From: Serinibacter arcticus
GTDB lineage: Bacteria; Actinomycetota; Actinomycetes; Actinomycetales; Beutenbergiaceae
DNA: 64,000 bases
Direction: 5' to 3'
Assembly: GCF_003121705.1 (NCBI RefSeq)
Contig: NZ_PYHR01000002.1
Span: 1,984,001-2,048,000, forward strand
The notes below the pieces were generated by a model, which did no database searches, was not told the DNA's origin, and saw nothing but the letters and a program-made list of their open reading frames with translations. The stretch's first letter is position 1. Every line of letters starts with the position of its first letter. Position numbers and translations under genes: made by a program. This document shows positions 1-64,000 of this stretch, piece by piece.

Positions 1-1
1 G

Positions 2-520
2 GTCGCGGCGGGCCTCGTCGCGATGCTCGGCGCCGGGGCCGGGATGTCGGCGCTGTTCTCCGTCGTCGGGGTGAGCGCCGGCGTCGATCCCGCCAAGCGC
101 CGCAACGCCACGGATGCCGGGGAGAACCCGCTCCTCCTGCAGATCGGGTTCTGGCTGGCCGTGGGCCTCGCGGCCCCGACCCTGGCGCTCGCCGTGACGA
201 CCGTCCTGGGCGCGCCTTTCACGCAGGTGCCGTGGTGGCCCGTCGCGCTGGTCGGCCTCGGGCTCGTCAACGGCGGGGTCCTGGCGTGGGGGCTGGGCCG
301 CGCGGCGCTCGCCGTGCTGACTGCTCGGCTCCCCGAGACGTTCGCCCGGGTGCGCTACCCCGGTCTGCGGCTGGCGCCCGGTGGGACCGGGGCGACGACG
401 GAGGACGGCGCCCCGGCGTGGGCCTCGGCGCTCTCGGACGCGGCGCAGAAGTCCTACCTGGAGGCGCGGGCGCAGAAGGAGAAGGCGGCGACGAAGGTGC
501 GGGAGCGGAACGCGGGCTGA
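2..520 (+). CDS. C-terminal part of a multi-pass membrane protein, truncated by the window edge
   Basis: The reading frame is open from the first bases and ends at 520, so only about 172 C-terminal residues are visible. There are three hydrophobic stretches: one at the very start of the visible part, one beginning IGFWLAVGLA, and one beginning WWPVALVGLG. They are followed by a hydrophilic tail rich in Lys/Arg/Glu. This is the shape of an ABC-2-type permease or similar integral membrane protein ending in the cytoplasm, but no family motif is visible and the function is not assigned. It converges on the hydrolase gene ending at 552, leaving a 31-base gap. Confidence 0.6.
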   Translation, partial: VAAGLVAMLGAGAGMSALFSVVGVSAGVDPAKRRNATDAGENPLLLQIGFWLAVGLAAPTLALAVTTVLGAPFTQVPWWPVALVGLGLVNGGVLAWGLGRAALAVLTARLPETFARVRYPGLRLAPGGTGATTEDGAPAWASALSDAAQKSYLEARAQKEKAATKVRERNAG

Positions 521-551
521 ACCGGCCGCGGCGGCCGCGCTCGCCCCGGTA

Positions 552-1253
552 TCAGGGGGCGAGCGCGAGCAGCGCCGTCGCGATCTCCTCGGGATGGCTG
601 AGGGCGTTGCAGTGCCCGCCGGGCAGCACGACGACGTCGCACCCCAGACGTTCGGCGGCGAGCCGTCGCTGGAGCGCGAGCGGGAAGAGCCGGTCGTCCG
701 CGGCGGCGAGCACCGTGACCGGGATGCCGGCGGGCCAGGGACCCGGCCACGGCTCGTCGAACGAGCGCTGCGAGGGTGTCCGGTCGTCGACGGCGAGCAG
801 GCGGTCGCGCACGGCGTCCGGCACGTCGTTGAAGAAGTCGGTCTCGCCGTCGAACTCCCCGAGGCCGGCCTCCCGCCTGGCGTCCTCCTGACCGGCGCGG
901 TCGGACCATCCGGTCGCCGGCTCGCCGGGAGTCGGGATCATCGGGTTGAGCAGCACGAGGTGCGCGACGCGGGACGCCCCGATCCGCGCCGCGGCGAGCG
1001 GGGCGACGAACGCCCCCATGGACTGACCGACGACGAGGCACCTGGCCGACGCCTCGCCGTCGTGCTCCCGGGTGCGACCGGTCTCGTACGTCGCGACAGC
1101 GACGTCGGTGAGCTCCGCCCACCCGTACCGCTCGTCGTGCTGCGGCAGGTCGACGGCGATGCCGCGGTGGCCGAGCGAGGCGAGGACCGGCACGAGCTCG
1201 GCCCAGTTGGCGGGGTGCCCGGCGGCGCCGGGGACGAGCAGGATGTCGGTCAT
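552..1253 (-). CDS. alpha/beta hydrolase
   Basis: The 233-residue protein opens directly with the first beta strand (TDILLVPGAAG), followed by the nucleophile elbow GQSMG (Ser), an Asp in AAADDRLFPL and a His in LPGGHCNALS. That gives a complete Ser-Asp-His triad in the order usual for small alpha/beta hydrolases. There is no signal peptide, so it is cytoplasmic. The substrate cannot be read from sequence; the short cap region suggests an esterase or lactonase-like enzyme of the GrsT/MenH-like group. Start 1253 was preferred over an in-frame ATG at 1286 because the extra residues are low-complexity and run toward the divergent nadE start. No strong ribosome binding site marks either start. 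Confidence 0.8.
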   Translation of the reverse strand: MTDILLVPGAAGHPANWAELVPVLASLGHRGIAVDLPQHDERYGWAELTDVAVATYETGRTREHDGEASARCLVVGQSMGAFVAPLAAARIGASRVAHLVLLNPMIPTPGEPATGWSDRAGQEDARREAGLGEFDGETDFFNDVPDAVRDRLLAVDDRTPSQRSFDEPWPGPWPAGIPVTVLAAADDRLFPLALQRRLAAERLGCDVVVLPGGHCNALSHPEEIATALLALAP

Positions 1254-1326
1254 GGCTGGTGGACCGGTCGCGGCGGGCGGAGTCATCGGTCAGCCCCGTG
1301 TCGCACGCCTGCGGCAGACTCGTCCC

Positions 1327-3423
1327 ATGAGCACCGCCGCCACCGTCCCCAGCCGCGACTTCCGCAACGCCTACCGGCACGGTTTCGCGCGCGTCGCCGC
1401 GGTGACGACGCCGGTCGTGCTGGCCGATCCCGCCGCCAACGCGGCCGCGATCGTCGAGCAGGCGAGGGCGCTCGACGCGGACGCCGTCGCCGTCGCCGTC
1501 TTCCCCGAGCTCGGCCTCACGGGGTACTCGATCGACGACCTCGTGCTCGCGGACACGCTGCTCGACGCCGTCGAGCACGCGCTCGGCTCGGTGGTCGCGG
1601 CGAGCGCCGAGCTGCTGCCCGTGCTCGTGGTGGGGGCGCCCCTGCGGCACGCGAACCGGATCTACAACTGCGCCGTCGTCATCCACCGGGGCCGGATCCT
1701 CGGCATCGCCCCGAAGTCGGCGCTGCCGAACTACCGCGAGTTCTACGAGCGCCGCTGGTACGCGCCGGGGGACGACCAGCGCGGCGGCGAGATCACGCTG
1801 CGCCAGCTGCCCGCGGCCGGCGTGCTGCCGTTCGGCCCCGACCTGCTGTTCCGCGCCGTCGACCACCCCGACCTCGTGATCCACGCGGAGGTGTGCGAGG
1901 ACTTCTGGGTGCCGATCCCGCCGTCGGCCGAGGCGTGCCTCGCGGGCGCGACCGTGCTGCTCAACCTGTCCGGCTCCCCCATCACGATCGGCCGCGCCGC
2001 CGACCGCCACCTGCTCTCCCGTTCCTCCAGCGCGCGCGGCGTCGCGGCCTACGCCTACGCCGCGGCCGGGCTGGGCGAGTCCACGAACGACGTCTCGTGG
2101 GACGGCCAGACGATGATCTACGAGAACGGCTCGCTGCTGGCCGAGACCGAGCGCTTCCCGCACGCCGCCCAGGCGTCGGTGGCCGACGTCGACGTCGCCT
2201 CGCTCGCCTCCGAGCGGCTGCGGCAGGGGTCCTTCGACGACAACCGCCGCACGCACGCCGCCCGCGTGGCCGCCTTCCGCACGATCGACTTCACGCTCGA
2301 CGCCCCGCGCGGTGACGTGGGCCTGCGCCGCGTCGTCGACCGGTTCCCGTTCGTGCCCGACGACGTGGCCCTGCTCGCCCAGGACTGCTACGAGGCCTTC
2401 AACATCCAGGTCTCCGGACTCGAGCAGCGCATGCGCGCCATCGGGCTGCCGAAGCTCGTCATCGGCGTCTCGGGCGGCCTCGACTCCACGCACGCGCTGC
2501 TCGTGTGCGCGCAGGCGGTCGACCGGCTCGGGCTGCCGCGCGAGCACATCCTCGCGTTCACGCTCCCGGGCTTCGCGACGTCGGACCACACGAAGTCGAA
2601 CGCGTGGGCGCTCGGACGCGCACTCGGGGTGACGTTCGAGGAGATCGACATCAAGCCGGCCGCGCAGGAGCTGCTGGCTGGGATGGGCCACCCGTTCGCC
2701 TCGGGCGAGCCGGTCTACGACGTGACGTTCGAGAACGTCCAGGCGGGCATGCGCACCGACTTCCTGTTCCGGCTCGCCAACCAGCGCGGCGGGATCGTGG
2801 TCGGCACCGGAGACCTGAGCGAGCTCGCGCTCGGCTGGTGCACCTACGGCGTCGGTGATCAGATGTCGCACTACTCGGTGAACCCCGGGGTGCCGAAGAC
2901 CCTGATGCAGCACCTCATCCGCTGGGTGATCTCGACCGAGCAGTTCGACGGCGACACCGACACGGTGCTGCAGTCCGTGCTCGACACCGAGATCTCCCCC
3001 GAGCTCGTCCCCGCGGGCCAGGACGGCGCCGTCCAGTCGACCGAGTCGACCATCGGCCCGTACGCGCTGCACGACTTCGCGCTCTTCCACACGCTGCGCC
3101 GCGGCGCGGCGCCCTCGAAGATCGCCTACCTCGCCGAGCAGGCGTGGGCCGACCCCGCGCACGGCCTGTGGCCGGAGGGTTTCCCGGTGGACGGCCGACC
3201 GTCCTACGACCTCGCGGAGATCCGGCGCTGGCTGACGGTCTTCCTGACGAGGTACTTCGCCAACCAGTTCAAGCGCACCGCGATGCCGAACGGCCCCAAG
3301 GTCTCCTCGGGCGGGTCGCTCTCGCCGCGCGGCGACTGGCGGATGCCGTCCGACGCGCGCGCGACGGCGTGGCTCGCCGAGCTCGACGGCGCGCTCGACC
3401 CGGTGCTCGGTTCGAAGGAGTAG
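1327..3423 (+). CDS. nadE: glutamine-dependent NAD+ synthetase
   Basis: The 698-residue bifunctional enzyme catalyses the last step of NAD+ synthesis: ATP-dependent amidation of deamido-NAD+ using ammonia released from glutamine. The N-terminal nitrilase-type amidase domain shows the catalytic triad Glu61 (FPELGLTG), Lys130 (APKSAL) and Cys190 (EVCEDFW). The C-terminal synthetase domain has the ATP-pyrophosphatase loop SGGLDS at residues 382-387. Length and domain order match the mycobacterial-type NadE rather than the short ammonia-dependent form. The chosen ATG begins just before the conserved N-terminus (RDFRNAYRHGFARV); in-frame codons further upstream lie inside the divergent hydrolase gene. 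The next gene starts 5 bases after the stop, so co-transcription is likely. Confidence 0.95.
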   Translation: MSTAATVPSRDFRNAYRHGFARVAAVTTPVVLADPAANAAAIVEQARALDADAVAVAVFPELGLTGYSIDDLVLADTLLDAVEHALGSVVAASAELLPVLVVGAPLRHANRIYNCAVVIHRGRILGIAPKSALPNYREFYERRWYAPGDDQRGGEITLRQLPAAGVLPFGPDLLFRAVDHPDLVIHAEVCEDFWVPIPPSAEACLAGATVLLNLSGSPITIGRAADRHLLSRSSSARGVAAYAYAAAGLGESTNDVSWDGQTMIYENGSLLAETERFPHAAQASVADVDVASLASERLRQGSFDDNRRTHAARVAAFRTIDFTLDAPRGDVGLRRVVDRFPFVPDDVALLAQDCYEAFNIQVSGLEQRMRAIGLPKLVIGVSGGLDSTHALLVCAQAVDRLGLPREHILAFTLPGFATSDHTKSNAWALGRALGVTFEEIDIKPAAQELLAGMGHPFASGEPVYDVTFENVQAGMRTDFLFRLANQRGGIVVGTGDLSELALGWCTYGVGDQMSHYSVNPGVPKTLMQHLIRWVISTEQFDGDTDTVLQSVLDTEISPELVPAGQDGAVQSTESTIGPYALHDFALFHTLRRGAAPSKIAYLAEQAWADPAHGLWPEGFPVDGRPSYDLAEIRRWLTVFLTRYFANQFKRTAMPNGPKVSSGGSLSPRGDWRMPSDARATAWLAELDGALDPVLGSKE

Positions 3424-3428
3424 CGCCG

Positions 3429-4592
3429 ATGGAGGAGACGACCGAGGCGCTCCTCGCCGGGCCGCGGGCACGCCGGCTGCTCGCCGAGCTGATCGAGATC
3501 CGGCAGGTCGACGGGTGGTCGGTGACGGCGATGTCGTCGTTGCCGACGGACCGCACCGAGCTGGCGCGCCGCGTCCGCGCGAGGGCCGCCGAGCGCGCCG
3601 CCCCGCTCGCGGCCCTGACCGCCGTGGACCCCCGGGTGCTGGCGGCGATCGACGCCGCGACCGTGATGAACATGCCGTGGCAGCCTCCTGACGAGAACGA
3701 CCAGCTCCTCGCCGACCCGGCGATCGTCGCCGCCCTCCGACCCGCCGCCGAGGCGCTCGCCGCGGCCGAGATGACGCGCGGGTGGCACGCACCGCTCGCC
3801 GTCGGTAAGCAGCGGCTGACGCTGTTCGACCTGCCGGACTGGGAGGGCGTGCCGCCCGCGGCCGACCGCCCGCTGGAGGTCACCGGCCTGGACGCCTGGG
3901 GCGCCGCGTGGCGCCGAGCGGTGGCCGGTTCTGCCTGGAACCGGGTCGACTGGACGACCCCGGTGGACGAGCACAGCAGCGGCCCCTGGTGGTCCGCCCC
4001 GATCGGGCCGTGGTGGAACGGTGAGGAGCCACGCCGTCCGGGAGGCGCCCCGGTGACCACGCCGCCGCTCAACCCCGAGACCGACCACCTCGTCGGCAGC
4101 GCCGGTCTCGTCTGGCTCGAGGACTCCCCCGGGGCCGACGAGGCGCTGCTCGTCCCGGTGTCACCGTCGCGGCCGCCGCGGATCTACGAGGTGACCGGCC
4201 CCGAGGCGTGGGCCGCGCTGGTCCGCCACTTCCCCGCCGACGTCAGCGCGTCCCGCCGCTCCGACTGGTACCGCCACACCGGCCGCGACGGCGCCTGGGC
4301 GGTGCCCGACTGGGCGGCGGTCCGCGAGAGCTACGACGCGGTGCACGTCACCGTCGCCGGCTACCTCACGACCGCCGGCCTCGCGGTCGAGGTGGGCGAC
4401 GGCGTCGCCACCGTCCTCGCCGGATGGGCCCCCGAGGCGACCGCCTGGCTCACCGACGTCCTCGTCGAGGACGGTCCGCGCGAGCGGTGGCGGCTGGACC
4501 GCACGGTGCGGCGCGACGCGGACCACGGTTGGCGCCTGGAGACCGAGAACGACGGCCAACCCGGCCGCGACCGGCGCGTCCGGCGCGGATGA
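3429..4592 (+). CDS. conserved-looking protein of unknown function, downstream of nadE
   Basis: The protein has 387 residues and no recognised domain, signal peptide or membrane segment. It is rich in Trp, Pro and Asp. Two stretches resemble each other: one starting LEVTGLDAWGAAWRR, followed by a VDW, and one starting YEVTGPEAWAALVRHFP, followed by SDWYRHTG and a PDW. This suggests an internally duplicated alpha/beta fold. It starts 5 bases after nadE and is probably its operon partner. A link to NAD metabolism would be guilt by association only. Confidence 0.65.
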   Translation: MEETTEALLAGPRARRLLAELIEIRQVDGWSVTAMSSLPTDRTELARRVRARAAERAAPLAALTAVDPRVLAAIDAATVMNMPWQPPDENDQLLADPAIVAALRPAAEALAAAEMTRGWHAPLAVGKQRLTLFDLPDWEGVPPAADRPLEVTGLDAWGAAWRRAVAGSAWNRVDWTTPVDEHSSGPWWSAPIGPWWNGEEPRRPGGAPVTTPPLNPETDHLVGSAGLVWLEDSPGADEALLVPVSPSRPPRIYEVTGPEAWAALVRHFPADVSASRRSDWYRHTGRDGAWAVPDWAAVRESYDAVHVTVAGYLTTAGLAVEVGDGVATVLAGWAPEATAWLTDVLVEDGPRERWRLDRTVRRDADHGWRLETENDGQPGRDRRVRRG

Positions 4593-4684
4593 GCCGTCCG
4601 ATCCGCGCCGGTTGCGCCAGTCGGTCTCGCCCGCACGACGTCACGAGGGTGGACCTTCCCGCCCGAGTGGAGTAGCCATGAAGG

Positions 4685-5236
4685 ATGCCTCTCCCCCTCC
4701 TGCGTCCGTGGCGGCCGGACGACGCGGCCGAGCTCCGCACCGCCGTCGCCACCTCCCCCGACCTCGTCACGCAGCTCCCGGTCCTCGACCTCACCACGGA
4801 GGACGGCTGTCGCACCTTCATCGACACCCAGCTCGCCCCCGAGGCGGAGGACGGGGCCACCCTGGCGATCACGGTCGCGGGGACCGCCGTCGGGAGCGTG
4901 GGGATCAGCGCGATCGACCGCCGGCACGGGACCGCCTGGCTGTCCTACTGGGTGACGACGGCGGCACGCGGCAAGGGCCTCGCGACGGCCGCTCTGGCCA
5001 CGATCGCCGACCGCGCCATCGACAACCACGGCCTGTTCCGGCTCGAGCTGGGGCACCGCGTGAACAACCCGTCCTCGTGCAGCGTGGCCACGCGCGCCGG
5101 CTTCGTCGCCGAGGGCGTCGAGCGCGCGAAGCTCTCCTACGACGGTGAGCGCTTCGACGTCGAGACGCACTCCCGGCTGCGGACCGACCCCTGGCCCGGC
5201 GTGCACCGTCTGCTGGTGGCCGAGGGCTCCTGGTAG
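4685..5236 (+). CDS. GNAT family N-acetyltransferase (RimJ/RimL type)
   Basis: The protein has 183 residues with the acetyl-CoA binding motif A region (ARGKGLATAAL), preceded by a beta strand (TAWLSYWVTT) and followed by the RimJ/RimL signature NNPSSCSVATRAGFVAEGV. This class acetylates N-terminal amines of ribosomal proteins or small-molecule amines; the acceptor here is unknown. The AAGG just before the ATG can serve as a short ribosome binding site. It converges on the histidine kinase gene, leaving only 9 bases between the stops. Confidence 0.85.
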   Translation: MPLPLLRPWRPDDAAELRTAVATSPDLVTQLPVLDLTTEDGCRTFIDTQLAPEAEDGATLAITVAGTAVGSVGISAIDRRHGTAWLSYWVTTAARGKGLATAALATIADRAIDNHGLFRLELGHRVNNPSSCSVATRAGFVAEGVERAKLSYDGERFDVETHSRLRTDPWPGVHRLLVAEGSW

Positions 5237-5245
5237 CCGCCGGCG

Positions 5246-6687
5246 TCAGGCCGGAAGCCGCAGCACGGCCCGCAGACCGCCCGACGGCGACTCCGCCAGG
5301 GTGACGTCGCCGCCCTGCTCGCGCGCCAGCTCCCGGGCGATAGCAAGCCCGAGCCCCGACCCGCCGCCGTCGCGCTCGCGGGCCTCGTCGAGCCGCACGA
5401 ACCGCTCGAACACCCGCTCGCGCTCGGCCTCGGGGATGCCGGCGCCGTCGTCGTCGACGACCACCTCCCCGGGGACACCCCCACCGCGATCTCGGCACGC
5501 GCGTGCCGCACCGCGTTCTCCACGAGGTTGCGCAGGATGCGTTCGGTCGCCCCCGCGTCGCCCGTCGCCGTCCCGTGGCCGGCGACGGCGATGATCGTGT
5601 CCCCGCTCGCCGCCGACGCCGGCCCGGCCGCCCGCGCAGCGACCTCCGCGAGGTCGAGCTCCTCACGGGCGAGCGGTCGCGTCCCGAGCCGGGCCAGCAG
5701 CAGCAGGTCCTCGACGAGGGTCTGCATGCGCGCGACGTCGGCGCTCAGGTCCGCGACGAGCTCGTCGCGCGGGTAGGCGTCCGGGTGGGCGGTCGCGACG
5801 TCGAGCGCGGTGCCCAGGGACGCGAGCGGCGAACGCAGCTCGTGGGCGGCGTCGGCCACGAACGACCGCTGTCGCGCCGCCGCGGCCCGCGCCGTGTCGG
5901 CGGCGGCACGCTCGGACGCGACGGCGTCGTCGAGCCGGTCGAGCATCTGGTTCAGCGTGGTCGCGAGCGCCGCGAGCTCCCCCGACGGCGGCACCGGCAG
6001 CGAGCCCGGACCACCGGCGGCGACGACGGCGTCGGCCGCCACCCGCAGCTCCTCCACCGGCCGCAGGGTTCGGCCGAGCACGAGCCAGACCAACGCCCCG
6101 AGACCGAGCACGAGGAGCGGGACGGCCGCGGCCAGCGACAGGCCGAGCGCGCGGACGGTGGCGGTGACATCGCCGAGCGGGAGCGCAGCGACCACCAGCA
6201 CGTCCTCCGCGGCGACGTCGCCGGGCGCCGCCACCAGCAGCGCTGCCATCCGCGCCTGTCCGGCGTACGCGCTCGGTGCCGTCGCGAGCACGGGGTCCCC
6301 TGCCGGGGCGACCTTTCCGGCCCGCGCCACGAGGTCCGCCAGCACCTCACCCGAGACCACCGGCAGCGTCAGCGACGCGTTGGAGGACGACGCCACCACC
6401 CGTCCGTCGACGGCCAGCAGCTGGACCACCTCGCCCGGCTGCGCGACGCCGAGCGCGTCAGGCAGGCGGTCGGTGGTCACGAGGTCGGCGACGGTGGTCA
6501 CGCGGGCGGTGGCCGCGTCGTCGAGCGCCTGGATCCGGCCCTGCTGCAGGAGCTGCACCAGCAGGACGGCACCCGCGGTGAGCGCCAGCGCGAGCACGCC
6601 GGCCGTGACGAGGGTGAGGCGGAGCCGGAGGGTGCGCGGCAGCCGGCCGCGCGCGGACGGACGCGGCTCCGCGCCCGCCGTCGCCAT
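5246..6687 (-). pseudogene. OmpR-partner sensor histidine kinase, frameshifted
   Basis: The N-terminal part has a membrane segment (VTAGVLALALTAGAVLLVQL), an extracytoplasmic sensor region, a second membrane segment followed by HAMP, and the phospho-acceptor box VADAAHELRSPLASL. The ATP-binding N box (NLVENAVRHA) lies in the same frame. The G1 box (DDDGAGIPE) and G2 box (GSGLGLAIA) continue in another frame after about 5467-5474, where the coding strand reads CCCCGGGGAGG. One extra G there restores a 480-residue kinase with all catalytic motifs. The ATG overlaps the response-regulator stop (TGATG), so the pair is one operon. It is either a genuine break that disables ATP binding or a one-base sequence error. 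Confidence 0.85.
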
Positions 6688-7340
6688 CAGCCCACCGCCC
6701 GGTACCCGGCGCCGCGGACGGTCACGATGGCCTCGCGGCCGACCTTGCGCCGCAGGTAGCCGACGTACTGCTCCACGACGTTGACGTCCTCGCCCTCGCC
6801 GTCCCACACGTGGTCGAGCAGCTCGACCTTCCCCACGACGCGGTCGCTGTGCCGCACCAGGTGCTCGAGCAGCGCCAGCTCGCGCACGGTGAGGTCGACG
6901 TCGCGACCCGCCACCCGCGCACGGTGCGCGCCGGGCTCGACCTCGAGCTGCCCGACGCTGAGCACCACCGGTCGCGGGGTCGCCGGGCGCCGCGCGATCG
7001 CCCGGATCCGGGCCACGAGCACGACGAACGAGAACGGCTTGGTCAGGTAGTCGTCGGCGCCGACGTCGAGCCCGTCCGCGACGTCGTGCTCGCCGTCCTT
7101 CGCCGAGAGCAGCAGCACCGGCGTCCAGACCTCCTCGGCGCGCAGCGCCGTGACGACGTCGTACCCGTTGCGCCCCGGCAGCATGATGTCGAGCACGATC
7201 GCGTCGTAGTCGCCCCACCGCGCGAGCTCGAACCCGCGCACGCCGTCGTGCGCGACGTCGACGGCGAAGCCCTCCGCCACCAGCCCGCGCTGGAGCGAGC
7301 GCGCGAGGGCGCGCTCGTCGTCGACCACCAGGATCCGCAT
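6687..7340 (-). CDS. OmpR-family response regulator
   Basis: The 217-residue protein has an N-terminal receiver domain and a C-terminal winged helix. The receiver shows the acidic pair (VVDDE), the phospho-acceptor Asp in VLDIMLPG, and the conserved Lys in YLTKPF. The DNA-binding domain ends with the typical RRKVGREAIVTVRGAGYRAV. It is first in an operon with the histidine kinase. The direct repeat 56-71 bases upstream of its start matches the spacing expected for binding by an OmpR-type regulator and recurs before the LolA/ABC operon, so autoregulation plus control of that operon is a reasonable inference. Confidence 0.95.
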   Translation of the reverse strand: MRILVVDDERALARSLQRGLVAEGFAVDVAHDGVRGFELARWGDYDAIVLDIMLPGRNGYDVVTALRAEEVWTPVLLLSAKDGEHDVADGLDVGADDYLTKPFSFVVLVARIRAIARRPATPRPVVLSVGQLEVEPGAHRARVAGRDVDLTVRELALLEHLVRHSDRVVGKVELLDHVWDGEGEDVNVVEQYVGYLRRKVGREAIVTVRGAGYRAVG

Positions 7341-7394
7341 GCGGCCAGCATCCCACCGGGCACCGACACGCGGCCCGACGGCGGGCGTCGGACT

Positions 7395-7411
7395 TCTCAG
7401 CGTCCTCTCAG
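7395..7411. promoter_or_regulatory. candidate response-regulator box (CTCAG direct repeat), copy 1
   Basis: Two CTCAG pentamers at 7396-7400 and 7407-7411 lie exactly 11 bp apart within TCTCAGCGTCCTCTCAG. The box sits in the divergent gap between the response-regulator operon (start 7340) and the methyltransferase (start 7488). OmpR-family regulators typically bind direct repeats one helical turn apart, and a near-identical box precedes the LolA/ABC operon. Binding by the adjacent regulator is inferred. Confidence 0.55.
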
Positions 7412-7487
7412 GTCGGTGGCCGCGTCGTCACCAGGTCTGCGCACCCGGCGGCTAGCGTCGAACCACCCACCCGCCGAGGAGAGCACC

Positions 7488-8192
7488 GTGAGCGCCGACC
7501 ACTACGACGACTTCGCCGCCAGCTACGACGCCGAGAACCAGGCGAGCCTGCTGAACACGTTCTACAACAAGCCCGCGATCCTCGACCTCGCGGGCGACGT
7601 CGCCGGCCACCGCGTGCTCGACGTCGGCTGCGGCTCGGGCCCGATCGCGCTCGCGCTGCACGAGCGAGGTGCACTCGTGACGGGGCTGGACGGCAGCCCC
7701 GCGATGCTCGCGATCGCGCGCGAGCGCCTGGGCGAGGACGTCCCGCTCCACGTCGGCGACCTGGCGCAGCCGCTCCCGTTCGACGACGACGCCTTCGACG
7801 ACGTCGTCGCCTCGCTCGTGCTGCACTACCTGGAGGACTGGGGCTGCCCGCTCGCCGAGATCCGCCGGGTGCTGCGGCCCGGTGGACGGTTCGTCGTCTC
7901 GATCAACCACCCGACCGTCCGCGTCGTCACCCACCCCGACGACGGCTACTTCGAGACGTACCGCTACACGGAGACCTTCGAGTTCGACGGCCGGCCCGCC
8001 GCGCTGACGATGTGGCACCGGCCGCTGCGAGACGTGCTGCGAGCGTTCACGGACGCGGGGTTCCGCATCCTCGTGGTGGACGAGCCGGCGCCGTCGCCGG
8101 ACACGCCCGCCGAGCTCCTGCCGCCGCGGATCGCCAGCGGCGAGCGGTCGGCCTTCCTGTGCTTCCTGTTCCTCGTGCTCGAGGCCGCGTGA
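7488..8192 (+). CDS. class I SAM-dependent methyltransferase
   Basis: The 234-residue cytoplasmic protein has the SAM-binding motif I VLDVGCGSGPIAL, the acidic residue ending the second strand (VTGLDGSP) and post-motif DDVVASLVLHYLEDW, typical of UbiE/BioC-like small-molecule methyltransferases. The substrate is unknown. The GTG start is preceded by a good ribosome binding site (GAGGAGAG) at a suitable distance. It sits between a response regulator and a putative target operon, so it may share that control, but it is also read from the divergent side of copy 1 of the CTCAG box. Confidence 0.85.
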   Translation: MSADHYDDFAASYDAENQASLLNTFYNKPAILDLAGDVAGHRVLDVGCGSGPIALALHERGALVTGLDGSPAMLAIARERLGEDVPLHVGDLAQPLPFDDDAFDDVVASLVLHYLEDWGCPLAEIRRVLRPGGRFVVSINHPTVRVVTHPDDGYFETYRYTETFEFDGRPAALTMWHRPLRDVLRAFTDAGFRILVVDEPAPSPDTPAELLPPRIASGERSAFLCFLFLVLEAA

Positions 8193-8204
8193 GTCCCTCG
8201 GCTC

Positions 8205-8221
8205 TCTCAGCGTCCCCTCAG
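8205..8221 (+). promoter_or_regulatory. candidate response-regulator box (CTCAG direct repeat), copy 2
   Basis: TCTCAGCGTCCCCTCAG differs from copy 1 at one base, with CTCAG at 8206-8210 and 8217-8221 (11 bp spacing). It ends only 24 bases before the ATG of the LolA-like gene, so a promoter directed by it would give a very short or absent 5' leader. Control by the OmpR-type regulator encoded at 6687-7340 is inferred from the repeated box. Confidence 0.5.
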
Positions 8222-8245
8222 CATCGGGGGCGCACAGTGGTCACC

Positions 8246-9510
8246 ATGAAGAGCACCCGCCTCCGCTGGGCCGTTCCCGCCGCCACCGTCGTGGCCGTCG
8301 GCGCCGCCTTCGCGATCCCGACCATGGTCACCGCAACCGCCGACGAGCTCCCCGCGACGACACCCGCCGAGCTCCTGGCCGACGTCGCCGCCGCCGAGCC
8401 GACGGCGATGTCCGGCACCGCCGTCTACACCGCCCGTCTCGGCCTCCCCGAGCTGCCGACCGAGGCGACGGGCGGCGCCGACCCCCTCAACCTCCTGTCC
8501 GGCTCCTCGACGATCCGACTCTGGACCGACGGCGCCGAGCGCTCGCGCGTCTCGCTCCTGGGCACGACGTCGGAGTACTCGACCGTCGTCGACGGCACCG
8601 AGGCCTGGACCTACTCCTCGGCCAAGAACGAGGTCGTCCACGTGAGCCTCGACGGCGCCGCGCTCGCGCAGCTCGACGAGCACGCGGCCAACGAGGCCGT
8701 CGCCCCGACCGACATCCCCAGCCCCGAGGTCCTCGCGGAGCAGGTCGTCGCCCTGGCGAGCCTCAGCTCCGAGGTCACCCTCGAGGAGAACGTCGTCGTC
8801 GCCGGCCGCGACGCCTACCAGCTCGTCATCTCCCCCGCGTCGAGGGTTCCCTCGTCGACCGGGTGGTCGTGGCGTTCGACGGCGAGACGCTCGTCCCGCT
8901 GTCGTTCCAGGCGTGGAGCGTGCGGGACTCCGCAGCTCCCGCTCTCGAGCTGGCCTTCACCGACGTGACGATGGAGGCGCCGAGCGACGCCGCCCTCGCG
9001 TTCTCCACCCCGGCCGGTGCGACGGTGCAGGAGAAGGTCATCGGCGCCGCGGACCTGGCCGGTGCCGAGGCCGGTGCCGCCACGGACACCGAGGCCGGCG
9101 CCGTCGATCCCGGGTCCTTCGACCCGAGCACGATGACGCCGGGCGCCGTTCCCCCGGACTTCCTCCCCGAGGGCATCAGCATCACCGGTCAGGGCTGGGC
9201 CACGGTCGTGGAGCGCTCCGGCGTCGACGTCGCCGGCCTCATCGCCGGTGACCCGGCCGCCATCGCCGACGACCTCGCCGACTCCCCCTGGGCCGGCCGC
9301 CCCGCCGAGGACCTCGCGCAGGAGTTCGCCGGTGACGGTACCGGCTTCGCCCTCGACGGCACCGCCCTGTACGAGCAGCTGACGACCCCGGTGGACGGCG
9401 GACGTCTGCTGAGCAGCGCGCTGCTCAGCGTGCTCGTGACCGACGACGGCCGCGTGCTGGTCGGCTCCGTGCCGGCCGACACGCTGCTCGCCACCGCCGG
9501 GCTGGCGTGA
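8246..9510 (+). pseudogene. LolA-like secreted protein of an ABC export operon, frameshifted
   Basis: The gene encodes an N-terminal signal/anchor (AVPAATVVAVGAAFAIP) followed by a beta-rich LolA/RseB-type region (TAVYTARLGL...SGSSTIRLWTDGAERSRVSLL). After about 8839-8846 the protein continues in another frame (RVVVAFDGETLVPLSFQAW) to the stop at 9510. One added base near GCGTCGAGG gives a continuous 421-residue protein. Actinobacterial LolA-like proteins are often encoded, as here, directly before a two-gene ABC-2 transporter; the GTG start of the ATPase overlaps this stop (GTGA). The role in envelope lipid or peptide handling is inferred from context. The frameshift may be a sequence error. 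Confidence 0.75.
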
Positions 9511-10559
9511 CCGCCCCAGCCACGGCGATGCGCGTACGCGACGGCGTCCCCACCTCGGGTGGGGACGCCGTCGTCCGCACGCACGGCCTGACCAAGCGGT
9601 TCCGCAGCGGCCAGGTGGCCGTCGACGGGATCGATCTCGAGGTGCCGCGCGGCGCCGTCTACGGCTTCCTGGGTCCGAACGGCTCCGGCAAGACGACGAC
9701 CATCCGCATGCTCCTCGGCCTCGTGCAGCCCACCTCCGGCGAGGCGCTCGTGCTCGGCACGCCGATGCCGGCGGGCGCCGTCGCCGTCCTCCCCCGCGTC
9801 GGCGCCCTCGTGGAGGGTCCGGCGTTCCAGCCCTACCTCACGGGGCGGAAGAACCTCGAGCGGCTCGACGCCGTCGACGCCACCGCCGACCCCCGCACCT
9901 CGAAGGCCCGCATCGGCGAGGCCCTCGAGCGCGTGGGGCTCGCGGCCGCCGCCGGCAAGCTCTACCGGCAGTACTCCCTCGGCATGAAGCAGCGGCTCGG
10001 CCTGGCCGCGGCGCTGCTGCGACCACGCGACCTGCTCGTCCTCGACGAGCCGACCAACGGTCTCGACCCGCAGGGCACCCGGGAGGTGCGTCACCTCGTG
10101 CGCGAGCTGGCCGACGACGGCGCGAGCGTCCTCGTCTCCTCCCACCTCCTCGCGGAGATCGACCAGGTCTGCACGCACGTCGGCGTGATGAGCCGCGGGA
10201 AGCTCCTGGTCCAGGGCGAGCGGAGCGCCGTCATCGCCGGCGGTCGCACCGCGAGCAACCGGGTCACCGTCACCACGCTGCCCGACCACGTCGACCGTGC
10301 GCGGGCCGCGCTGGCGCGTCTGGCCGGGACGACCACGGCCGTCATCGCCGCGCCACCAGGCGCGGGCGACGACGTCGGCCCCCTCGACGTCGACGGCGGG
10401 GTCGCACTGACCGCCGCGCTCGGCAGCGCTGTGCTGGCCGACGTCGCCCCCGCCCTCGTGCTGGCCGGGGTGCCGGTGCTGGGCATCGCCGTCGAGCGCC
10501 CGAGCCTCGAGGACGTCTTCGTCGAGCTGACCGGGGAGGGATTCGATGTCGCTCGCTGA
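9507..10559 (+). CDS. ABC-2 type transporter ATP-binding protein
   Basis: The 350-residue protein has Walker A GPNGSGKTTT, signature motif YSLGMKQRLGLA, Walker B LLVLDEPTNGLDPQG and the switch His (SSHLLAEI). The C-terminal extension after about residue 240 is typical of the CcmA/BcrA/DrrA-type ATPases that energise ABC-2 exporters. Its start overlaps the LolA-like gene by 4 bases, and its end overlaps the permease gene by 14 bases, so the three are translationally coupled. The cargo is unknown. Confidence 0.95.
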   Translation: MTAPATAMRVRDGVPTSGGDAVVRTHGLTKRFRSGQVAVDGIDLEVPRGAVYGFLGPNGSGKTTTIRMLLGLVQPTSGEALVLGTPMPAGAVAVLPRVGALVEGPAFQPYLTGRKNLERLDAVDATADPRTSKARIGEALERVGLAAAAGKLYRQYSLGMKQRLGLAAALLRPRDLLVLDEPTNGLDPQGTREVRHLVRELADDGASVLVSSHLLAEIDQVCTHVGVMSRGKLLVQGERSAVIAGGRTASNRVTVTTLPDHVDRARAALARLAGTTTAVIAAPPGAGDDVGPLDVDGGVALTAALGSAVLADVAPALVLAGVPVLGIAVERPSLEDVFVELTGEGFDVAR

Positions 10560-11442
10560 GACCACCGCCGACACCGCCGACGCCACGAGGTCCACGGCCG
10601 CCACCCCGTTCCCGCGCCGTCGCGGTGCGTTCGGGCGTCTCCTGCGCAGCGAGCTCGGGCTGACGCTCGGCCGCCGTCGCAACCAGCTCCTGCTCGCGCT
10701 GCTCACGGCCGTTCCGGTGCTCCTGGGGATCGTGCTCGCGATCGTCAGCGACAGCGCCTACGCGGGCCAGGGTCCGGGCTTCATCGACCGGGTCGCCGGC
10801 AACGGTCTGTTCCTCGTGGTGACGTCGCTGTTCCTGTGCACGCCGTTCCTGCTGCCGCTGGTGACGAGCATCGCCGCCGGTGACGCGATCGCGGGCGAGG
10901 CCGGCGCGGGCACGTTGCGCTACCTCCTCACGGTCCCGGTGCGGCGCGGCACGCTGCTCGCCGCCAAGGCGCTCGCCGTCATGGCGTTCATGCTCGTGGC
11001 GGTCGCGCTCGTGACGGCGGCGGCGCTGCTCGCGGGCGGACTGCTGTTCGGTTTCGACGACCTGTCGCTGCTGTCCGGGCAGGAGATCCCCCTGATGGAC
11101 GGCGTGCTGCGGATGCTCGGCGTCGCCGGCTACGTCGCGATGTCGCTGACAGGACTCGTCGCCGTCGGGCTCTTCTTCTCGACGCTCGCGGAGGTGCCGG
11201 TCGGCGTGATGGCGGCGACCGTCGTCGTCGCGATCGTCTCGACGGTGCTCGACTCGCTCCCGCAGCTGTCGGCGATCCACCCGTTCCTGCTCACGCACCA
11301 CTGGTTCGACTTCGCGGAGTTCCTGCGGTTCGAGGTCTCCTGGTCCCTGCTGGGCCAGGGGCTGGTCGTCCAGGCGGCGTGGGTCGCGATCTTCGGATCG
11401 CTCGCGTGGGCCCGCTTCACGACGGCGGACATCACGTCCTGA
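10546..11442 (+). CDS. ABC-2 type transporter permease
   Basis: The 298-residue integral membrane protein has six hydrophobic segments in the ABC-2 pattern: an N-terminal cytoplasmic arm (GRLLRSELGLTLGRRRNQ), then membrane helices including LVVTSLFLCTPFLLPLVTSI and AVMAFMLVAVALVTAAALLAG. It also has the characteristic loop GDAIAGEAGAGTLRYLLTVPVRR between helices 2 and 3. A GGGGAGGG ribosome binding site lies inside the end of the ATPase gene. A long hairpin 33 bases after the stop probably ends the operon. Confidence 0.92.
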   Translation: MSLAETTADTADATRSTAATPFPRRRGAFGRLLRSELGLTLGRRRNQLLLALLTAVPVLLGIVLAIVSDSAYAGQGPGFIDRVAGNGLFLVVTSLFLCTPFLLPLVTSIAAGDAIAGEAGAGTLRYLLTVPVRRGTLLAAKALAVMAFMLVAVALVTAAALLAGGLLFGFDDLSLLSGQEIPLMDGVLRMLGVAGYVAMSLTGLVAVGLFFSTLAEVPVGVMAATVVVAIVSTVLDSLPQLSAIHPFLLTHHWFDFAEFLRFEVSWSLLGQGLVVQAAWVAIFGSLAWARFTTADITS

Positions 11443-11474
11443 GAACGCCCGCCGGCATGGCGGCGGGCCGCATG

Positions 11475-11520
11475 ACGACGGCGGGGCGAGGGCTGGTCAG
11501 AGCCCTCGGCCCGCCGTCGT
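11475..11520 (+). terminator. hairpin after the LolA/ABC operon
   Basis: The arms 11475-11494 (ACGACGGCGGGGCGAGGGCT) and 11501-11520 pair at 19 of 20 positions around a 6-base loop. There is no T-run, as is common in high-GC actinobacteria. Nearly the same arms recur at 13425-13470. Confidence 0.75.
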
Positions 11521-11557
11521 GCTTCTCCCGTGGGGAGCGTCCTCCTACTGTGGAGAG

Positions 11558-11818
11558 ATGAGCCGCCACCCCGCACGGGCCTCCTCGCGCGCCCGGTCAC
11601 CGATCGCGTGGGCGCTGATCGTCTGCGGCCTCGTCTACACGGGCGTCTGGGTCGCGCTCCACTGGCCGTCCCTGGCTCTGCTCCCGGCGTTCGCACTCGT
11701 GGTACCGGGAGCCGCGATCCTCGGGAGCCAGTCGCGGCATCGGCAGGACGCGGAGCTCCCTCCCCAGCGACGCATGGACGGGAGCTACGAGGACACCCCC
11801 CGCGAGCAAGGTCGCTGA
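11558..11818 (+). CDS. small two-helix membrane protein
   Basis: The 86-residue protein has two hydrophobic segments (IAWALIVCGLVYTGVWVAL and LALLPAFALVVPGAAIL), separated by a short loop (HWPS), and basic flanks. This is a small hairpin membrane protein with the hydrophilic tail SRHRQDAELPPQRRMDGSYEDTPREQGR split across the C-terminus. A TGGAGAG ribosome binding site precedes the ATG. No family is recognised. Confidence 0.6.
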   Translation: MSRHPARASSRARSPIAWALIVCGLVYTGVWVALHWPSLALLPAFALVVPGAAILGSQSRHRQDAELPPQRRMDGSYEDTPREQGR

Positions 11819-11921
11819 CCCACCCGCGACGCGAGCACGAGGCGCAGCGCGCGGCGTACGAGGAGGGCTATCGGGGCGTACTCGGGATGGCCTACCTCTC
11901 CCTGCAGGGATGGCGGGCGCC

Positions 11922-12443
11922 TCAGCGGGAGCGGGACGTGGAGGCCTTCGTCCTGTCGTAGTGGCGCCGCGCCTTCATGCGGTTCCCGCACACGGCCATC
12001 GAGCACCACTGCGCACGGTTGCCGTGACTGCGATCGACGAGGAACAGGCGACACTCGGGGTTGCCGCACGGGCGGAGCCGGCCGGGTCGAGTCTTCTCGA
12101 GCTCGTTCCAGGCGATCACGGCACGGGCGGCCAGGAGGCTGTCGGCGGGCGCCTGCAGCGTCCACTCCACGACGCCGGCGCTGATCGAGGGGACCTGGCT
12201 GACGTGGAGGAGGAACGGGGTCAGCGACCTCGGGTCGCCCTCCCCGACCACGATGCTCCGAAGCACCTCGCGGACCGCGCGGACCTGCTCCACCTCGCGA
12301 CGCGTCCCGGTGCCCCCGTGCCGCACGGCCCAGGCGGCTGCCCGGGCGTCGTCGCCGAGAGCGTCCACGACGACGCCACCCTCCACCGGGGTGGAGTTGA
12401 GCAGCGCGAGAAGCGTGACCTCGTCCTCCGATACGTCTGCCAT
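11922..12443 (-). CDS. CGNR zinc-finger (ABATE-domain) transcriptional regulator
   Basis: The 173-residue protein has an N-terminal alpha-helical ABATE region (about residues 1-110) and a C-terminal CGNR zinc finger. The finger reads CGNPECRLFLVDRSHGNR followed by WCSMAVCGNRMKARRHY, giving four Cys ligands plus the family-naming CGNR motif. Such proteins are predicted stress-responsive DNA-binding regulators. It is divergent from a dehalogenase-like hydrolase across a 93-base gap holding symmetrical TAAC/GTTA-type half-sites, so it is probably a local repressor of that gene and of itself. Confidence 0.9.
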   Translation of the reverse strand: MADVSEDEVTLLALLNSTPVEGGVVVDALGDDARAAAWAVRHGGTGTRREVEQVRAVREVLRSIVVGEGDPRSLTPFLLHVSQVPSISAGVVEWTLQAPADSLLAARAVIAWNELEKTRPGRLRPCGNPECRLFLVDRSHGNRAQWCSMAVCGNRMKARRHYDRTKASTSRSR

Positions 12444-12450
12444 ACCCCGA

Positions 12451-12536
12451 GTCTAACCCTGTAAGTCCGCATTGACAGGTTAGGGATCACGACCTACGTT
12501 GGCCCTAACCACACAACCCGACCTCAGGAGTTAGAC
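12451..12536 (+). promoter_or_regulatory. divergent promoter/operator between the CGNR regulator and the hydrolase
   Basis: A perfect -35 TTGACA (12472-12477) and a TACGTT -10 (12495-12500) are 17 bases apart, reading toward the hydrolase. AGGAG at 12526-12530 is its ribosome binding site. Half-sites surround the promoter: GTCTAAC at 12451-12457, GTTAGGG at 12479-12485, CCTAACC at 12504-12510 and GTTAGAC at 12530-12536. The outer pair are exact reverse complements, and an imperfect palindrome TAACCCTGT/ACAGGTTA straddles the -35. The CGNR protein is the obvious candidate ligand, by inference. Confidence 0.65.
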
Positions 12537-13409
12537 ATGTCTCAGGTGCACCACCGCCACCGGACCGTCGACGGGCACCGCATCTTCTACCGCGAGGCGG
12601 GCGACCCGACCGCCCCCACGATCGTGCTCCTGCACGGGTACCCGACGAGCTCGTTCATGTTCCGTCACCTGATCCCGCTGCTCGCCGACCGCTTCCACGT
12701 CGTGGCTCCCGACCATCTCGGCTTCGGCCTCTCCGACGCACCGAGCACGAGCGAGGTCGAGTACACCTTCGACCTGCTGACCGACGTCACCGAGGCGCTC
12801 CTCGCCGATCTCGAGGTGGACCGTTACGCGATCTACGTCCAGGACTACGGGGCCCCCATCGGCTGGCGGCTGGCGCTGCGCCGCCCGGAGGCGATCACGG
12901 CGATCGTCACGCAGAACGGCAACGCGTACGACGAGGGTTTCGTCGAGCCCTTCTGGGAGCCGGTCCTGGCGTACCAGCGCACGCAGGACGCCGCGACCGA
13001 GGGGGCCATCCGCGAGGCTCTGGGCCTCGACGCGATCCGCTGGCAGTACGTGCACGGAGTCGCCGATCCCACGCTGATCGATCCGGAGGCCTGGGTCCAC
13101 GACCACGCCCTGATCTCGCGCCCCGGCAACGACCTCGTCCAGCTCGCGCTCTTCCGCGACTACGCCACCAACGTCGCGCTGTACCCCGATCTGCACGAGT
13201 ACTTCCGCACCAGCCAGGTGCCCGTCCTCGCCGTGTGGGGCGAGAACGACGAGATCTTCGGACCCGAGGGGGCTCGCGCTTTCGGCAGGGACCTGCCCGA
13301 CGCCCAGATCCATCTCGTTCCCGGCGGGCACTTCCTCCTCGAGAGCGCCGTCCACGACGTCGCCGAGCTCGTCCGCACGTTCCTCGGGCCGAGGCTCGCG
13401 GGAGCCTAG
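12537..13409 (+). CDS. alpha/beta hydrolase of the haloalkane dehalogenase / epoxide hydrolase type
   Basis: The 290-residue protein has the oxyanion motif HGYPTSS and the nucleophile elbow VQDYGAPIGWRLA, where the nucleophile is Asp instead of Ser. There is an Asp/Glu-rich strand (VWGENDEIFGP) and a terminal His in VPGGHFLLE. An Asp nucleophile points to haloalkane dehalogenases and epoxide hydrolases, both of which form an ester intermediate. The exact substrate cannot be told. It has a well-formed promoter and ribosome binding site and is divergent from the CGNR regulator. A strong hairpin follows 16 bases after the stop. Confidence 0.88.
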   Translation: MSQVHHRHRTVDGHRIFYREAGDPTAPTIVLLHGYPTSSFMFRHLIPLLADRFHVVAPDHLGFGLSDAPSTSEVEYTFDLLTDVTEALLADLEVDRYAIYVQDYGAPIGWRLALRRPEAITAIVTQNGNAYDEGFVEPFWEPVLAYQRTQDAATEGAIREALGLDAIRWQYVHGVADPTLIDPEAWVHDHALISRPGNDLVQLALFRDYATNVALYPDLHEYFRTSQVPVLAVWGENDEIFGPEGARAFGRDLPDAQIHLVPGGHFLLESAVHDVAELVRTFLGPRLAGA

Positions 13410-13424
13410 CCGGGGCACACCGCG

Positions 13425-13470
13425 ACGACGGCGGGGCGGGGGCTCCTGCGAACCCTCGCCCCGCCGTCGT
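13425..13470 (+). terminator. hairpin after the hydrolase gene, sister of the 11475 hairpin
   Basis: The left arm 13425-13444 (starting ACGACGGCGGGGCG) and the right arm 13452-13470 pair over about 18 positions around a 7-base loop. The arms are nearly the same as those at 11475-11520. A perfect 16-bp palindrome TCAGCGGTACCGCTGA follows at 13474-13489, in the gap before the oppositely oriented carboxypeptidase gene. Confidence 0.72.
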
Positions 13471-13509
13471 CACTCAGCGGTACCGCTGACGGGCGGCGTC
13501 AGCCGAGCG

Positions 13510-15966
13510 TCAACCGACCTCGACGACCTCGCTGCCCTCGGGGTCCACGTACCGGTAGAGGAACGCGGCGAACGCGTCCCGGGCGATCGGCGCGAGCGGC
13601 CGGTAGAGCGCCGTCCCGTCGTTGCCCTGCCAGCCCGTGGCCACACCGGTGTCGGCCAGCCAGGTGACCTCGGTGTAGAACGCGTCGCCCGGCGCGATGT
13701 CCGTGAACGGCGAGACGTCCGGGGCGTCGAACTCCGGCGACTGGGCGGTCCGGTACAGGAACGCGGCGATCGCGTCGCGCGCCACCGGCTCCAGCGGCCG
13801 GAACTGCTTGGTGCCGTCGGGCGCCGTCCACCCGGTCGCGATGCCCTCCTCGGCCAGCCAGGCGATCTCCCGGTAGAACTGGTTGTCCGTGGCGACGTCG
13901 GTGAACGGCGACACCTCGGGCAGCTCGAAGTCCGGGGAGTCGGCGAGTCGGTAGAGGAAGGCTGCGACGGCGTCGCGCGCGATGGGGTTGAGCGGACGGA
14001 ACTGCGTGCTGCCGTCCCCGTTCTCCCAGCCGGTGGAGATGCCGGCGTCGACGAGCCAGCGGATCTCGCGGAAGAACTGGTTGTCCGCCCCGACGTCGGT
14101 CAGGCGCAGCGGACCGGGCTCGAGCCAGCTCGTGTTCCACGGGCCCCAGTGTCCTGCGGCGTTCTTGGCGCGCACGTGCACCCACTGGCGCTCCCGCACG
14201 TCCCAGTCGGGCTGGAGGAGGCCGGTGAACGTCGTCGTCACGGACGGCTCGACGCTCGCGGCGACGGCGACGGCGGTGGCCGGGTCGCCCACGACGACCT
14301 CGACGTCGGTGACGGCGTGGGTCACCGGGCGGCGCGTCAGCGAGCCCGGGTGGGAGCCGTAGGTGTCGTCGCTGGCCGAGCCCACGACCGTGACGTTGCC
14401 GTCGACGTCGTAGGCCAGGGTGGCGTCGGTGACGGTCGGGCCGAGCGGGGAGACGTACGGGTCGGACGCCGCCTCGGCGCCGTACAGGAGCGCCGGCTTC
14501 GCGGCGTTCCAGAACGTCTCGGCGCGCGCGTAGGAGGGGAAGAAGCCGCCGGTCTGCGCGGTCCCGATCTCCCAGGTGTAGGCCGGGATGCCGATCTCGT
14601 CGTAGATCCAGTCGATGTCGTTGCCGGCGTTGTTGTAGAGGATCTCCCCCGCCTTGCCGGTGTTGAACTGGTTGAACGCGCTCTGGCGGAAACCGAGCGC
14701 CTTGATCGGCTCGAGGTTCGGCACGTTCGCGTTCCGGTCGTACGCGTAGGGGTAGATCACGTAGTCCGAGTAGGAGTGCAGGTTCACGTAGACGCCCTGC
14801 CGGTCCGCGGGGGCGGCCGTCTCGGTGCCCACCTTGAACTCGCCGAAGAGCTCCTTCAGGAGCGCGACCTGCGTGGCCGCCTCGGGCTCGGAGAACGGCG
14901 CCTCGCCCTTGTAGGTCGCGGCGTTGGGGTTGGCCGACGTGCTCTCGCCGCCCCACGCGGTGGCGTAGTTGCGGTTCAGGTCGATGCCCGGCTGCTGGCT
15001 GCTGTAGTTCGGCGACGTGCCCGTGAAGAGGGTGTCGTTGAGGTTCTTGCGCTGCCACGCCTTGGAGCTGTTGGGCGGAGTCGCGTCGCCCGCGGCGTTC
15101 GTGGGCACGGCGCCGGACAGCGCCGTCTCGACGACAGCGGCGCCGTCGGGGTTGTTCTGCGGTGCGACCCAGAGCTCGGTGGTGTCGAGCAGGTGGGTGA
15201 TCTCCGGGTCCGTGCCGTACCCGTCGATGACCTCGGTCGCGAATCGCCAGGCGAGCTCGGACGTGATGATCTCGCGCGGGTGCGCCTGCGCCGTCAGGTA
15301 GAACCTCGGCTTCTCGTTCGTGTGCTCGGACCAGTCGCCGTCGGTGTCGGCACCGGCCGTGATGCGGATCGCGAGCAGGTCGTGGCCGCCGCGGCCCTGG
15401 GTCTTGAGCCACGAGTCGCCGTAGTCGACGACCTCGACCAGGTCGCCGTAGGCCTCCTCCAGGTCGTAGAGGTACTGGGTGTGCGCAGCCACGGTGCGGT
15501 ACCCGCCGAAGAACGTCTCGTAGGAGTTGTCGGCGAGCAGCTCGGGGAGCGGGTAGCCGGTCGCGGCGCGGGCGGCGCTTCGCTGGCCGACGGCGGGACC
15601 GCCGTCGATGGCGTCGGCGTAGGCCACGTCCTCGACGATCTCGAGGCCGGCGCCGTCGAGCAGGTCGCGCGTCTCGGCGTCGCCGAGCACGGTGACCTGG
15701 GACTCGGTGGCGCTGACGACGTCGAGACCGTCGAGCACGCTCGACAGCGCCGCGGGGTCCAGGTCGCCCGGCTCGACGGTGAACAGCGTCGGGCCGGCGG
15801 CGGGGCCTGCCGGGTCGGCCGGATCGGCGGTCGCCGGGCCGGCCAGAGCGGCGAGACCGGCCGTGGCGACGGCGATGGCGGCCGCCGCGGCGCCGACGCG
15901 GGTGGCGCGTCGGGCTCGGGGCGGTCGCGGCGGTCGTGGCGGCTGTGGGGCGGTGGATCGAGACAT
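13510..15966 (-). CDS. secreted M14 zinc carboxypeptidase with three SLH domains
   Basis: The 818-residue protein has a basic N-terminus and a signal peptide (VGAAAAAIAVATAGLAALAG...ATA), a propeptide-like region, then a peptidase M14 domain. Zinc ligands are His and Glu of AHPREIITSE and the His of VNLHSYSDYV; the catalytic Glu is in YTWEIGTAQTGG; the substrate-binding DLNRNYATAWGG is present. A beta-rich domain follows, then three S-layer-homology repeats of about 65 residues, each with the pattern EIxWLxxxGIxTGW...RPLxPIARDAxAAFLYR. Such repeats tether proteins non-covalently to the cell wall. An in-frame upstream extension to 16152 was rejected because it places about 60 unlikely residues before the signal peptide, while GGAGAGG precedes the chosen ATG. 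Confidence 0.92.
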   Translation of the reverse strand: MSRSTAPQPPRPPRPPRARRATRVGAAAAAIAVATAGLAALAGPATADPADPAGPAAGPTLFTVEPGDLDPAALSSVLDGLDVVSATESQVTVLGDAETRDLLDGAGLEIVEDVAYADAIDGGPAVGQRSAARAATGYPLPELLADNSYETFFGGYRTVAAHTQYLYDLEEAYGDLVEVVDYGDSWLKTQGRGGHDLLAIRITAGADTDGDWSEHTNEKPRFYLTAQAHPREIITSELAWRFATEVIDGYGTDPEITHLLDTTELWVAPQNNPDGAAVVETALSGAVPTNAAGDATPPNSSKAWQRKNLNDTLFTGTSPNYSSQQPGIDLNRNYATAWGGESTSANPNAATYKGEAPFSEPEAATQVALLKELFGEFKVGTETAAPADRQGVYVNLHSYSDYVIYPYAYDRNANVPNLEPIKALGFRQSAFNQFNTGKAGEILYNNAGNDIDWIYDEIGIPAYTWEIGTAQTGGFFPSYARAETFWNAAKPALLYGAEAASDPYVSPLGPTVTDATLAYDVDGNVTVVGSASDDTYGSHPGSLTRRPVTHAVTDVEVVVGDPATAVAVAASVEPSVTTTFTGLLQPDWDVRERQWVHVRAKNAAGHWGPWNTSWLEPGPLRLTDVGADNQFFREIRWLVDAGISTGWENGDGSTQFRPLNPIARDAVAAFLYRLADSPDFELPEVSPFTDVATDNQFYREIAWLAEEGIATGWTAPDGTKQFRPLEPVARDAIAAFLYRTAQSPEFDAPDVSPFTDIAPGDAFYTEVTWLADTGVATGWQGNDGTALYRPLAPIARDAFAAFLYRYVDPEGSEVVEVG

Positions 15967-16294
15967 CAGGGGTACCTCTCCTCGGTCGGTCAGAACCCGG
16001 CGCGGGGGCGCCGTCAACACGAACCACGCACGTTGCGAGGTCCGCGTGAACACGGTCGACGCTACGAACGCCGCGGCGTCGCGCCGGGTCGTGAGCAAGA
16101 GCGTCCACATGTCGGGATTCGGACGGGGTCGACGTCCCCGATCGCGCGTCAACGGCTCGCCTGGCGAGACCAGCGGCCCGGGGTTGCGCGGTCGACGGCG
16201 GTGCGAGAGGGGGACCGGCTGCGTCGATGCGGGCCCCGACCGTGATGTCCGATCCCCGCCAGTTCAGGCCGCCCCGGTGGGCCACACTGGACGC
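15967..16294. other. 328-base divergent intergenic region
   Basis: The gap separates the carboxypeptidase start (minus strand) from the Ada/AlkA start (plus strand). No gene or RNA is evident. On the minus strand a TTGACG -35-like hexamer (16012-16017) has a weak TCTGAC at 17 bases spacing (15989-15994), possibly the carboxypeptidase promoter. No convincing promoter or Ada-binding box was seen for the plus-strand operon. Confidence 0.4.
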
Positions 16295-17920
16295 ATGCAC
16301 CTGCCCCTGGACGCCGAGTCCGCGCACCGCGCGGTGGCCGGTCGCGACCCGCGGTGGGACGGTCGCCTCTACCTCGGCGTCGCGACGACGGGCATCTACT
16401 GCCGGCCGTCCTGCCCGGCGCGCACCCCGCTCCCGCACCACTGCCAGTACTTCCCGACGGCAGCGGCCGCCGTCGCCGCCGGGTTCCGCGCCTGCAAGCG
16501 GTGCCGCCCCGACGCGCTGCCGGGCACGCGGCACTGGGACGCGCGCGGCGACCTGGTGGCACGGGCGGTTCGACTCATCGCGGACGGGGCGCTCGACGAC
16601 GGCGGCGTGGCCGCGCTCGCGCAGCGCCTCGCCGTCAGCGAGCGCCACCTGCACCGGATGCTGCTGGCGGAGGCGGGCGCCTCGGCGCAGCAGCTCGGTC
16701 GCACGCGCCGCGCCCACGTCGCCCGCACGCTCATCGAGCAGACCGGGATGCCGCTGAGCGACGTCGCCTTCGCCGCCGGATTCGGGTCGATCCGCCAGTT
16801 CAACGACGTCATGCTCGCCGAGTTCGGCGCGAGCCCGCGCTCCTTCCGGCGGCCGCGCGGCTCCGGCGTGGCACCGAGCGCCTCGGGGACCACGACGGCG
16901 GACGGCACCTCCGCCGTCGACGGCCAGGTGGGTCTCGGCGCCCCGTCGATCGCCCTCCGGCTCGGGTACCGGGGCACGATCGCGGCGCTGACGCTGCGGC
17001 GCACGCTCGCGGCGCACGCGATCGGCGGCGTCGAGCGGATCGAGATCGACGGCGGACACACTCGCGTCGTCGACGCCCCGTCCGGTCCGGCGATCGTGCG
17101 CGTGGACCTCGGGACGGAGGACGTGCTGGACCAGCCGATCGCGGCGACGTTCCAGCTCGCCTCCCTCACCGACCTCATGCCCGTCATGACCCGCGTGCGA
17201 CGCTGGCTCGACCTCGACGCGGATCCGGCACTCGTGGCCGAGCACCTCGGAGGCGACCCGCTCCTGGGACCGCTCATCGCCGTCCGGCCGGGGCTGCGGG
17301 TGCTGGGGGCGATCGACGGCGCGGAGGTCGCCGTCTGTGCGGTGCTGGGGCAGCAGGTGTCGGTCGCCATCGCCCGCGTGTTCCAGTCCCGGATCGCCGC
17401 GGCGTTCGGGGCGCCGGTGGTTGGTGTGCAGAAACCCCTCGCGGAGATGCGCAAGCCCCTCGCCGGTGTTCCTCAGCCCCTCGCCGGTGGGCAGAAGGCC
17501 CTCGCGGATGGGGTGCACACCTTTCCGCGGGCCGAGGTGCTCGCCGCGGCCGGGCCGCAGGCGATCAGGGATGCCGCGAACCTCACGCAGGCTCGCGCGC
17601 GCACCGTCCACGCCCTCGCCACGGCGATCGCGGAAGGCCTCGTGCTGGAGCCGGGCGTCGACCCCGAGGGCACGCGCGCCGCGCTGCTGGCCCTGCCGGG
17701 CATCGGACCGTGGACGGCCGACTACGTGAACCTGCGCGCGCTCCGCGACCCCGACGCCTTCCTGCCGGGCGACCTCGTGCTCCGCAAGGCGCTCGCCGCC
17801 GCGACGTCGACACCGCTCAAGGAGCTCACCCCGCGCATCGCCGAGACGCTCGCCCAGCCCTGGCGCCCCTGGCGCTCCTACGCCCTTCAGCACCTATGGA
17901 CCCAGGAGGTCTACGCATGA
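16295..17920 (+). CDS. Ada-type regulator fused to AlkA DNA-3-methyladenine glycosylase
   Basis: The 541-residue fusion detects and repairs alkylated DNA. Residues 1-80 form the Ada zinc domain, with ligands Cys36, Cys40, Cys67 and Cys70 (IYCRPSC, ACKRC); the first is the methyl-phosphotriester acceptor in Ada. An AraC-type helix-turn-helix domain follows (about 85-185), then an AlkA N-terminal domain (LGYRGTIAALTL) and an HhH-GPD glycosylase domain with LPGIGPWTADYV and the catalytic-loop Asp in FLPGDLVL. Four tandem heptapeptides interrupt the glycosylase domain at residues 379-406. The stop overlaps the ogt start (ATGA), so regulator, base-excision and direct-reversal activities form one operon. 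Confidence 0.93.
   Translation: MHLPLDAESAHRAVAGRDPRWDGRLYLGVATTGIYCRPSCPARTPLPHHCQYFPTAAAAVAAGFRACKRCRPDALPGTRHWDARGDLVARAVRLIADGALDDGGVAALAQRLAVSERHLHRMLLAEAGASAQQLGRTRRAHVARTLIEQTGMPLSDVAFAAGFGSIRQFNDVMLAEFGASPRSFRRPRGSGVAPSASGTTTADGTSAVDGQVGLGAPSIALRLGYRGTIAALTLRRTLAAHAIGGVERIEIDGGHTRVVDAPSGPAIVRVDLGTEDVLDQPIAATFQLASLTDLMPVMTRVRRWLDLDADPALVAEHLGGDPLLGPLIAVRPGLRVLGAIDGAEVAVCAVLGQQVSVAIARVFQSRIAAAFGAPVVGVQKPLAEMRKPLAGVPQPLAGGQKALADGVHTFPRAEVLAAAGPQAIRDAANLTQARARTVHALATAIAEGLVLEPGVDPEGTRAALLALPGIGPWTADYVNLRALRDPDAFLPGDLVLRKALAAATSTPLKELTPRIAETLAQPWRPWRSYALQHLWTQEVYA
17429..17512 (+). repeat. four tandem 21-bp repeats inside the glycosylase domain
   Basis: Units at 17429, 17450, 17471 and 17492 share the core CCCCTCGCSG and keep the frame. 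They encode QKPLAEM, RKPLAGV, PQPLAGG and QKALADG. The period is exactly 7 codons with no spacers, so this is an in-gene minisatellite and not a CRISPR. It sits where AlkA proteins normally have a short loop before the strand leading to the HhH motif. Confidence 0.85.
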
Positions 17921-18447
17921 GCACGCCACCGCCCACCGCGGCACCGCTGATCCTCGCCACGTACCCGACCCCCGCCGGACCGGCCCACGCCGTCATCACG
18001 CCGGAGGACGACGTCGTCCGCCTGTTCGGCTGGCTCGACCCGGCCGAGAACATCGGGCGCCTGCGCCCCGACCTCGCCGCACGTGGCCTGACCGAGGGCG
18101 ACGGCCCGGCCTCGATCCGCGGCGCCATCGCGGACTACACGGCCGGTGACCTGGACGCGCTGGACGCGATCGCCGTCGAGCAGCCGGGAGGCGAGTTCTT
18201 CACCGCCTCGTGGGAGGCGATGCGGCGGGTCCGCCCGGGCCACCCGGTCACCTACACCGAGCTCGCGACGGCGGCCGGTCGGCCCACCGCCGTCCGCGCG
18301 GCCGCGAGCGCCTGCGCCCGCAACCTCGTCGCGCTGGTCGTGCCGTGCCACCGCATCGTGCGGACCGACGGCGGCCTCGGCGGGTTCTACTACGGCCTCG
18401 AGGTCAAGCGGGCGCTGCAGGAGCACGAGGCCCGCTTCGCGAGCTGA
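17917..18447 (+). CDS. ogt: methylated-DNA--protein-cysteine S-methyltransferase
   Basis: The 176-residue suicide enzyme removes methyl groups from O6-methylguanine onto its own cysteine. The acceptor is Cys144 in VVPCHRIV, and the helix-turn-helix segment (VTYTELATAAGRPTAVRAAASACARN) and the Gly-rich GGLGGFYYGLEVKRALQEHE tail match the Ogt/MGMT family. It overlaps the Ada/AlkA gene by 4 bases. Here the acceptor domain that E. coli Ada carries at its C-terminus is a separate protein. A repeat-rich convergent gap follows. Confidence 0.93.
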   Translation: MSTPPPTAAPLILATYPTPAGPAHAVITPEDDVVRLFGWLDPAENIGRLRPDLAARGLTEGDGPASIRGAIADYTAGDLDALDAIAVEQPGGEFFTASWEAMRRVRPGHPVTYTELATAAGRPTAVRAAASACARNLVALVVPCHRIVRTDGGLGGFYYGLEVKRALQEHEARFAS

Positions 18448-18543
18448 CCCGCCCGACCGCGAGCCCACCCGCCCGACCGCGAGGGCGATCCATCCGCCGT
18501 GAGGGCGACGCAGCGCGGATCGCTCTCACGACGGATGGATCGC
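18447..18543. repeat. direct repeat plus long hairpin between convergent ogt and glsA
   Basis: A 17-nt sequence (ACCCGCCCGACCGCGAG) occurs at 18447-18463 and 18467-18483. It is followed by a hairpin whose arms, 18485-18503 (GCGATCCATCCGCCGTGAG) and 18525-18543, pair at 18 of 19 positions around a 21-base loop. The right flank ends in GGATCGCCGTCGCGAG, which also occurs near 57608. It probably serves as a bidirectional terminator. Confidence 0.7.
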
Positions 18544-18573
18544 CGTCGCGAGAGCGCGCCTCAGGCAGGCGCC

Positions 18574-19575
18574 TCAGGCGTACGGCTCGGACGCCAGCAG
18601 GTCCAGGCCCAGCGAGCGCGAGAGCATCGCCGCGGACAGGGCCCCGCGCACGGAGTTGCCCGTCCCGTCGAGCAGCGGCGAGTACGTGCCGAGCGCGCAG
18701 CGCCCCGGCGAGACGGTGACGATGCCGCCGCCGATCCCCGACTTCGCCGGCATCCCGACGTCGATCAGCCACTCGCCCGACGACTCGTACATCCCGGCGA
18801 CCAGCATGAGGGCGAGCGTCACGCGCGCGACCTCCTCGCTCACCACCCGCTCGCCCGTCACCGGGTGGTGGCCGCCGTCGGCGAGCACCGCCCCCATCAC
18901 GGCCAGATCGGCCGCGGTCACCTCGAGCGCGCACGTGCGGGTGTAGATCTCGACGGCGTCGTCCGGGTCCCCCTCGACCGTGCCGAACGAGCGCATGAGG
19001 TGCGCGAGGGCCAGGTTGCGGTGGCTGACCTCGCGCTCGGAGTCGAGGGTCTCCTCGTCGAGGCCGAGGTCACGCCCGGCGAACCGTGACAGGCCGTCGC
19101 GCACCCAGCGCCACCGCTCCTCGACGCCCTCTCCCGGGATGTGGCTGACGGTCGCGATCGCGCCGGCGTTGACCAGCGGGTTCGTCGGCCCCGCGATCCC
19201 CACCTCCACCGCCTGCGCCGAGTGGAACGGCAGCCCGGTCGCGTTCACCCCGACGCGCTCGCGGAGCAGGTCGACGCCGAGCTCCTCCGCCAGCAGCGCG
19301 TACGTGAACGGCTTCACGACGCTCTGGATCGTGAACGTCACGCGCGAGTCGCCGTGCTCGTGCAGCTGCCCGTCCACGCCCAGCACGGCCAGGCCGAAGT
19401 GCGCCGGATCGGCCCGGCCGAGCGCCGGGGCGACGGTGGACAGCTCGCCGTCGTCGTCCGCGGCGAACTCCTCGTGCACCTGCGTCAGGAACGACGTCAC
19501 CGACTCGCCCGAGGGCAGGGCGGCGGGGACGACGGTGCGGGGCGTCGCGGCGACGCGGTCGTAGGCGATCTTCAT
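18574..19575 (-). CDS. glsA: glutaminase
   Basis: The 333-residue enzyme hydrolyses glutamine to glutamate and ammonia. It has the Ser-x-x-Lys catalytic motif in FTIQSVVKPFTY, the substrate-binding NPLVNAGAIA and the C-terminal PAKSGIGGGI/GRCALGTYSPLLDGTGNS typical of the beta-lactamase-fold GlsA family. The chosen ATG (MKIAYDRV) has GGGAGGATGGCGGG upstream; a longer in-frame form reaching 19611 lacks such support. The gene stands alone and is divergent from the phosphodiesterase gene with a 59-base gap. Confidence 0.93.
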   Translation of the reverse strand: MKIAYDRVAATPRTVVPAALPSGESVTSFLTQVHEEFAADDDGELSTVAPALGRADPAHFGLAVLGVDGQLHEHGDSRVTFTIQSVVKPFTYALLAEELGVDLLRERVGVNATGLPFHSAQAVEVGIAGPTNPLVNAGAIATVSHIPGEGVEERWRWVRDGLSRFAGRDLGLDEETLDSEREVSHRNLALAHLMRSFGTVEGDPDDAVEIYTRTCALEVTAADLAVMGAVLADGGHHPVTGERVVSEEVARVTLALMLVAGMYESSGEWLIDVGMPAKSGIGGGIVTVSPGRCALGTYSPLLDGTGNSVRGALSAAMLSRSLGLDLLASEPYA

Positions 19576-19634
19576 CCCGCCATCCTCCCGTGCCGACCAC
19601 GCTCCCGGCACCGGTGGCCTGGCAGGCTGGCACC

Positions 19635-21770
19635 GTGAGCCCCGTCGCGACCACCCCGGACCCCCGGCGATGGCTGCCGACCGCGGTCGACCTGTGGGAG
19701 GCGCTGCTCCAGCTCGCCGCGACCGCGCTGGGCCTGAGCGTCGGCATCGCGCTCGTCGAGGACGTGAGCGCCACGAACGGCTGGTCGGTCGTGGGGGCCG
19801 CGCTCGCCGTCGCGACCCTGACGTGGCTCGTCGCGGCGCCGCTGCGGGCCGTCGCGAACCTGCTCGGAGGCGTCGTCGCGTTCGTGCTCAGCCTCGCCGC
19901 CCAGATCACCCTCATGTGGGCCGCGCTGTACCTGCTGCCCGGCCTCGTCGTGGAGTCGTGGTGGGCCGCGGCCCTGGTGCTGCTGATCACCGGCGCCGTG
20001 GTCGCCGCCGTCGCGTGGCTGGTGGGGGCGAGCGACGCGGGGTACGTCGTCGGCGACGTGCTGCGCCGCGGGCGCCGTCGGGCCTCCCAGCGCCGTCGCG
20101 CCGAGGCGCGCGGCCTCCCGCTCGCCGACCCCCGACCGCCGGGTCTGCTGCTCGTCATCCTCGACGGCGTCGCCGAACCCGTGCTCCGCCACGCGCTCGA
20201 CGCCGGCCACGCGCCGACGATGGCGCGCTGGCTCGACGAGGGCAGCCACGTCCTGGACGGCTTCTGGGCGCAGGTCCCGGCCACCACCCCGGCCTCGACG
20301 GCCGGCCTCCTCCACGGCACCTCCGACCGCATCCCCGCGTTCCGGTGGTGGGACGCCGCACAGCGTCGTCTCGTGGTGACGAACCACCCGCGGGACGCGG
20401 CCGCCGTCGAGACCGCGATGTCCGACGGCGAGGGCCTCCTCGCGCACGGCGGCGCCGCCGTCTCCACGGTCTTCTCGGGCGACGCCCCGCACGCCCAGCT
20501 GGTGATGAGCCGCGTCGTCGGCGCGGTGCGCAGTCGGAGCCGCGGCGGCATCTACGTGCGGTTCTTCCTCTCGCCGCTGGTCTTCATGCGCACGCTCGTG
20601 CTGACGATCGGCGAGATGGTCAAGGAGGTCTACCAGGCCCGCCTGGCACGGTTGCGCGACGTCAGCCCGCGCATCGGCCGCGGCGGCTGGTACGTGCTGC
20701 TGCGCGGCATCACGAACGTCACGCTCCGCGGGCTGAACACCTCGCTCGTGGCCGAGCACATGGAGAAGGGGGTCCCCACGATCGCCGTCGACTTCGTGGA
20801 CTACGACGAGATCGCCCACCACGCCGGCCCGCTGCGCCCCGAGGCCCTGCGCTCCCTCGAGGGGCTCGACGGCGTGCTCCGCACCCTCGAGACGGTCGGG
20901 GAGGTCGCGCCGCGCGACTACCGGATCGTCGTGGTCTCCGACCACGGCCAGTCGCTCGGCGACACGTTCGCGCAGCGCGCGGGCATGCCGCTCGCCGACC
21001 TGGTCACCGCGCTGATGGCCGGGCGGGTCGACGACGTCCTCGCGCCCGGTGGCGGCGAGGACTGGGGACCGCTCAACGCGCTGCTGACCGAGGTGGTCTC
21101 GCCGCTGCGCCGCCGTCGGACGCCGATCGTGTCGGGTCCCGAGCGGCCGGAGAGGGCGGGGCGGCCGACGCGCCCGGCGCGCCCCACCCGCCCGGGGCGG
21201 GCGGAGCCCGCCGCCGATCGTCCCTCTCCCGGAGGTGACGACGTCGTCGTCATCGCGTCGGGCAACCTCAGCCTGGTCTGGTTCACCGGCGACGACGACC
21301 GCCTCCCCCTCGAGGCGCTGCAGCCGCGCTGGCCGAGCCTGGTGGCCGGACTCGCGGCGCACCCGCTGATCGCCGTCGTCGTCGTCGACTCGGCGGACGG
21401 GCTGCTCGCCGTCGGGCCGCGCGGGGTCCGTCGCCTCGAGGACGTCGGTCCCGACGGCGAGCCGCTCGTCGAGGGCGTCGATCCGCTCACCGCGTTCGAG
21501 GACGCCGACGTCGCCGCGAGGGACCTCGCCCGCGCGGCCCGGCTGCCGCACACGGGCGACCTGCTGCTCGTCTCCGCCGTCGACGACGGCCGCGTGCTCG
21601 CGTTCGAGAACCAGGTCGGTTCGCACGGCGGCCTCGGCGGCGACCAGAACAGCGCGGTCCTGCTGCACCCGACCTCGCTGGTGCGCGACGACGACTCCCC
21701 GCTCGTCGGCGCCGACGCCGTCTTCCACCAGCTCGTGGCGTGGCAGCGCCGGCTGGGGTTGCGGCCGTGA
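19635..21770 (+). CDS. membrane-anchored alkaline-phosphatase-superfamily phosphodiesterase
   Basis: The 711-residue protein starts with about four membrane helices (residues about 20-140) in a pattern like actinobacterial phage-holin-family proteins. A type I phosphodiesterase/nucleotide-pyrophosphatase domain follows. Metal and nucleophile motifs are visible: LVILDGV, the Thr nucleophile region TTPAST, VDYDEIAHHAGP, VVSDHGQS and ENQVGSHGGLGG. A charged Pro/Arg linker (RPERAGRPTRPARPTRPG) interrupts the domain. The substrate is unknown; lipid or teichoic-acid phosphodiesters are possible. The GTG at 19635 is preferred to one at 19590 because conserved sequence begins there. The stop overlaps the MBL gene start (GTGA). 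Confidence 0.85.
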   Translation: MSPVATTPDPRRWLPTAVDLWEALLQLAATALGLSVGIALVEDVSATNGWSVVGAALAVATLTWLVAAPLRAVANLLGGVVAFVLSLAAQITLMWAALYLLPGLVVESWWAAALVLLITGAVVAAVAWLVGASDAGYVVGDVLRRGRRRASQRRRAEARGLPLADPRPPGLLLVILDGVAEPVLRHALDAGHAPTMARWLDEGSHVLDGFWAQVPATTPASTAGLLHGTSDRIPAFRWWDAAQRRLVVTNHPRDAAAVETAMSDGEGLLAHGGAAVSTVFSGDAPHAQLVMSRVVGAVRSRSRGGIYVRFFLSPLVFMRTLVLTIGEMVKEVYQARLARLRDVSPRIGRGGWYVLLRGITNVTLRGLNTSLVAEHMEKGVPTIAVDFVDYDEIAHHAGPLRPEALRSLEGLDGVLRTLETVGEVAPRDYRIVVVSDHGQSLGDTFAQRAGMPLADLVTALMAGRVDDVLAPGGGEDWGPLNALLTEVVSPLRRRRTPIVSGPERPERAGRPTRPARPTRPGRAEPAADRPSPGGDDVVVIASGNLSLVWFTGDDDRLPLEALQPRWPSLVAGLAAHPLIAVVVVDSADGLLAVGPRGVRRLEDVGPDGEPLVEGVDPLTAFEDADVAARDLARAARLPHTGDLLLVSAVDDGRVLAFENQVGSHGGLGGDQNSAVLLHPTSLVRDDDSPLVGADAVFHQLVAWQRRLGLRP

Positions 21771-22573
21771 CGCCCGAGAACCGCCCCGACGCCGTCACCT
21801 GGCTCGGCCACGCGACGTGCGTGATCGACGTCGGCGGCGTCCGGTTCGTCACCGACCCCCTGCTCGGCCGGCACGCCGGCGTGCTCCGGCGGCGCGACGC
21901 GCTCGCGCCCGAACCGCGGCACTGGCACGGCAGCGCGGCCGCCCTCGTCTCCCACCTGCACCACGACCACGCGCACCTCGGCTCGCTGCGCTCGGTGGGC
22001 GCCGTCGCCCTCTCCGCTCCCGCCAACGCGCGCTGGCTCGAGCAGCACGGGGTGCCCGCGCACCACCTCGGGCCCGACGACTGGTGGTCGCCCGACGGCG
22101 CCCCGCACGTCCGCGTCCGAACCGCCCACGCGGTGCACGGGCACCGCCCGATGCCGCACCGCCCCAACGCCGCGACCGGGTTCCTCGTGGTGAGCGACGG
22201 CGTCGCGCGCGACGGCTCCCCGCGCACCACCCGCGTGTGGTTCGCCGGCGACACCGAGGCCTACCCCGCGATGGCCCAGCTCGACGAGCTCGCGGGCGGC
22301 CCGATCGACCTCGCGCTCGTGCCGATCGGCGGCTGGGGGCCGCGACTGTCGGGCGGGCACCTCGACCCTGTCCAGGCGGCCCGGGTGTGCCGGACGGTCG
22401 GGGCCGCGCGCGCCGTCCCGATCCACTGGGGCACGCTGCACGCCCCGCTCGGGCAGCACCTGCCGCGCGGCTGGATGGACCGCGGCGGCGAGGCCTTCGT
22501 GGCCGCCGTCCGCCGGGAGGCCCCGGACTGCGAGCCGGTCCTCCTCCAGCCGGGCGACGCCGTCGCTCTCTGA
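21767..22573 (+). CDS. MBL-fold metal-dependent hydrolase
   Basis: The 268-residue protein has the UlaG/NAPE-PLD-like metallo-beta-lactamase pattern: GHATCVIDVGGVRFVTDPLL, the metal motif HLHHDHAHLGSL, FAGDTEAYPAM and a terminal His in PIHWGTLH. This subgroup includes N-acyl-phosphatidylethanolamine phospholipase D and lactonases. It is translationally coupled to the upstream membrane phosphodiesterase, so both may act on the same phospholipid- or polymer-derived substrate; that link is inference. Confidence 0.87.
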   Translation: MTPENRPDAVTWLGHATCVIDVGGVRFVTDPLLGRHAGVLRRRDALAPEPRHWHGSAAALVSHLHHDHAHLGSLRSVGAVALSAPANARWLEQHGVPAHHLGPDDWWSPDGAPHVRVRTAHAVHGHRPMPHRPNAATGFLVVSDGVARDGSPRTTRVWFAGDTEAYPAMAQLDELAGGPIDLALVPIGGWGPRLSGGHLDPVQAARVCRTVGAARAVPIHWGTLHAPLGQHLPRGWMDRGGEAFVAAVRREAPDCEPVLLQPGDAVAL

Positions 22574-22634
22574 CCGCGCCCGCGGCGACCCGCCGTCGTA
22601 GTCTCGGGCGACGTCCTCGAGCACAGGAGTTCCC

Positions 22635-23126
22635 GTGAAACGTCGCACCGCGATCGTGACGACCGGCGTCGCCGTGGTCGGCGTGCTCGGCGCCGTCGTC
22701 CTCGTCTCGCTCCCGCTGCTGCAGCACGACACCGAGCGGATCCGCGTCGTGGCGGACCCGCGGCTGCGCGAGGCGATCGAGGTCTACGTGGCCGACGTCG
22801 AGGACCGCCTGCTCCTCTCGCCCGAGGACCTCGCGACCCACGACGATCTCGCGGCCCGCTCGGTGGCGCTCGAGGTGGAGGTGTACGCCGACCTCGACCA
22901 GCAGATCACCGCGGCGACCGTCGAGATCCAGAACCTCCAGGACGCCCGGATCGAGGGTCCCCACGTCGTCGTGACGGTCACCACCGGCTCGACCATCGAC
23001 CTGAGCGACGACTCCGGGACCTACCTCGGCTGGTCGCCGGCCTGGAGCGACACCCACGAGCTGACGCTGGAGCGGAACGGTCGCGAGTTCGTCGTGGTCG
23101 ACGACGTCATCACGTCGGGCCCGTAG
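22635..23126 (+). CDS. exported or membrane-anchored protein of unknown function
   Basis: The 163-residue protein has an N-terminal hydrophobic anchor (IVTTGVAVVGVLGAVVLVSL) followed by an extracytoplasmic region of mixed alpha/beta character, and no cysteine. Phrases such as EIQNLQDARIEGPHVVVTVTTGSTIDLSDDSG and ELTLERNGREFVVVDDVI suggest an NTF2-like or TcpC-like fold, but this is not certain. A CAGGAG ribosome binding site precedes the GTG start. It sits 61 bases after the MBL gene. Confidence 0.6.
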   Translation: MKRRTAIVTTGVAVVGVLGAVVLVSLPLLQHDTERIRVVADPRLREAIEVYVADVEDRLLLSPEDLATHDDLAARSVALEVEVYADLDQQITAATVEIQNLQDARIEGPHVVVTVTTGSTIDLSDDSGTYLGWSPAWSDTHELTLERNGREFVVVDDVITSGP

Positions 23127-23158
23127 CCGCCCCGCGCGGCCGTGGGAGGATGGGCGAC

Positions 23159-23800
23159 GTGAGTCCGAACCGCGTGCGCGTCGTGCGCGGAGCCGTCGCC
23201 GGTGGCGTCTCGGTCGGACTCGCCCTCCTCTTCCACCTCGCAGGCGGCGGCGCCGCCCCCGGGGCCCTCGGCCTGGCCGCGCCCCTCGTGCTCGCCTCGC
23301 TCGCGGCGACGGCGCTGACCTCGCGCGCCCGGCTGGGCACCACGCTCGCGGCGACGACGATCGGCCAGGTCGCCTTCCACACCCTCTTCACGCTGGGCGC
23401 CGCCCCCGTCGCGACGTCGGCCACCGCCGGCCACGGCAGCCACGCCGCCCACGCCGACCCGTCCGCCGCCCTGCAGCACGCCACCGCCGGCGCCGACGCC
23501 ACCCACGCCGTCGTCGGCGTGCACGGCGACGCCCGGATGTGGGCCATGCACCTGGTCGCGGCCGCCGTCACCGCCGTCGTGCTGCACCACGGCGAGCTCG
23601 CTCTCGCGCACCTGGCGGGCCTGGCCGTGCGCGTCGCGCACGCGGTCGGCCTCGGCCGCCGCCCGGCCGCCCCGCTCGCGGCGCCCGTCGTCCTCCTCGC
23701 GACCGCGGCACCCGTCGACGGCGAGCGCCCGCGTGCCTGGACCGACCACCTCGTCAGCACCTCCCCGCGCCGCGGACCCCCGGTCGGCCTCGCCGCCTGA
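23159..23800 (+). CDS. His-rich polytopic membrane protein of the copper/DyP cluster
   Basis: The 213-residue protein has about five membrane helices. The loop between helices 3 and 4 is rich in His (GHGSHAAHADPSAALQHATAGADATHAVVGVHGD), and more His occur at the next helix (AVVLHHGELALAHL). No named family is recognised. Because it directly precedes CopC and PCu(A)C genes, a role in copper binding or passage is plausible; it may stand in for the CopD permease that is missing here. GGGAGG lies 9 bases before the GTG. Confidence 0.65.
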   Translation: MSPNRVRVVRGAVAGGVSVGLALLFHLAGGGAAPGALGLAAPLVLASLAATALTSRARLGTTLAATTIGQVAFHTLFTLGAAPVATSATAGHGSHAAHADPSAALQHATAGADATHAVVGVHGDARMWAMHLVAAAVTAVVLHHGELALAHLAGLAVRVAHAVGLGRRPAAPLAAPVVLLATAAPVDGERPRAWTDHLVSTSPRRGPPVGLAA

Positions 23801-23860
23801 CCGACCCGGCGTTCTCGCCCCGCGCGAGCGACGTCGCCCTGCGCACCCCCGGGACACCCC

Positions 23861-24487
23861 ATGCCCACGCACCCCAGGGTGCGGCCGCGGCACGCCGTCA
23901 CGACGGCGCTCGCCCTGGTCGCCCTGACCTGGCTCACCCTGGCGTCGGCCCCACCGGCCGCCGCCCACGACACCCTGGTCGCGTCGACACCCGCCGCTGA
24001 CGAGAACCTCGACTCCGCCCCGGCGGAGCTCGTGCTCACGTTCTCCGGCGACGTGCTCGACGTCGGCGCCGAGGTCCTTCTCACCGGTCCCGACGGCGAG
24101 CACCGCTCGGTGCCGTCCGTCACCGACGGCGTGGTCACCACCGCGCTGCCGGACCTGCCGGTCGGGCACTACGACGCCCGCTGGCGCGTCGTGTCCGAGG
24201 ACGGCCACCCGATCTCCGGCATCGTGCCGTTCTCGATCGGCGACGCCGGACCACGGCCCGAGCCCACGACCGCACCGTCCACCTCACCGACCCCCACCGA
24301 CGTCGACGCCGCAGCGCCGACGGACGCCGGCACGCCCGCGACGACCTCCCCCGCCGTGGCCCCCGGGCCGCTGCGCCCGCTCGGGGTCGCCGCGATCGGG
24401 GCGCTCGCCGCGCTCGCGGTGCTGGCGACCGTCCGGGCGGTGCGCCGCCGTCGTCACCCCCACCACCCGTCACAGGAGATCTCATGA
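23861..24487 (+). CDS. CopC-domain copper-binding protein with C-terminal membrane anchor
   Basis: The 208-residue protein has a signal peptide ending AAA, leaving mature N-terminal His36 (HDTLVASTPA), the copper-ligating residue of CopC proteins. The CopC beta-sandwich ends with VSEDGHPISGIVPFSI, which supplies the second His/Asp. A Pro/Thr/Ala-rich linker and one membrane helix (LRPLGVAAIGALAALAVLATV) with a His/Arg-rich cytoplasmic tail follow. It carries copper at the outer face of the membrane. The stop overlaps the PCu(A)C start by 4 bases. Confidence 0.9.
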   Translation: MPTHPRVRPRHAVTTALALVALTWLTLASAPPAAAHDTLVASTPAADENLDSAPAELVLTFSGDVLDVGAEVLLTGPDGEHRSVPSVTDGVVTTALPDLPVGHYDARWRVVSEDGHPISGIVPFSIGDAGPRPEPTTAPSTSPTPTDVDAAAPTDAGTPATTSPAVAPGPLRPLGVAAIGALAALAVLATVRAVRRRRHPHHPSQEIS

Positions 24488-25086
24488 CCACGAGCACCAC
24501 CCGCACGTCCCGCACCGCCCGCACGCTCGCCACGACCGCCGCCGTCGCGGCTCTCGTCCTGGCCGCGTGCTCGACGCCCGACGACGGCGGGGCCCCCGCC
24601 GTCGCCGACGACGCCCCGTCCGGCCCGGCCCTCGAGCTCACCGACGCGTGGGTCAAGTCGGCGGACGAGGGCATGACCGCCGCCTTCGGCACGCTGGCGA
24701 ACACGGGCGGGGCGGACGTCACGGTCGTGGCCGTCACCTCGCCCGCCGCCACCGCCATGGAGCTGCACGAGACCGTCGAGAAGGACGGCGTCATGGTGAT
24801 GCAGGAGGTCGAGAGCTTCGACGTCCCCGCCGGCGGGAGCGTCGAGCTCGAGCCCGGCGGAAACCACCTGATGTTCATGGGCCTGACCGCCCCGATCGCC
24901 CCCGGGGACGAGATCGAGCTCGTGCTCGAGCTGACCGACGGCAGCACGGTCGAGCTCCTGGCTCCCGCGAAGGACTTCGCCGGCGCCAACGAGAGCTACG
25001 AGGGCGGGACGGACATGGACCACGGCGACATGGGCGACATGGACCACGGGGACATGGACCACGGCGACACGGGCGCCGACCACTGA
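24484..25086 (+). CDS. PCu(A)C-type periplasmic copper chaperone lipoprotein
   Basis: The 200-residue protein has a lipobox LVLAAC with lipidated Cys29, then a PCu(A)C cupredoxin-like domain with the H-x-n-M and H-x-M copper motif (AMELHETVEKDGVMVMQEV, GNHLMFMGL). An unusual C-terminal tail of repeated DMDHGDM units adds further Met/His copper ligands. It accepts Cu(I) and passes it to cuproproteins. It overlaps CopC upstream and DyP downstream (TGATG), so the three are tightly coupled. Confidence 0.92.
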   Translation: MTTSTTRTSRTARTLATTAAVAALVLAACSTPDDGGAPAVADDAPSGPALELTDAWVKSADEGMTAAFGTLANTGGADVTVVAVTSPAATAMELHETVEKDGVMVMQEVESFDVPAGGSVELEPGGNHLMFMGLTAPIAPGDEIELVLELTDGSTVELLAPAKDFAGANESYEGGTDMDHGDMGDMDHGDMDHGDTGADH

Positions 25087-26303
25087 TGGAGGACACCCCT
25101 CGGGGGCGCCCCAGCCGGCGACAGATGCTCCTCGGGAGCGCCGTCGCCGGTTGGGGCGCGGCCCTCGCCCTCGGGACCGACGCGGTCGCGAGCGGTGCGA
25201 CTCCGACGCCTCCGCAGCCGTCGCCCCCCGAGGACGCGCACGGCTCGGTGACGATCCCGTTCCACGGCCCCCACCAGGCCGGGATCGCGATCGAGCCGCA
25301 GGCGCGGTCGACGTTCCTCGCGCTCGACCTCCTGCCTGCCACCGACCGCGACGGCCTGCGCCGCCTGCTCCGGCTGCTGTCCGACGACGCCGCCCGGCTC
25401 ACGCAGGGGCGTCCGGCCCTGGCCGACTCCGAGCCCGAGCTCGCCGCGAGGCCCGCCCGGCTGACGGTGACGTTCTCGGTGGGACCCGCCGTCGTCGCGC
25501 TCGCGGGTCGGGCCGTGCCCGACTGGCTCGCACCGTTGCCGCCCTTCGGCATCGACCGCCTCCAGGAGGCGTGGTCCGGCGGAGACCTCGTGCTGGAGGT
25601 CGCCTCGGACGACGACCTCACGCTCGCCCACGCCGTCCGGATGCTGCTCAAGGACGCTCGCGCGTTCGCGACCCTCCGGTGGGTCCAGGCGGGGTTCCGG
25701 CACGCGCACGGCTCGCAGCCGTCGGGCACCACCATGCGGAACCTGTTCGGGCAGAAGGACGGCACGGTCAACCTCGTGCCGGGCACGGCCGACTTCGAGA
25801 GCCTCGTCTGGCGGACCGACGGCTGGCTGGCCGGCGGGAGCAGCCTCGTGATCCGCCGGGTCGCGATGGACCTGGACACGTGGGACGAGCTGGACCGGCC
25901 CGGCCGCGAGGCCTCGGTCGGGCGCACGCTCGCCACCGGGGCCCCGCTGACGGGCACGGCCGAGCACGACGAGCCCGACCTCGAGGCGTTGGACGCCGTC
26001 GGCTTCCCGGTGATCTCGGACGTCGCGCACCTGCGGCGGGCCCGCTCGGAGGACCCGACCCAGCGGTTCTTCCGGCGCGGGTACAACTACGACGATCCGC
26101 CGTCGGCCGGCGCGATCTCGAACGCCGGGCTGATCTTCACGTCGTACCAGGCCGATCCGGTCCGGCAGTTCGTACCGATCCAGCAGCGGCTGGACGAGCT
26201 CGACCTGCTGAACGAGTGGACGACGCCGATCGGCTCCGCCGTGCTGGCGGTCCTGCCGGGCTGCGCGGAGGGCGGCTACGTGGGCGAGACGCTGCTCGTC
26301 TGA
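25086..26303 (+). CDS. Tat-exported DyP-type haem peroxidase
   Basis: The 405-residue protein has a twin-arginine signal (SRRQMLLGSAVAG) and a DyP fold. The catalytic GxxDG motif is GQKDG (Asp), the proximal haem ligand is His in ISDVAHLRRA, and the distal Arg lies in FFRRGYNYDD. It belongs to the EfeB-like/A-type group, which oxidises dyes, phenols or acts on haem and iron. In Streptomyces lividans a related peroxidase (DtpA) is encoded with extracellular copper chaperones and consumes peroxide made during copper-oxidase maturation; the gene order here suggests a comparable job. A long hairpin follows. Confidence 0.93.
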   Translation: MEDTPRGRPSRRQMLLGSAVAGWGAALALGTDAVASGATPTPPQPSPPEDAHGSVTIPFHGPHQAGIAIEPQARSTFLALDLLPATDRDGLRRLLRLLSDDAARLTQGRPALADSEPELAARPARLTVTFSVGPAVVALAGRAVPDWLAPLPPFGIDRLQEAWSGGDLVLEVASDDDLTLAHAVRMLLKDARAFATLRWVQAGFRHAHGSQPSGTTMRNLFGQKDGTVNLVPGTADFESLVWRTDGWLAGGSSLVIRRVAMDLDTWDELDRPGREASVGRTLATGAPLTGTAEHDEPDLEALDAVGFPVISDVAHLRRARSEDPTQRFFRRGYNYDDPPSAGAISNAGLIFTSYQADPVRQFVPIQQRLDELDLLNEWTTPIGSAVLAVLPGCAEGGYVGETLLV

Positions 26304-26344
26304 GGCGAGCACCGCCGTCGCGCACCGCGAGCCGCACGCACCGC

Positions 26345-26411
26345 GAGACCGATGCGTTGCCGCCGAGACCGACCCCGCGAGGGTCGGTCTCGGCAGCGAC
26401 GCATCGGTCTC
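26345..26411. terminator. 30-bp-arm hairpin between convergent DyP and binding-protein genes
   Basis: The arms 26345-26374 and 26382-26411 pair at 28 of 30 positions with a 7-base loop. Each arm contains GAGACCGA twice, so the arms are themselves duplicated modules. It lies in a convergent gap and would terminate from both sides. It has no T-run. Confidence 0.75.
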
Positions 26412-26430
26412 GGCGGACGGTGCCGCGGTG

Positions 26431-27825
26431 CTACTCCCAGAGGCGGTTGACCTGCTCCCCCGCGTCGACCAGCGAGTCGGGGTCGGCGCCGAAGGAGAAG
26501 ATCCGGTCCATCGCCGGCTGCATGATCGTGGTCAGCTGCGACCACTGGTCGACCACCGGGCTGGGCACGGTGGTGCCGTCCTCGATGTGGACGGAGAAGG
26601 CCTCGGCGTTGATCCCGATCGCGGTGAACGCGTCGATCGCGCGGTCGGTGGCGTCGAGCGAGGCCGGGAACACGGTCGCCGCGTCGGCCACGCTGAGCTG
26701 GCACTCGGGCGAGGCCAGGTGCTTGACCCAGAGCCACGCCTCCTCGGGGTTCGGCGTGCCGGCCCAGATCGAGTCCCCGAGGCCGTTGATGACACTCGCG
26801 CGCTCACCGCTGGGACCGATCGGCGTCGGCGCGACCTGGAGCTCCACACCCTCCCGCTCGATGACGTTGCGGGCGTTCCACGACCCCTCCACCAGCGTGG
26901 CGTAGGCACCGTTGGCCAGCGCGTCCGTCCCGCCGATGCCGGACGTCGCCACCGCGAACGGCGGCATGTAGCCCTTCTCGATGAGCGAGCGGTACCAGCG
27001 GATCGTCTCGATGAACTCCGGGTCGCCGTAGTTGAACGACGTCGACCACGGGTGCTCGTCCGAGTAGACCCAGTTGTTGGACAGGGCGAAGGGTGACCAC
27101 TGGACCTGGCCGTAGCCGGCCCCGGCCTCGCCGTAGCCCATGCCGTAGACGGCGACGTCCTCGGGGTCGAAGCCCTCCTCGTCGCCGCGGACCCCGTTCG
27201 CGTCCACGGTCATCCGGGCGAGGAACGCCTCGAACGTGCCGCCGTCGGTCGGGTTCCACTCGAGGGAGTCGAGGTCCTCGGCGGTGTAGCCGGCGTCGGC
27301 CAGCATCGTGGAGTTGTAGAACAGGCCCTCCGTGTCCCAGTCCTTCGGCAGCGCGTACCGGCCGGACTCCGGCCCCTCCCACAGGCTGACGAGCCCGTCC
27401 TGGTAGATGTCGAGGTCGACGTCGTCCCGCTCCACGAGCGGGTCGAGGTCGAGCAGCTGGTCGTACTCGACGAACTTGCCGAACTGCTGCGTGTGGTCGA
27501 CGAAGACGTCGGGGGCGTTCTCCGCCACCATGCGGGCCGTCAGCTGGGTCCAGTAGTCGCCCCAGCCGTACTGCTCGATGTTGATGCGGATGTCGGGGTG
27601 GGCGGCCTCGAACTCGGTCGCGCACGCCTGGTAGGCCGGCAGCTGCGCCGAGTCCCACATCCAGTAGGTCAGCGTGACGGGTCCGCCCTCGGCCGCCTCG
27701 CCCGGACCGCACGCGGTCAGGACGCCGGCCAGGCCGGTCAGGGCGAGCGCGGCGGCGGCGGTCCGGCGGCGGACGCCCCCTCGGGGGGTGGTGGCTTTCG
27801 CGGTGGTGCTGCGTGCATGTGTCAT
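26431..27825 (-). CDS. extracellular sugar-binding lipoprotein of an ABC transporter
   Basis: The 464-residue family 1 solute-binding protein has a lipoprotein signal ending LAGVLTAC, then VTLTYWMWDSAQLPAYQACATEFEAAHPDIRINIEQYGW typical of oligosaccharide-binding proteins. It is the last gene of a three-gene transporter operon that lies downstream of an alpha-galactosidase, so alpha-galactosides such as melibiose or raffinose are the likely ligands. The ATG at 27825 has GAGGATCC upstream; an in-frame GTG at 27837 overlaps the permease stop. Confidence 0.9.
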   Translation of the reverse strand: MTHARSTTAKATTPRGGVRRRTAAAALALTGLAGVLTACGPGEAAEGGPVTLTYWMWDSAQLPAYQACATEFEAAHPDIRINIEQYGWGDYWTQLTARMVAENAPDVFVDHTQQFGKFVEYDQLLDLDPLVERDDVDLDIYQDGLVSLWEGPESGRYALPKDWDTEGLFYNSTMLADAGYTAEDLDSLEWNPTDGGTFEAFLARMTVDANGVRGDEEGFDPEDVAVYGMGYGEAGAGYGQVQWSPFALSNNWVYSDEHPWSTSFNYGDPEFIETIRWYRSLIEKGYMPPFAVATSGIGGTDALANGAYATLVEGSWNARNVIEREGVELQVAPTPIGPSGERASVINGLGDSIWAGTPNPEEAWLWVKHLASPECQLSVADAATVFPASLDATDRAIDAFTAIGINAEAFSVHIEDGTTVPSPVVDQWSQLTTIMQPAMDRIFSFGADPDSLVDAGEQVNRLWE

Positions 27826-27833
27826 CTGGATCC

Positions 27834-28793
27834 TCACTTGATCCCGGAGAAGCCGATGGAGTTGACGATCCGCTTCCCCAGCGCGAGGAACAGGATCACG
27901 ATGGGCAGCGCCGCCACCAGGGTCGCGGCCATCAGGCCGGACCAGTCGGGGCTGCCCTGCGGGGTCTGCGACCGGAAGATGCCGAGCGCGACGGTGAGCA
28001 CGCGGACGTTCTCCGACTGCCCCACCAGCAGCGGCCAGAAGTACTCGTTCCAGGCGGCGATGTAGGTGAGCACGGCGAGCGTCGTGATGGGCGCCCCGCT
28101 CATCGGCAGGATGATCCGCAGGAACGTGCGGGCCCGGCTCGCGCCGTCGAGCATCGCGGCCTCCTCGAGCTCGAACGGGATGCCGAGGAAGAACTGCCGC
28201 AGGAAGAAGATCGCGAACGGCGTCATCAGGAGCGTCGGCAGCACCAGCCCGGGGAAGGTGTTGAGCAGCCCGAGCTCCTTGATGAGCACGAAGTTCGGGA
28301 TGGCCGTGAAGATGCCGGGGACCATGAGCGCGGACAGGAAGACGGCGAACACGGTGTTGCGTCCGGGCCAGCGCAACCGGGCGAACGCGTAGGCGGCCAT
28401 GGCGGAGAAGAACACCTGGCCGACGGTGATCGACGTCGCCACGATGACGGAGTTGCGCAGGTAGAGCCAGAAGTTGATCCGGCCGCCGGCACCGCCCTGG
28501 GCGAGGGAGTCCTCGAGCGTGACGAGGCCGAAGACGCGGCGGAAGCCGTCGAGCGTGAAGCCGGCGGGGAGCAGGTTGTCCGCCTGCGAGGCGAGCAGCG
28601 CGTTCGTCGAGAGCGCGGTGCGCAGCATCCAGTAGAACGGGAACAGCGTGATCAGCAGCAGGGCGATCATGCAGATCCAGCCGAGCACCTTGCCCGGGCG
28701 GACGCGGCGACGGCGGCGCTGCGGATCGATCGGACCGGTGGGCGAGGCCTCGGTCGGGGCGGGCGTGGCGCCCGGGTCGAGTGTCGTGGTCAT
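27834..28793 (-). CDS. ABC sugar transporter permease, MalG type
   Basis: The 319-residue protein has six membrane helices and the EAA motif for ATPase contact (FELEEAAMLDGASRARTFLRIILPMSG). An N-terminal Pro/Thr-rich cytoplasmic segment precedes the first helix (ILGWICMIALLLITLFPFYW). It is second in the operon, 10 bases after the MalF-type gene. No ATPase gene is nearby, so a shared MsiK-like ATPase elsewhere is expected, as in many actinobacteria. Confidence 0.93.
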   Translation of the reverse strand: MTTTLDPGATPAPTEASPTGPIDPQRRRRRVRPGKVLGWICMIALLLITLFPFYWMLRTALSTNALLASQADNLLPAGFTLDGFRRVFGLVTLEDSLAQGGAGGRINFWLYLRNSVIVATSITVGQVFFSAMAAYAFARLRWPGRNTVFAVFLSALMVPGIFTAIPNFVLIKELGLLNTFPGLVLPTLLMTPFAIFFLRQFFLGIPFELEEAAMLDGASRARTFLRIILPMSGAPITTLAVLTYIAAWNEYFWPLLVGQSENVRVLTVALGIFRSQTPQGSPDWSGLMAATLVAALPIVILFLALGKRIVNSIGFSGIK

Positions 28794-28803
28794 CGTCGTC
28801 TCC

Positions 28804-29748
28804 TCAGGCCTCGTCCGACTCGCCGGCCCGCAGCAGCCGCAGCTGCACGAGGGCCACGACCAGCAGGATCAGGAAGAGCACGACCGACAGCGCCGAGGCG
28901 TAGCCGAAGTCGAGCTGCTCGAACGCGAGGTCGTAGATGTACAGGTAGATGACGCGGGTGGCGTTGATCGGGCCACCGCCCGTCGTGACGGCCACCGTGT
29001 CGAAGATCTGGAACGAGCCGGTCACGGTGACCACCAGCACGAGCGCGAGCACGGGGCGCAGCAGCGGCATCGTGATGGAGCGGAACTGCCGCCACGGGCT
29101 GGCGCCGTCGAGCGCGGCCGCCTCGTAGAGCTGCGGCGAGATCATCTGCATCCCGGCGAACAGCAGCAGCGCGGTGTACCCGAGGTGGCGCCAGACGTTG
29201 ATGAGAGCGATGGTCGGCAGCGCGAGCGCCGGGTTGCCGAAGAACGCCTGCGGGTCCATGCCGAAGCGCTCCAGCAGCACGTTCACGACGCCGAGCTGCA
29301 CGTCGAGCATGAAGAACCACACCAGCGCGACGATGACGTTGGCGATGAAGTACGGCAGCAGGATCGCGCCACGCACGAGGATCGAGCGGGTCAGGCGCTG
29401 CATGAGGACGGCGACGCCGATCGCCAGCACCGTCTGGACGATGATGTTGATCGCGACGTAGTACAGCGTCACGACCAGCGCGTTCCAGAACAGCGGGTCG
29501 TTCACCAGCCGCTCGTAGTTGTCCAGGCCCACCCACGTCGGTGGGGCGAGCACCGGGTAGTCGGTGAAGCTGAAGTAGACGCCGCGGATCGTGGGGAGCA
29601 GGTAGAACACCACGAAGCCGACGGTCGCGGGGATGAGGAAGATCATCGCCGTCCGCAGGTCCGTCCGGCGCCACACCCCCCGTCGTCTCGGGGGTGCTGA
29701 CGTGGGTTCGGGTCGGCGGGGCCGCCCGGTCAGGACAGGTGTGGCCAT
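28804..29748 (-). CDS. ABC sugar transporter permease, MalF type
   Basis: The 314-residue protein has six membrane helices, beginning with TAMIFLIPATVGFVVFYLLP, and the EAA loop LYEAAALDGASPWRQFRSITMPLLRP. It pairs with the MalG-type gene downstream to form the channel. It is the first gene of the transporter set and lies 177 bases downstream of the alpha-galactosidase gene. That gap holds a low-complexity run of GTGCTGG-like units near 29885-29928 and no gene. Co-transcription from the alpha-galactosidase promoter is likely but not certain. Confidence 0.93.
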   Translation of the reverse strand: MATPVLTGRPRRPEPTSAPPRRRGVWRRTDLRTAMIFLIPATVGFVVFYLLPTIRGVYFSFTDYPVLAPPTWVGLDNYERLVNDPLFWNALVVTLYYVAINIIVQTVLAIGVAVLMQRLTRSILVRGAILLPYFIANVIVALVWFFMLDVQLGVVNVLLERFGMDPQAFFGNPALALPTIALINVWRHLGYTALLLFAGMQMISPQLYEAAALDGASPWRQFRSITMPLLRPVLALVLVVTVTGSFQIFDTVAVTTGGGPINATRVIYLYIYDLAFEQLDFGYASALSVVLFLILLVVALVQLRLLRAGESDEA

Positions 29749-29925
29749 CGGATTCTCCTGGGTCGCGTCGTTGCGGTGAGGTGGGGCGAAGGTGCGGGGT
29801 GGGGCGGTGCCGTCGGGGGTCGACGGCGGAGCACGCGTCCCGGTCGGGACGGTGCGTGGGCGCCGGGTCGGCGCGGGCGGGCTGTGCTGGCTGAGCTGCT
29901 GTGCTGGCCGTGCTGGTCGTGCTGG

Positions 29926-32075
29926 CTAGAGCGCCGTCAGGTGCAGCAGGACGGTGTGCTCGGGGAGCTGGTTCGGTGCCTGGAGGCCGGTGGCGGCGAG
30001 GACGCGGCCGGTGAGCGCGACGCCGTCGCTCCACCACGCGGGGACCTCGCGGCCGCGACGCGGGCCGGGGTCGTCGCCGGGGGCAAGCGGGGTGACGCGG
30101 TAGGTGGTGGCCGGGTCGAGACCGGGGATCCGGACGCGTCCGGGGGGCGCGGTCACGCCCGTCGTCACCTGCACGACGGCGATGATCGCCTCGCGCGCGT
30201 CGGCGGAGACCACGCCGTGCACCCGCAGCGCGGGGTCCGGGTCGTCGCTGCGGACCGTGACGCCGTGGTGCAGCAGGTCGCGGTGGGCCGTGTACGCCGC
30301 GATCCAGGTCGCGAGCTCGTCGAGGTCGGCGTCGCTCGCGCTCGTGAGGTCCCACTCGACGCCGAGGTGGCCGAACATCGCGGTCGCGGCGCGGAAGCTC
30401 AGGTCGTGGCGGCGCCCGGTGGTGTGGGAGTGCGGCGAGGCGACGTGCGAGCCCAGCATCTCCGGCGGCACGAGCAGGCCCGTGCCGGCCTCGATGATCT
30501 GGCGCTCGAGCGGGTCGATGCAGTCCGACGTCCAGATCCGGTCCGTGAGCGCGAGGATCCCGAGGTCGGCGCGGCCGCCGCCGCCCGAGCAGCTCTCGAA
30601 CTCCACGTCGGGGTGCGCCTCGCGCAGCGCGGCGAGGAGCCGGTAGGTCGCGAGCGTCTGCTCGTGCACCCCGGCGGTGCCGGTGGCCTGGCGGCCGGCG
30701 TCGAACAGGTCGCGGTTGTGGTCCCACTTCACGAAGCCGATGCGGTGGGCGCCGAGGATCGCGTGCATCCGGTCGTAGATGTACTGCCACGCGTCCGGGT
30801 TCGTCAGGTCCATCACCTGCTGGTTCCGCGCGCGGCGGGGCAGGCGGGAGGGCATGCGCAGGATCCACTCGGGGTGGGCCCGGGCGACGTCGGAGTCCTC
30901 GTTGATCATCTCCGGCTCGAACCAGAGGCCGAACTCGAGACCGAGCCCGGTGACGTGGTCGACGATCGGGTCGAGGCCGTCGGGCCACACGTCGGCGTCC
31001 ACGTACCAGTCGCCGAGGCCGGCGTGGTCGTCGCGGCGGTGGTTGAACCAGCCGTCGTCGAGCACGTAGCGCTCGAGCCCGACCCGGGCGGCGGCGTCGG
31101 CGAGCGCCCTCAGCTTGTCCAGGTCGTGGTCGAAGTAGACCGCCTCCCAGACGTTGATGAGCGACTTGCGCGGCGTCGTCGGGTGCTCCGGACGGGCCCG
31201 CAGGAACTCGTGGAAGCGGCGCGAGAGCGCGTCGATGCCGTCGCCGAACGAGGCGAGCAACCACGGGCTCGTGTACGACTCGCCCTCGCCGAGGCGGACC
31301 TCGCCGGCCAGCAGCAGCTCGCCGGCGCCGAGGACCCGCTGGCCGCTCGGCATCTCCTGCTCGGCGAACGTGCGGGTGTTGCCCGACCAGGCCAGGTGCA
31401 CGCCCCAGACCTCGCCCGAGCGGTAGCCGAACCCGGGGGTGCCCGCGAGCATGAGGAGCGTGCCGTCGTGGCTGCGGCCGCGGCGCGACTCGCGCAGGTG
31501 CGTGCCGGCGACCAGCGCGTGCCGCTGCGGGCTGCGCTCGCGCAGGTGCCGACCGGTGAAGTCGAGGATCTCGCCGGCCTCGCGCGGCAGCGGGAGCACC
31601 GTGTCGAGCGTGGCCAGGTCGAAGGTGCCGGCGCCGGTGTTGGTCAGCGTGGTGCGGGTGCGCACGAGACCCTGGGCGGTGAGCTGGATCGTCAGCGTCA
31701 GCGCGAGGCCCGCGGGCTCGTCGGCCGCCTCGACGACGACCGTGCCCGCGAGCGGCACGCCCGCGTCGTCGCCCCCTCGGTGGCGTGGGCGGCCGTCTGG
31801 ACGAACGCCGTCGAGAAGTCGGTGCCGGCGCGGTGGCCGGTGACGCCCGGCGTCGCGAGCCAGCCCGCGGACTGCTCCGGCAGCACGCCGAGCGTGAACG
31901 GGAGGTCGGCCGTGCCCGAGACGGTGGGCAGCACGCTCGCCCGCTCGATCTCGGCCGCGGCGCTCTCGGATACCTCACCGAGGTCGGCGCCCCAGTGGAG
32001 GACCCGCGGCAGCGTCTCGCCGGTGGCCAGCAGCAGGCTCGTGCCGGCGGCTCGCAGGTGGGTGTACGTCGTCAT
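29926..32075 (-). pseudogene. GH36 alpha-galactosidase, frameshifted near the N-terminus
   Basis: The N-terminal beta-sandwich part runs in one frame from 32075 (LLLATGETLPRVLHWGADLGE). The rest continues in another frame after about 31772-31776 (DDAGVPLAGTVVVEA). The catalytic barrel is complete: DDGWFNHRRDD, WFEPEMIN, nucleophile Asp in VKWDHNRDLF, acid/base Asp in WTSDCIDPLERQ. One extra G in the coding-strand G5 run gives a continuous 716-residue enzyme, the normal family length. It would release galactose from melibiose/raffinose-type sugars after uptake by the downstream transporter. The frameshift would abolish activity if real. Confidence 0.88.
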
Positions 32076-32100
32076 GGCTGACCTCGCTGTCGCTCATCGC

Positions 32101-32197
32101 TTTACTTGCACAACGCAACTTACGGCACGAGGTCAAGCCAAGGCAACCCCCAAACTGCGCAGGTCCTCCCGCCGCTTTCGTCTAGTCGAACAACTAA
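32101..32197. promoter_or_regulatory. candidate operators between alpha-galactosidase and its ROK regulator
   Basis: Two dyads lie in the 175-base divergent gap. TTGCACAACGCAA (32106-32118) lies close to the alpha-galactosidase start, downstream of a minus-strand TTGACC -35-like box. CTAGTCGAACAACTAA (32182-32197; TAGT-N6-ACTA) lies closer to the ROK start. ROK repressors commonly bind such dyads; which is used here cannot be told from sequence. Confidence 0.45.
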
Positions 32198-32250
32198 CCC
32201 TGATACGCGCCTCATGCTTTGATTGAGGCACGCAAGCAAAGGAGGTCGCG

Positions 32251-33411
32251 ATGCTCAGGCCGACCACGCCGACGTGGACGTCGGCGACCGGCACGGCGCT
32301 CCGCGTCGCGCAGGAGGTCCTGCTCCACGGGCCTCTCTCTCGCGCCGAGCTCGCCCGCCGCTTCGACCTCACCCCCGGCACCCTCACCCGCATCACCAAG
32401 GCGCTGATGGACGAGGGGATCCTCACCGACAGCGGACGCGCGACCCAGCTCGGCGCCGCCGCGGGGCTCGAGGAGCAGCGCCTCGGGCGGCCGTCGCAGC
32501 CCCTCGACGTCGTGTCCGAGGGCCTGGAGTTCATCGGCGTCAAGGTCGCGGGCGACCACGCCTACGCCGTCCGCACCACGATGCGGGCGCAGGTGCTCGA
32601 GAGCGTCGACGCCCCCCTCCCGACGGCCGATCCCGAGGCGGTGAGCGACGTCGTCGCGCACCTGGTCGAGCAGCTGGGCGAGGGCGTCGCCCGGGTCGGG
32701 GTGAGCGTCGGCGGCCACGTGAGCGCGACGGCCGTGCGCCGGGGTCCGTTCCTGGACTGGGACGACGTGCCGTTCGGCACCCTGCTGGCCGCCCGGCTGG
32801 GCACCGCTCCCGTGCTGAGCAACGACGTCGTCGCCGTCACGGAGGCGACGCACTGGTTCGGTGAGGCGCGCGGGTGCGAGCGCTTCGCGCTCGTCACGAT
32901 CGGCGCCGGCACCGGCCTGGGCCTCGTGACGCACGGTCGGATCGTGATGGACGACGACGTCGGCCTCGGACTGGTCGGCCACCTCCCCCTCGACCCGTTC
33001 GGCCCGGTGTGCCGGCTCGGCCACCGCGGCTGCGCGGAGGCCGTGCTCACGACGGCGGCGATCACCTCGGCGGCCTCCGTGGCCCTCGGGCGGTCGGTCG
33101 ACCACGCGGAGGTGCTCGCGCTCGCCGCGGCCGGCGACCCCGCCGCCCGCCGCATCGTGGACGACGCCGGCCGCCTGCTGGGACGGTTCATCTCCCTGGT
33201 CGCGAACATCACGATGCCGCAGCTCGTGGTGGTGGGCGGCGAGGGCGCCACGCTGGTGCACGTCGCGGGTGACGCGGTGCGCGACGCCGTCGCCGCCGAC
33301 CGCGACCCGCTGGCGGCCCCGGTGCCGATCACGGTGCAGGAGGGCGGGCTGACGGCGTGGGCGCGCGGCGCCGCCGTCATCGCGATCCAGGACTTCGTCG
33401 GCGCGCGCTGA
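32251..33411 (+). CDS. ROK-family transcriptional regulator
   Basis: The 386-residue protein has an N-terminal winged helix-turn-helix (LSRAELARRFDLTPGTLTRITKALMDEG) and a C-terminal sugar-kinase-like ROK domain (GIGVKVAGD-like strand, GAGTGLGLVTHGRI). The ROK zinc motif reads CRLGHRGCAE, so the second Cys of the usual CxCGxxGC pattern is Leu. It has a strong ribosome binding site (AAAGGAGGT, 32238-32246). Divergent placement from the alpha-galactosidase marks it as the likely local repressor, released by a galactoside or galactose. Confidence 0.92.
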   Translation: MLRPTTPTWTSATGTALRVAQEVLLHGPLSRAELARRFDLTPGTLTRITKALMDEGILTDSGRATQLGAAAGLEEQRLGRPSQPLDVVSEGLEFIGVKVAGDHAYAVRTTMRAQVLESVDAPLPTADPEAVSDVVAHLVEQLGEGVARVGVSVGGHVSATAVRRGPFLDWDDVPFGTLLAARLGTAPVLSNDVVAVTEATHWFGEARGCERFALVTIGAGTGLGLVTHGRIVMDDDVGLGLVGHLPLDPFGPVCRLGHRGCAEAVLTTAAITSAASVALGRSVDHAEVLALAAAGDPAARRIVDDAGRLLGRFISLVANITMPQLVVVGGEGATLVHVAGDAVRDAVAADRDPLAAPVPITVQEGGLTAWARGAAVIAIQDFVGAR

Positions 33412-33414
33412 CGC

Positions 33415-33483
33415 GGCGCCCCAGCCGGCGCCCCGGCCGGCGCCCCGGCCGGCGCCGAACCGCGACGGCGATCGAACCGCCGC
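33415..33483. repeat. 12-bp tandem repeat and dyad in a convergent gap
   Basis: Three 12-bp units (GGCGCCCCRGCC) run from 33415 to 33450 with a partial fourth. They are followed by CGCGACGGCGATC (33461-33473), the exact reverse complement of a module found in the hairpins at 18.5 and 57.6 kb. The region lies between the ROK gene stop and the convergent AI-2E-type gene stop at 33498 and may act as a terminator. Confidence 0.6.
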
Positions 33484-33497
33484 CGCGGCGATCCTGA

Positions 33498-34646
33498 CTA
33501 CGTCGTCGCGGGTGCGGGTGCGTCGCCGTCGCGGGAGGTCGTCGGCTCCTCCTCGCCCTCCGGGTCCGGCTCGGGTGCCGCCAGGCGCGCCGGCTCCGTG
33601 CTCCGGTCGCCCGTGAGCCATCGCAGCCAGGCCGTCCCCGGGTCGCCCTCCAGCACCAGCGCGCGCACGAGCAGCGTCAGCGGGATCGCGAGGATGGCGC
33701 CGAGCGGCCCGATCACGAAGGTCCAGAACAGGACCGAGAAGAAGCTCAGCGTGAGGCTGAGGCTGACCGCGTCGCTGACGAACTTCGGCTGCACGAGCAC
33801 CTGCAGCACGACGTTCACGACCGAGTAGACGACCGCCACGATGAGCATCAGAGGCCAGCCGCCGATCATGAGCGCCAGCACCATCGGCGGCACGAGACCC
33901 AGGATGAAGCCGATGTTCGGGATGAAGTTGGTGACGAACGCGAGCACGGCCCACACGGCGGGTGCCGGGACCCCGAGCCACCACAGCGCGAGACCGTCGA
34001 TGACCGCCACGATCGCGCCGAACGTCGCGTTGACCGTGAAGTACTTGCGCACCGAGGCGTTGTAGCGGCGGAACCGGTCCACGGTCGCGGTCCGCGAGGC
34101 ACCGAACGTGCGCTCGGCGCCGGTGTAGCGACCGCCGTCGGCCGCCATGAAGATGACGTAGGCGAGCACGAGGAAGAACCCCGTCAGCACGCCCAGCACG
34201 GCGCCGCCGAGCGACCGCGCCCACCCCATGATCGTGGCCGGGTCCAGCACGCTGGCGGCGGCGTCGGCGATCTGGGCCTCCAGCCCGATGGACTCGAGCC
34301 ACGCCAGGAGTCCGGCGGCCGAGTCCTGCAGCTCGTCGGTGTACTCGATCACGAGGTCGACGAACTCGATGCCGGCCCACGAGAGCAGCAGCGCCAGCAC
34401 CGCGAGGATGACGTACGCGAGCGTGATGACGACGGTTGTGCCGACCCACGTCGGGAGCCCGCGCCGGTCGAACCGGTGCCGCACCGGGTGGCAGATGATG
34501 ACGATGACGGCGCCGAGCAGCAGCGGCCCGACGACCTCGCGACCCAGGTAGAGGCCGGCGAGGGCGACGACGCCGGCCGCCAGACCGAGCAGGATCGTCA
34601 GCATCGGCGTCAGACCACCGGTCGGGGCACCACCGCTCGGACCCAC
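33498..34646 (-). CDS. AI-2E family transporter (possible N-terminal frameshift)
   Basis: The 382-residue protein has about eight membrane helices in the YdiK/PerM-like pattern, with IIGLVPP-like FIPNIGFILGLVPPMVLAL and GPLGAILAIPLTLLVRAL. The family is often labelled autoinducer-2 exporter, but its members move varied solutes. Upstream, an overlapping frame from 34804 to 34610 encodes a plausible hydrophilic N-terminus ending PETAPRPWVRAVVPRPV. Adding one G near 34613-34618 would join it to GLTPMLTILLG. The start shown (GTG at 34646) may therefore be artificial. Confidence 0.82.
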   Translation of the reverse strand: MGPSGGAPTGGLTPMLTILLGLAAGVVALAGLYLGREVVGPLLLGAVIVIICHPVRHRFDRRGLPTWVGTTVVITLAYVILAVLALLLSWAGIEFVDLVIEYTDELQDSAAGLLAWLESIGLEAQIADAAASVLDPATIMGWARSLGGAVLGVLTGFFLVLAYVIFMAADGGRYTGAERTFGASRTATVDRFRRYNASVRKYFTVNATFGAIVAVIDGLALWWLGVPAPAVWAVLAFVTNFIPNIGFILGLVPPMVLALMIGGWPLMLIVAVVYSVVNVVLQVLVQPKFVSDAVSLSLTLSFFSVLFWTFVIGPLGAILAIPLTLLVRALVLEGDPGTAWLRWLTGDRSTEPARLAAPEPDPEGEEEPTTSRDGDAPAPATT

Positions 34647-34857
34647 GGCCGCGGGGCCGTCTCCGGGACCAGGACGGTCGGGACGACGGCGGCGGGCGGC
34701 GTCGTCGTCGCGCCGCCGGTCGGCTCGGCGGGATCGCGGTGGTCGCTCGAGGGACGCGGGGTGGCCGTGGCGACGTCGTCTCCACCGGCGGACGGGGTTG
34801 GCACGGACGCCAGGCTACCCGGGCCGCGCGGCCCCGCCCGGCGGCGGGGCGGGGGGT

Positions 34858-36465
34858 TCAGTACCCGAGGAAGACGTCCGTGCGCAGGTGTCGCACCCCG
34901 GCCGACCGTGCCGCATCCGTCACCGCGGCGACCGCCACCGGCGATCCCGAGACGAGCACGGTGCGCTCGGCGAGGTCGGGCACGGCGGCCGCGAGCACGT
35001 CGGGCGTGAGCGCCGCGCCCTCGACGACCTCCCAGCCCGCGGGCACGGCCGCGCGGGGCGCACCCGGCGGAAGCACCAGCACGAGGCGGACGCCCGACGG
35101 CAGCGCCGCGACGGCGGGGAGCGCGGCGCGCACGCCACCCCCGGGGATGTCGGCCGAGGGGGCGGTCACGACGTCGAGCACGTCGGCGACGTCCTTGACC
35201 GCGTGCACGAGCACGAGGTCCCGGGCCGCGAGCGTGCCGCGCGCGAGCGCGTCGAGGTGCGCCAGGAACGGCGTGACGCCGATCCCCGCGCCGACGAGCG
35301 CGAGCGGCGCGTCGCCGTCGGGCAGGAGGAAGTCGCCGCCCACCGAGGTGACGGGAAGCACGTCCCCGGGCCGGAGCGCGACCAGCGCGGCCTTCACCGG
35401 GCTGGGCTCGGCGCCGGGCACGGCCGCGATCCGCGTGACGAGCCTGACCGGCCCGCCCGCGGGGTCCGAGGCGATGCTCAGCACGCGACGGCGGCCGCGC
35501 GGGTCGCCCACCCCGGCCGCGGGCACGTCGAGCTCGAGGTACTGACCCGGCAGCATCCGCAGCGGGGCGGACGGCGTGAAGGTGAGGTCGAGCAGGTCGC
35601 CGCTGCGGCGCGAGCTCTCCAGCCGCAGCACCACCCGGTGCCGCATCCCGAACGCGAACGCCACGACGTTCCCGACGGCGAGCGCCAGCTCCGGGGTGAT
35701 GCCCACCGGCAGGGTCGGCACGAAGGGCAGCACCGGCAGGACCGAGATCACGGCCACCAGCACGCCGACGGTGATCCGCTGCCACTGCCGCGGCGGCGTG
35801 GTGAGCGGCTCGCTCAGCATGAACGCGCCGAGGAAGACGATCGGCGAGGAGCCGAAGGTGAAGGTCGCGGCCTGGGCGAGCGACAGGCCCGAGCCGGTGT
35901 ACGCCACGAAGGTCAGGGCGAGGGCGGGCACCACGAAGCTCAGGCCGTACAGCAGGCGTCGCGTGCGCCACAGCACCACCAGGCCGGTCACGGCGACCAC
36001 GAGCAGCAGCGCCTGGCTGCCCACCCACCAGATGCTGACGCCGAGGCCGCTGAGGCCGACGACGAGCAGGCCGGCCACGACGGGGTTGAGCAGGTGGCGA
36101 CCGCGCCACGCGAGCAGGTACTTGGAGATCCCGGCGGCGAGGCCGGCGACAGCGAGCACGAGCAGGTCCTGCCCGTACCCCGGCCACAGGATGAGCGCCA
36201 GGATGAGGCCGGTGATGACCGACGACGGCGGGTGGGGCCGCGAGCGCGTGACGAGCGCACCGATCCAGGTGCCGGCCGCCGTCGCCACGACGCCCACCAC
36301 CAGGCTCAGCGCGATCGCGCCGGGGTCGTAGGGCAGCTGCCCCGACGCGGCGGCGACGACGGCGAAGGTGCTGATCAGCACCAGCGAGGCGGTGACCAGC
36401 AGGTACATCGAGACCCGGCCGAGGCCGGCGTCCACGACGGCGGTCAGGCGGCGCAGGGCGCTCAT
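34858..36465 (-). CDS. NqrB/RnfD-like membrane domain fused to a ferredoxin-NADP+ reductase-type flavoprotein domain
   Basis: Residues 1 to about 285 form a membrane domain of about eight or more helices resembling NqrB/RnfD (SSVITGLILALILWPG, RGRHLLNPVVAGLLVVG, SPIVFLGAFMLSEPLTTPP). Residues about 290-535 form an FNR-type module: FAD-binding MLPGQYLELDVP and RRVLSIAS, NAD(P)-binding LVGAGIGVTPFLAHL, and the C-terminal DVFLGY. No Fe-S cluster motif is present. One chain could thus pass electrons from NAD(P)H through FAD to a membrane flavin. The start overlaps the end of apbE and the FMN-binding lipoprotein gene lies just upstream, giving an Nqr/Rnf-like minimal set. The direction and acceptor are unknown. 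Confidence 0.87.
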   Translation of the reverse strand: MSALRRLTAVVDAGLGRVSMYLLVTASLVLISTFAVVAAASGQLPYDPGAIALSLVVGVVATAAGTWIGALVTRSRPHPPSSVITGLILALILWPGYGQDLLVLAVAGLAAGISKYLLAWRGRHLLNPVVAGLLVVGLSGLGVSIWWVGSQALLLVVAVTGLVVLWRTRRLLYGLSFVVPALALTFVAYTGSGLSLAQAATFTFGSSPIVFLGAFMLSEPLTTPPRQWQRITVGVLVAVISVLPVLPFVPTLPVGITPELALAVGNVVAFAFGMRHRVVLRLESSRRSGDLLDLTFTPSAPLRMLPGQYLELDVPAAGVGDPRGRRRVLSIASDPAGGPVRLVTRIAAVPGAEPSPVKAALVALRPGDVLPVTSVGGDFLLPDGDAPLALVGAGIGVTPFLAHLDALARGTLAARDLVLVHAVKDVADVLDVVTAPSADIPGGGVRAALPAVAALPSGVRLVLVLPPGAPRAAVPAGWEVVEGAALTPDVLAAAVPDLAERTVLVSGSPVAVAAVTDAARSAGVRHLRTDVFLGY

Positions 36466-37408
36466 GCGAAGACCTCTCCGTAGGCGAGGGCCCCGCCGGG
36501 GCGGGACTCGGCGGCCCCGCGGTCGCGGGGAGCCCGGCGTGCACGAGCGGACCGCCGGAGGGCATCGCGACGACGGCGTGCACGCCGTCCAGCGCGGTCA
36601 GCACCTGCTCCGGCGGGAGGAAGAACGCCGCCGTGGAGGCGGCGTCGGCGAGCATCGCGGTGCGCGCGACCGCCCACGTGGCCACGATGCCGTCGACCGG
36701 GCGGCCGGTGCGGGCGTCGATGACGTGGTGCAGGCCGTCGGCCCACGCGCGGCGGTTGGTCGCGGAGGCGGCGATCGCGCCGTCGCGGACCCCGACGACG
36801 CCGACGGCGCGGGTCGGGTCGAAGGGGTGCTCGAGCGCGACGCGCAGCGGCTCCTCGCCCGTCCCGACGGCGCCGGCGTGCCGCATGTCCCCGCCGGCGT
36901 CGACGGTGAAGACGTCCTGGCGGGCGCGGAGCAGGATGTCGGCCACGATGTCGACGAGCCGGCCCTTGCCGACGGCCCCGATGTCGAGGACGGAACCGCG
37001 CTTCACGGTGAGCAGCGCCGTCGTCCCCTGGAACAGGCCCTCCCAGGTGGGGACGGGCGCGGGTACGCCGGGCGCGGGCGTGAGTCGGTAGCCGGCGTCG
37101 TAGCCGAGGTGCTCGAGCGTGGCGCCCACCAGCGGGTTCACCGCGCCGTGGGTCGCCGCGTGCAGGCGCGAGTAGAGGCGGAGCATCGCCTCGCCGTCGT
37201 GCCCCACGGGAACGGTCCCGCCCTCACGGCCGAGGGCGGTGACCAGGGAGTCGGACCGGAAGCGGGACCACATGTGGTCGAACTCCGCGATGGCGGCCTG
37301 GATGCGCGCCTCGACGCTCAGCGGGAGCGGCTGCGGGGTGTCGATCTGCCACAGCGTCCCGATGCCCTCGAACTGCATCCGGCCCGACGGTGGAGCCTGC
37401 TCAGGCAC
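36462..37408 (-). pseudogene. apbE: FAD:protein FMN transferase (ApbE), frameshifted near the C-terminus
   Basis: ApbE attaches FMN covalently to a Thr of partner proteins. The main frame shows VKRGSVLDIGAVGKGRLVDIV, FTVDAGGDMRHAG, HHVIDARTGRPVDG and the metal-binding ARTAMLADAASTAAFFL. Near 36524-36526 the natural C-terminus (DRGAAESRPGGALAYGEVFA) lies in another frame. One added G restores a 315-residue protein whose stop overlaps the next start as ATGA. Without it the frame runs on far into the neighbour. The GTG start overlaps the lipoprotein gene end. Only the last ~20 residues are affected, so even if real some activity may remain. Confidence 0.88.
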
Positions 37409-37898
37409 CCGCCTCGCCCTTGATGATCTCCACGGCCTCGTTGAAGCCGCCCGAGGTCAGGGAGGAGCCGGCGACCTTGTCGACGGCGAGCTCGTCCAGC
37501 GGGACGCCCTCGACGACGTCGGCGATGCCGTCGATGAACTCGCCCTGGAAGCGCACGGAGTTGGGGTGCTCGGCGAGCGAGACGACCTCGACGTCGGTGA
37601 CAACGTCGGAGGCGAGGGTCAGCGTGACCTCGACGCTCTCCTCACCGCCCGGGGAGATGTAGCTGCCGGTCGCGGTGTAGCTGCCGTCGGCGTAGGTGCC
37701 GCCGGTGGCTGCTCCGGCCTCGTCGGAACCGGCGCTCTCGGAGGCGGACTCCGACGCGGTCTCGGTCGACTCGGCCGAGGACTCCCCCGTCTCGTCGGTG
37801 GTGACGGCCGGGTCGTCCGCGGGAGCGCACGCGGCGAGGGCGCTGACGGCAGCGAGAGATGCGGCGACGGTGACGGCGCGGCGGGCTGCGAGGGTCAT
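37401..37898 (-). CDS. FMN-binding domain lipoprotein, presumed ApbE substrate
   Basis: The 165-residue protein has a lipobox VSALAAC, a Ser/Glu/Thr-rich linker (about residues 30-65) and a compact FMN-binding domain (GSYTATGSYISPGGEESVEVTLTL ... VEVVSLAEHPNSVRFQGEF). The flavinylation site is the Thr in VAGSSLTSGGFN, matching the D/S-x-x-T-S consensus modified by ApbE in NqrC/RnfG-type subunits. It would display covalent FMN on the outer face of the membrane. It is first in the operon with apbE and the NqrB-FNR fusion. Confidence 0.9.
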   Translation of the reverse strand: MTLAARRAVTVAASLAAVSALAACAPADDPAVTTDETGESSAESTETASESASESAGSDEAGAATGGTYADGSYTATGSYISPGGEESVEVTLTLASDVVTDVEVVSLAEHPNSVRFQGEFIDGIADVVEGVPLDELAVDKVAGSSLTSGGFNEAVEIIKGEAGA

Positions 37899-37964
37899 GG
37901 GTCCTCCACGAGTTCGATTGACGGATCAACTATTCCAGTGTGGGCCACGGAACGTGTTGATGCT

Positions 37965-38666
37965 CTATGAGCGGTCTGTGAGTTTCCTGGGTGAGACGAG
38001 CGTCTCGGCCCCGCGACGGGGTGATCGGACCTGCAGCAGCACCCCGAGCGACCAGAGGACCGCGAGCAGGATCGCCCCGGAGACGAGCACGCGCGGCGTC
38101 CCGACCACCGACGGGTCCAGGAACGGATACGGGAGCGTCGCGGCGCCGAGGGTGATCAGGAGCCCCATCCCGATCGCCCAGCACGCGGGCCAGACGATCC
38201 AGACCGAGGCCCGCCGTGCCACGGCCGCGAACGGCCTCGGGCTCCGCGCGAGCACGTCGCGGCGCAGCACGACGACGGCGAGCACCGGCAGCACGAGGTG
38301 CTGGAGCACCGAGGCGACGGCGGCGACCGGCTCGTCCAGCAGCCACCGGCCCTGGCCCTCGCCCGGCGCGATCGCGAGCGCGTAGACGACACCCGCGAGC
38401 ACCGATCCGACGGTCGCGGCCCCCCGCACGGTCGCGAGCGCCGTCGAGCCCCGCAGCCTCGGCACGAGGGCGAGGGCCGTGCCGAGGGCGAGCAGCAGGG
38501 CCGACTGGACGGTGAAGTAGACCAGGTCGACCAGCGGTCGACCGGTGGCGAGCATCTGGGCGGCGACGCCGGCCAGGGCCACAGCGACCAGGGTGCGGGC
38601 TCGGGTGCGGGCTCGGGTGCGGGCGAGGGCGTCAGCGACGTTCCCGGGGCGGGGACCGCTCGTCAC
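37965..38666 (-). CDS. Pr6Pr-family membrane protein
   Basis: The 233-residue protein has six membrane helices, including TLVAVALAGVAAQMLATG, LVDLVYFTVQSALLLALGTALAL and VWIVWPACWAIGMGLLITLG. Size and layout match the Pr6Pr (FAR-17a/AIG1-like) membrane proteins of actinobacteria, whose function is undefined. The second of two adjacent GTG codons (38666) has GGAGG five bases upstream and was chosen. It lies 66 bases downstream of, and in the same direction as, nothing in its operon; the flavin locus reads away from it. Confidence 0.7.
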   Translation of the reverse strand: MTSGPRPGNVADALARTRARTRARTLVAVALAGVAAQMLATGRPLVDLVYFTVQSALLLALGTALALVPRLRGSTALATVRGAATVGSVLAGVVYALAIAPGEGQGRWLLDEPVAAVASVLQHLVLPVLAVVVLRRDVLARSPRPFAAVARRASVWIVWPACWAIGMGLLITLGAATLPYPFLDPSVVGTPRVLVSGAILLAVLWSLGVLLQVRSPRRGAETLVSPRKLTDRS

Positions 38667-38848
38667 GCTCACCTCCGGGGTCCCTCGTCCGTCCGCCGGA
38701 CCTCGCCGCAGGACGCTACCGGCCGCCTCGGGGGCGCGGAAGTCGTCGGGATCGTCGACGTCGGGGCCCGCGACCGCGGCGCGGGGTGCCGGTATCGTTC
38801 GGTGCGCTTCGTCAGTGCCCCACCTCGGGCCGAGCGTGGGGGAATGCC

Positions 38849-39508
38849 GTGAGCACACCGAGAAGGATCAGGGTCGCCGCCGTCGACGACCACCCGGTGC
38901 TGCTGCGAGGCCTGCAGGCCACGCTCGCCACGAGCGCCGAGATCGACCTCGTCACGGTGAGCACGACCGTCGGCGAGCTGCTCGCCGTCGACGATCTCCG
39001 CGTGGACGTCGTCCTGCTCGACGTCGACCTCCGCGACGGGACCGACCCCGCCGACAACGTGCGCGCCGTCGTCGGCCGCGGTCTGCCGGTGGTCCTCTAC
39101 ACGAGCGAGCACCGCGCCGCGCTCGTCCAGCGCACGATGGCGGCCGGCGCGCTCGGCCTCGTCCTCAAGGGCGACCCCGAGCGCGACGTCGTCGAGGCCG
39201 TGCAGTCCGCCGCGCGCGGGGAGGTCTACATGAGCTCGCGCCTGGCGATGGAGCTCGTCTCCCACCCCGCGGGCGAGGTGTCGCTGTCGCCGCGCGAGCG
39301 CGAGGTGCTCACGCTGCTGGCGGCCGGCCTGCCGTGGTCCGCCGTCGCGAAGGACCTGGGGATCTCCGTCTCCACCGCCCGCACCCACATGGCGCGCGTG
39401 CTCGAGGCGTACTCCGCGATCGGGATGCCGCTGCGCGACGGCCCGCGCGAGGCCGTCGCGCGGGCGCTGAGCTCCGGTCAGATCGACGACCCCTACCGCC
39501 TGGGGTGA
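38849..39508 (+). CDS. NarL/LuxR-family response regulator
   Basis: The 219-residue protein has a receiver domain (AAVDDHPVLLRGL, phospho-acceptor Asp in VVLLDVDLRDG, Lys in LVLKGDPE) and a C-terminal LuxR helix-turn-helix (LSPREREVLTLLAAGLPWSAVAKDLGISVSTARTHMARVLEAY). The GTG start follows a GGGGGAA stretch. Its stop overlaps the GTG of the sensor kinase gene (GTGA), so the two are coupled. Confidence 0.92.
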   Translation: MSTPRRIRVAAVDDHPVLLRGLQATLATSAEIDLVTVSTTVGELLAVDDLRVDVVLLDVDLRDGTDPADNVRAVVGRGLPVVLYTSEHRAALVQRTMAAGALGLVLKGDPERDVVEAVQSAARGEVYMSSRLAMELVSHPAGEVSLSPREREVLTLLAAGLPWSAVAKDLGISVSTARTHMARVLEAYSAIGMPLRDGPREAVARALSSGQIDDPYRLG

Positions 39509-41861
39509 CCTCCGAGCGCGAGGCGTCGACGGGCGCCGGGTTCGACGTCGAGGTCGCGATCCGTCGGGCCTGGGCCGGCGCCTCGGCGCTCATCGTCGCG
39601 ACCTGGGTCGCCGTCCTGCCGGCGAGCGGTGACGGCCGGCTCCCGGCGCCGACGCTCGCGCTGACCGCGGCCTTCCTCGTCGCGGCCGTGGCGCTGACGG
39701 GGCTCAGCTGGCGCGCCCGGCCGCCCGCCGTCGCGACGTGGACGGCCCTGCTCCTCACCCTCGCGCTGTACGCCTGGGGACGACTGGGCGCCTCCGTCGT
39801 CGGCGCCGGCCACTCGGCGCTGCTGCTGTCCTACGGGACCCTCACGCTCGCGGTGCTGCTGCGCCGCCGCCCGTGGCCGGCGGTGGCGCTGACCGTCGTC
39901 GTGCTCGGCTGGACCGAGAGTCGGCATCCCCTCTCCACCCACACGCTGACCCTGCTCGGCCCCGCGCTCGCGACGGCCGCCTCGTGCCTGCTCGTGCTGC
40001 CGATCCTCGACCGGATGGCGGAGCGGATCCGCCGCAGCGCCGACGAGCGGGCCGCGGCCGTGCGCAGCCGCGCCGAGCAGGAGGCGCTCCTGCAGGCGCA
40101 CCGCGAGTCGCAGGGCATCCTGCACGACGAGGCGCTGGCGGCCCTGCGGACGATCGCGACGCCGGGGATCGATCGCGGGGAGGCGCGCGGGGTCGCCGTC
40201 GACGCCTGGCGCGATCTGGGGGGCGGCGCGGCGGGGGTGGGGCCGATCGCGGGGACGACGACCTCGACCTGCTCGCCGTGCTGCGCGGTGCCACCGCGCC
40301 CGGTCTGGACGTCGTCCTGCACCACGACGCCGACGTCGTGACGCTGCCCGGACCCGTCGTCCGGGCGCTGGGCGACGCTGTCGGCGAGGCCCTGCGCAAC
40401 GCCGCGCGCCACGGCGGGGTGACGACGGCGGCGGTGACGGTCGCGGCCGGTGGCGGGGGCGACGGTGGGGACGGGGGTGCCGACGGGGGTGCGGACGACG
40501 ACGGCGACACCGCGTCCCGGGGCGTGAGCGTCGTCGTGAGCGACACCGGGCGCGGCTTCGACCCGGCCACCACGCGCGCCTCCTACGGGCTGCGGGAGTC
40601 CGTGCGCCGTCGGGCGGCACTGGTCGGTGCCGACGTCCGGGTGGACTCGGCGCCCGGCCGCGGGACCCGGGTCTCCCTGAGCTGGTCGGCGGACGTCGCG
40701 GCCGAGCACGAGGACGACGGCGGAGGCTCGCGCCCGCTCGGCGCTCGGCTGCGCCGGTGGGCCGGGGACGACGGCCGCACCCCGTCGCTGACGCGCGCCG
40801 CCGGGGACCCGCGGCCGGCGGTCGCCGGGGCGATCGTCCCGTTCGCGCTGCTCGCCCTCGCCTGGGGCGTCGCGGGGATCGGCCAGGGGCAGCCGCCGTG
40901 GCTTCTGGGCTGGGCCGCGCTGCTGTGCGTCGCGGGCGCGTGGCTCCTCGTCCGGGGTGAGGAGCGCGCCCGGCTGCCCTGGCTCGCGCTCCTGCAGCTG
41001 CTCGCGCTCGCCGGCGCCGTGGGCTACCTCCTCGGGGCGCCGCCCGGCGCGCTCGTGACGGGGTTCGCCTGGCCGATCTCGCTGGCCGCGCTCGCGGCGG
41101 TCATCACGGCGATGTACCGGCCGGGCTGGGTGGCCGTCGCCGCGAGCGGCGCGCTGGTGCTCGCCGTCGCCACCTTCGCCGTGCTGACCGATCCGGACCG
41201 CTCGCCCGCGGCGCTCGTGCCGGCGCTCCCCGCGATCGCGAGCTGCATCTGGCCCGTCGCGGTCGGCGTCACGGGCCGCGCCGTGATGATCGCGCTCGGG
41301 CGCCGCGACGAGCAGCAGACCCGGGCCGCCCACGCCGCCCTCGCGCGCGCCCACGCCGCCCGCTCGCGTCGCGCCGCCCTCGACCGACGCCTGCTGCACC
41401 TGCAGGACCTGCTCGACCCGGCGCTCGGCGCGGTGGCGCGGGGCGAGGCGGAACCCGGGGATCCCGCCGTCGTGCGCCGCGCCGTCGCGGCGGAGCAGGT
41501 CGCGCGCGACGAGCTGCAGGTCCCGTGGCTGCTGACGCCCGCGCTGCGCGACGCCGTCGCCGCCGCCCGCGGGCGCGGGACCGAGGTGGTCTTCACCACC
41601 ACGAGCGATCTCGTGACGACGCCGCGGGTCGCCCGGGACCTGCTGACCGCGGTCCTGGCCACCGGCGTGACGACGTCGCGCGTGCAGCTGACGGTGGCCG
41701 ACGACGACGCCCCGGTCACGCTGGTCGTCGCCGTCGAGGACCCGGCGGACCGCGCCGCCGTCGTCACGGCGCTGCGCGGGGCCGCCCCCGACGTGCGGGA
41801 GATCGGGACGATCGTGCTGGCGCGCGGCGATCGGCCTGCGCCGGAGCCGCAACCCCGGTAG
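39505..41861 (+). pseudogene. NarL-partner sensor histidine kinase with duplicated architecture, frameshifted
   Basis: The first frame encodes about five membrane helices, a coiled linker and a DHp-like helix (ESQGILHDEALAALRTIA). After the G4 run at 40251-40254 the protein continues in another frame with the ATPase domain (DAVGEALRNAARHGG, VSDTGRGFD, GYGL-like SYGLRES). A second block of membrane helices follows (about 40820-41310), then another coiled segment (HLQDLLDPALGAVARGEAE) and an ATPase-like fold without N or G boxes. One added G gives a 785-residue protein. It looks like two fused sensor kinases, one catalytic and one degenerate. The break would inactivate it unless it is a sequence error. 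Confidence 0.8.
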
Positions 41862-41870
41862 CGTCCGGGG

Positions 41871-42740
41871 ATGGCGAAGGCGAAGAAGTCGGCGAAGTCC
41901 TCCGAGAAGTCATCGAAGAAGGCTCGCAAGAAGATCAAGAACGCCGTCTACGAGGCCGAGCTGTTCCGCCTCCAGACCGAGCTGGTCAAGCTCCAGGAGT
42001 GGGTCAAGGCAACCGGCGAGCGCGTCGTCATCATCTTCGAGGGGCGCGACGCCGCAGGGAAGGGCGGCGCGATCAAGCGCATCACCGAGTACCTCTCCCC
42101 GCGCGTGGCGCGCATCGCCGCGCTGCCAGCGCCGACCGAGCGTCAGAAGGGGCAGTGGTACTACCAGCGCTACGTGGAGCACCTGCCGGCGGCCGGGGAG
42201 ATCGTCCTGTTCGACCGGTCCTGGTACAACCGCGCCGGGGTCGAGCGCGTCATGGGCTTCGCCGACGCGGGCGAGGTCGCGCAGTTCATGCGCCAGACGC
42301 CGATCTTCGAGCAGCTGCTCATCAACGACGGCATCCACGTGCGCAAGTACTGGTTCTCCGTGTCCGACGCCGAGCAGCTGCGCCGGTTCCGTTCGCGACT
42401 GAACGACCCGGTGCGTCGCTGGAAGCTGTCGCCGATGGACCTCGAGTCGATCAACCGGTGGGAGGAGTACTCCCGCGCGAAGGACGACATGTTCGTGCAC
42501 ACCGACACCCCGGCCTCGCCGTGGTTCGTCGTGGAGTCGGACGTGAAGAAGCACGCGCGGCTGAACATGATCTCCCACCTGCTCTCGACCCTCCCGTACA
42601 CGGACGTGCCGCAGGAGAAGGTCGAGCTGCCCGAGCGCACCGAGTCCAGCGGCAGCTACCGCCGCCCGCCGCGCGAGCTGTCGACGTACGTGCCGGACCA
42701 CGCGGCGGCGCTGATGGGCGACCCGGAGGGCGACTTCTAG
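41871..42740 (+). CDS. ppk2: polyphosphate kinase 2
   Basis: The 289-residue cytoplasmic enzyme transfers phosphate between polyphosphate and nucleotides. It has the Walker A IIFEGRDAAGKGGAIKR, Walker B VLFDRSWYNRAGVERVMGF and the lid region typical of class I PPK2. The N-terminus is Lys/Ser-rich (AKAKKSAKSSEKSSKK). It lies 9 bases after the sensor kinase gene and could be read through from it. A 10-bp hairpin follows the stop closely. Confidence 0.93.
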   Translation: MAKAKKSAKSSEKSSKKARKKIKNAVYEAELFRLQTELVKLQEWVKATGERVVIIFEGRDAAGKGGAIKRITEYLSPRVARIAALPAPTERQKGQWYYQRYVEHLPAAGEIVLFDRSWYNRAGVERVMGFADAGEVAQFMRQTPIFEQLLINDGIHVRKYWFSVSDAEQLRRFRSRLNDPVRRWKLSPMDLESINRWEEYSRAKDDMFVHTDTPASPWFVVESDVKKHARLNMISHLLSTLPYTDVPQEKVELPERTESSGSYRRPPRELSTYVPDHAAALMGDPEGDF

Positions 42741-42750
42741 GGGCGGGCGG

Positions 42751-42776
42751 CGGCCGACGCCGGCGCGCGTCGGCCG
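42751..42776 (+). terminator. hairpin after ppk2
   Basis: The arms 42751-42760 (CGGCCGACGC) and 42767-42776 (GCGTCGGCCG) pair perfectly around a 6-base loop, 10 bases after the ppk2 stop. A G-rich tract and no T-run follow. Confidence 0.65.
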
Positions 42777-42795
42777 GGGGTGCTCGGCGCGGGCG

Positions 42796-42942
42796 ATGAC
42801 CGCCGCCGCGCCCGCGGGCGTCCCGGGACGCCCGCTCGACATCGCCCACGCGGTGCGCTTCCTGGCGTCGGACGAGGCCGCCCACGTGCACGGGACGGTC
42901 CTCGACGTCGACGGCGGGATCGTGGCGGCCCGGGTGGGCTGA
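42796..42942 (+). pseudogene. C-terminal remnant of a short-chain dehydrogenase/reductase
   Basis: A 48-codon frame encodes GRPLDIAHAVRFLASDEAAHVHGTVLDVDGG in pieces that match the last ~45 residues of classical SDR enzymes (GRPxDIAxAVxFLASDxA, GxVLxVDGG). The Rossmann fold, the catalytic Tyr-x-x-x-Lys and everything else upstream are absent; ppk2 and its hairpin occupy that space. It is best read as the leftover of a deleted gene. Expression of such a short piece is unlikely to be functional. Confidence 0.75.
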
Positions 42943-42967
42943 GGTGGCTGGGGTGAGGGGGGCGGGG

Positions 42968-43297
42968 TCAGGCGCGGGTGAGGAGCCAGTACCCGACGGC
43001 ACCGATCAGGGCGAGCCCGAGGACCCCACCGACGGCGACGGCCCGGGAGCCCGACCGGTGCGCGAGGGCCACGACGCCGACCGACAGCACGGCCTGACCG
43101 ACGAACCACCCCACCGCGAGGGGAGGGCGGCCCGGCGAGCACCCCGGCGGGGCGGGCCAGACGGCGAGGCACACACCCCCGCGCGGCACGCTGAGCCAGG
43201 CGGCCGCTGCGCCCCAGGCCACCAGCACGGCCAGGCTCGCGACGGCCACCAGGCGGACCCGCCTGCTCGGGGAACGTGACAGCTGCGTCTCGGTCAT
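42968..43297 (-). CDS. small three-helix membrane protein
   Basis: The 109-residue protein has three hydrophobic segments (LVAVASLAVLVAWGAAAAWL, VGWFVGQAVLSVGVVALA, VGGVLGLALIGAVGYWLL). A loop between the first two contains two Cys (RGGVCLAVWPAPPGCSPG) that would face outside and could form a disulphide. It has no recognised family. It is convergent with the SDR remnant and divergent from the CAP-domain gene. Confidence 0.65.
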   Translation of the reverse strand: MTETQLSRSPSRRVRLVAVASLAVLVAWGAAAAWLSVPRGGVCLAVWPAPPGCSPGRPPLAVGWFVGQAVLSVGVVALAHRSGSRAVAVGGVLGLALIGAVGYWLLTRA

Positions 43298-43328
43298 GGA
43301 CCCATCGTCACCCGACCCCCTCCCCCGC

Positions 43329-43414
43329 GCGACCGCGCCGTTGTGGTCGCTGCTCTCGGGCGACCGCGTCCTTGTGGTCGCTCCTGCGCCCCGATCACGA
43401 CCACAAGGGCGCGG
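43329..43414. repeat. repeat cluster A: two direct and one inverted copy of a GTGGTCGC module
   Basis: Copies of the quasi-palindromic module CGACCGCGCCCTTGTGGTCG occur at 43329-43350 and 43360-43381 (direct, one mismatch each) and at 43398-43414 (inverted, partial). Direct and inverted copies can fold against each other as a large hairpin. Another cluster of the same module lies on the other side of the CAP gene. Confidence 0.8.
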
Positions 43415-43465
43415 CAGCGCGACGCCGAACCACGCCGCCCCGCCCCGCCCCGCACAATGGAGATC

Positions 43466-44454
43466 ATGAGAACGCGCGACGGACGGCCACTGCCCCGGCT
43501 GCTGCTCGGCGTGGCCCTCGCGGCCTCGGCGGGTCTCGCCGCCTGCAGCGCTCCCGCACCGCTCGACGCCCCGCCCAGCTCTCCGTCCGCACCGGTCACC
43601 GACGTGAGCCCGACGGCGGAGCCCGCCCCTCCCGCTCCCTCCACCACCCCTCCGGCCGAGCCGGTGGTCGAGCCGAGCGCGACGCCGTCGGGCACCGTGG
43701 AGGACGCGCTCGCCGGAGCGCTCGACGCCCTGAACGCCGCGCGTACCGCGGCCGGTACCCGAGCGGTCACCGCTGCGGACGCGCTCACCGCCGTCGCCCG
43801 GACGCAGGCCGACCACTACGGCGCGGGGGCGAGGACTGGAGCGGTGACCTCGGCACCCAGCTGACCGGTGCCGGCTTCGCGACCGGCGCCGCGCTGGCGC
43901 GGTCCGCGACCGACCCGGGCGACGCCGTCGCGCAGTGGCTCGCCGACCCCGACTCTGCCGACGATCTGCTCGACGCCACCTACGGCTCCGTGGGACTCGC
44001 CGTCGCGCCGTTGCCGGACGGGCGGCCGATGGTCGTCGTCGTGCTTGGCTACCGCGCGGACGACGGCGCGATCCCCGCCGCGTCCCAGGGCGCCGAGGAG
44101 GCGCTGGTCCTGACGAACGCCGAGCGCGCGGCGTTCGGGCTACCTCCGCTGACCGTGAGCGCCGACCTCAACACGGCGGCCCAGGTGCAGGCCGACCACC
44201 AGGCCTCGATCGGCGAGATGACCCACGACGGCAACGGCGGGTTCGGGGAGCGGCTGGGCGCTGTCGGCTACCGCACCGGCGCGGAGAACGTCGCCGTCGG
44301 GCAGCGGTCGGTGGCCGAGGTGGTGCAGGGCTGGATCTCCTCGCCGGGCCACCACGCCAACATCGTCAACGAGGACATGACGGAGATGGGCTTCGCGGTC
44401 GCGTTCGGCTCGGACGGCCGCGCGTACTACGCCCAGACCTTCGGGACGCGCTGA
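43466..44454 (+). pseudogene. CAP-domain (SCP/PR1) lipoprotein, frameshifted
   Basis: A lipobox (ASAGLAAC) and a Pro/Ser-rich linker lead to a degenerate first CAP-like half (ALDALNAARTAAGTRAVTAADALTAVARTQADHYG). The protein then continues in another frame after the G5 run at 43825-43829 (EDWSGDLGTQL). The second half is a full CAP domain: LTNAERAAFGLPPLTVSADLNTAAQVQADHQA, GENVAVG and GWISSPGHHANIVNEDMTEMGFAVA. One added G gives a 329-residue secreted protein. The ATG at 43466 is preferred because GGAG lies 3-6 bases upstream. CAP proteins bind lipids or cell-wall ligands; the role here is unknown. Confidence 0.82.
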
Positions 44455-44486
44455 CCCGTCTCGCCGACCACCGCGTCACAGCTCAT

Positions 44487-44606
44487 CGACCGCGCCCTTG
44501 TGGTCGCCCACCTTCGGCGACCGCGCCCTTGTGGTCGCGCCCGACGCTGACCAGCGACCACAAGGGCGCGGTCCAGCCCGACCAGCGACCACAAGGGCGC
44601 GGTCGC
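44487..44606. repeat. repeat cluster B: two direct and two inverted copies of the GTGGTCGC module
   Basis: Direct copies of CGACCGCGCCCTTGTGGTCG lie at 44487-44507 and 44517-44538; inverted copies lie at 44554-44573 and 44585-44606. The two pairs fold into one long hairpin in the convergent gap between the CAP gene and the antiporter gene. It very likely acts as a bidirectional terminator and is the same module as cluster A. Confidence 0.85.
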
Positions 44607-44642
44607 AGCAGCCCGAGCACCCCGCGCGCACGCAGCCGCCCC

Positions 44643-46505
44643 TCACCCCAGCAGCTCGTCCACGTAGCACCAGCGCCAGCTCTCGCCCGGCTCGAAGCTG
44701 CGCATCACGGGGTGCCCCGTCTCGGTGAAGTGCCGCTCCGCGTGCCGCCCGACCGAGGAGTCGCAGCACCCGACCTCGCCGCAGGTCAGGCACATCCGCA
44801 GATGCACCGTCTCGGTCCCCTCGCGCACGCAGGCCTCGCACACCGGACCGGACGGCACCGAGCAGTCGACCCCGGCCCGCAGGTGCTCGCAGTCGCCGAC
44901 CTGGGCGGCGGGGGTTGCGAGCGCGGCCGCACCCGCGGGGTCCTCGTCCTCGGAGAACACCGTCAGGAACGCCTCCTCGACGTCCATCGCGTCCATCACG
45001 CGCGCGAGGATCTCGTGGTCGATCGTGCCGGCGTCGCGCAGCCGCAGCATCTCGGTGCGCTCGGCGGTGAGCATCCCCAGCCGCAGGCGACGGTGCTGCG
45101 ACGACGGCGTCTCGCCGTCGGGCCGCCCGAGACGCTCCCACAGTCGGTTCGTGCGCAGCTGGGACTGCGTCGCGAGGTCGGCGATCACCTCGTCCGAGTC
45201 GCCCGGACGCCGGATCTCCCCCAGCGCGGTGACGCCCGCGGTGACGGCGGCCTGCGTCACGGACGCCTCCTGCAGCATGTCCTCGCGCGCATCGGGCCCG
45301 CGCACCTGGAGCGCCCGCGCGAGCCACGGCAGGCTCAGCCCCTGGATCAGCAGCGTGCCGGCCGTCACCACGAAAGCCCCCAGCAGCAGCGTCTGCCGGT
45401 GCGGGGTGTCCTCGGGCAGCAGGAAGGCCGCCGCGATCGTCACGACGCCGCGCATCCCGGCCCAGGACACGATCGCGAGATTCTGCCACGGCACCTTCTC
45501 GCCGGTGCTCGTCTCGTCGCCCCGCCGCAGCAGGAACCGTCCGGCGAAGAGCATCACGGGCCGCGACAGCATCGCCACGAGCAGCGCGCCGAGGCAGAAC
45601 ACGGCGACCGTGCCGACGCCGAGGTCGTCGTTGCCGACGTCCTCGAGGATCCAGCGCAGCTGCAGCCCGAGCAGCAGGAACACGGCGTTCTCGAGGAGGA
45701 ACTGGATGGTGTTCCAGTTGACCCGCTCCGACATCCGCGACTGCGCGTCCTGCACGATCGGCGCCTTGTGCCCCAGCACCAGACCGGCCACCACGACGGC
45801 GATCACGCCCGACGCGTGCAGCTCCTCCGCCGGGACGTAGGCGAGGAACGGGGCCATGAACGACAGCAGCGTGTCGCTGACGGTGTCCCGCAGCCGCTTG
45901 CGGAGCAGGACGATCACGGCCGCGACGGCGAACCCGATCACCGCCCCGCCACCGGCCGCGACGAGGAAGTCCAGCCCGACCGACGCCACCGACACCGTGC
46001 CGGCGAGCGCGAGCACGGCCGTGCGCAGCGCCACGAGCGCCGTCGCGTCGTTGAGCAGGGACTCGCCCTCGAGGATCGTGACGATCCGACGTGGCAGACC
46101 GATGCGACGCGCGACGGCGGTGGCCGCGACCGCGTCGGGCGGCGAGACCACGGCCCCGAACGCGAGCGCCGCGGCGAGCGGGATCGGCAGCAGCCACCAG
46201 GTCAGCAGCCCGACGGTGAGCATCGTGAACAGGACGAGCCCGACGGCGAGAAGTCCGATCGGCCGGATGTTCGCCCGGATGTCCACGAGCGAGGTGCGGA
46301 TCGCGGCCGCGTACAGCAGCGGCGGCAGGAACCCGAGGAGGACGAGCTCCGGGGTCAGCTCGATCGTCGGGATGGCCGGGACGAACGAGGCGATCGTACC
46401 GACGACGACGAGCACGAGCGGCGCCGGGAAGCCGAGCCGACGGCACAGACTCGTGACGGCCAGGACCGTCGCCCCCAGCGCGAGAATGATGATCGCGATC
46501 TCCAT
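44643..46505 (-). CDS. CPA1 Na+/H+ antiporter with C-terminal UBP-type zinc finger
   Basis: Residues 1 to about 400 are a CPA1 (NhaP/NHE-like) exchanger with about twelve helices, including the ion-binding region FGAVVSPPDAVAATAVARRIGLP and ILEGESLLNDATALV. A cytoplasmic helical region follows (about 420-530). The last ~75 residues form a UBP/BRAP-type zinc finger: DCEHLRAGVDC..CEACVREG..HLRMCLTCGEVGCCDSS..HAERHFTETGHPV and a Trp-rich end. In eukaryotes this fold binds the C-terminus of ubiquitin; the bacterial role is unclear, possibly sensing. The protein has 620 residues and no frame break. Confidence 0.92.
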   Translation of the reverse strand: MEIAIIILALGATVLAVTSLCRRLGFPAPLVLVVVGTIASFVPAIPTIELTPELVLLGFLPPLLYAAAIRTSLVDIRANIRPIGLLAVGLVLFTMLTVGLLTWWLLPIPLAAALAFGAVVSPPDAVAATAVARRIGLPRRIVTILEGESLLNDATALVALRTAVLALAGTVSVASVGLDFLVAAGGGAVIGFAVAAVIVLLRKRLRDTVSDTLLSFMAPFLAYVPAEELHASGVIAVVVAGLVLGHKAPIVQDAQSRMSERVNWNTIQFLLENAVFLLLGLQLRWILEDVGNDDLGVGTVAVFCLGALLVAMLSRPVMLFAGRFLLRRGDETSTGEKVPWQNLAIVSWAGMRGVVTIAAAFLLPEDTPHRQTLLLGAFVVTAGTLLIQGLSLPWLARALQVRGPDAREDMLQEASVTQAAVTAGVTALGEIRRPGDSDEVIADLATQSQLRTNRLWERLGRPDGETPSSQHRRLRLGMLTAERTEMLRLRDAGTIDHEILARVMDAMDVEEAFLTVFSEDEDPAGAAALATPAAQVGDCEHLRAGVDCSVPSGPVCEACVREGTETVHLRMCLTCGEVGCCDSSVGRHAERHFTETGHPVMRSFEPGESWRWCYVDELLG

Positions 46506-46545
46506 GCGGAGAGTGTGAGGGCTGGGGGCGACGCCGACAAACGTC

Positions 46546-47412
46546 CTAGCCCGGGAAGACCACCACCGGCACCGGCGAGTGCCGCATGATCTTCGCCGCC
46601 GTCGAGCCGAGGAAGACCCGCCGGATGACCCCGCCGCCGTGCGAGCCCATGGCGAGCAGGTCGCCCGGCTCCCAGTCCACGGCGTCGACGGCGGAGCGCC
46701 AGTCCGGTCCCGCGGCCACCGCCACGTCCTCGTTCGGGTCGAGCCCGGCTGCCGGGGCGCAGGCCCGCAGCGCCCCGAGCGCCTCGTCGCTCCACGCCGC
46801 GAAGACCTCGTCCTCGGCTTCGAGCCCGACCTCCGGCGGGTACATCCCGTCGGTGTAGCGGCCGAACGTCACCGCCTCCACCGCGAGCCCGGACGCCCGC
46901 CCGAAGGTGGCGATCTCGGTGAGCAGCTCGGGCTCGTCGGCCTCGGACCACGCCGCCACGAGCCGCCGCAGCGGCACCGTGCGGTAGCCGCGCGGCGCGA
47001 CCACGACCGGGACGGTCGAGGAGTGGGCGATCTTGTTCGCCGTCGCCCCCAGCGTCACCTGGCCGAGCGCACCGTCCTGGCCCGAGCCGAGGACCACCAC
47101 GCAGGGTTCGAGGTTCTCGACGGCGTCGAGGATCGCCCCCGCGATCGAGCGGGACTCCACGTGGTGGGTGCGCACGGCGACGCCGGGCGCGAGGGTCGCG
47201 AGCTCGGCCACGCCGGTGCGGGTGGCCTCGTCGGCGCTCTCGGCCGCCCACTGCCGGAACTCGGCGTCGCCGTTGCCCGGCGAGGCGTGCCAGGTGCGCA
47301 CGACCACGTGCACGAGCTCGACGTCCTCGCCGCGCGCCTGTGCGAGCACGGCGCCGAACGCCAGGGCCGAGCGCCCGCCCTTCTCCGGCGAGTACGCGAT
47401 GAGCACGGTCAT
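46546..47412 (-). CDS. tandem-domain universal stress protein
   Basis: The 288-residue cytoplasmic protein has two USP domains. The first ends with VVVLGSGQDGALGQVTLGATANKIAHSSTVPVVVAP and the second with LLAMGSHGGGVIRRVFLGSTAAKIMRHSPVPVVVFPG; both carry the G-x2-G-x9-G-S/T ATP-binding pattern. It starts 1 base after the APC permease stop, so it is co-transcribed with it. The antiporter gene follows 40 bases downstream on the same strand, so stress protein, permease and antiporter may form one pH/stress operon. Confidence 0.93.
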   Translation of the reverse strand: MTVLIAYSPEKGGRSALAFGAVLAQARGEDVELVHVVVRTWHASPGNGDAEFRQWAAESADEATRTGVAELATLAPGVAVRTHHVESRSIAGAILDAVENLEPCVVVLGSGQDGALGQVTLGATANKIAHSSTVPVVVAPRGYRTVPLRRLVAAWSEADEPELLTEIATFGRASGLAVEAVTFGRYTDGMYPPEVGLEAEDEVFAAWSDEALGALRACAPAAGLDPNEDVAVAAGPDWRSAVDAVDWEPGDLLAMGSHGGGVIRRVFLGSTAAKIMRHSPVPVVVFPG

Positions 47413-47413
47413 C

Positions 47414-48913
47414 TCAGTGCCCCTTCCCGTCGAGCTCGCTGTCGAAGCCGTCCTCCTCGGAGGCGAGCGTGCCCGCGCCCTCGATCAGGGTGCCGTCGGC
47501 GGCCAGCAGCGTGTTGAGGCGGGAGTGCTTGCGGCCCCACAGGAAGTAGAACGCCAGCACGACCGACAGCCACGCGAGGAACCACAGGTACGTGTACCAG
47601 TGCAGCCCGGACAGGATGTAGACGCACGCGATGATCGACAGGATGGGGATGACCGGGTAGCCCGGGACCTTGAAGCCGCGCGGCAGGTCGGGGTGCGTGC
47701 GACGGAGCACGATGACGCCGATGCTCACCACGATGAACGCGATCAGGGTGCCGATCGAGACCAGGTCCCACAGCGAGTCCAGCGGCACGAAGCCCGCGAG
47801 GAGACCGACGACGATGGCCACGATGATCGTGTTGTTGACGGGCGTGCGCGTGCGCGGGTTGACCGTCGCGAACGTCTTCGGCAGGAGCCCGTCGCGACCG
47901 ATGGCGAACAGGATGCGGGTCTGGCCGTACATCGTCACGAGCGTGACGGAGAAGATCGAGATGACGGCGCCGATCGCGAGGACGGTGCCGGGCCACGTGC
48001 TCCCGGTGACCATCTCGAGGATCCTGGCCAGACCGGCCTCGCCCTGCGACGGGTCCGAGAACGCCGTCCACGGCTGGGTGCCGAGGGCGGAGACGGCCAC
48101 GAGCAGGTAGATGACGATGACGATGCCCAGCGCCGACAGCAGCGCGATCGGCAGGGCCTTCTGCGGGTTCTTGACCTCGTCCCCGGCCGTGGAGACGGCG
48201 TCCAACCCGATGAACGTGAAGAAGATCGCCCCGGCCGCCAGCGTGACGCCACCAGCCCCGTTCGGCATGAAGTCGGCGAAGTTGTCGGCGTTGAACGCCG
48301 TGAGGGCGATGACCGAGAAGAACACCAGGACGGCGAGCTTGATGAGCACCATGATCGCGTTGGCCCTGGCCGACTCGCTGGCCCCCCGGATCAGCAGGAA
48401 CGCGCACATCGCGACGAGCACGACGGCGGGGAGGTTGATGACGCCGGCGGTCTCCGCGAACGGCCCCGCCTTGATCGCGTCGGGGACGGCCCACCCGGTG
48501 ACGTTCTCGATGAGCAGGCTGAGGTAGTCGCTCCACCCGACGGCGACGGCCGCCGTCGAGACGCCGTACTCGAGCAGCAGACAGGCCGCGACCCCCATCG
48601 CGACCACCTCGCCGAGCGTGGCGTAGGCGTAGGAGTAGGTCGAGCCGGAGACCGGGACGGCCGAGGCCAGCTCGGCGTAGCAGAGGGCGGAGAGCCCGGC
48701 CGCGACCCCGGCGAGGAGGAAGGCGATCAGGACCGCCGGGCCGGCGTCGGGCACGGCCTCGTGCATCACGAAGAAGACGCCGGTGCCGACGGTGGCACCG
48801 ACGCCGAACATGGTGAGCTGGAACGTCGTGATGTTGCGGGCGAGGCCCTCGGACGACGTCACCGTCGCCGAGGTGATCGGCTTCCGCCGGAAGAGCTGCT
48901 GCGCTGTGCTCAT
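47414..48913 (-). CDS. APC-superfamily amino acid permease
   Basis: The 499-residue protein has about twelve to thirteen membrane helices. The first-helix GVGATVGTGVFFVMHEAVP and the AELASAVPVSGSTYSYAYATLGE signature are characteristic of APC permeases, closest in feel to the cationic amino-acid transporter (CAT/YfnA) group. The C-terminal tail is acidic. The ATG is preceded by AGGGGAAG. Substrate specificity is not readable from sequence. Confidence 0.92.
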   Translation of the reverse strand: MSTAQQLFRRKPITSATVTSSEGLARNITTFQLTMFGVGATVGTGVFFVMHEAVPDAGPAVLIAFLLAGVAAGLSALCYAELASAVPVSGSTYSYAYATLGEVVAMGVAACLLLEYGVSTAAVAVGWSDYLSLLIENVTGWAVPDAIKAGPFAETAGVINLPAVVLVAMCAFLLIRGASESARANAIMVLIKLAVLVFFSVIALTAFNADNFADFMPNGAGGVTLAAGAIFFTFIGLDAVSTAGDEVKNPQKALPIALLSALGIVIVIYLLVAVSALGTQPWTAFSDPSQGEAGLARILEMVTGSTWPGTVLAIGAVISIFSVTLVTMYGQTRILFAIGRDGLLPKTFATVNPRTRTPVNNTIIVAIVVGLLAGFVPLDSLWDLVSIGTLIAFIVVSIGVIVLRRTHPDLPRGFKVPGYPVIPILSIIACVYILSGLHWYTYLWFLAWLSVVLAFYFLWGRKHSRLNTLLAADGTLIEGAGTLASEEDGFDSELDGKGH

Positions 48914-48993
48914 GGACTTCCCCTGATCGATGGCGGGTACCGCGTGGAGGCATTGTGGACCCCTCGCGTCGCGGGTGTATATCCCGACCGTGA

Positions 48994-49908
48994 TCAGGGT
49001 CGACGGTGTGCCCCTCGGGTGATCGGCCGCCCCATGAGCCAGACGTAGGTCCCGACGGCGAGCACCACGCCGCCGAGGATCACCGCCCACCACGGGAACC
49101 GGGGCAGGTCCGACGGCGCCCCCTCGGCCTCGAGGTCGGCGATCGGCGTCGGGATCACGCGCTCGCCCGTGACGAGGATGCGCTGCGTGTTGATGCCCAG
49201 CGGCGTGCACGTGACGAGCGTGACGAGGTCCTCCCCCGCCACGGGGTAGAGGGTCTCGGTGTCGCTGGGTTCGACGACCTGCGTGGAGCGCACGCGGTAG
49301 GTCAGCACCTCGCCGAACACCTCGATCGTGAACGTGTCGCCCTCGACCACCCGGTCCAGGTTCGTGAAGAGCTCGGCCTCCGCGAGGCCGCGGTGCGCCG
49401 TGAGCACGGAGTGCGTGCTGGGGCCGCCGACAGGGAGGGCCGTGCCCTCGAGGTGGCCGACCCCCTCGAGCAGGACCTCGTCGCTCGTGCCGTGGTAGAT
49501 CGGGAGGTCGACGTCGATCGCCGGGATCTTCACGCGCCCCATCGATCCCGTGGGGCCGGCGTTCAGCTGCTGGCGGTAGTCCATCTCGGGCTGCTCCGCG
49601 CCGTCCCCGACCGGGACGTTCCGGAACGAGCCGACGACAGCGCCGCCCGTGAGCAGCTCGTTGTAGCGGTGGGCGAGCGCGAGGGACTCCTCCCGACCGG
49701 TCGGGTCGAGCTGGCGGACCTGGTCGCCGTACTCGGCGAGCACCTGCGCCTGCTGGTACTGGTGCACCCAGGCCGAGCCCGTCGGGTACAGCACCGTGAC
49801 CGTGCCGCCGAGGAAGAGCAGCGCGACGACGAACGGCAGCAGCGGCAACCGCCAGCGCCTGCGCGCTCCGCCGCTCGGCGCCGGCTCGTTCCCGCTCTCG
49901 ACCATCAC
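48994..49908 (-). CDS. class C (pilin-polymerising) sortase
   Basis: The 304-residue protein has an N-terminal membrane helix (LPLLPFVVALLFLGGTVTVLYP), an extracytoplasmic sortase barrel and a C-terminal second helix (WWAVILGGVVLAVGTYVWLM), the class C layout. Catalytic residues are His in VLTAHRGL, Cys in TLVTCTPLG and Arg in NTQRILVTG. It joins pilin subunits by isopeptide bonds between LPXTG Thr and a pilin-motif Lys. It is third in the pilus operon, behind a strong hairpin that should lower its expression relative to the pilin. Confidence 0.95.
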   Translation of the reverse strand: MMVESGNEPAPSGGARRRWRLPLLPFVVALLFLGGTVTVLYPTGSAWVHQYQQAQVLAEYGDQVRQLDPTGREESLALAHRYNELLTGGAVVGSFRNVPVGDGAEQPEMDYRQQLNAGPTGSMGRVKIPAIDVDLPIYHGTSDEVLLEGVGHLEGTALPVGGPSTHSVLTAHRGLAEAELFTNLDRVVEGDTFTIEVFGEVLTYRVRSTQVVEPSDTETLYPVAGEDLVTLVTCTPLGINTQRILVTGERVIPTPIADLEAEGAPSDLPRFPWWAVILGGVVLAVGTYVWLMGRPITRGAHRRP

Positions 49909-49922
49909 TCTCCTCGTGAACG

Positions 49923-49958
49923 ACTGTGGCGGGACCCCTCGTGGGGTCCCGCCACAGT
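49923..49958 (-). terminator. perfect 16-bp hairpin between pilin and sortase genes
   Basis: ACTGTGGCGGGACCCC (49923-49938) and its exact complement (49943-49958) enclose a TCGT loop. It follows the pilin gene stop by about 70 bases and precedes the sortase start by 15. It probably works as a partial terminator or mRNA 3' stabiliser that sets the pilin-to-sortase ratio. Confidence 0.8.
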
Positions 49959-50027
49959 CTCGCCCCTGCCGCTGTCGCTGCCCGTCAGCGCCCGCCGGTG
50001 CTCACCGGTGGGCGTCGCGGACGTGGA

Positions 50028-51479
50028 TCAGGCGTCCGTCCCGCGCTGACGACGACGGGCCGCGACGATCGCGACGCCGGTGCCGGTCGCGAGCAGGAGG
50101 CCACCGGCCACCAGCAGCGCGACGGTGCCCTGACCACCGGTGATCGGCAGGTCGATCGCGGGCTTCTGCGGGTTCCCGACGGTCAGGTTGACGACCGCGT
50201 CGCCGTCCACGACCTCGACGGCGAACGCCAGCGGGAGGTCGGGCGACAGGTCGTAGCCGACCGGCGCCGTCGCCTCGCGCAGCCAGTAGTCGCCGGCGGC
50301 GAGGCCGGCCACGGTGGCGACACCGGTCGGGTCGACGGAGGTGAACTCGGTGACGCCGTCGACGGAGATCGGGTTGGCGCCCGTCTCCGCGTCCGCCTCG
50401 GTGAGGTGGACCGTGAAGACGGCGCCGGCGAGGGTGTTGGTCAGGTCGCCGGCGGCGTGCTTGACGATCTCGACCGCGGCCCACTCGGTGATCGGCGTGT
50501 TGGTCGGGATCCCGTTGGTCCGGGCGGCGTCGTTGATGTACGCGGTCGCGGTGTTGGGGATCTCGCCGATGCCGCGGACGATCGTGTCGAACGTGACCGT
50601 GAGCACCTCGTTCTGCGCCGCTGTGAGCTGCGCGAGGTCGGTGATCTCGATGTCGAGCAGACCGCCGAGGCCGCCCGGGTGGGTGACGGTGAAGGCCGGC
50701 GAGGTGGCCGGCGTCGTGCTGATCGAGGTGGTGACCGAGCCGGGCACGAACTCGAGCCGCGGGTCCAGGGCGTCGGTGACCGCGACGTCGTCGAAGGTCG
50801 CGCCGGCGGCCAGCGCCGGGATGTCGACCGTGACGGTCCACGTCACGGTCGAGCCGAGACCGGAGGCGCTCGGGACGCCGGCCGTCTTCTCCGCCGAGGT
50901 GACGGAGTTCTTCGGGTAGACGTTGACCGCGGAGTTCCACTCGCCGGCGCCATCGGGGATCGGCACGGTGACCACGAACGGCGCCGCGGTGACGACGATG
51001 TTGGCCGGGCTGCCGTCGGGGAGCGTGGCCGCCGGGCTGGGGAGCTCGGTGACGAGGTACGCGCCGATCGGGAGCGTCTGGGTCGGCGTCGTGCCGCTGG
51101 CCGCCGAGGTGACCGTGGTGACGGTCGTGAGGCTGGCCCCGGGGATGGTGCTCGGGTCGGCACCGTAGGACGCGGCGAGGTCCCAGCCGACGTTCGTGGT
51201 GAGGTCGACGTCGGTGATCTCCTGGATCTGGAACTGCACGCCGCCGAGCGGGACCCAGCCGGCGGGCGGGGTGATCGGGCTGCCGTCGCCGGGCTCGGTG
51301 TTGGCCGGGGTGGGCTGCTGGAACTTGTGGATCGTGAGGGATCCGTCGGCGGTCGGCAGGTTGCCGGGCGCGGCGGCCGCGGGGGTCGTCAGCGCGACGG
51401 CCCCGAGCAGGACGAGGCCGACGGCCCCGAGGGCGGCGGCCGCGCGGCGGACGACGCCGCGCGGTGTGGATCGGTTCAT
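50028..51479 (-). CDS. major pilin subunit (SpaA/SpaH type) with LPITG sorting signal
   Basis: The 483-residue secreted protein has a signal peptide (GVVRRAAAALGAVGLVLLGAVALTTPAAAA). The pilin motif WNSAVNVYPKN supplies the Lys for polymerisation, and the E-box YWLREATAPVGY stabilises the intramolecular isopeptide bond. The sorting signal LPITGGQG is followed by a membrane helix and the tail RRRQRG. All hallmarks of a backbone pilin of Gram-positive sortase-built pili are present. It lies between the large adhesin gene and the class C sortase. Confidence 0.95.
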   Translation of the reverse strand: MNRSTPRGVVRRAAAALGAVGLVLLGAVALTTPAAAAPGNLPTADGSLTIHKFQQPTPANTEPGDGSPITPPAGWVPLGGVQFQIQEITDVDLTTNVGWDLAASYGADPSTIPGASLTTVTTVTSAASGTTPTQTLPIGAYLVTELPSPAATLPDGSPANIVVTAAPFVVTVPIPDGAGEWNSAVNVYPKNSVTSAEKTAGVPSASGLGSTVTWTVTVDIPALAAGATFDDVAVTDALDPRLEFVPGSVTTSISTTPATSPAFTVTHPGGLGGLLDIEITDLAQLTAAQNEVLTVTFDTIVRGIGEIPNTATAYINDAARTNGIPTNTPITEWAAVEIVKHAAGDLTNTLAGAVFTVHLTEADAETGANPISVDGVTEFTSVDPTGVATVAGLAAGDYWLREATAPVGYDLSPDLPLAFAVEVVDGDAVVNLTVGNPQKPAIDLPITGGQGTVALLVAGGLLLATGTGVAIVAARRRQRGTDA

Positions 51480-51583
51480 GGTGGTGCTCCTCAGGAGTGC
51501 GGGGTTCGACAGCGGGGACTGGGGTGACGAGGTCGTTCGAGGACGGGCGGCGGGTCCGACCGCGCGGGGCCGGGGAGGTCTGC

Positions 51584-54500
51584 TCATGCCATGGCTCGCC
51601 TCCGACGTCGGACCCAGGCGGCACCCAGGAGCGCCGTCATCAGCACGAGGGCGCCCGCGATGCGGAAGGCGTCCGTGCTGGCTCCCCCGGTGATCGGAAG
51701 CTCGACCCCGGGGATGCGTTCGTTGACGAACCGGTAGACGGCGGTCTGCCCGGCCGCGGGGGCCGTGACGTCCGCCGAGGCGACCGGTTGCCAGGTGCCT
51801 CCGACGAGCTGCTCCAGCCCCACCTGGCGGTAGGCGAGCAGGCTGCCGGGATCGGCGAGGACCTCCGAGAGCGCGTAGCCGTGCCCGGGGCGGACCTCGA
51901 ACGTGCTGGCCGGGTTGCCGCCGGGCAGCTGCTCGGCGCCGTCACGCGTCTCGATCGGGAGCGTGCCCGGACCGGCGAACGCCGCGGGGGTGGCCGTGAC
52001 GTCCCAGGCACCGGCCGTGAACGGCGCGACAGGATCCACGACGTGCTTGAGCAGCGTGATGGTCGCCGTCGCGTTCGTGACGGTGCAGGTGGCCGACGTG
52101 GCCCGGGGCAGCGTGATCGTCCCTGACACGAGCGGGACGGCGGCGCCGGCGCCGTTGACGCAGGTCCAGCCGGTGCCGACGTAGGTCGCCGGACCGCCCG
52201 ACTCCCCCAGCGCGTACGGGGAGCTCGGCGTGATCGGGACGGCGGTCGTCGCCGGGGTCCCGGTGACGCCCGTCGGGCCGGGGCGGTTCGCGGGGGCGCC
52301 GGCCGCCGTCAGCGTCCACGACGTCGGCGCCGCGCTGCCGAAGCTGACGGACTTCACCAGGGTCAGCAGGGCGGCGACGGGGTGCTGCGTGCACAGCGTG
52401 CCGCCGGGCGGACACGTCTCGGCGAGACCGGGCGGGCCGTCGGCCGTGCGCCGCAGGAAGTTGCGCAGCAGGCCGTCGCCGGTGCTCGCGAGCGGGCTGA
52501 CCACGACGGCGTAGCTCACCGTCACCGTGCCGCCGGCGGACACCGTGCCGGTCACCGCGAGCTGGGTGGAGGTCGGCGTGAGGGGGGTCGGTGTCGCCGT
52601 GACGGCGGAGGGCGGCCCGGTCGAGGTGATCGTCGGGCCGGAGATGATGTCGGCGTCGTCCTGCACGCCGGCGAGGTGGTCGGTGAAGGCGATGGCCGTG
52701 GGCGCCGCGCCGAGGCTGCGGAACGCGAGCGAGTACGTCACCGTCTCCCCCGGCGCGACGACGGTCCCGGTCGCGGGGGACGCCGTCTTCACGGGGGCGA
52801 CGATCCCGGAGGAGGTGCAGACCGATCCCGGCGCCCCGGGGGCGGTGCCGACGCAGTTCGCGAGCACCCCGTCACCGATGGCGGCGAGGGCGTTGATCTG
52901 GACCGTGTAACGCACGACGACGGGCGCCTGGAGGGGCGCCATCGCACCCGCGATGCGCAGGACCGGGCCGCCGCCGGCGGCGGGGTCGTAGGTCGCGACG
53001 ACGCCGGCGTTCGCCGGGACCACCTGGACGCTCGCCGGGAGCACGGCGGCATCGTCGAGGATGCTCCGGCCCGTCGTCGGGTTGCCGAAGGTGTCGACCA
53101 GGGAGACGGGCACCGTGGCGGCGCCGGTCTGCGTGAGCGTGATCTCGTACGTCACCTGCGCCCCGGGCATCGGTGTGCCCACGAGCTGCTTGGCCAGGCT
53201 GAGCGACCCCGTCGGCGTGTTGACGATCACGCAGGTCCAGGACTGACCGGCGGTCACCGCGACGTCGAAGGTGCGGACAGCCCCGCTCGCCACGAGCGTC
53301 CCGCCGGCGTTGCGGCACTCGTAGCGCGAGGAGTAGTCCGCGAGCGTGAACGTCGACCCCGCCGCCATCGTCTCGGAGACGGAGTAGGTCGCCCCGGGCG
53401 TGACGGTCTGCGCCGCGATCTGCTGCACCTGGATGCCGTTGGCCGTCCCGGCGGTGGTGGCCGTCGCCACGGTCGTGGCCCCCTGCGCGAGTCGAAGCGC
53501 GAACTGGTCGGTCGGCGACCCGCGGCCGACGACGTCCTTCTGCACCGTGAGCGTGGTCGGGGTGATCGGATGGGCGGTGACGCAGGTCGCGGGGGCGGCG
53601 GCGCACGTGCCCGCGGCGCCCGTCGCGGCGACGCTGTTGGTCAGCGAACCACCCCCGACGTTGCGCACCGTGGCCGTGTAGGTGACGGTCACCGTGGCCC
53701 CGATCGCCAGCGGTCCGCTCCAGGTGATGCGGGGGGTCGGCGTGGCCGAGTAGGCGGCGGAGCCCCCGCCGGTCACCGTGGGTGTGCCGATGGTGGCACC
53801 ACCGATCACGCCCGAGAGGTCGTCCACGAAGGCTGCCGGGTTGGCGGTCGTGTAGGCGACGTCGGCCGTGTTGCGGACCGTCACCGTGTACGTGACGGTG
53901 TCGCCCGGCAGGCGCGGGGTGCCCGAGGCGGGACTCGCGGTCTTGGCAACCGTGTAGTACTGCTCGCGGACGCACGACCCGGAGTCCTGCTTGCTGCCCA
54001 TGCCGTAGATGCCGCCCGTGAAGGGGTTCGAGGGGCTGAGGGTGACGGCGGTCGTCGCGAGGGTGCTGGATCCGGCCGCGGTCGGGACGGAGGACAGCGG
54101 GAGCCGACGCACGGTGTTGTCGCTGAGACCGAGGATGATGTCGTTGCCGGACAGTGCGGCACCCCACACGGAACCGGCCACCAGACCGACACCCGTTCCC
54201 TGCCCGCCCGTGCTGGGGAAACGGACGACCTGGGTCCCACCGGTGACGGCGGCCAGCCCGATGACGGAGCCGTCCGGCAGGGTGAGGAAGTCACCGCCCG
54301 AGGTCCCGCCGCCCGGGAACGTCCCCCAGTTCTGCAACGTGATGGTGCCGGTCCCGGCCTGGGGGGCGAAGTAGATCTGCGAGCTGCCCGCAGCGCCCAG
54401 GAGGAAGCCGGGAGCCCCTGCTCGCACGAAGGCGCTGAGGCCGTTGATCGAGGCGACGGCGGGTGTCAGCGTCCGGGAGGAGCTGACGGTGACGCTGGTC

Positions 54501-56272
54501 GCTCCGGGTGTCAGGAAATCCAGGACGGGGGTGCTGCCGAACCGGACCCCGACGAGCTGGTCGCCCGACGACGTCCAGGCGAGGTCGCCGTAGACCGTGG
54601 TGAGTGCGAGGTCGCGCAGCACGGTGCCGGTGGGGGTGAGCTCGACCAGTCGCGTCTGGGAGTTCGCCCACACGTTCGCCGGGGCGCACTGGGCGACGGT
54701 CACCGTGAGGGTCGCGGCGGGGGCGGGGACGAGCGCCGTCGCGATGTTCGCCGGGCCGTTCGTGTACGTCCCCGTGAGCGGGGCGGTCACCCGCACGGTG
54801 ACGGTGCACGAGACCTGCCCGGCCGCGAGGTCGCCCCCGGCCAGCGCTACTGTGCCGCTCCCGACCGCAGCCGTGACGGTGCCGTTGCCGCAGGTCGACG
54901 TCGCCGCCGCCGGGTTGGCGACCACCAGCCCGGTGGGGAGGGTGTTGGTGAAGGCGAAGTCGTTCTTGGCGGCCAGCTCGGTCGTGTTCGTCACGGTGTA
55001 GGTCAGGGTCGAGGCACCGACGTTCGTGACGGAGGTGGGCGAGAACGACGTGTCGAGGCTCGGAGTCGCATCGAGCACGCGCACGTTGTCGAAGCCGGCC
55101 GGGGTGACTCCGGCGCTGCCGACGGTGGAGACCAGGCGGAGGTTCGCGTTCGCGGCCGTGACGGCGGCGGCCGGTGTGGTCGTCATCTGCTTGCCGCTCA
55201 CGGTCATCGCGGAGCTGAGCCCGACAGCCACGGGGCGGGTTGCCGAGATGGTCCGGTCCGGGTTCGAGCAGCCCTCCAGCGTCGCGCCGACGTTCGCCCA
55301 GGCGCCGGTGGCACCGGGCTGCGCCTGGAACTGGAAGGTCGGCTGGGTGCCGAGCCCCAGCAGCGGGCAGTCGCCGACGACCGTGTCGACGCCGTAGGTG
55401 TAGTAGCGCCCCGTCGTCAGCGCGACCGGGGTGGTGGTCTGGAGCACGACGCCGGACGCGTTCGTCCCCAGGACGCCGCAGCTCAGCGGCGTGTCGAGCC
55501 CGGTCGCCGTCACCAGGTTGCACTCGCGCTGGCTCGAGACGATGTGCTCGCCGTCGCCCCGGCCCGTCAGGACCCCCATGGCCCGGGCGAGCGTCCGGGC
55601 CTCGTTGTAGCTCTGCACGCTTGCAGCCGTGCTGCAGCGGTTCGCGTTCGACGGCGTCGACGCCCACGTCGGCGTACCACCGTTCGCCGTGGCGGTCCCG
55701 TTGTTGAAACCGACCACGATGCCGTTGCAGCGGGCGGCGTCGATCCACTCCGCCGAGCCGGTGTAGGTACGACCTCCGGCACCCGTGTACTGGACGCCGG
55801 CGCCGTGCACCGTGCCGAAGACCTTGGCTCCCCCTGCCGCCTGGGTCATGCCGTTCTCGAAGTCCTCGAGGAAGACGGCCGTCGCCGGCTCGGGGAGGTC
55901 CGCGGCCATGGGGGAGATCGCGGCGCCGGGCGTGGTCCGGGCGATGCGCCCGGCGACCGGCGGCGCGTTCTCGGAGGTGGACTCGGGTGCGCTCCGGACG
56001 GCGTCCAGTGCCGGTGTCGCGGGTGGCGCCGGGTCGGGTTCGTTCGGCTCGAGGGCCCCGGGTTCAGGGTCGGCGGGTCCGGAGATCGACGGGTCGGAGG
56101 GTCCCTCGTCCGTCGAGGCGGTGCCGGTGGACGGCGCTGCGGCCCCCGGCGTCACCTCCGGCGCGGCCGACACCGTGGGAGCCAGCCCGAGGCCCAGGAC
56201 GGCCGCCGTCACCACGGCGGCGGCTCGCCGTACGGCGGCCGCTCGTCGACCGTGCGGTCGGGAACGTCTCAC
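51584..56272 (-). CDS. large LPXTG-anchored pilus-associated adhesin with DUF11-type repeats
   Basis: The 1562-residue protein has a signal peptide (RRAAAVVTAAVLGLGLAPTVSA) and a Cys-containing N-terminal domain (about residues 100-340; ARCNGIVVGFNNG, CSTAAS, RECNLV). A beta-propeller-like segment follows (VWANSQTRLVELTPTGTV...), then several DUF11/CnaB-like repeats (TVTYTVTVRNTADVAY, VTYSLAFRSLGAAP), ending in LPITGGAST, a membrane helix and RRRRRAMA. It is probably the pilus tip or minor subunit. An in-frame ATG at 56362 was passed over because the GTG at 56272 gives a normal 40-residue signal peptide. Confidence 0.88.
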   Translation of the reverse strand: MRRSRPHGRRAAAVRRAAAVVTAAVLGLGLAPTVSAAPEVTPGAAAPSTGTASTDEGPSDPSISGPADPEPGALEPNEPDPAPPATPALDAVRSAPESTSENAPPVAGRIARTTPGAAISPMAADLPEPATAVFLEDFENGMTQAAGGAKVFGTVHGAGVQYTGAGGRTYTGSAEWIDAARCNGIVVGFNNGTATANGGTPTWASTPSNANRCSTAASVQSYNEARTLARAMGVLTGRGDGEHIVSSQRECNLVTATGLDTPLSCGVLGTNASGVVLQTTTPVALTTGRYYTYGVDTVVGDCPLLGLGTQPTFQFQAQPGATGAWANVGATLEGCSNPDRTISATRPVAVGLSSAMTVSGKQMTTTPAAAVTAANANLRLVSTVGSAGVTPAGFDNVRVLDATPSLDTSFSPTSVTNVGASTLTYTVTNTTELAAKNDFAFTNTLPTGLVVANPAAATSTCGNGTVTAAVGSGTVALAGGDLAAGQVSCTVTVRVTAPLTGTYTNGPANIATALVPAPAATLTVTVAQCAPANVWANSQTRLVELTPTGTVLRDLALTTVYGDLAWTSSGDQLVGVRFGSTPVLDFLTPGATSVTVSSSRTLTPAVASINGLSAFVRAGAPGFLLGAAGSSQIYFAPQAGTGTITLQNWGTFPGGGTSGGDFLTLPDGSVIGLAAVTGGTQVVRFPSTGGQGTGVGLVAGSVWGAALSGNDIILGLSDNTVRRLPLSSVPTAAGSSTLATTAVTLSPSNPFTGGIYGMGSKQDSGSCVREQYYTVAKTASPASGTPRLPGDTVTYTVTVRNTADVAYTTANPAAFVDDLSGVIGGATIGTPTVTGGGSAAYSATPTPRITWSGPLAIGATVTVTYTATVRNVGGGSLTNSVAATGAAGTCAAAPATCVTAHPITPTTLTVQKDVVGRGSPTDQFALRLAQGATTVATATTAGTANGIQVQQIAAQTVTPGATYSVSETMAAGSTFTLADYSSRYECRNAGGTLVASGAVRTFDVAVTAGQSWTCVIVNTPTGSLSLAKQLVGTPMPGAQVTYEITLTQTGAATVPVSLVDTFGNPTTGRSILDDAAVLPASVQVVPANAGVVATYDPAAGGGPVLRIAGAMAPLQAPVVVRYTVQINALAAIGDGVLANCVGTAPGAPGSVCTSSGIVAPVKTASPATGTVVAPGETVTYSLAFRSLGAAPTAIAFTDHLAGVQDDADIISGPTITSTGPPSAVTATPTPLTPTSTQLAVTGTVSAGGTVTVSYAVVVSPLASTGDGLLRNFLRRTADGPPGLAETCPPGGTLCTQHPVAALLTLVKSVSFGSAAPTSWTLTAAGAPANRPGPTGVTGTPATTAVPITPSSPYALGESGGPATYVGTGWTCVNGAGAAVPLVSGTITLPRATSATCTVTNATATITLLKHVVDPVAPFTAGAWDVTATPAAFAGPGTLPIETRDGAEQLPGGNPASTFEVRPGHGYALSEVLADPGSLLAYRQVGLEQLVGGTWQPVASADVTAPAAGQTAVYRFVNERIPGVELPITGGASTDAFRIAGALVLMTALLGAAWVRRRRRAMA

Positions 56273-56478
56273 GAGGTCTGAACTCCGGGCCGGGGAACTG
56301 CCGGCGAGGCTCTGCCGTCGGCGGGTCACGAACCTCGCGGAGCAGCAGTGGCGGACCCTCATCCGACATCGAGCTGGCAGCCGGGAACGAGCCCGGCAGT
56401 GTTCAGACTAGGTGCGGTTCCGATCAAGGGCGACCGCACGAGGGGAGTCGATACCCAAACGTGATCTGAGGATCGTCC

Positions 56479-57471
56479 TCAGTCCAGGTGCGCCGGCAGC
56501 CCGAGCGTCGCGAACACGTCCGCGCCGAGGAACACCGTCTCCTCCACGACGACGTCGTCGCGCACCACGAGGGCGTGCACGCCCCACGGGAAGTGACCGC
56601 CGGCCGGGTCCTTGCGGTACTGGGCGAACCCGGGGCCACCGTTGACCTCGACAGGGATCAGTCGCGATCCGAGGCACTCGTGACCGGGGCCGGCCATCCA
56701 GGCCACGACGTCGTCCCGCCCGGCGAGGTACAGCGAGAACGGCGGCATCGACATCACGGCGTCCTCGGCGAGCATCGTCGCGAGAGCCTCCATGTCGTAC
56801 CGCTCGAATGCCGCGACGTACCGGGCCACGACGGCCTCCTCGACGGCGCGCTCGGCGTTCGGTCGCGCCGCCTTCGAGCCGTCCTGGACCGACTTCATCG
56901 TCTCGCGGGCGCGCTGGAGCTGGCTGTTCGCCGCAGCGACGGAGATCTCCAGCAGCTCCGCCACCTCGGCGGCCCGCCACGCGAGCACGTCGCGCAGGAT
57001 GAGCACCGCGCGCTGGGAGGCGGGCAGGTTCTGGAGCGCGGCCACGAACGCGAGCCGCACGCTCTCCCTGCTGACGACGACGTCGGCCGGGTCGGCGATC
57101 ATGGCGTCCAGCACGGGCTCGACGAACGAGCTCGCCGGCAGCGGCTGGCCGAGCGAGGAGGCCACCGGGGGCGACGCCTCGGACTCGAGGTCGACGGGCA
57201 GGGCACGCCGCTTGCGCGCGGCGATCTCGTCGAGGCACACGTTCGTCACGATCCGGTACATCCACGTCCGCACGCTGCTGCGGCCGTCGAACTTGTCGGC
57301 GGCCTTCCACGCGCGTACGAGCGCGTTCTGCACGGCGTCGTCCGCGTCGGAGACCGAGGCGAGCATCCGGTAGGCGAAGCCGCGGAGCTCACCGCGCAAC
57401 CGCTCGGCCTGGTCGAGGACGTCGTCGGACAGAGCGGTGGGGACGGTGGTGGGGTCAGCCTGAACAGCCAT
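56479..57471 (-). CDS. ECF-type RNA polymerase sigma factor with C-terminal SnoaL-like domain
   Basis: The 330-residue protein has sigma region 2 (RLRGELRGFAYRMLASVSDADDAVQNALVRAWKAADKFDGRSSVRTWMYRIVTN) and region 4 (ALQNLPASQRAVLILRDVLAWRAAEVAELLEISVAAANSQLQRARE), then a SnoaL/NTF2-like domain (about 205-330). This is the SigG-like long ECF subgroup, in which the extra domain replaces a separate anti-sigma factor. No anti-sigma gene is adjacent. It lies upstream of the pilus operon on the same strand with a 206-base gap, so a regulatory link is possible but unproven. The ATG at 57471 has AGTGGGG just upstream. Confidence 0.92.
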   Translation of the reverse strand: MAVQADPTTVPTALSDDVLDQAERLRGELRGFAYRMLASVSDADDAVQNALVRAWKAADKFDGRSSVRTWMYRIVTNVCLDEIAARKRRALPVDLESEASPPVASSLGQPLPASSFVEPVLDAMIADPADVVVSRESVRLAFVAALQNLPASQRAVLILRDVLAWRAAEVAELLEISVAAANSQLQRARETMKSVQDGSKAARPNAERAVEEAVVARYVAAFERYDMEALATMLAEDAVMSMPPFSLYLAGRDDVVAWMAGPGHECLGSRLIPVEVNGGPGFAQYRKDPAGGHFPWGVHALVVRDDVVVEETVFLGADVFATLGLPAHLD

Positions 57472-57570
57472 ACCCCACTGGATACCACCCGGCCCCGACA
57501 TCGCACCAGGGCATCTCCGTACAACGTGCGGGAAACAGCGCCACCCACGCCGAGATCGATCCCTCCGCAC

Positions 57571-57622
57571 CGACGGCGATGCCGACCCGATCGCCGTCGC
57601 GACGGAAGGATCGCCGTCGCGA
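57571..57622. repeat. intergenic hairpin with duplicated right arm
   Basis: CGACGGCGAT (57571-57580) is complementary to ATCGCCGTCG, present twice (57590-57599 and 57610-57619), inside a 20-bp-phased direct repeat GATCGCCGTCGCGA (57589-57602 and 57609-57622). It lies between the S4 gene stop and the sigma-factor start. The module recurs near 18.54 kb and 33.46 kb. Confidence 0.7.
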
Positions 57623-57634
57623 GGCGGTGGAGTG

Positions 57635-58000
57635 TCAGCGGCCGCGGATGCGGTCGATCTCGCGGCGCTCCCGCTTCGTCGGGCGGCCGGCGCCGCGGTC
57701 GCGCACCCCGGCGGGTGCGACGAACTCGCGCGGCGGGGGCGGCGGGGAGTGGTCGAGGTAGCAGCGCTGCGCCTCCGGTGCGCCGACGCGCTTGACGATC
57801 ACCCCGGTGACCTCGAGGACCCGCAGGCGGTCGCCGACCCGCGCCGTCACGGTCGAGCCCACGCTGATCGTCGTGGCCGGCTTCGCCTTCTGACCGTCGA
57901 CCTCGACGAGGCCGCCCGAGCACGCCTTGGCCGCACCGGAGCGCGACTTGAACATCCGGACGGCCCACAGCCACGAGTCGACGCGGGCGGCTGCGGGCAT
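57635..58000 (-). CDS. S4-domain RNA-binding protein (Hsp15-like)
   Basis: The 121-residue protein has an S4 fold near the N-terminus (RVDSWLWAVRMFKSRSGAAKACSGGLVEVDGQKAKPATTISVGSTV in segments) and a basic tail (GRPTKRERREIDRIRGR). This matches the Hsp15/YlxJ-like family that binds ribosomal RNA or stalled 50S subunits. The ATG at 58000 is preceded by GGAAG on its strand and is divergent from the GNAT gene. Confidence 0.9.
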   Translation of the reverse strand: MPAAARVDSWLWAVRMFKSRSGAAKACSGGLVEVDGQKAKPATTISVGSTVTARVGDRLRVLEVTGVIVKRVGAPEAQRCYLDHSPPPPPREFVAPAGVRDRGAGRPTKRERREIDRIRGR

Positions 58001-58064
58001 CTTCCGATGGTACGCACGCAGAATGCCCGTGACCGGACCGGGCTCCGCCGTCATCATCGTCGGC

Positions 58065-59170
58065 ATGACGCTCCCCGACGACATCACCGTCGTCCCGCTC
58101 CCCCACCCCGCCGACCCCTGGCTCGTCGAGGGCATGGTCCAGGTGACGCGCGAGGCGATGCTCGCGGACGCGGGCGACGACGACGGCGCCCCCACCGTGC
58201 GCGAGCTGGCTGAGCTGGTGCTCCCCACCGCCTACCGACGGCGCCCGACCGTCGTCGCGCTCGACGGCCGCGCCGGGGAGCGGCCGAGCGCCGTCGTCGG
58301 GCACGGGTACGCCTCGCTCCCCCTCACCGACAACCTCCACCTCGCCCTCGTGGGCGTCGCCGTTCGGCCCGCCCACCGCCGTCGCGGGATCGGGGCGGCG
58401 CTGTGGGAGCAGGTGCTCGCGACCGTGCGCGCCGAGGGGCGCACCACCTGCCTCGCCGCGACCGAGCACCCCGCCGACGTCCCCGCCGACCCGGCGCTGC
58501 GGGTCGAGGCCGCGACCGGTAGCGGCGTCGTCGGGGTCGACGCCGCCACGCGCTTCCTGCAGGCGCGCGGGTTCGCGCTGGCCCAGGTCGAGCGACGCTC
58601 GCGGCTGGAGGTGCCGATGGGGCCCGACGACGCCGAGCGCCTCGCGGCGATGGTGGCCGCCGGCCGCGAGCGGCAGGTGGGCTACGACGTCGTGAGCTGG
58701 CACGGACGCGTGCCCGACCGGTGGCTGGGCGACGTCGCCGAGCTGTTCCGGCGGATGAGCACGGACGTGCCGCTCGGGGAGCTGGACCACGTCGAGGAGG
58801 TGTGGGACGCCGCGCGCGTGCGGACGGCCTTCGACGAGCACGCGGCGCGCGGCCTCGTGCCGTGGGTGTCGGCGATCCGGCACGTGGCCACGGACACGCT
58901 CGTCGCGTTCACGGTGCTGCTGGTGCCGGACGAGCGGCCGGAGATCGCCTACCAGGAGGACACGATCGTGATGGTCGAGCACCGCGGGCGGCGGCTCGGG
59001 GCGTGGGTGAAGCAGGCGAACTACCTGAACCTCACGGCGGGGGATCCCGCGTGCGGCGGCTGCTGACCTGGAACGCCGAGGAGAACGACCACATGCTCGC
59101 GATCAACGTCGCGATGGGGTTCGCCCCGGCCGGCGCCGAGGGTGAGTGGCAGCGGGTGCTGGAGGGCTGA
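58065..59170 (+). pseudogene. two-domain GNAT acetyltransferase, frameshifted near the C-terminus
   Basis: The first GNAT domain has VGVAVRPAHRRRGIGAALWEQVL. The second half has the usual pairing in double GNAT proteins (IAYQEDTIVMVEHRGRRLGAWVKQANYLNL). After about 59050-59051 the expected ending RLLTWNAEENDHMLAINVAMGFAPAG lies in another frame. One added G restores a protein of 368 residues with the normal substrate-proximal terminus. Without it translation stops at 59066, missing the last conserved motif. The start could also be an in-frame ATG at 58023. The acceptor is unknown; the family includes mycothiol-synthase-like enzymes. Confidence 0.82.
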
Positions 59171-59310
59171 GGGCCCGCGCAACCTGGCGGAGCCCGTCTC
59201 ACCATGTGGACCAATAGGGCGATGGGCTGGTGCGGGGCGGGGTCGGGGTGATCCTGGAGGCCGACACCTCCACCCCCCGGTGTCGTCGTCGCGCCCGGAA
59301 GAAGGTCCCC

Positions 59311-60732
59311 GTGTCATCCACGTCCGCCCCCGCAACCACCTCCTCCACCCGCAGGAGGCTGCGGTTCCCCTCGTTCGGGGCCCAGATCGTCATCGCGCTC
59401 GTGCTCGGTGTCGCGCTCGGCTTCGTCGCCCGCCAGATGGGTCCCGTCGACGCCGACGCTCCCAACTGGCTCACCGACGTCCTCGCGACGATCGGCTCCT
59501 CCTTCGTCGGCCTGCTGCGCGCCATCGTGCCGCCGCTCGTCTTCCTCGCGATCGTCGCCTCCATCGCCAACCTGCGACAGGTGAAGAACGCCGCGCGCCT
59601 GGCCGGCCAGACGCTGCTGTGGTTCGCGATCACCGCCCTGATCTCGGTCGCGATCGGCATCACGCTCGGCCTCGTGCTGCAGCCCGGCTCGCGCACCAGC
59701 ATCAGCGCCGACGCCGCCGCCGACCCCGGCCGGAGCGGCTCGTGGATCGACTTCCTCGTCGGCCTGCTGCCGACGAACTTCCTCGGCATCGAGGGCAGCG
59801 CGAACGCGGACTCCGGCTCGGTCGGCTTCAGCTTCAACGTGCTGCAGATCGTGGTCATCGCCATCGTGGTCGGCCTCGCGGCCCTCAAGGTCGGCAAGCA
59901 GGCCGAGCCGTTCCTCACGTTCGCCGGCTCGGCGCTGTCCGTGATCCAGAAGGTGCTGTGGTGGATCATCCGCCTGGCGCCGCTGGGCACCGTCGGCCTC
60001 ATCGGCCGCGCCGTCGCGACCTACGGCTGGAACCTCATCCCCTCGCTCGGGATGTTCACGATCGCCGTCTACGCCGGGCTCGCCCTCGTGCTGTTCGTGC
60101 TCTACCCGGTGATCCTGCGGGCCAACGGCCTCTCGATCCGCCAGTTCTTCCGCGGCGCCTGGCCCGCGATCCAGCTCGCGTTCGTCTCGCGCTCCTCGAT
60201 CGGCACGCTGCCCCTGACGCAGCGCGTCACCGAGCGCAACCTCGGCGTCCCGCGGAGCTACGCCTCGTTCGCCGTGCCGCTCGGCGCGACCACCAAGATG
60301 GACGGCTGCGCCGCGATCTACCCGGCGATCGCCGCGATCTTCGTCGCGCAGTTCTACGGCATCTCGCTCTCGATCACCGACTACGTGCTCATCGCGTTCG
60401 TCTCGGTGGTCGGCAGCGCGGCGACGGCGGGGCTCACCGGCGCCGTCGTCATGCTGACGCTGACCCTCTCCACGCTCGGGCTGCCCCTCGAGGGTGTCGG
60501 TCTGCTCATCGCCATCGACGGCATCCTCGACATGGGCCGCACCGCCGTGAACGTCGCGGGCCAGGCCCTGGTGCCGACCGTCGTGGCCAAGCGCGAGGGG
60601 ATCCTCGACGTCGAGCGCTACGAGTCGGCCTCGGCGGAGGACCTGTTCTCCGACGACGACGACGAGCGCGAGGTCGCGCGCGACGCCGCCGACACGGCCG
60701 CGGAGCTGGAGTCCTCCGGCACGCGGAGCTGA
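59311..60732 (+). CDS. DAACS-family dicarboxylate/amino acid:cation symporter
   Basis: The 473-residue protein has the glutamate-transporter-homologue fold: eight helices and two hairpins. The second-hairpin motif SRSSIGTLPLTQRVTERN and the helix 7 region VPLGATTKMDGCAAIYPAIAAIFVAQFYG correspond to the substrate and Na+ sites (serine-rich motif and NMDGT-like TKMDGC). It imports dicarboxylates or acidic amino acids with cations. The tail is acidic (FSDDDDERE). GAAGAAGG precedes the GTG start. It is a single-gene unit closed by a strong hairpin. Confidence 0.93.
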   Translation: MSSTSAPATTSSTRRRLRFPSFGAQIVIALVLGVALGFVARQMGPVDADAPNWLTDVLATIGSSFVGLLRAIVPPLVFLAIVASIANLRQVKNAARLAGQTLLWFAITALISVAIGITLGLVLQPGSRTSISADAAADPGRSGSWIDFLVGLLPTNFLGIEGSANADSGSVGFSFNVLQIVVIAIVVGLAALKVGKQAEPFLTFAGSALSVIQKVLWWIIRLAPLGTVGLIGRAVATYGWNLIPSLGMFTIAVYAGLALVLFVLYPVILRANGLSIRQFFRGAWPAIQLAFVSRSSIGTLPLTQRVTERNLGVPRSYASFAVPLGATTKMDGCAAIYPAIAAIFVAQFYGISLSITDYVLIAFVSVVGSAATAGLTGAVVMLTLTLSTLGLPLEGVGLLIAIDGILDMGRTAVNVAGQALVPTVVAKREGILDVERYESASAEDLFSDDDDEREVARDAADTAAELESSGTRS

Positions 60733-60769
60733 CCACCTCGGCGCGCTGAGCGCCACCGCACCACCCCGG

Positions 60770-60810
60770 ACGCCCGGGGCGCCTCGAGCTTGTCGAGCCG
60801 CCCCGGGCGT
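60770..60810 (+). terminator. hairpin after the DAACS symporter gene
   Basis: The arms 60770-60787 (ACGCCCGGGGCGCCTCGA) and 60793-60810 pair at 17 of 18 positions around a 5-base loop, 38 bases after the stop. TTCG follows. Confidence 0.78.
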
Positions 60811-60920
60811 TCGTGCGTGCGGAGGCGGCGTGGGTGTCGACGGCGTCGCCCGTCGTCGCCCGCTGCACCGCCCCCGAGGTCACGATTCGGAGTCATCGCT
60901 TGACCTCCCGGCCTCCGATG

Positions 60921-60957
60921 TGGAAACGTCTCCAGCGGGACGGTGTAAACGTTTCCA
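60921..60957 (+). promoter_or_regulatory. two LacI-type operators before the regulator/transporter operon
   Basis: TGGAAACGTCTCCA (60921-60934) and TGTAAACGTTTCCA (60944-60957) are 14-bp dyads with the central CG typical of LacI-family sites, each with six of seven pairs matching. Their centres are 23 bp apart. They lie 27-63 bases before the lacI-type start. Autoregulation by that gene's product is the natural reading. Confidence 0.8.
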
Positions 60958-60983
60958 CATCGACGAGGTGACGAGGAGGTCAC

Positions 60984-62039
60984 ATGGTCCAGCGGGCAAC
61001 CCTCACGCAGGTCGCGCAGCGCGCCGGCGTGTCCATCGCGTCCGCCTCGCGCGCGCTCAACGGCCTCGTCGCCAGCCCGGCCACCGTGGAGAAGGTCCGC
61101 CGCGCGGCCGACGACCTCGGCTACGTGCCCGATGCGAGCGCCCGCGCGCTGAAGATGGGCAGCACCGGCCAGCTGACCTTCGCCGTCGACGACATCGGCA
61201 ACCCCGTCTACGTCGAGATGATGACGGGCGTCCAGGAGGTCGTCGCCGCGGGCGGCTACCGCCTCCAGGTCACCAGCACCGGGGCCACCAGCGGCCCCCA
61301 CAGCGTGCTCGACCTCATCCGCAACCTCCGCCGCGGCTACGCGGACGGCCTCATCCTGTCCCCGCTGCGCGTCACGCCGGAGCTGCTCGCCGAGCTCGCC
61401 GCGACCCCCGTGCCCGTCGTCGTCATCGGTCGCCTGCCCCAGCACGCCGGGGTCGACACGGTGATGACCGACTCGGCGCTCGGGGTCGCGCTCGCCGTCG
61501 AGCACCTGCACGCGCAGGGCCGGCGCCGGATCGCCTTCCTCAACGGCCCGGGCGACACCACCCCGGGCGCCGCCCGTCGGCGCGGGTTCGACGAGGCCGT
61601 CGCCGCGCACCCCGACGTCGTGGCCTCCACCCACGAGGCCGTCGACTTCACGATGTCCGCGGGGCGTGAGGCCGCGCACCGCCTGCTCGACCCCACCGGC
61701 CGGAGCACGACGGCGGAGCTCGCCGCCTCCCCCGGCACTCCGGACGCCGTCGTGGCCGCCAACGACCTCCTCGCGATCGGCGCGCTGCACGCCGCCCACG
61801 ACCTCGGCCTCGACGTCCCCGGACGTCTCGCCGTCACCGGTGTCGACGACACGTCGCTCACCGAGATCGTCCACCCGTCGCTGACGTCCGTCAGCCTCGC
61901 CTCGCGTCGTCGCGGGCAGCTCGCCGCCGAGCTGCTGATGCGCCGCCTCGAGGATCCGGCACGAGCCCCGCAGGTGCTCAGCGTCCCCCCGCTGCTGCAG
62001 GTGCGAGGCTCCAGCACAACCACGGCAGGAATTCGATGA
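60984..62039 (+). CDS. LacI-family transcriptional regulator
   Basis: The 351-residue protein has the N-terminal LacI helix-turn-helix and hinge (TLTQVAQRAGVSIASASRALNGLVASPATVEKVRRAADDLGYVPDASARAL) and a periplasmic-binding-protein-like effector domain (DAVVAANDLLAIGALHAAHDLGLDVPGRLAVTGVDDTSLTEIVHPSLTSV). GAGGAGGT lies 4 bases before the ATG. Unlike many sugar regulators it is the first gene of the operon it should control; its stop overlaps the first permease gene (ATGA). The effector sugar is unknown. Confidence 0.95.
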   Translation: MVQRATLTQVAQRAGVSIASASRALNGLVASPATVEKVRRAADDLGYVPDASARALKMGSTGQLTFAVDDIGNPVYVEMMTGVQEVVAAGGYRLQVTSTGATSGPHSVLDLIRNLRRGYADGLILSPLRVTPELLAELAATPVPVVVIGRLPQHAGVDTVMTDSALGVALAVEHLHAQGRRRIAFLNGPGDTTPGAARRRGFDEAVAAHPDVVASTHEAVDFTMSAGREAAHRLLDPTGRSTTAELAASPGTPDAVVAANDLLAIGALHAAHDLGLDVPGRLAVTGVDDTSLTEIVHPSLTSVSLASRRRGQLAAELLMRRLEDPARAPQVLSVPPLLQVRGSSTTTAGIR

Positions 62040-63001
62040 CGACCCTCGCCCCCACGTCCACCCCCGAACCCGCGTCGCCGCCGGGCGACGCGCCGGGCCG
62101 CGCCAAGCGTCAGGGCGCCGCCAGCCGCGCCCAGCGCCGCGAGGCCCTGGCGCTCGTGGTCCCGGCCACGCTGCCGATCCTGGTGTTCTCGATCATCCCG
62201 CTGGTCACCGGCATCTACCTCGGCTTCACGAACTCGACGCTGAAGCGGAACCCGACGAACGACTTCACGGGTCTGGAGAACTACCAGCGCCTGATCGGGG
62301 ACACGTTCTTCTGGGAGTCGTTCCGGATCGGTCTGATCTGGGCCGCGTCCGTCGCCGTCCTGACGCTGCTCGCGGCGCTCGGGCTCGCACTCCTGCTCAA
62401 CGCCGACCTCCGTCTCAAGGGCGTGACCCGGGTCCTGGCGCTGATCCCGTGGGCGATGCCGCCCGTCGTCGTCGCGATCGTCTGGCGCCTCATCTACTCC
62501 CCCACCGCCGGGCCGCTCAACGCGGGTCTGGGGTTCTTCGGGATCGAGGGCGTGAACTGGCTCGGCGACTTCTCGACCGCGCTGCCCGCCGTCATCGTCG
62601 TGGCCGTCTGGAGCGGCATCCCGCAGTCGACCGTGCTCCTCCTGGCCGGCCTCCAGCAGGTGCCGACCGAGCAGCACGAGGCCGCCGCCGTCGACGGTGC
62701 CTCCGCGCTCCGCCGGTTCTGGCACATCACGCTCCCGGCGCTGCGCCCGGTGATCTTCGCTATCACCTCGCTCGACTTCATCTGGAGCTTCAACTCCTTC
62801 GGCCTCGTCTACGTCCTGACGGAGGGCGGCCCGGGCGGCAGGACCATGCTCCCGATGCTGTTCACGTACCTCGAGGCGTTCACGAACCGGAACACCGGCT
62901 ACGCCGCCGCGATGGGCAACGTCATGGTGCTCGCCGTCGTGATCGTCCTGTCGGCCTACCTGTTCGCCCAGTTCCGTCGCGGGAAGGCGGCCCAGTCGTG
63001 A
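62036..63001 (+). CDS. ABC sugar transporter permease, MalF type
   Basis: The 321-residue protein has a Pro/Ala-rich cytoplasmic start and six helices (first LVVPATLPILVFSIIPLVTGIYLGF). The EAA motif for ATPase contact is EQHEAAAVDGASALRRFWHITLPALRP. Both ends overlap neighbours by 4 bases, so it is coupled to the regulator and to the second permease. Confidence 0.94.
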   Translation: MTTLAPTSTPEPASPPGDAPGRAKRQGAASRAQRREALALVVPATLPILVFSIIPLVTGIYLGFTNSTLKRNPTNDFTGLENYQRLIGDTFFWESFRIGLIWAASVAVLTLLAALGLALLLNADLRLKGVTRVLALIPWAMPPVVVAIVWRLIYSPTAGPLNAGLGFFGIEGVNWLGDFSTALPAVIVVAVWSGIPQSTVLLLAGLQQVPTEQHEAAAVDGASALRRFWHITLPALRPVIFAITSLDFIWSFNSFGLVYVLTEGGPGGRTMLPMLFTYLEAFTNRNTGYAAAMGNVMVLAVVIVLSAYLFAQFRRGKAAQS

Positions 63002-63834
63002 AGACGCGCAACCCCGTCGTCCGCTTCGGCCAGTACGTCGCCCTCGCTGCCTACCTGATCTTCCTGGGCTTCCCGCTGCTGTGGCTGCTCTCGACCTCGC
63101 TCAAGTCCTCGGGCGAGATCAACTCGCTCGCGGTCAACCTCATCCCGGACACCTTCGCGTGGGGCAACTACCCGCAGGCCCTCGAGCGCCAGAACCTGAT
63201 CCGCTCGGCCGGGAACTCGCTGTTCGTCTCGGTCGTGACGATGGTGATCACCACCCTGATCTCGATGCCGGCCGCCTACGCGCTCGCGCGGTTCCAGGGG
63301 AAGCTGCGGGCCGCCGGCACCGCCTGGATCCTCATCAGCCAGGTCTTCCCGGCGATCCTGCTGATCATCCCGCTGTTCATGGTGCTGCGGACGCTGCAGC
63401 TCAACGACACGATGTTCGGCCTGATCCTCGTCTACGTCACGTTCACCCTCCCCTTCACGCTGTGGATGCTGCAGGGCTACGTGGCGGCGATCCCCCGCGA
63501 TCTCGAGGAGGCCGGCGCGATGGACGGCGCGAAGCGCTTCACCGTGCTCCGCCTCATCGTCTTCCCGCTGCTCATGCCCGGTCTGGTCGCGACGGCGATG
63601 TTCACCTTCGTCGCGGCGTGGAACGAGTTCTTCCTCGCCCTCGTGCTCATCCAGTCGCCCGAGCTGTACACGCTGCCGCTCACGCTGCGGATGTTCATCG
63701 GCCTCGAGGGCCAGACGGCGCTCGGGCCGCTGGCCGCCGGCGCCGTGCTCGCCACGATCCCCTCGCTCGTCATCTTCGGTCTCCTGCAGAAGCGCCTCAC
63801 GAGCGGTTCGCTCGCCGGCGCCGTCAAGGGCTGA
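62998..63834 (+). CDS. ABC sugar transporter permease, MalG type
   Basis: The 278-residue protein has six helices and the EAA motif DLEEAGAMDGAKRFTVLRLIVFPLLMPG. The GTG start overlaps the stop of the MalF-type gene (GTGA). With the partial binding-protein gene that follows it makes up a carbohydrate importer lacking its own ATPase gene within the window. Confidence 0.94.
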   Translation: MKTRNPVVRFGQYVALAAYLIFLGFPLLWLLSTSLKSSGEINSLAVNLIPDTFAWGNYPQALERQNLIRSAGNSLFVSVVTMVITTLISMPAAYALARFQGKLRAAGTAWILISQVFPAILLIIPLFMVLRTLQLNDTMFGLILVYVTFTLPFTLWMLQGYVAAIPRDLEEAGAMDGAKRFTVLRLIVFPLLMPGLVATAMFTFVAAWNEFFLALVLIQSPELYTLPLTLRMFIGLEGQTALGPLAAGAVLATIPSLVIFGLLQKRLTSGSLAGAVKG

Positions 63835-63883
63835 CCTCCCCCACGTCCACCGTCACCACCACACCATCGAGAAAGGCACCACC

Positions 63884-64000
63884 ATGAGAAGGAACCGAGG
63901 CGCCGCCGTCGTCGCCGGAGCGTTCGCGCTCACCCTCGTCCTCGCCTCCTGCCAGCAGGGCAGCAGCACGGCCGGGGACAGCGAGTCGCCGGCCGACGGC
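63884..64000 (+). CDS. N-terminal part of a sugar-binding lipoprotein, cut by the window edge
   Basis: Thirty-nine codons are visible: a lipoprotein signal peptide (NRGAAVVAGAFALTLVLASC) with lipobox LASC, then a short Ser/Gly-rich linker. Position directly after two sugar permease genes marks it as the solute-binding component. GAGAAAGG lies 8 bases before the ATG. The ligand-binding domain lies outside the window. Confidence 0.85.
   Translation, partial: MRRNRGAAVVAGAFALTLVLASCQQGSSTAGDSESPADG

Follow-up and report, generated by a model that had tools for sequence, protein, structure and literature searches.

A conserved NQR/RNF-like gene set in Serinibacter arcticus with a predicted serine FMN attachment site

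Introduction

Gene sets that join an FMN-binding lipoprotein, a flavin transferase and a membrane-bound reductase are genuine, conserved and already described. Meheust et al. 2021 named them 'NQR/RNF-like', reported 127 clusters, and proposed NAD(P)H as the donor and an extracytosolic FMN as the acceptor of a one-way flow of electrons (PMC8238504). Huang et al. 2024 presented a two-subunit model of an 'Nqr/Rnf-like complex', based on a pair from Ktedonobacter racemifer, and suggested that the small subunit's FMN visits a flavin site of its membrane partner (PMC10979944). In a literature search that covered few subscription papers, we found no experiments on an NQR/RNF-like system and no report on what the set reduces.

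The locus analyzed here had been considered possibly undescribed in a first-pass annotation, which is wrong because the same gene set was published in 2021 and 2024 under the two names above. Our reading, based on sequence comparison and held with a probability of roughly 75%, is that its three genes would form a small flavin-based wire, leading one way from the cell interior to a flavin-tagged surface lipoprotein.

Results

The window, by which we mean the whole stretch of 64,000 nucleotides, contains three adjacent minus-strand genes (37898-34858) for an FMN_bind lipoprotein, ApbE and a membrane/FAD-NAD(P)H reductase fusion; their coordinates, strand and adjacency agree with the first-pass annotation. 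Conservation is given for 36 rows from 35 distinct genomes, as locus L034 repeats L032, or for 30 family members. The features are:

37401..37898, minus strand: FMN_bind lipoprotein, 165 aa, with signal sequence and lipobox, linker and FMN_bind domain
37461..37463, minus strand: codon of Ser146, the predicted FMN attachment residue, in the motif DKVAGSS (Ser in 36/36 rows)
36462..37408, minus strand: apbE, flavin transferase (PF02424), with its end in the relatives' frame (TGA 36462-36464)
36587-37360, minus strand: apbE catalytic domain, upstream of the frame change
36489..36559, minus strand: ApbE linker of 71 bases with the frame change relative to two same-genus relatives
35644..36465, minus strand: N-terminal NqrB/RnfD-like membrane domain of the fusion, residues 1-274 (hhalign with RnfD-type proteins; PF03116 in relatives)
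34858..35643, minus strand: C-terminal FAD/NAD(P)H reductase domain of the fusion, residues 275-535 (profile matches to FNR-type reductases in PDB; Foldseek)

The lipoprotein and ApbE genes overlap by 8 bases, and apbE overlaps the fusion gene by 4 bases in 24/36 rows (starts chosen by script). No promoter was seen in a sigma-70 scan, a negative result of little meaning at the G+C content of the locus.

In each of the 35 distinct genomes retrieved because they carry the fusion, the trio is collinear and encoded on a single strand. In the order of the source organism, the fusion was matched over both domains in 34/297 sampled genomes at E≤1e-60; at E≤0.001 there were 92 genomes, most of the further matches covering the reductase domain only. 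Further afield the fusion is rare: in the phylum, a profile search gave near full-length fusion matches in 8/396 genomes (rows read by eye), and a single-sequence search found the fusion in 3/198 genomes at E≤1e-30, including the source genome. Outside the order, an ApbE-like sequence adjoins all four fusions whose flanks (1.5 kb) were scanned, and at one of them the lipoprotein was found as well. One of the eight phylum homologues, from outside the order (locus L075, genome G587), is interrupted in its membrane half by a stop codon.

The closest named relative, in a search that returned two loci, is Serinibacter arcticus with 77% identity. Comparison with two same-genus relatives, made without a significance test, gave dN values of 0.10-0.24 and dS values of 0.41-0.57, with dN/dS ratios of 0.22-0.25 for ApbE, 0.32-0.34 for the fusion and 0.41-0.59 for the lipoprotein. 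At E≤0.001 the source genome has a single ApbE and a single FMN_bind gene, both at this locus.

Within 8 kb of the module we found no recurring functional partner: among the 25 largest clusters, no ORF cluster beyond the trio and its shadow frames occurs in more than 12/35 loci. Recurrence of the largest clusters that flank the trio tracks lineage, except for two ORF clusters that join L041-type loci to others. No iron gene was recognized as recurring near the module (clusters judged from sequences, not Pfam), in agreement with an outward flow that serves envelope protein or lipid repair, quinones or extracellular flavins rather than iron, a reading to which we give a slightly less than even chance. 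Iron is favored by the VIT1 iron transporter found in 6/127 published clusters (PMC8238504) and by an apbE transposon mutant of Bifidobacterium breve that is impaired with ferrous chelators (PMC5449479), the latter being an indirect link of ApbE, rather than of the module, to iron limitation. Ferric iron for uptake is our first guess for the acceptor, with the odds against it.

As to individual neighbors, a hydrophobic protein is encoded upstream on the same strand (37965-38858, minus strand; no Pfam match at E≤0.1) and an AI-2E family transporter downstream (33498-34646, minus strand). In a comparison of five loci (L034-L038), the transporter accompanies the module in both same-genus loci but was not seen in L036-L038, and a ROK neighbor is kept in one of the five. 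In two genomes a MOSC-domain gene (PF03473) is located between apbE and the fusion gene (L059:7342-7884, L063:7340-7888); its product is a possible redox partner.

The lipoprotein starts with a signal sequence and the lipobox LAAC with Cys24 (found by pattern, not SignalP), followed by a low-complexity Ser/Glu/Thr linker and the FMN_bind domain at about residues 70-165. PF04205 (FMN_bind) matches it weakly (E 4.5e-4; 21.2 bits, cut-off 22); at E≤0.001 the match is found in 14/30 lipoprotein members, the window one included. A Foldseek search with its model (mean pLDDT 69.0; blocks of the domain, 71-93) yielded no match at E≤0.001. The best matches were RnfG chains (E 0.03 or worse), with SaFMN3 and NqrC also present and IscU-type and other unrelated chains interspersed.

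Residues 140-148 of the window lipoprotein read DKVAGSSLT and place Ser146 at the FMN position, for which a Thr had been annotated; Ser occupies it in 36/36 rows (VAGSSLT in 28, VSGSSLT in 6, VASSSLT and VSGASLT in 1 each). Relative to the motif D-x-x-[ST]-G-A-[ST], which we took from PMC12052999, the window sequence keeps the D, the G and the final Ser but departs from it at positions 4 (A) and 6 (S). According to the same source, Ser is accepted as an ApbE target but is less favored than Thr. An FMN-site motif was obtained for 25/29 FMN_bind loci of the order, with Thr in 17 and Ser in 8, and one Ser locus (L170) belongs to this module. In a comparison with a single, pattern-found RnfG sequence, Ser146 falls without gaps on the T of SGAT, but the match is weak (probability 0.40 percent, E 0.15). 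We predict Ser146 to be the FMN attachment residue.

The window ApbE matches PF02424 with 130 bits (cut-off 25.6) and contains the motifs DIGAVGKGRLVD, GGD, HHVIDARTG and ADAASTA, so that the annotation of the first two genes as lipoprotein and flavin transferase is upheld by lipobox and ApbE domain. It has no visible signal peptide, and no earlier start codon would add one. In all 36 rows, no start codon gives ApbE an N-terminal hydrophobic segment by a crude measure other than SignalP, the maximal mean over 15 residues: as far as shortly beyond the IGT motif its top value is 0.99, whereas the lipoprotein reaches at least 1.69 in 34/36 rows, the other two probably having a start chosen too far in.

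We considered the absent signal peptide as a peculiarity of this module and rejected this, as 24/24 other ApbE loci of the order (L119-L142; best matches rather than all loci) begin right at the domain and show no clear hydrophobic stretch at the N-terminus, L124 and L129 being borderline. Since these loci behave alike, the absence seems to be characteristic of the order. Secretion is the rule among ApbEs, but cytosolic ones have been described, for example for a soluble fumarate reductase (PMC12052999); at the level of titles and listings we found no paper on ApbE without signal peptide in Actinobacteria. These results suggest that in these bacteria ApbE resides at a site at odds with the common view of it as a secreted enzyme.

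The ApbE frame of the window stays open until 34610 and thus through the whole fusion gene. In two same-genus relatives, ApbE ends with APLAYGEVFA followed by a stop codon, with a 4-base overlap with the fusion start; the window encodes nearly this tail in another frame, leaving its own C-terminal tail out of frame. Between two anchors, the linker has 71 bases in the window (2 mod 3) but 0 mod 3 in L034 and L035. This difference in length is not divisible by three. We read the frame shift in the GC-rich linker as a probable sequencing indel or recent mutation behind the catalytic domain. The late stop and the linker length would also be expected of a locus decaying in this strain, in which the frameshift causes a long read-through and disturbs the coupled translation of the fusion. 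Such decay is unlikely, given that the catalytic domain precedes the shift, that the downstream sequence retains nearly the relatives' tail in the other frame as well as the fusion start, that the fusion and lipoprotein frames are intact, and that an indel from the sequencing of GC-rich DNA would account for the frame equally well.

The third protein is a fusion of a membrane and an FNR domain, as annotated, with a length of 535 aa; its NqrB-like identity, also annotated, is seen via relatives and hhalign and not via a Pfam match of the window protein, which has sub-threshold matches only. PF03116 does not match the window fusion at E≤0.1, and of the 30 members it matches 11 at E≤0.1 and 4 at E≤1e-5, the window protein being in neither group. 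In hhalign, the profile of the 30 fusions matched 10 RnfD-type (PF03116) proteins of the phylum with a probability of 94.4 (E 9.1e-8), and the fusion stretches SSVITGL, RHLLNP and FMLSEPLTTPP aligned with conserved RnfD-type stretches. Because of these matches of relatives and profile, we call the membrane domain NqrB/RnfD-like. With most members below Pfam thresholds, Pfam-based surveys are suggested to undercount the system, and its published count may be too low.

In the reductase domain we found the motifs GQY, RRVLS, GAGIGVTP and a C-terminal TDVFLGY. The profile of the 30 fusions matched FNR-type reductases in PDB (best 2.7e-17), NqrF FAD domains among them, and PF00175 (NAD-binding domain) was found in 22/30 members at E≤0.1, the window protein scoring 14.9 bits (cut-off 22). 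A C-terminal NAD-binding domain is present by these profile matches and by PF00175 in relatives. An AlphaFold2 model of the fusion, built from three sequences and of low confidence (mean pLDDT 62.8), gave a best Foldseek match of 9.6e-10, with NqrF at 6.0e-9. The 50 matches listed were all to reductases or related flavoproteins, with no NqrB or RnfD among them, so the membrane half is not confirmed by fold.

At the position aligned with the flavinylated Thr of RnfD, which we take to be the T of ATPL, the 30 fusions have T in 17, S in 6, A in 3, D in 2 and N in 2, without an ApbE motif. The flavinylation Thr of NqrB/RnfD is therefore not conserved, but Thr or Ser is still present in 23/30, and a relic or occasional flavinylation site may remain in the membrane domain. 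The lack of conservation agrees with that noted for the membrane subunit in PMC10979944. Homology to NqrB/RnfD could also mean that the fusion is a minimal ion pump that, in the manner of Nqr, drives Na+ or H+ transport by oxidizing NAD(P)H. We regard this as very improbable: the aligned position is not invariant, a return path to an acceptor on the cytosolic side is lacking (an argument of PMC8238504), and no PF03116 match, the mark of a standard NqrB/RnfD of six-subunit Na+-NQR or RNF, was found in the source genome at E≤0.001.

The window fusion contains no Cys and neither do 17/36 rows; nowhere in the alignment of 30 rows does a column hold as many as 10 Cys. Of the His residues, H124 alone is invariant (n=30), while H78 in the membrane domain is His in 18/30. 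The lack of conserved Cys and the single invariant His argue against Fe-S clusters and bis-His haem and leave flavins. An electron crossing via haem or Fe-S, as in MsrQ-, PepSY- or NapH-like systems, could be considered since such systems also occur with flavinylation genes (PMC8238504) and since the membrane domain of the window protein contains two His; in view of the Cys and His counts, and with no Ferric_reduct (PF01794) match in the source genome at E≤0.001, it has hardly any probability.

Discussion

In the flavin wire that we favor, the C-terminal FNR domain of the fusion would oxidize NAD(P)H and reduce its own FAD, from which electrons would pass to flavin bound non-covalently by the NqrB/RnfD-like membrane domain and on to the covalent FMN at Ser146 of the lipoprotein, on the outside of the membrane. 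ApbE, whose gene lies between the other two, would attach this FMN, and the lipoprotein would reduce an extracytosolic acceptor encoded away from the locus. What the sequences show is gene order, domain homology, conservation, the invariant Ser, no conserved Cys and only one invariant His; flavin content, direction of flow and acceptor we infer. The path is supported by having been proposed in print for the same architecture (PMC8238504, PMC10979944). Of the route without Fe-S clusters drawn in the first-pass annotation, architecture and path are plausible and fit the Cys-free fusion and its one invariant His, whereas its novelty and its Thr do not hold.

Several findings count against this mechanism: the target of ApbE is exported although ApbE has no signal peptide, the ApbE frame shifts near its end, the low-confidence model of the fusion does not confirm the membrane domain by fold, AGSS departs from the motif, and a second membrane-domain His, H78, is present in 18/30. 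In a more far-reaching version for the order as a whole, ApbE without signal peptide would load FMN onto the lipoprotein in the cytosol before export, the exported Ser-FMN would be fed through a membrane protein free of haem and Fe-S, two proteins and their flavins being sufficient, and the family would be far larger than the published count; this version we consider doubtful. Members below Pfam thresholds, ApbE without signal peptide, a genome with a single target and a frame shift in ApbE were not found in either description of the system, in the parts of PMC8238504 and PMC10979944 consulted. The locus offers a compact test case for flavin-only transmembrane electron transfer, in a genome whose transferase has one recognized target.

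Among known systems, the module shares a surface lipoprotein, here predicted to be flavinylated, and an ApbE-type transferase with the flavin-based extracellular electron transfer system of Listeria, whose components we take to be PplA, FmnB and Ndh2. It differs in its membrane electron carrier, and none of the other Listeria genes was recognized among the scanned flanking genes; the window lipoprotein matches the PplA model weakly (E 0.017), in the signal and linker region only. With Na+-NQR and RNF it has in common the NqrB/RnfD-like, NqrC/RnfG-like (FMN_bind) and NqrF-like FAD domains, but no further subunit was recognized beside the genes, the NqrB- and NqrF-like parts are fused, and the fusion lacks Cys. 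It is also unlike the MsrQ-like flavinylation systems of Actinobacteria, whose membrane part is the haem-binding PF01794 (PMC8238504), a family without a match in this genome.

The closest resemblance is to the NQR/RNF-like flavinylation systems. The window fusion would escape the Pfam thresholds used to find the published set; in the rows examined here, the module has a Ser site in 36/36 and an ApbE without visible signal peptide. Like the module, these systems combine an FMN_bind protein, ApbE, and an NqrB/RnfD-like membrane and NAD-binding reductase protein; they are reported mainly from Actinobacteria and CPR, and their NqrB/RnfD flavinylation Thr is not conserved.
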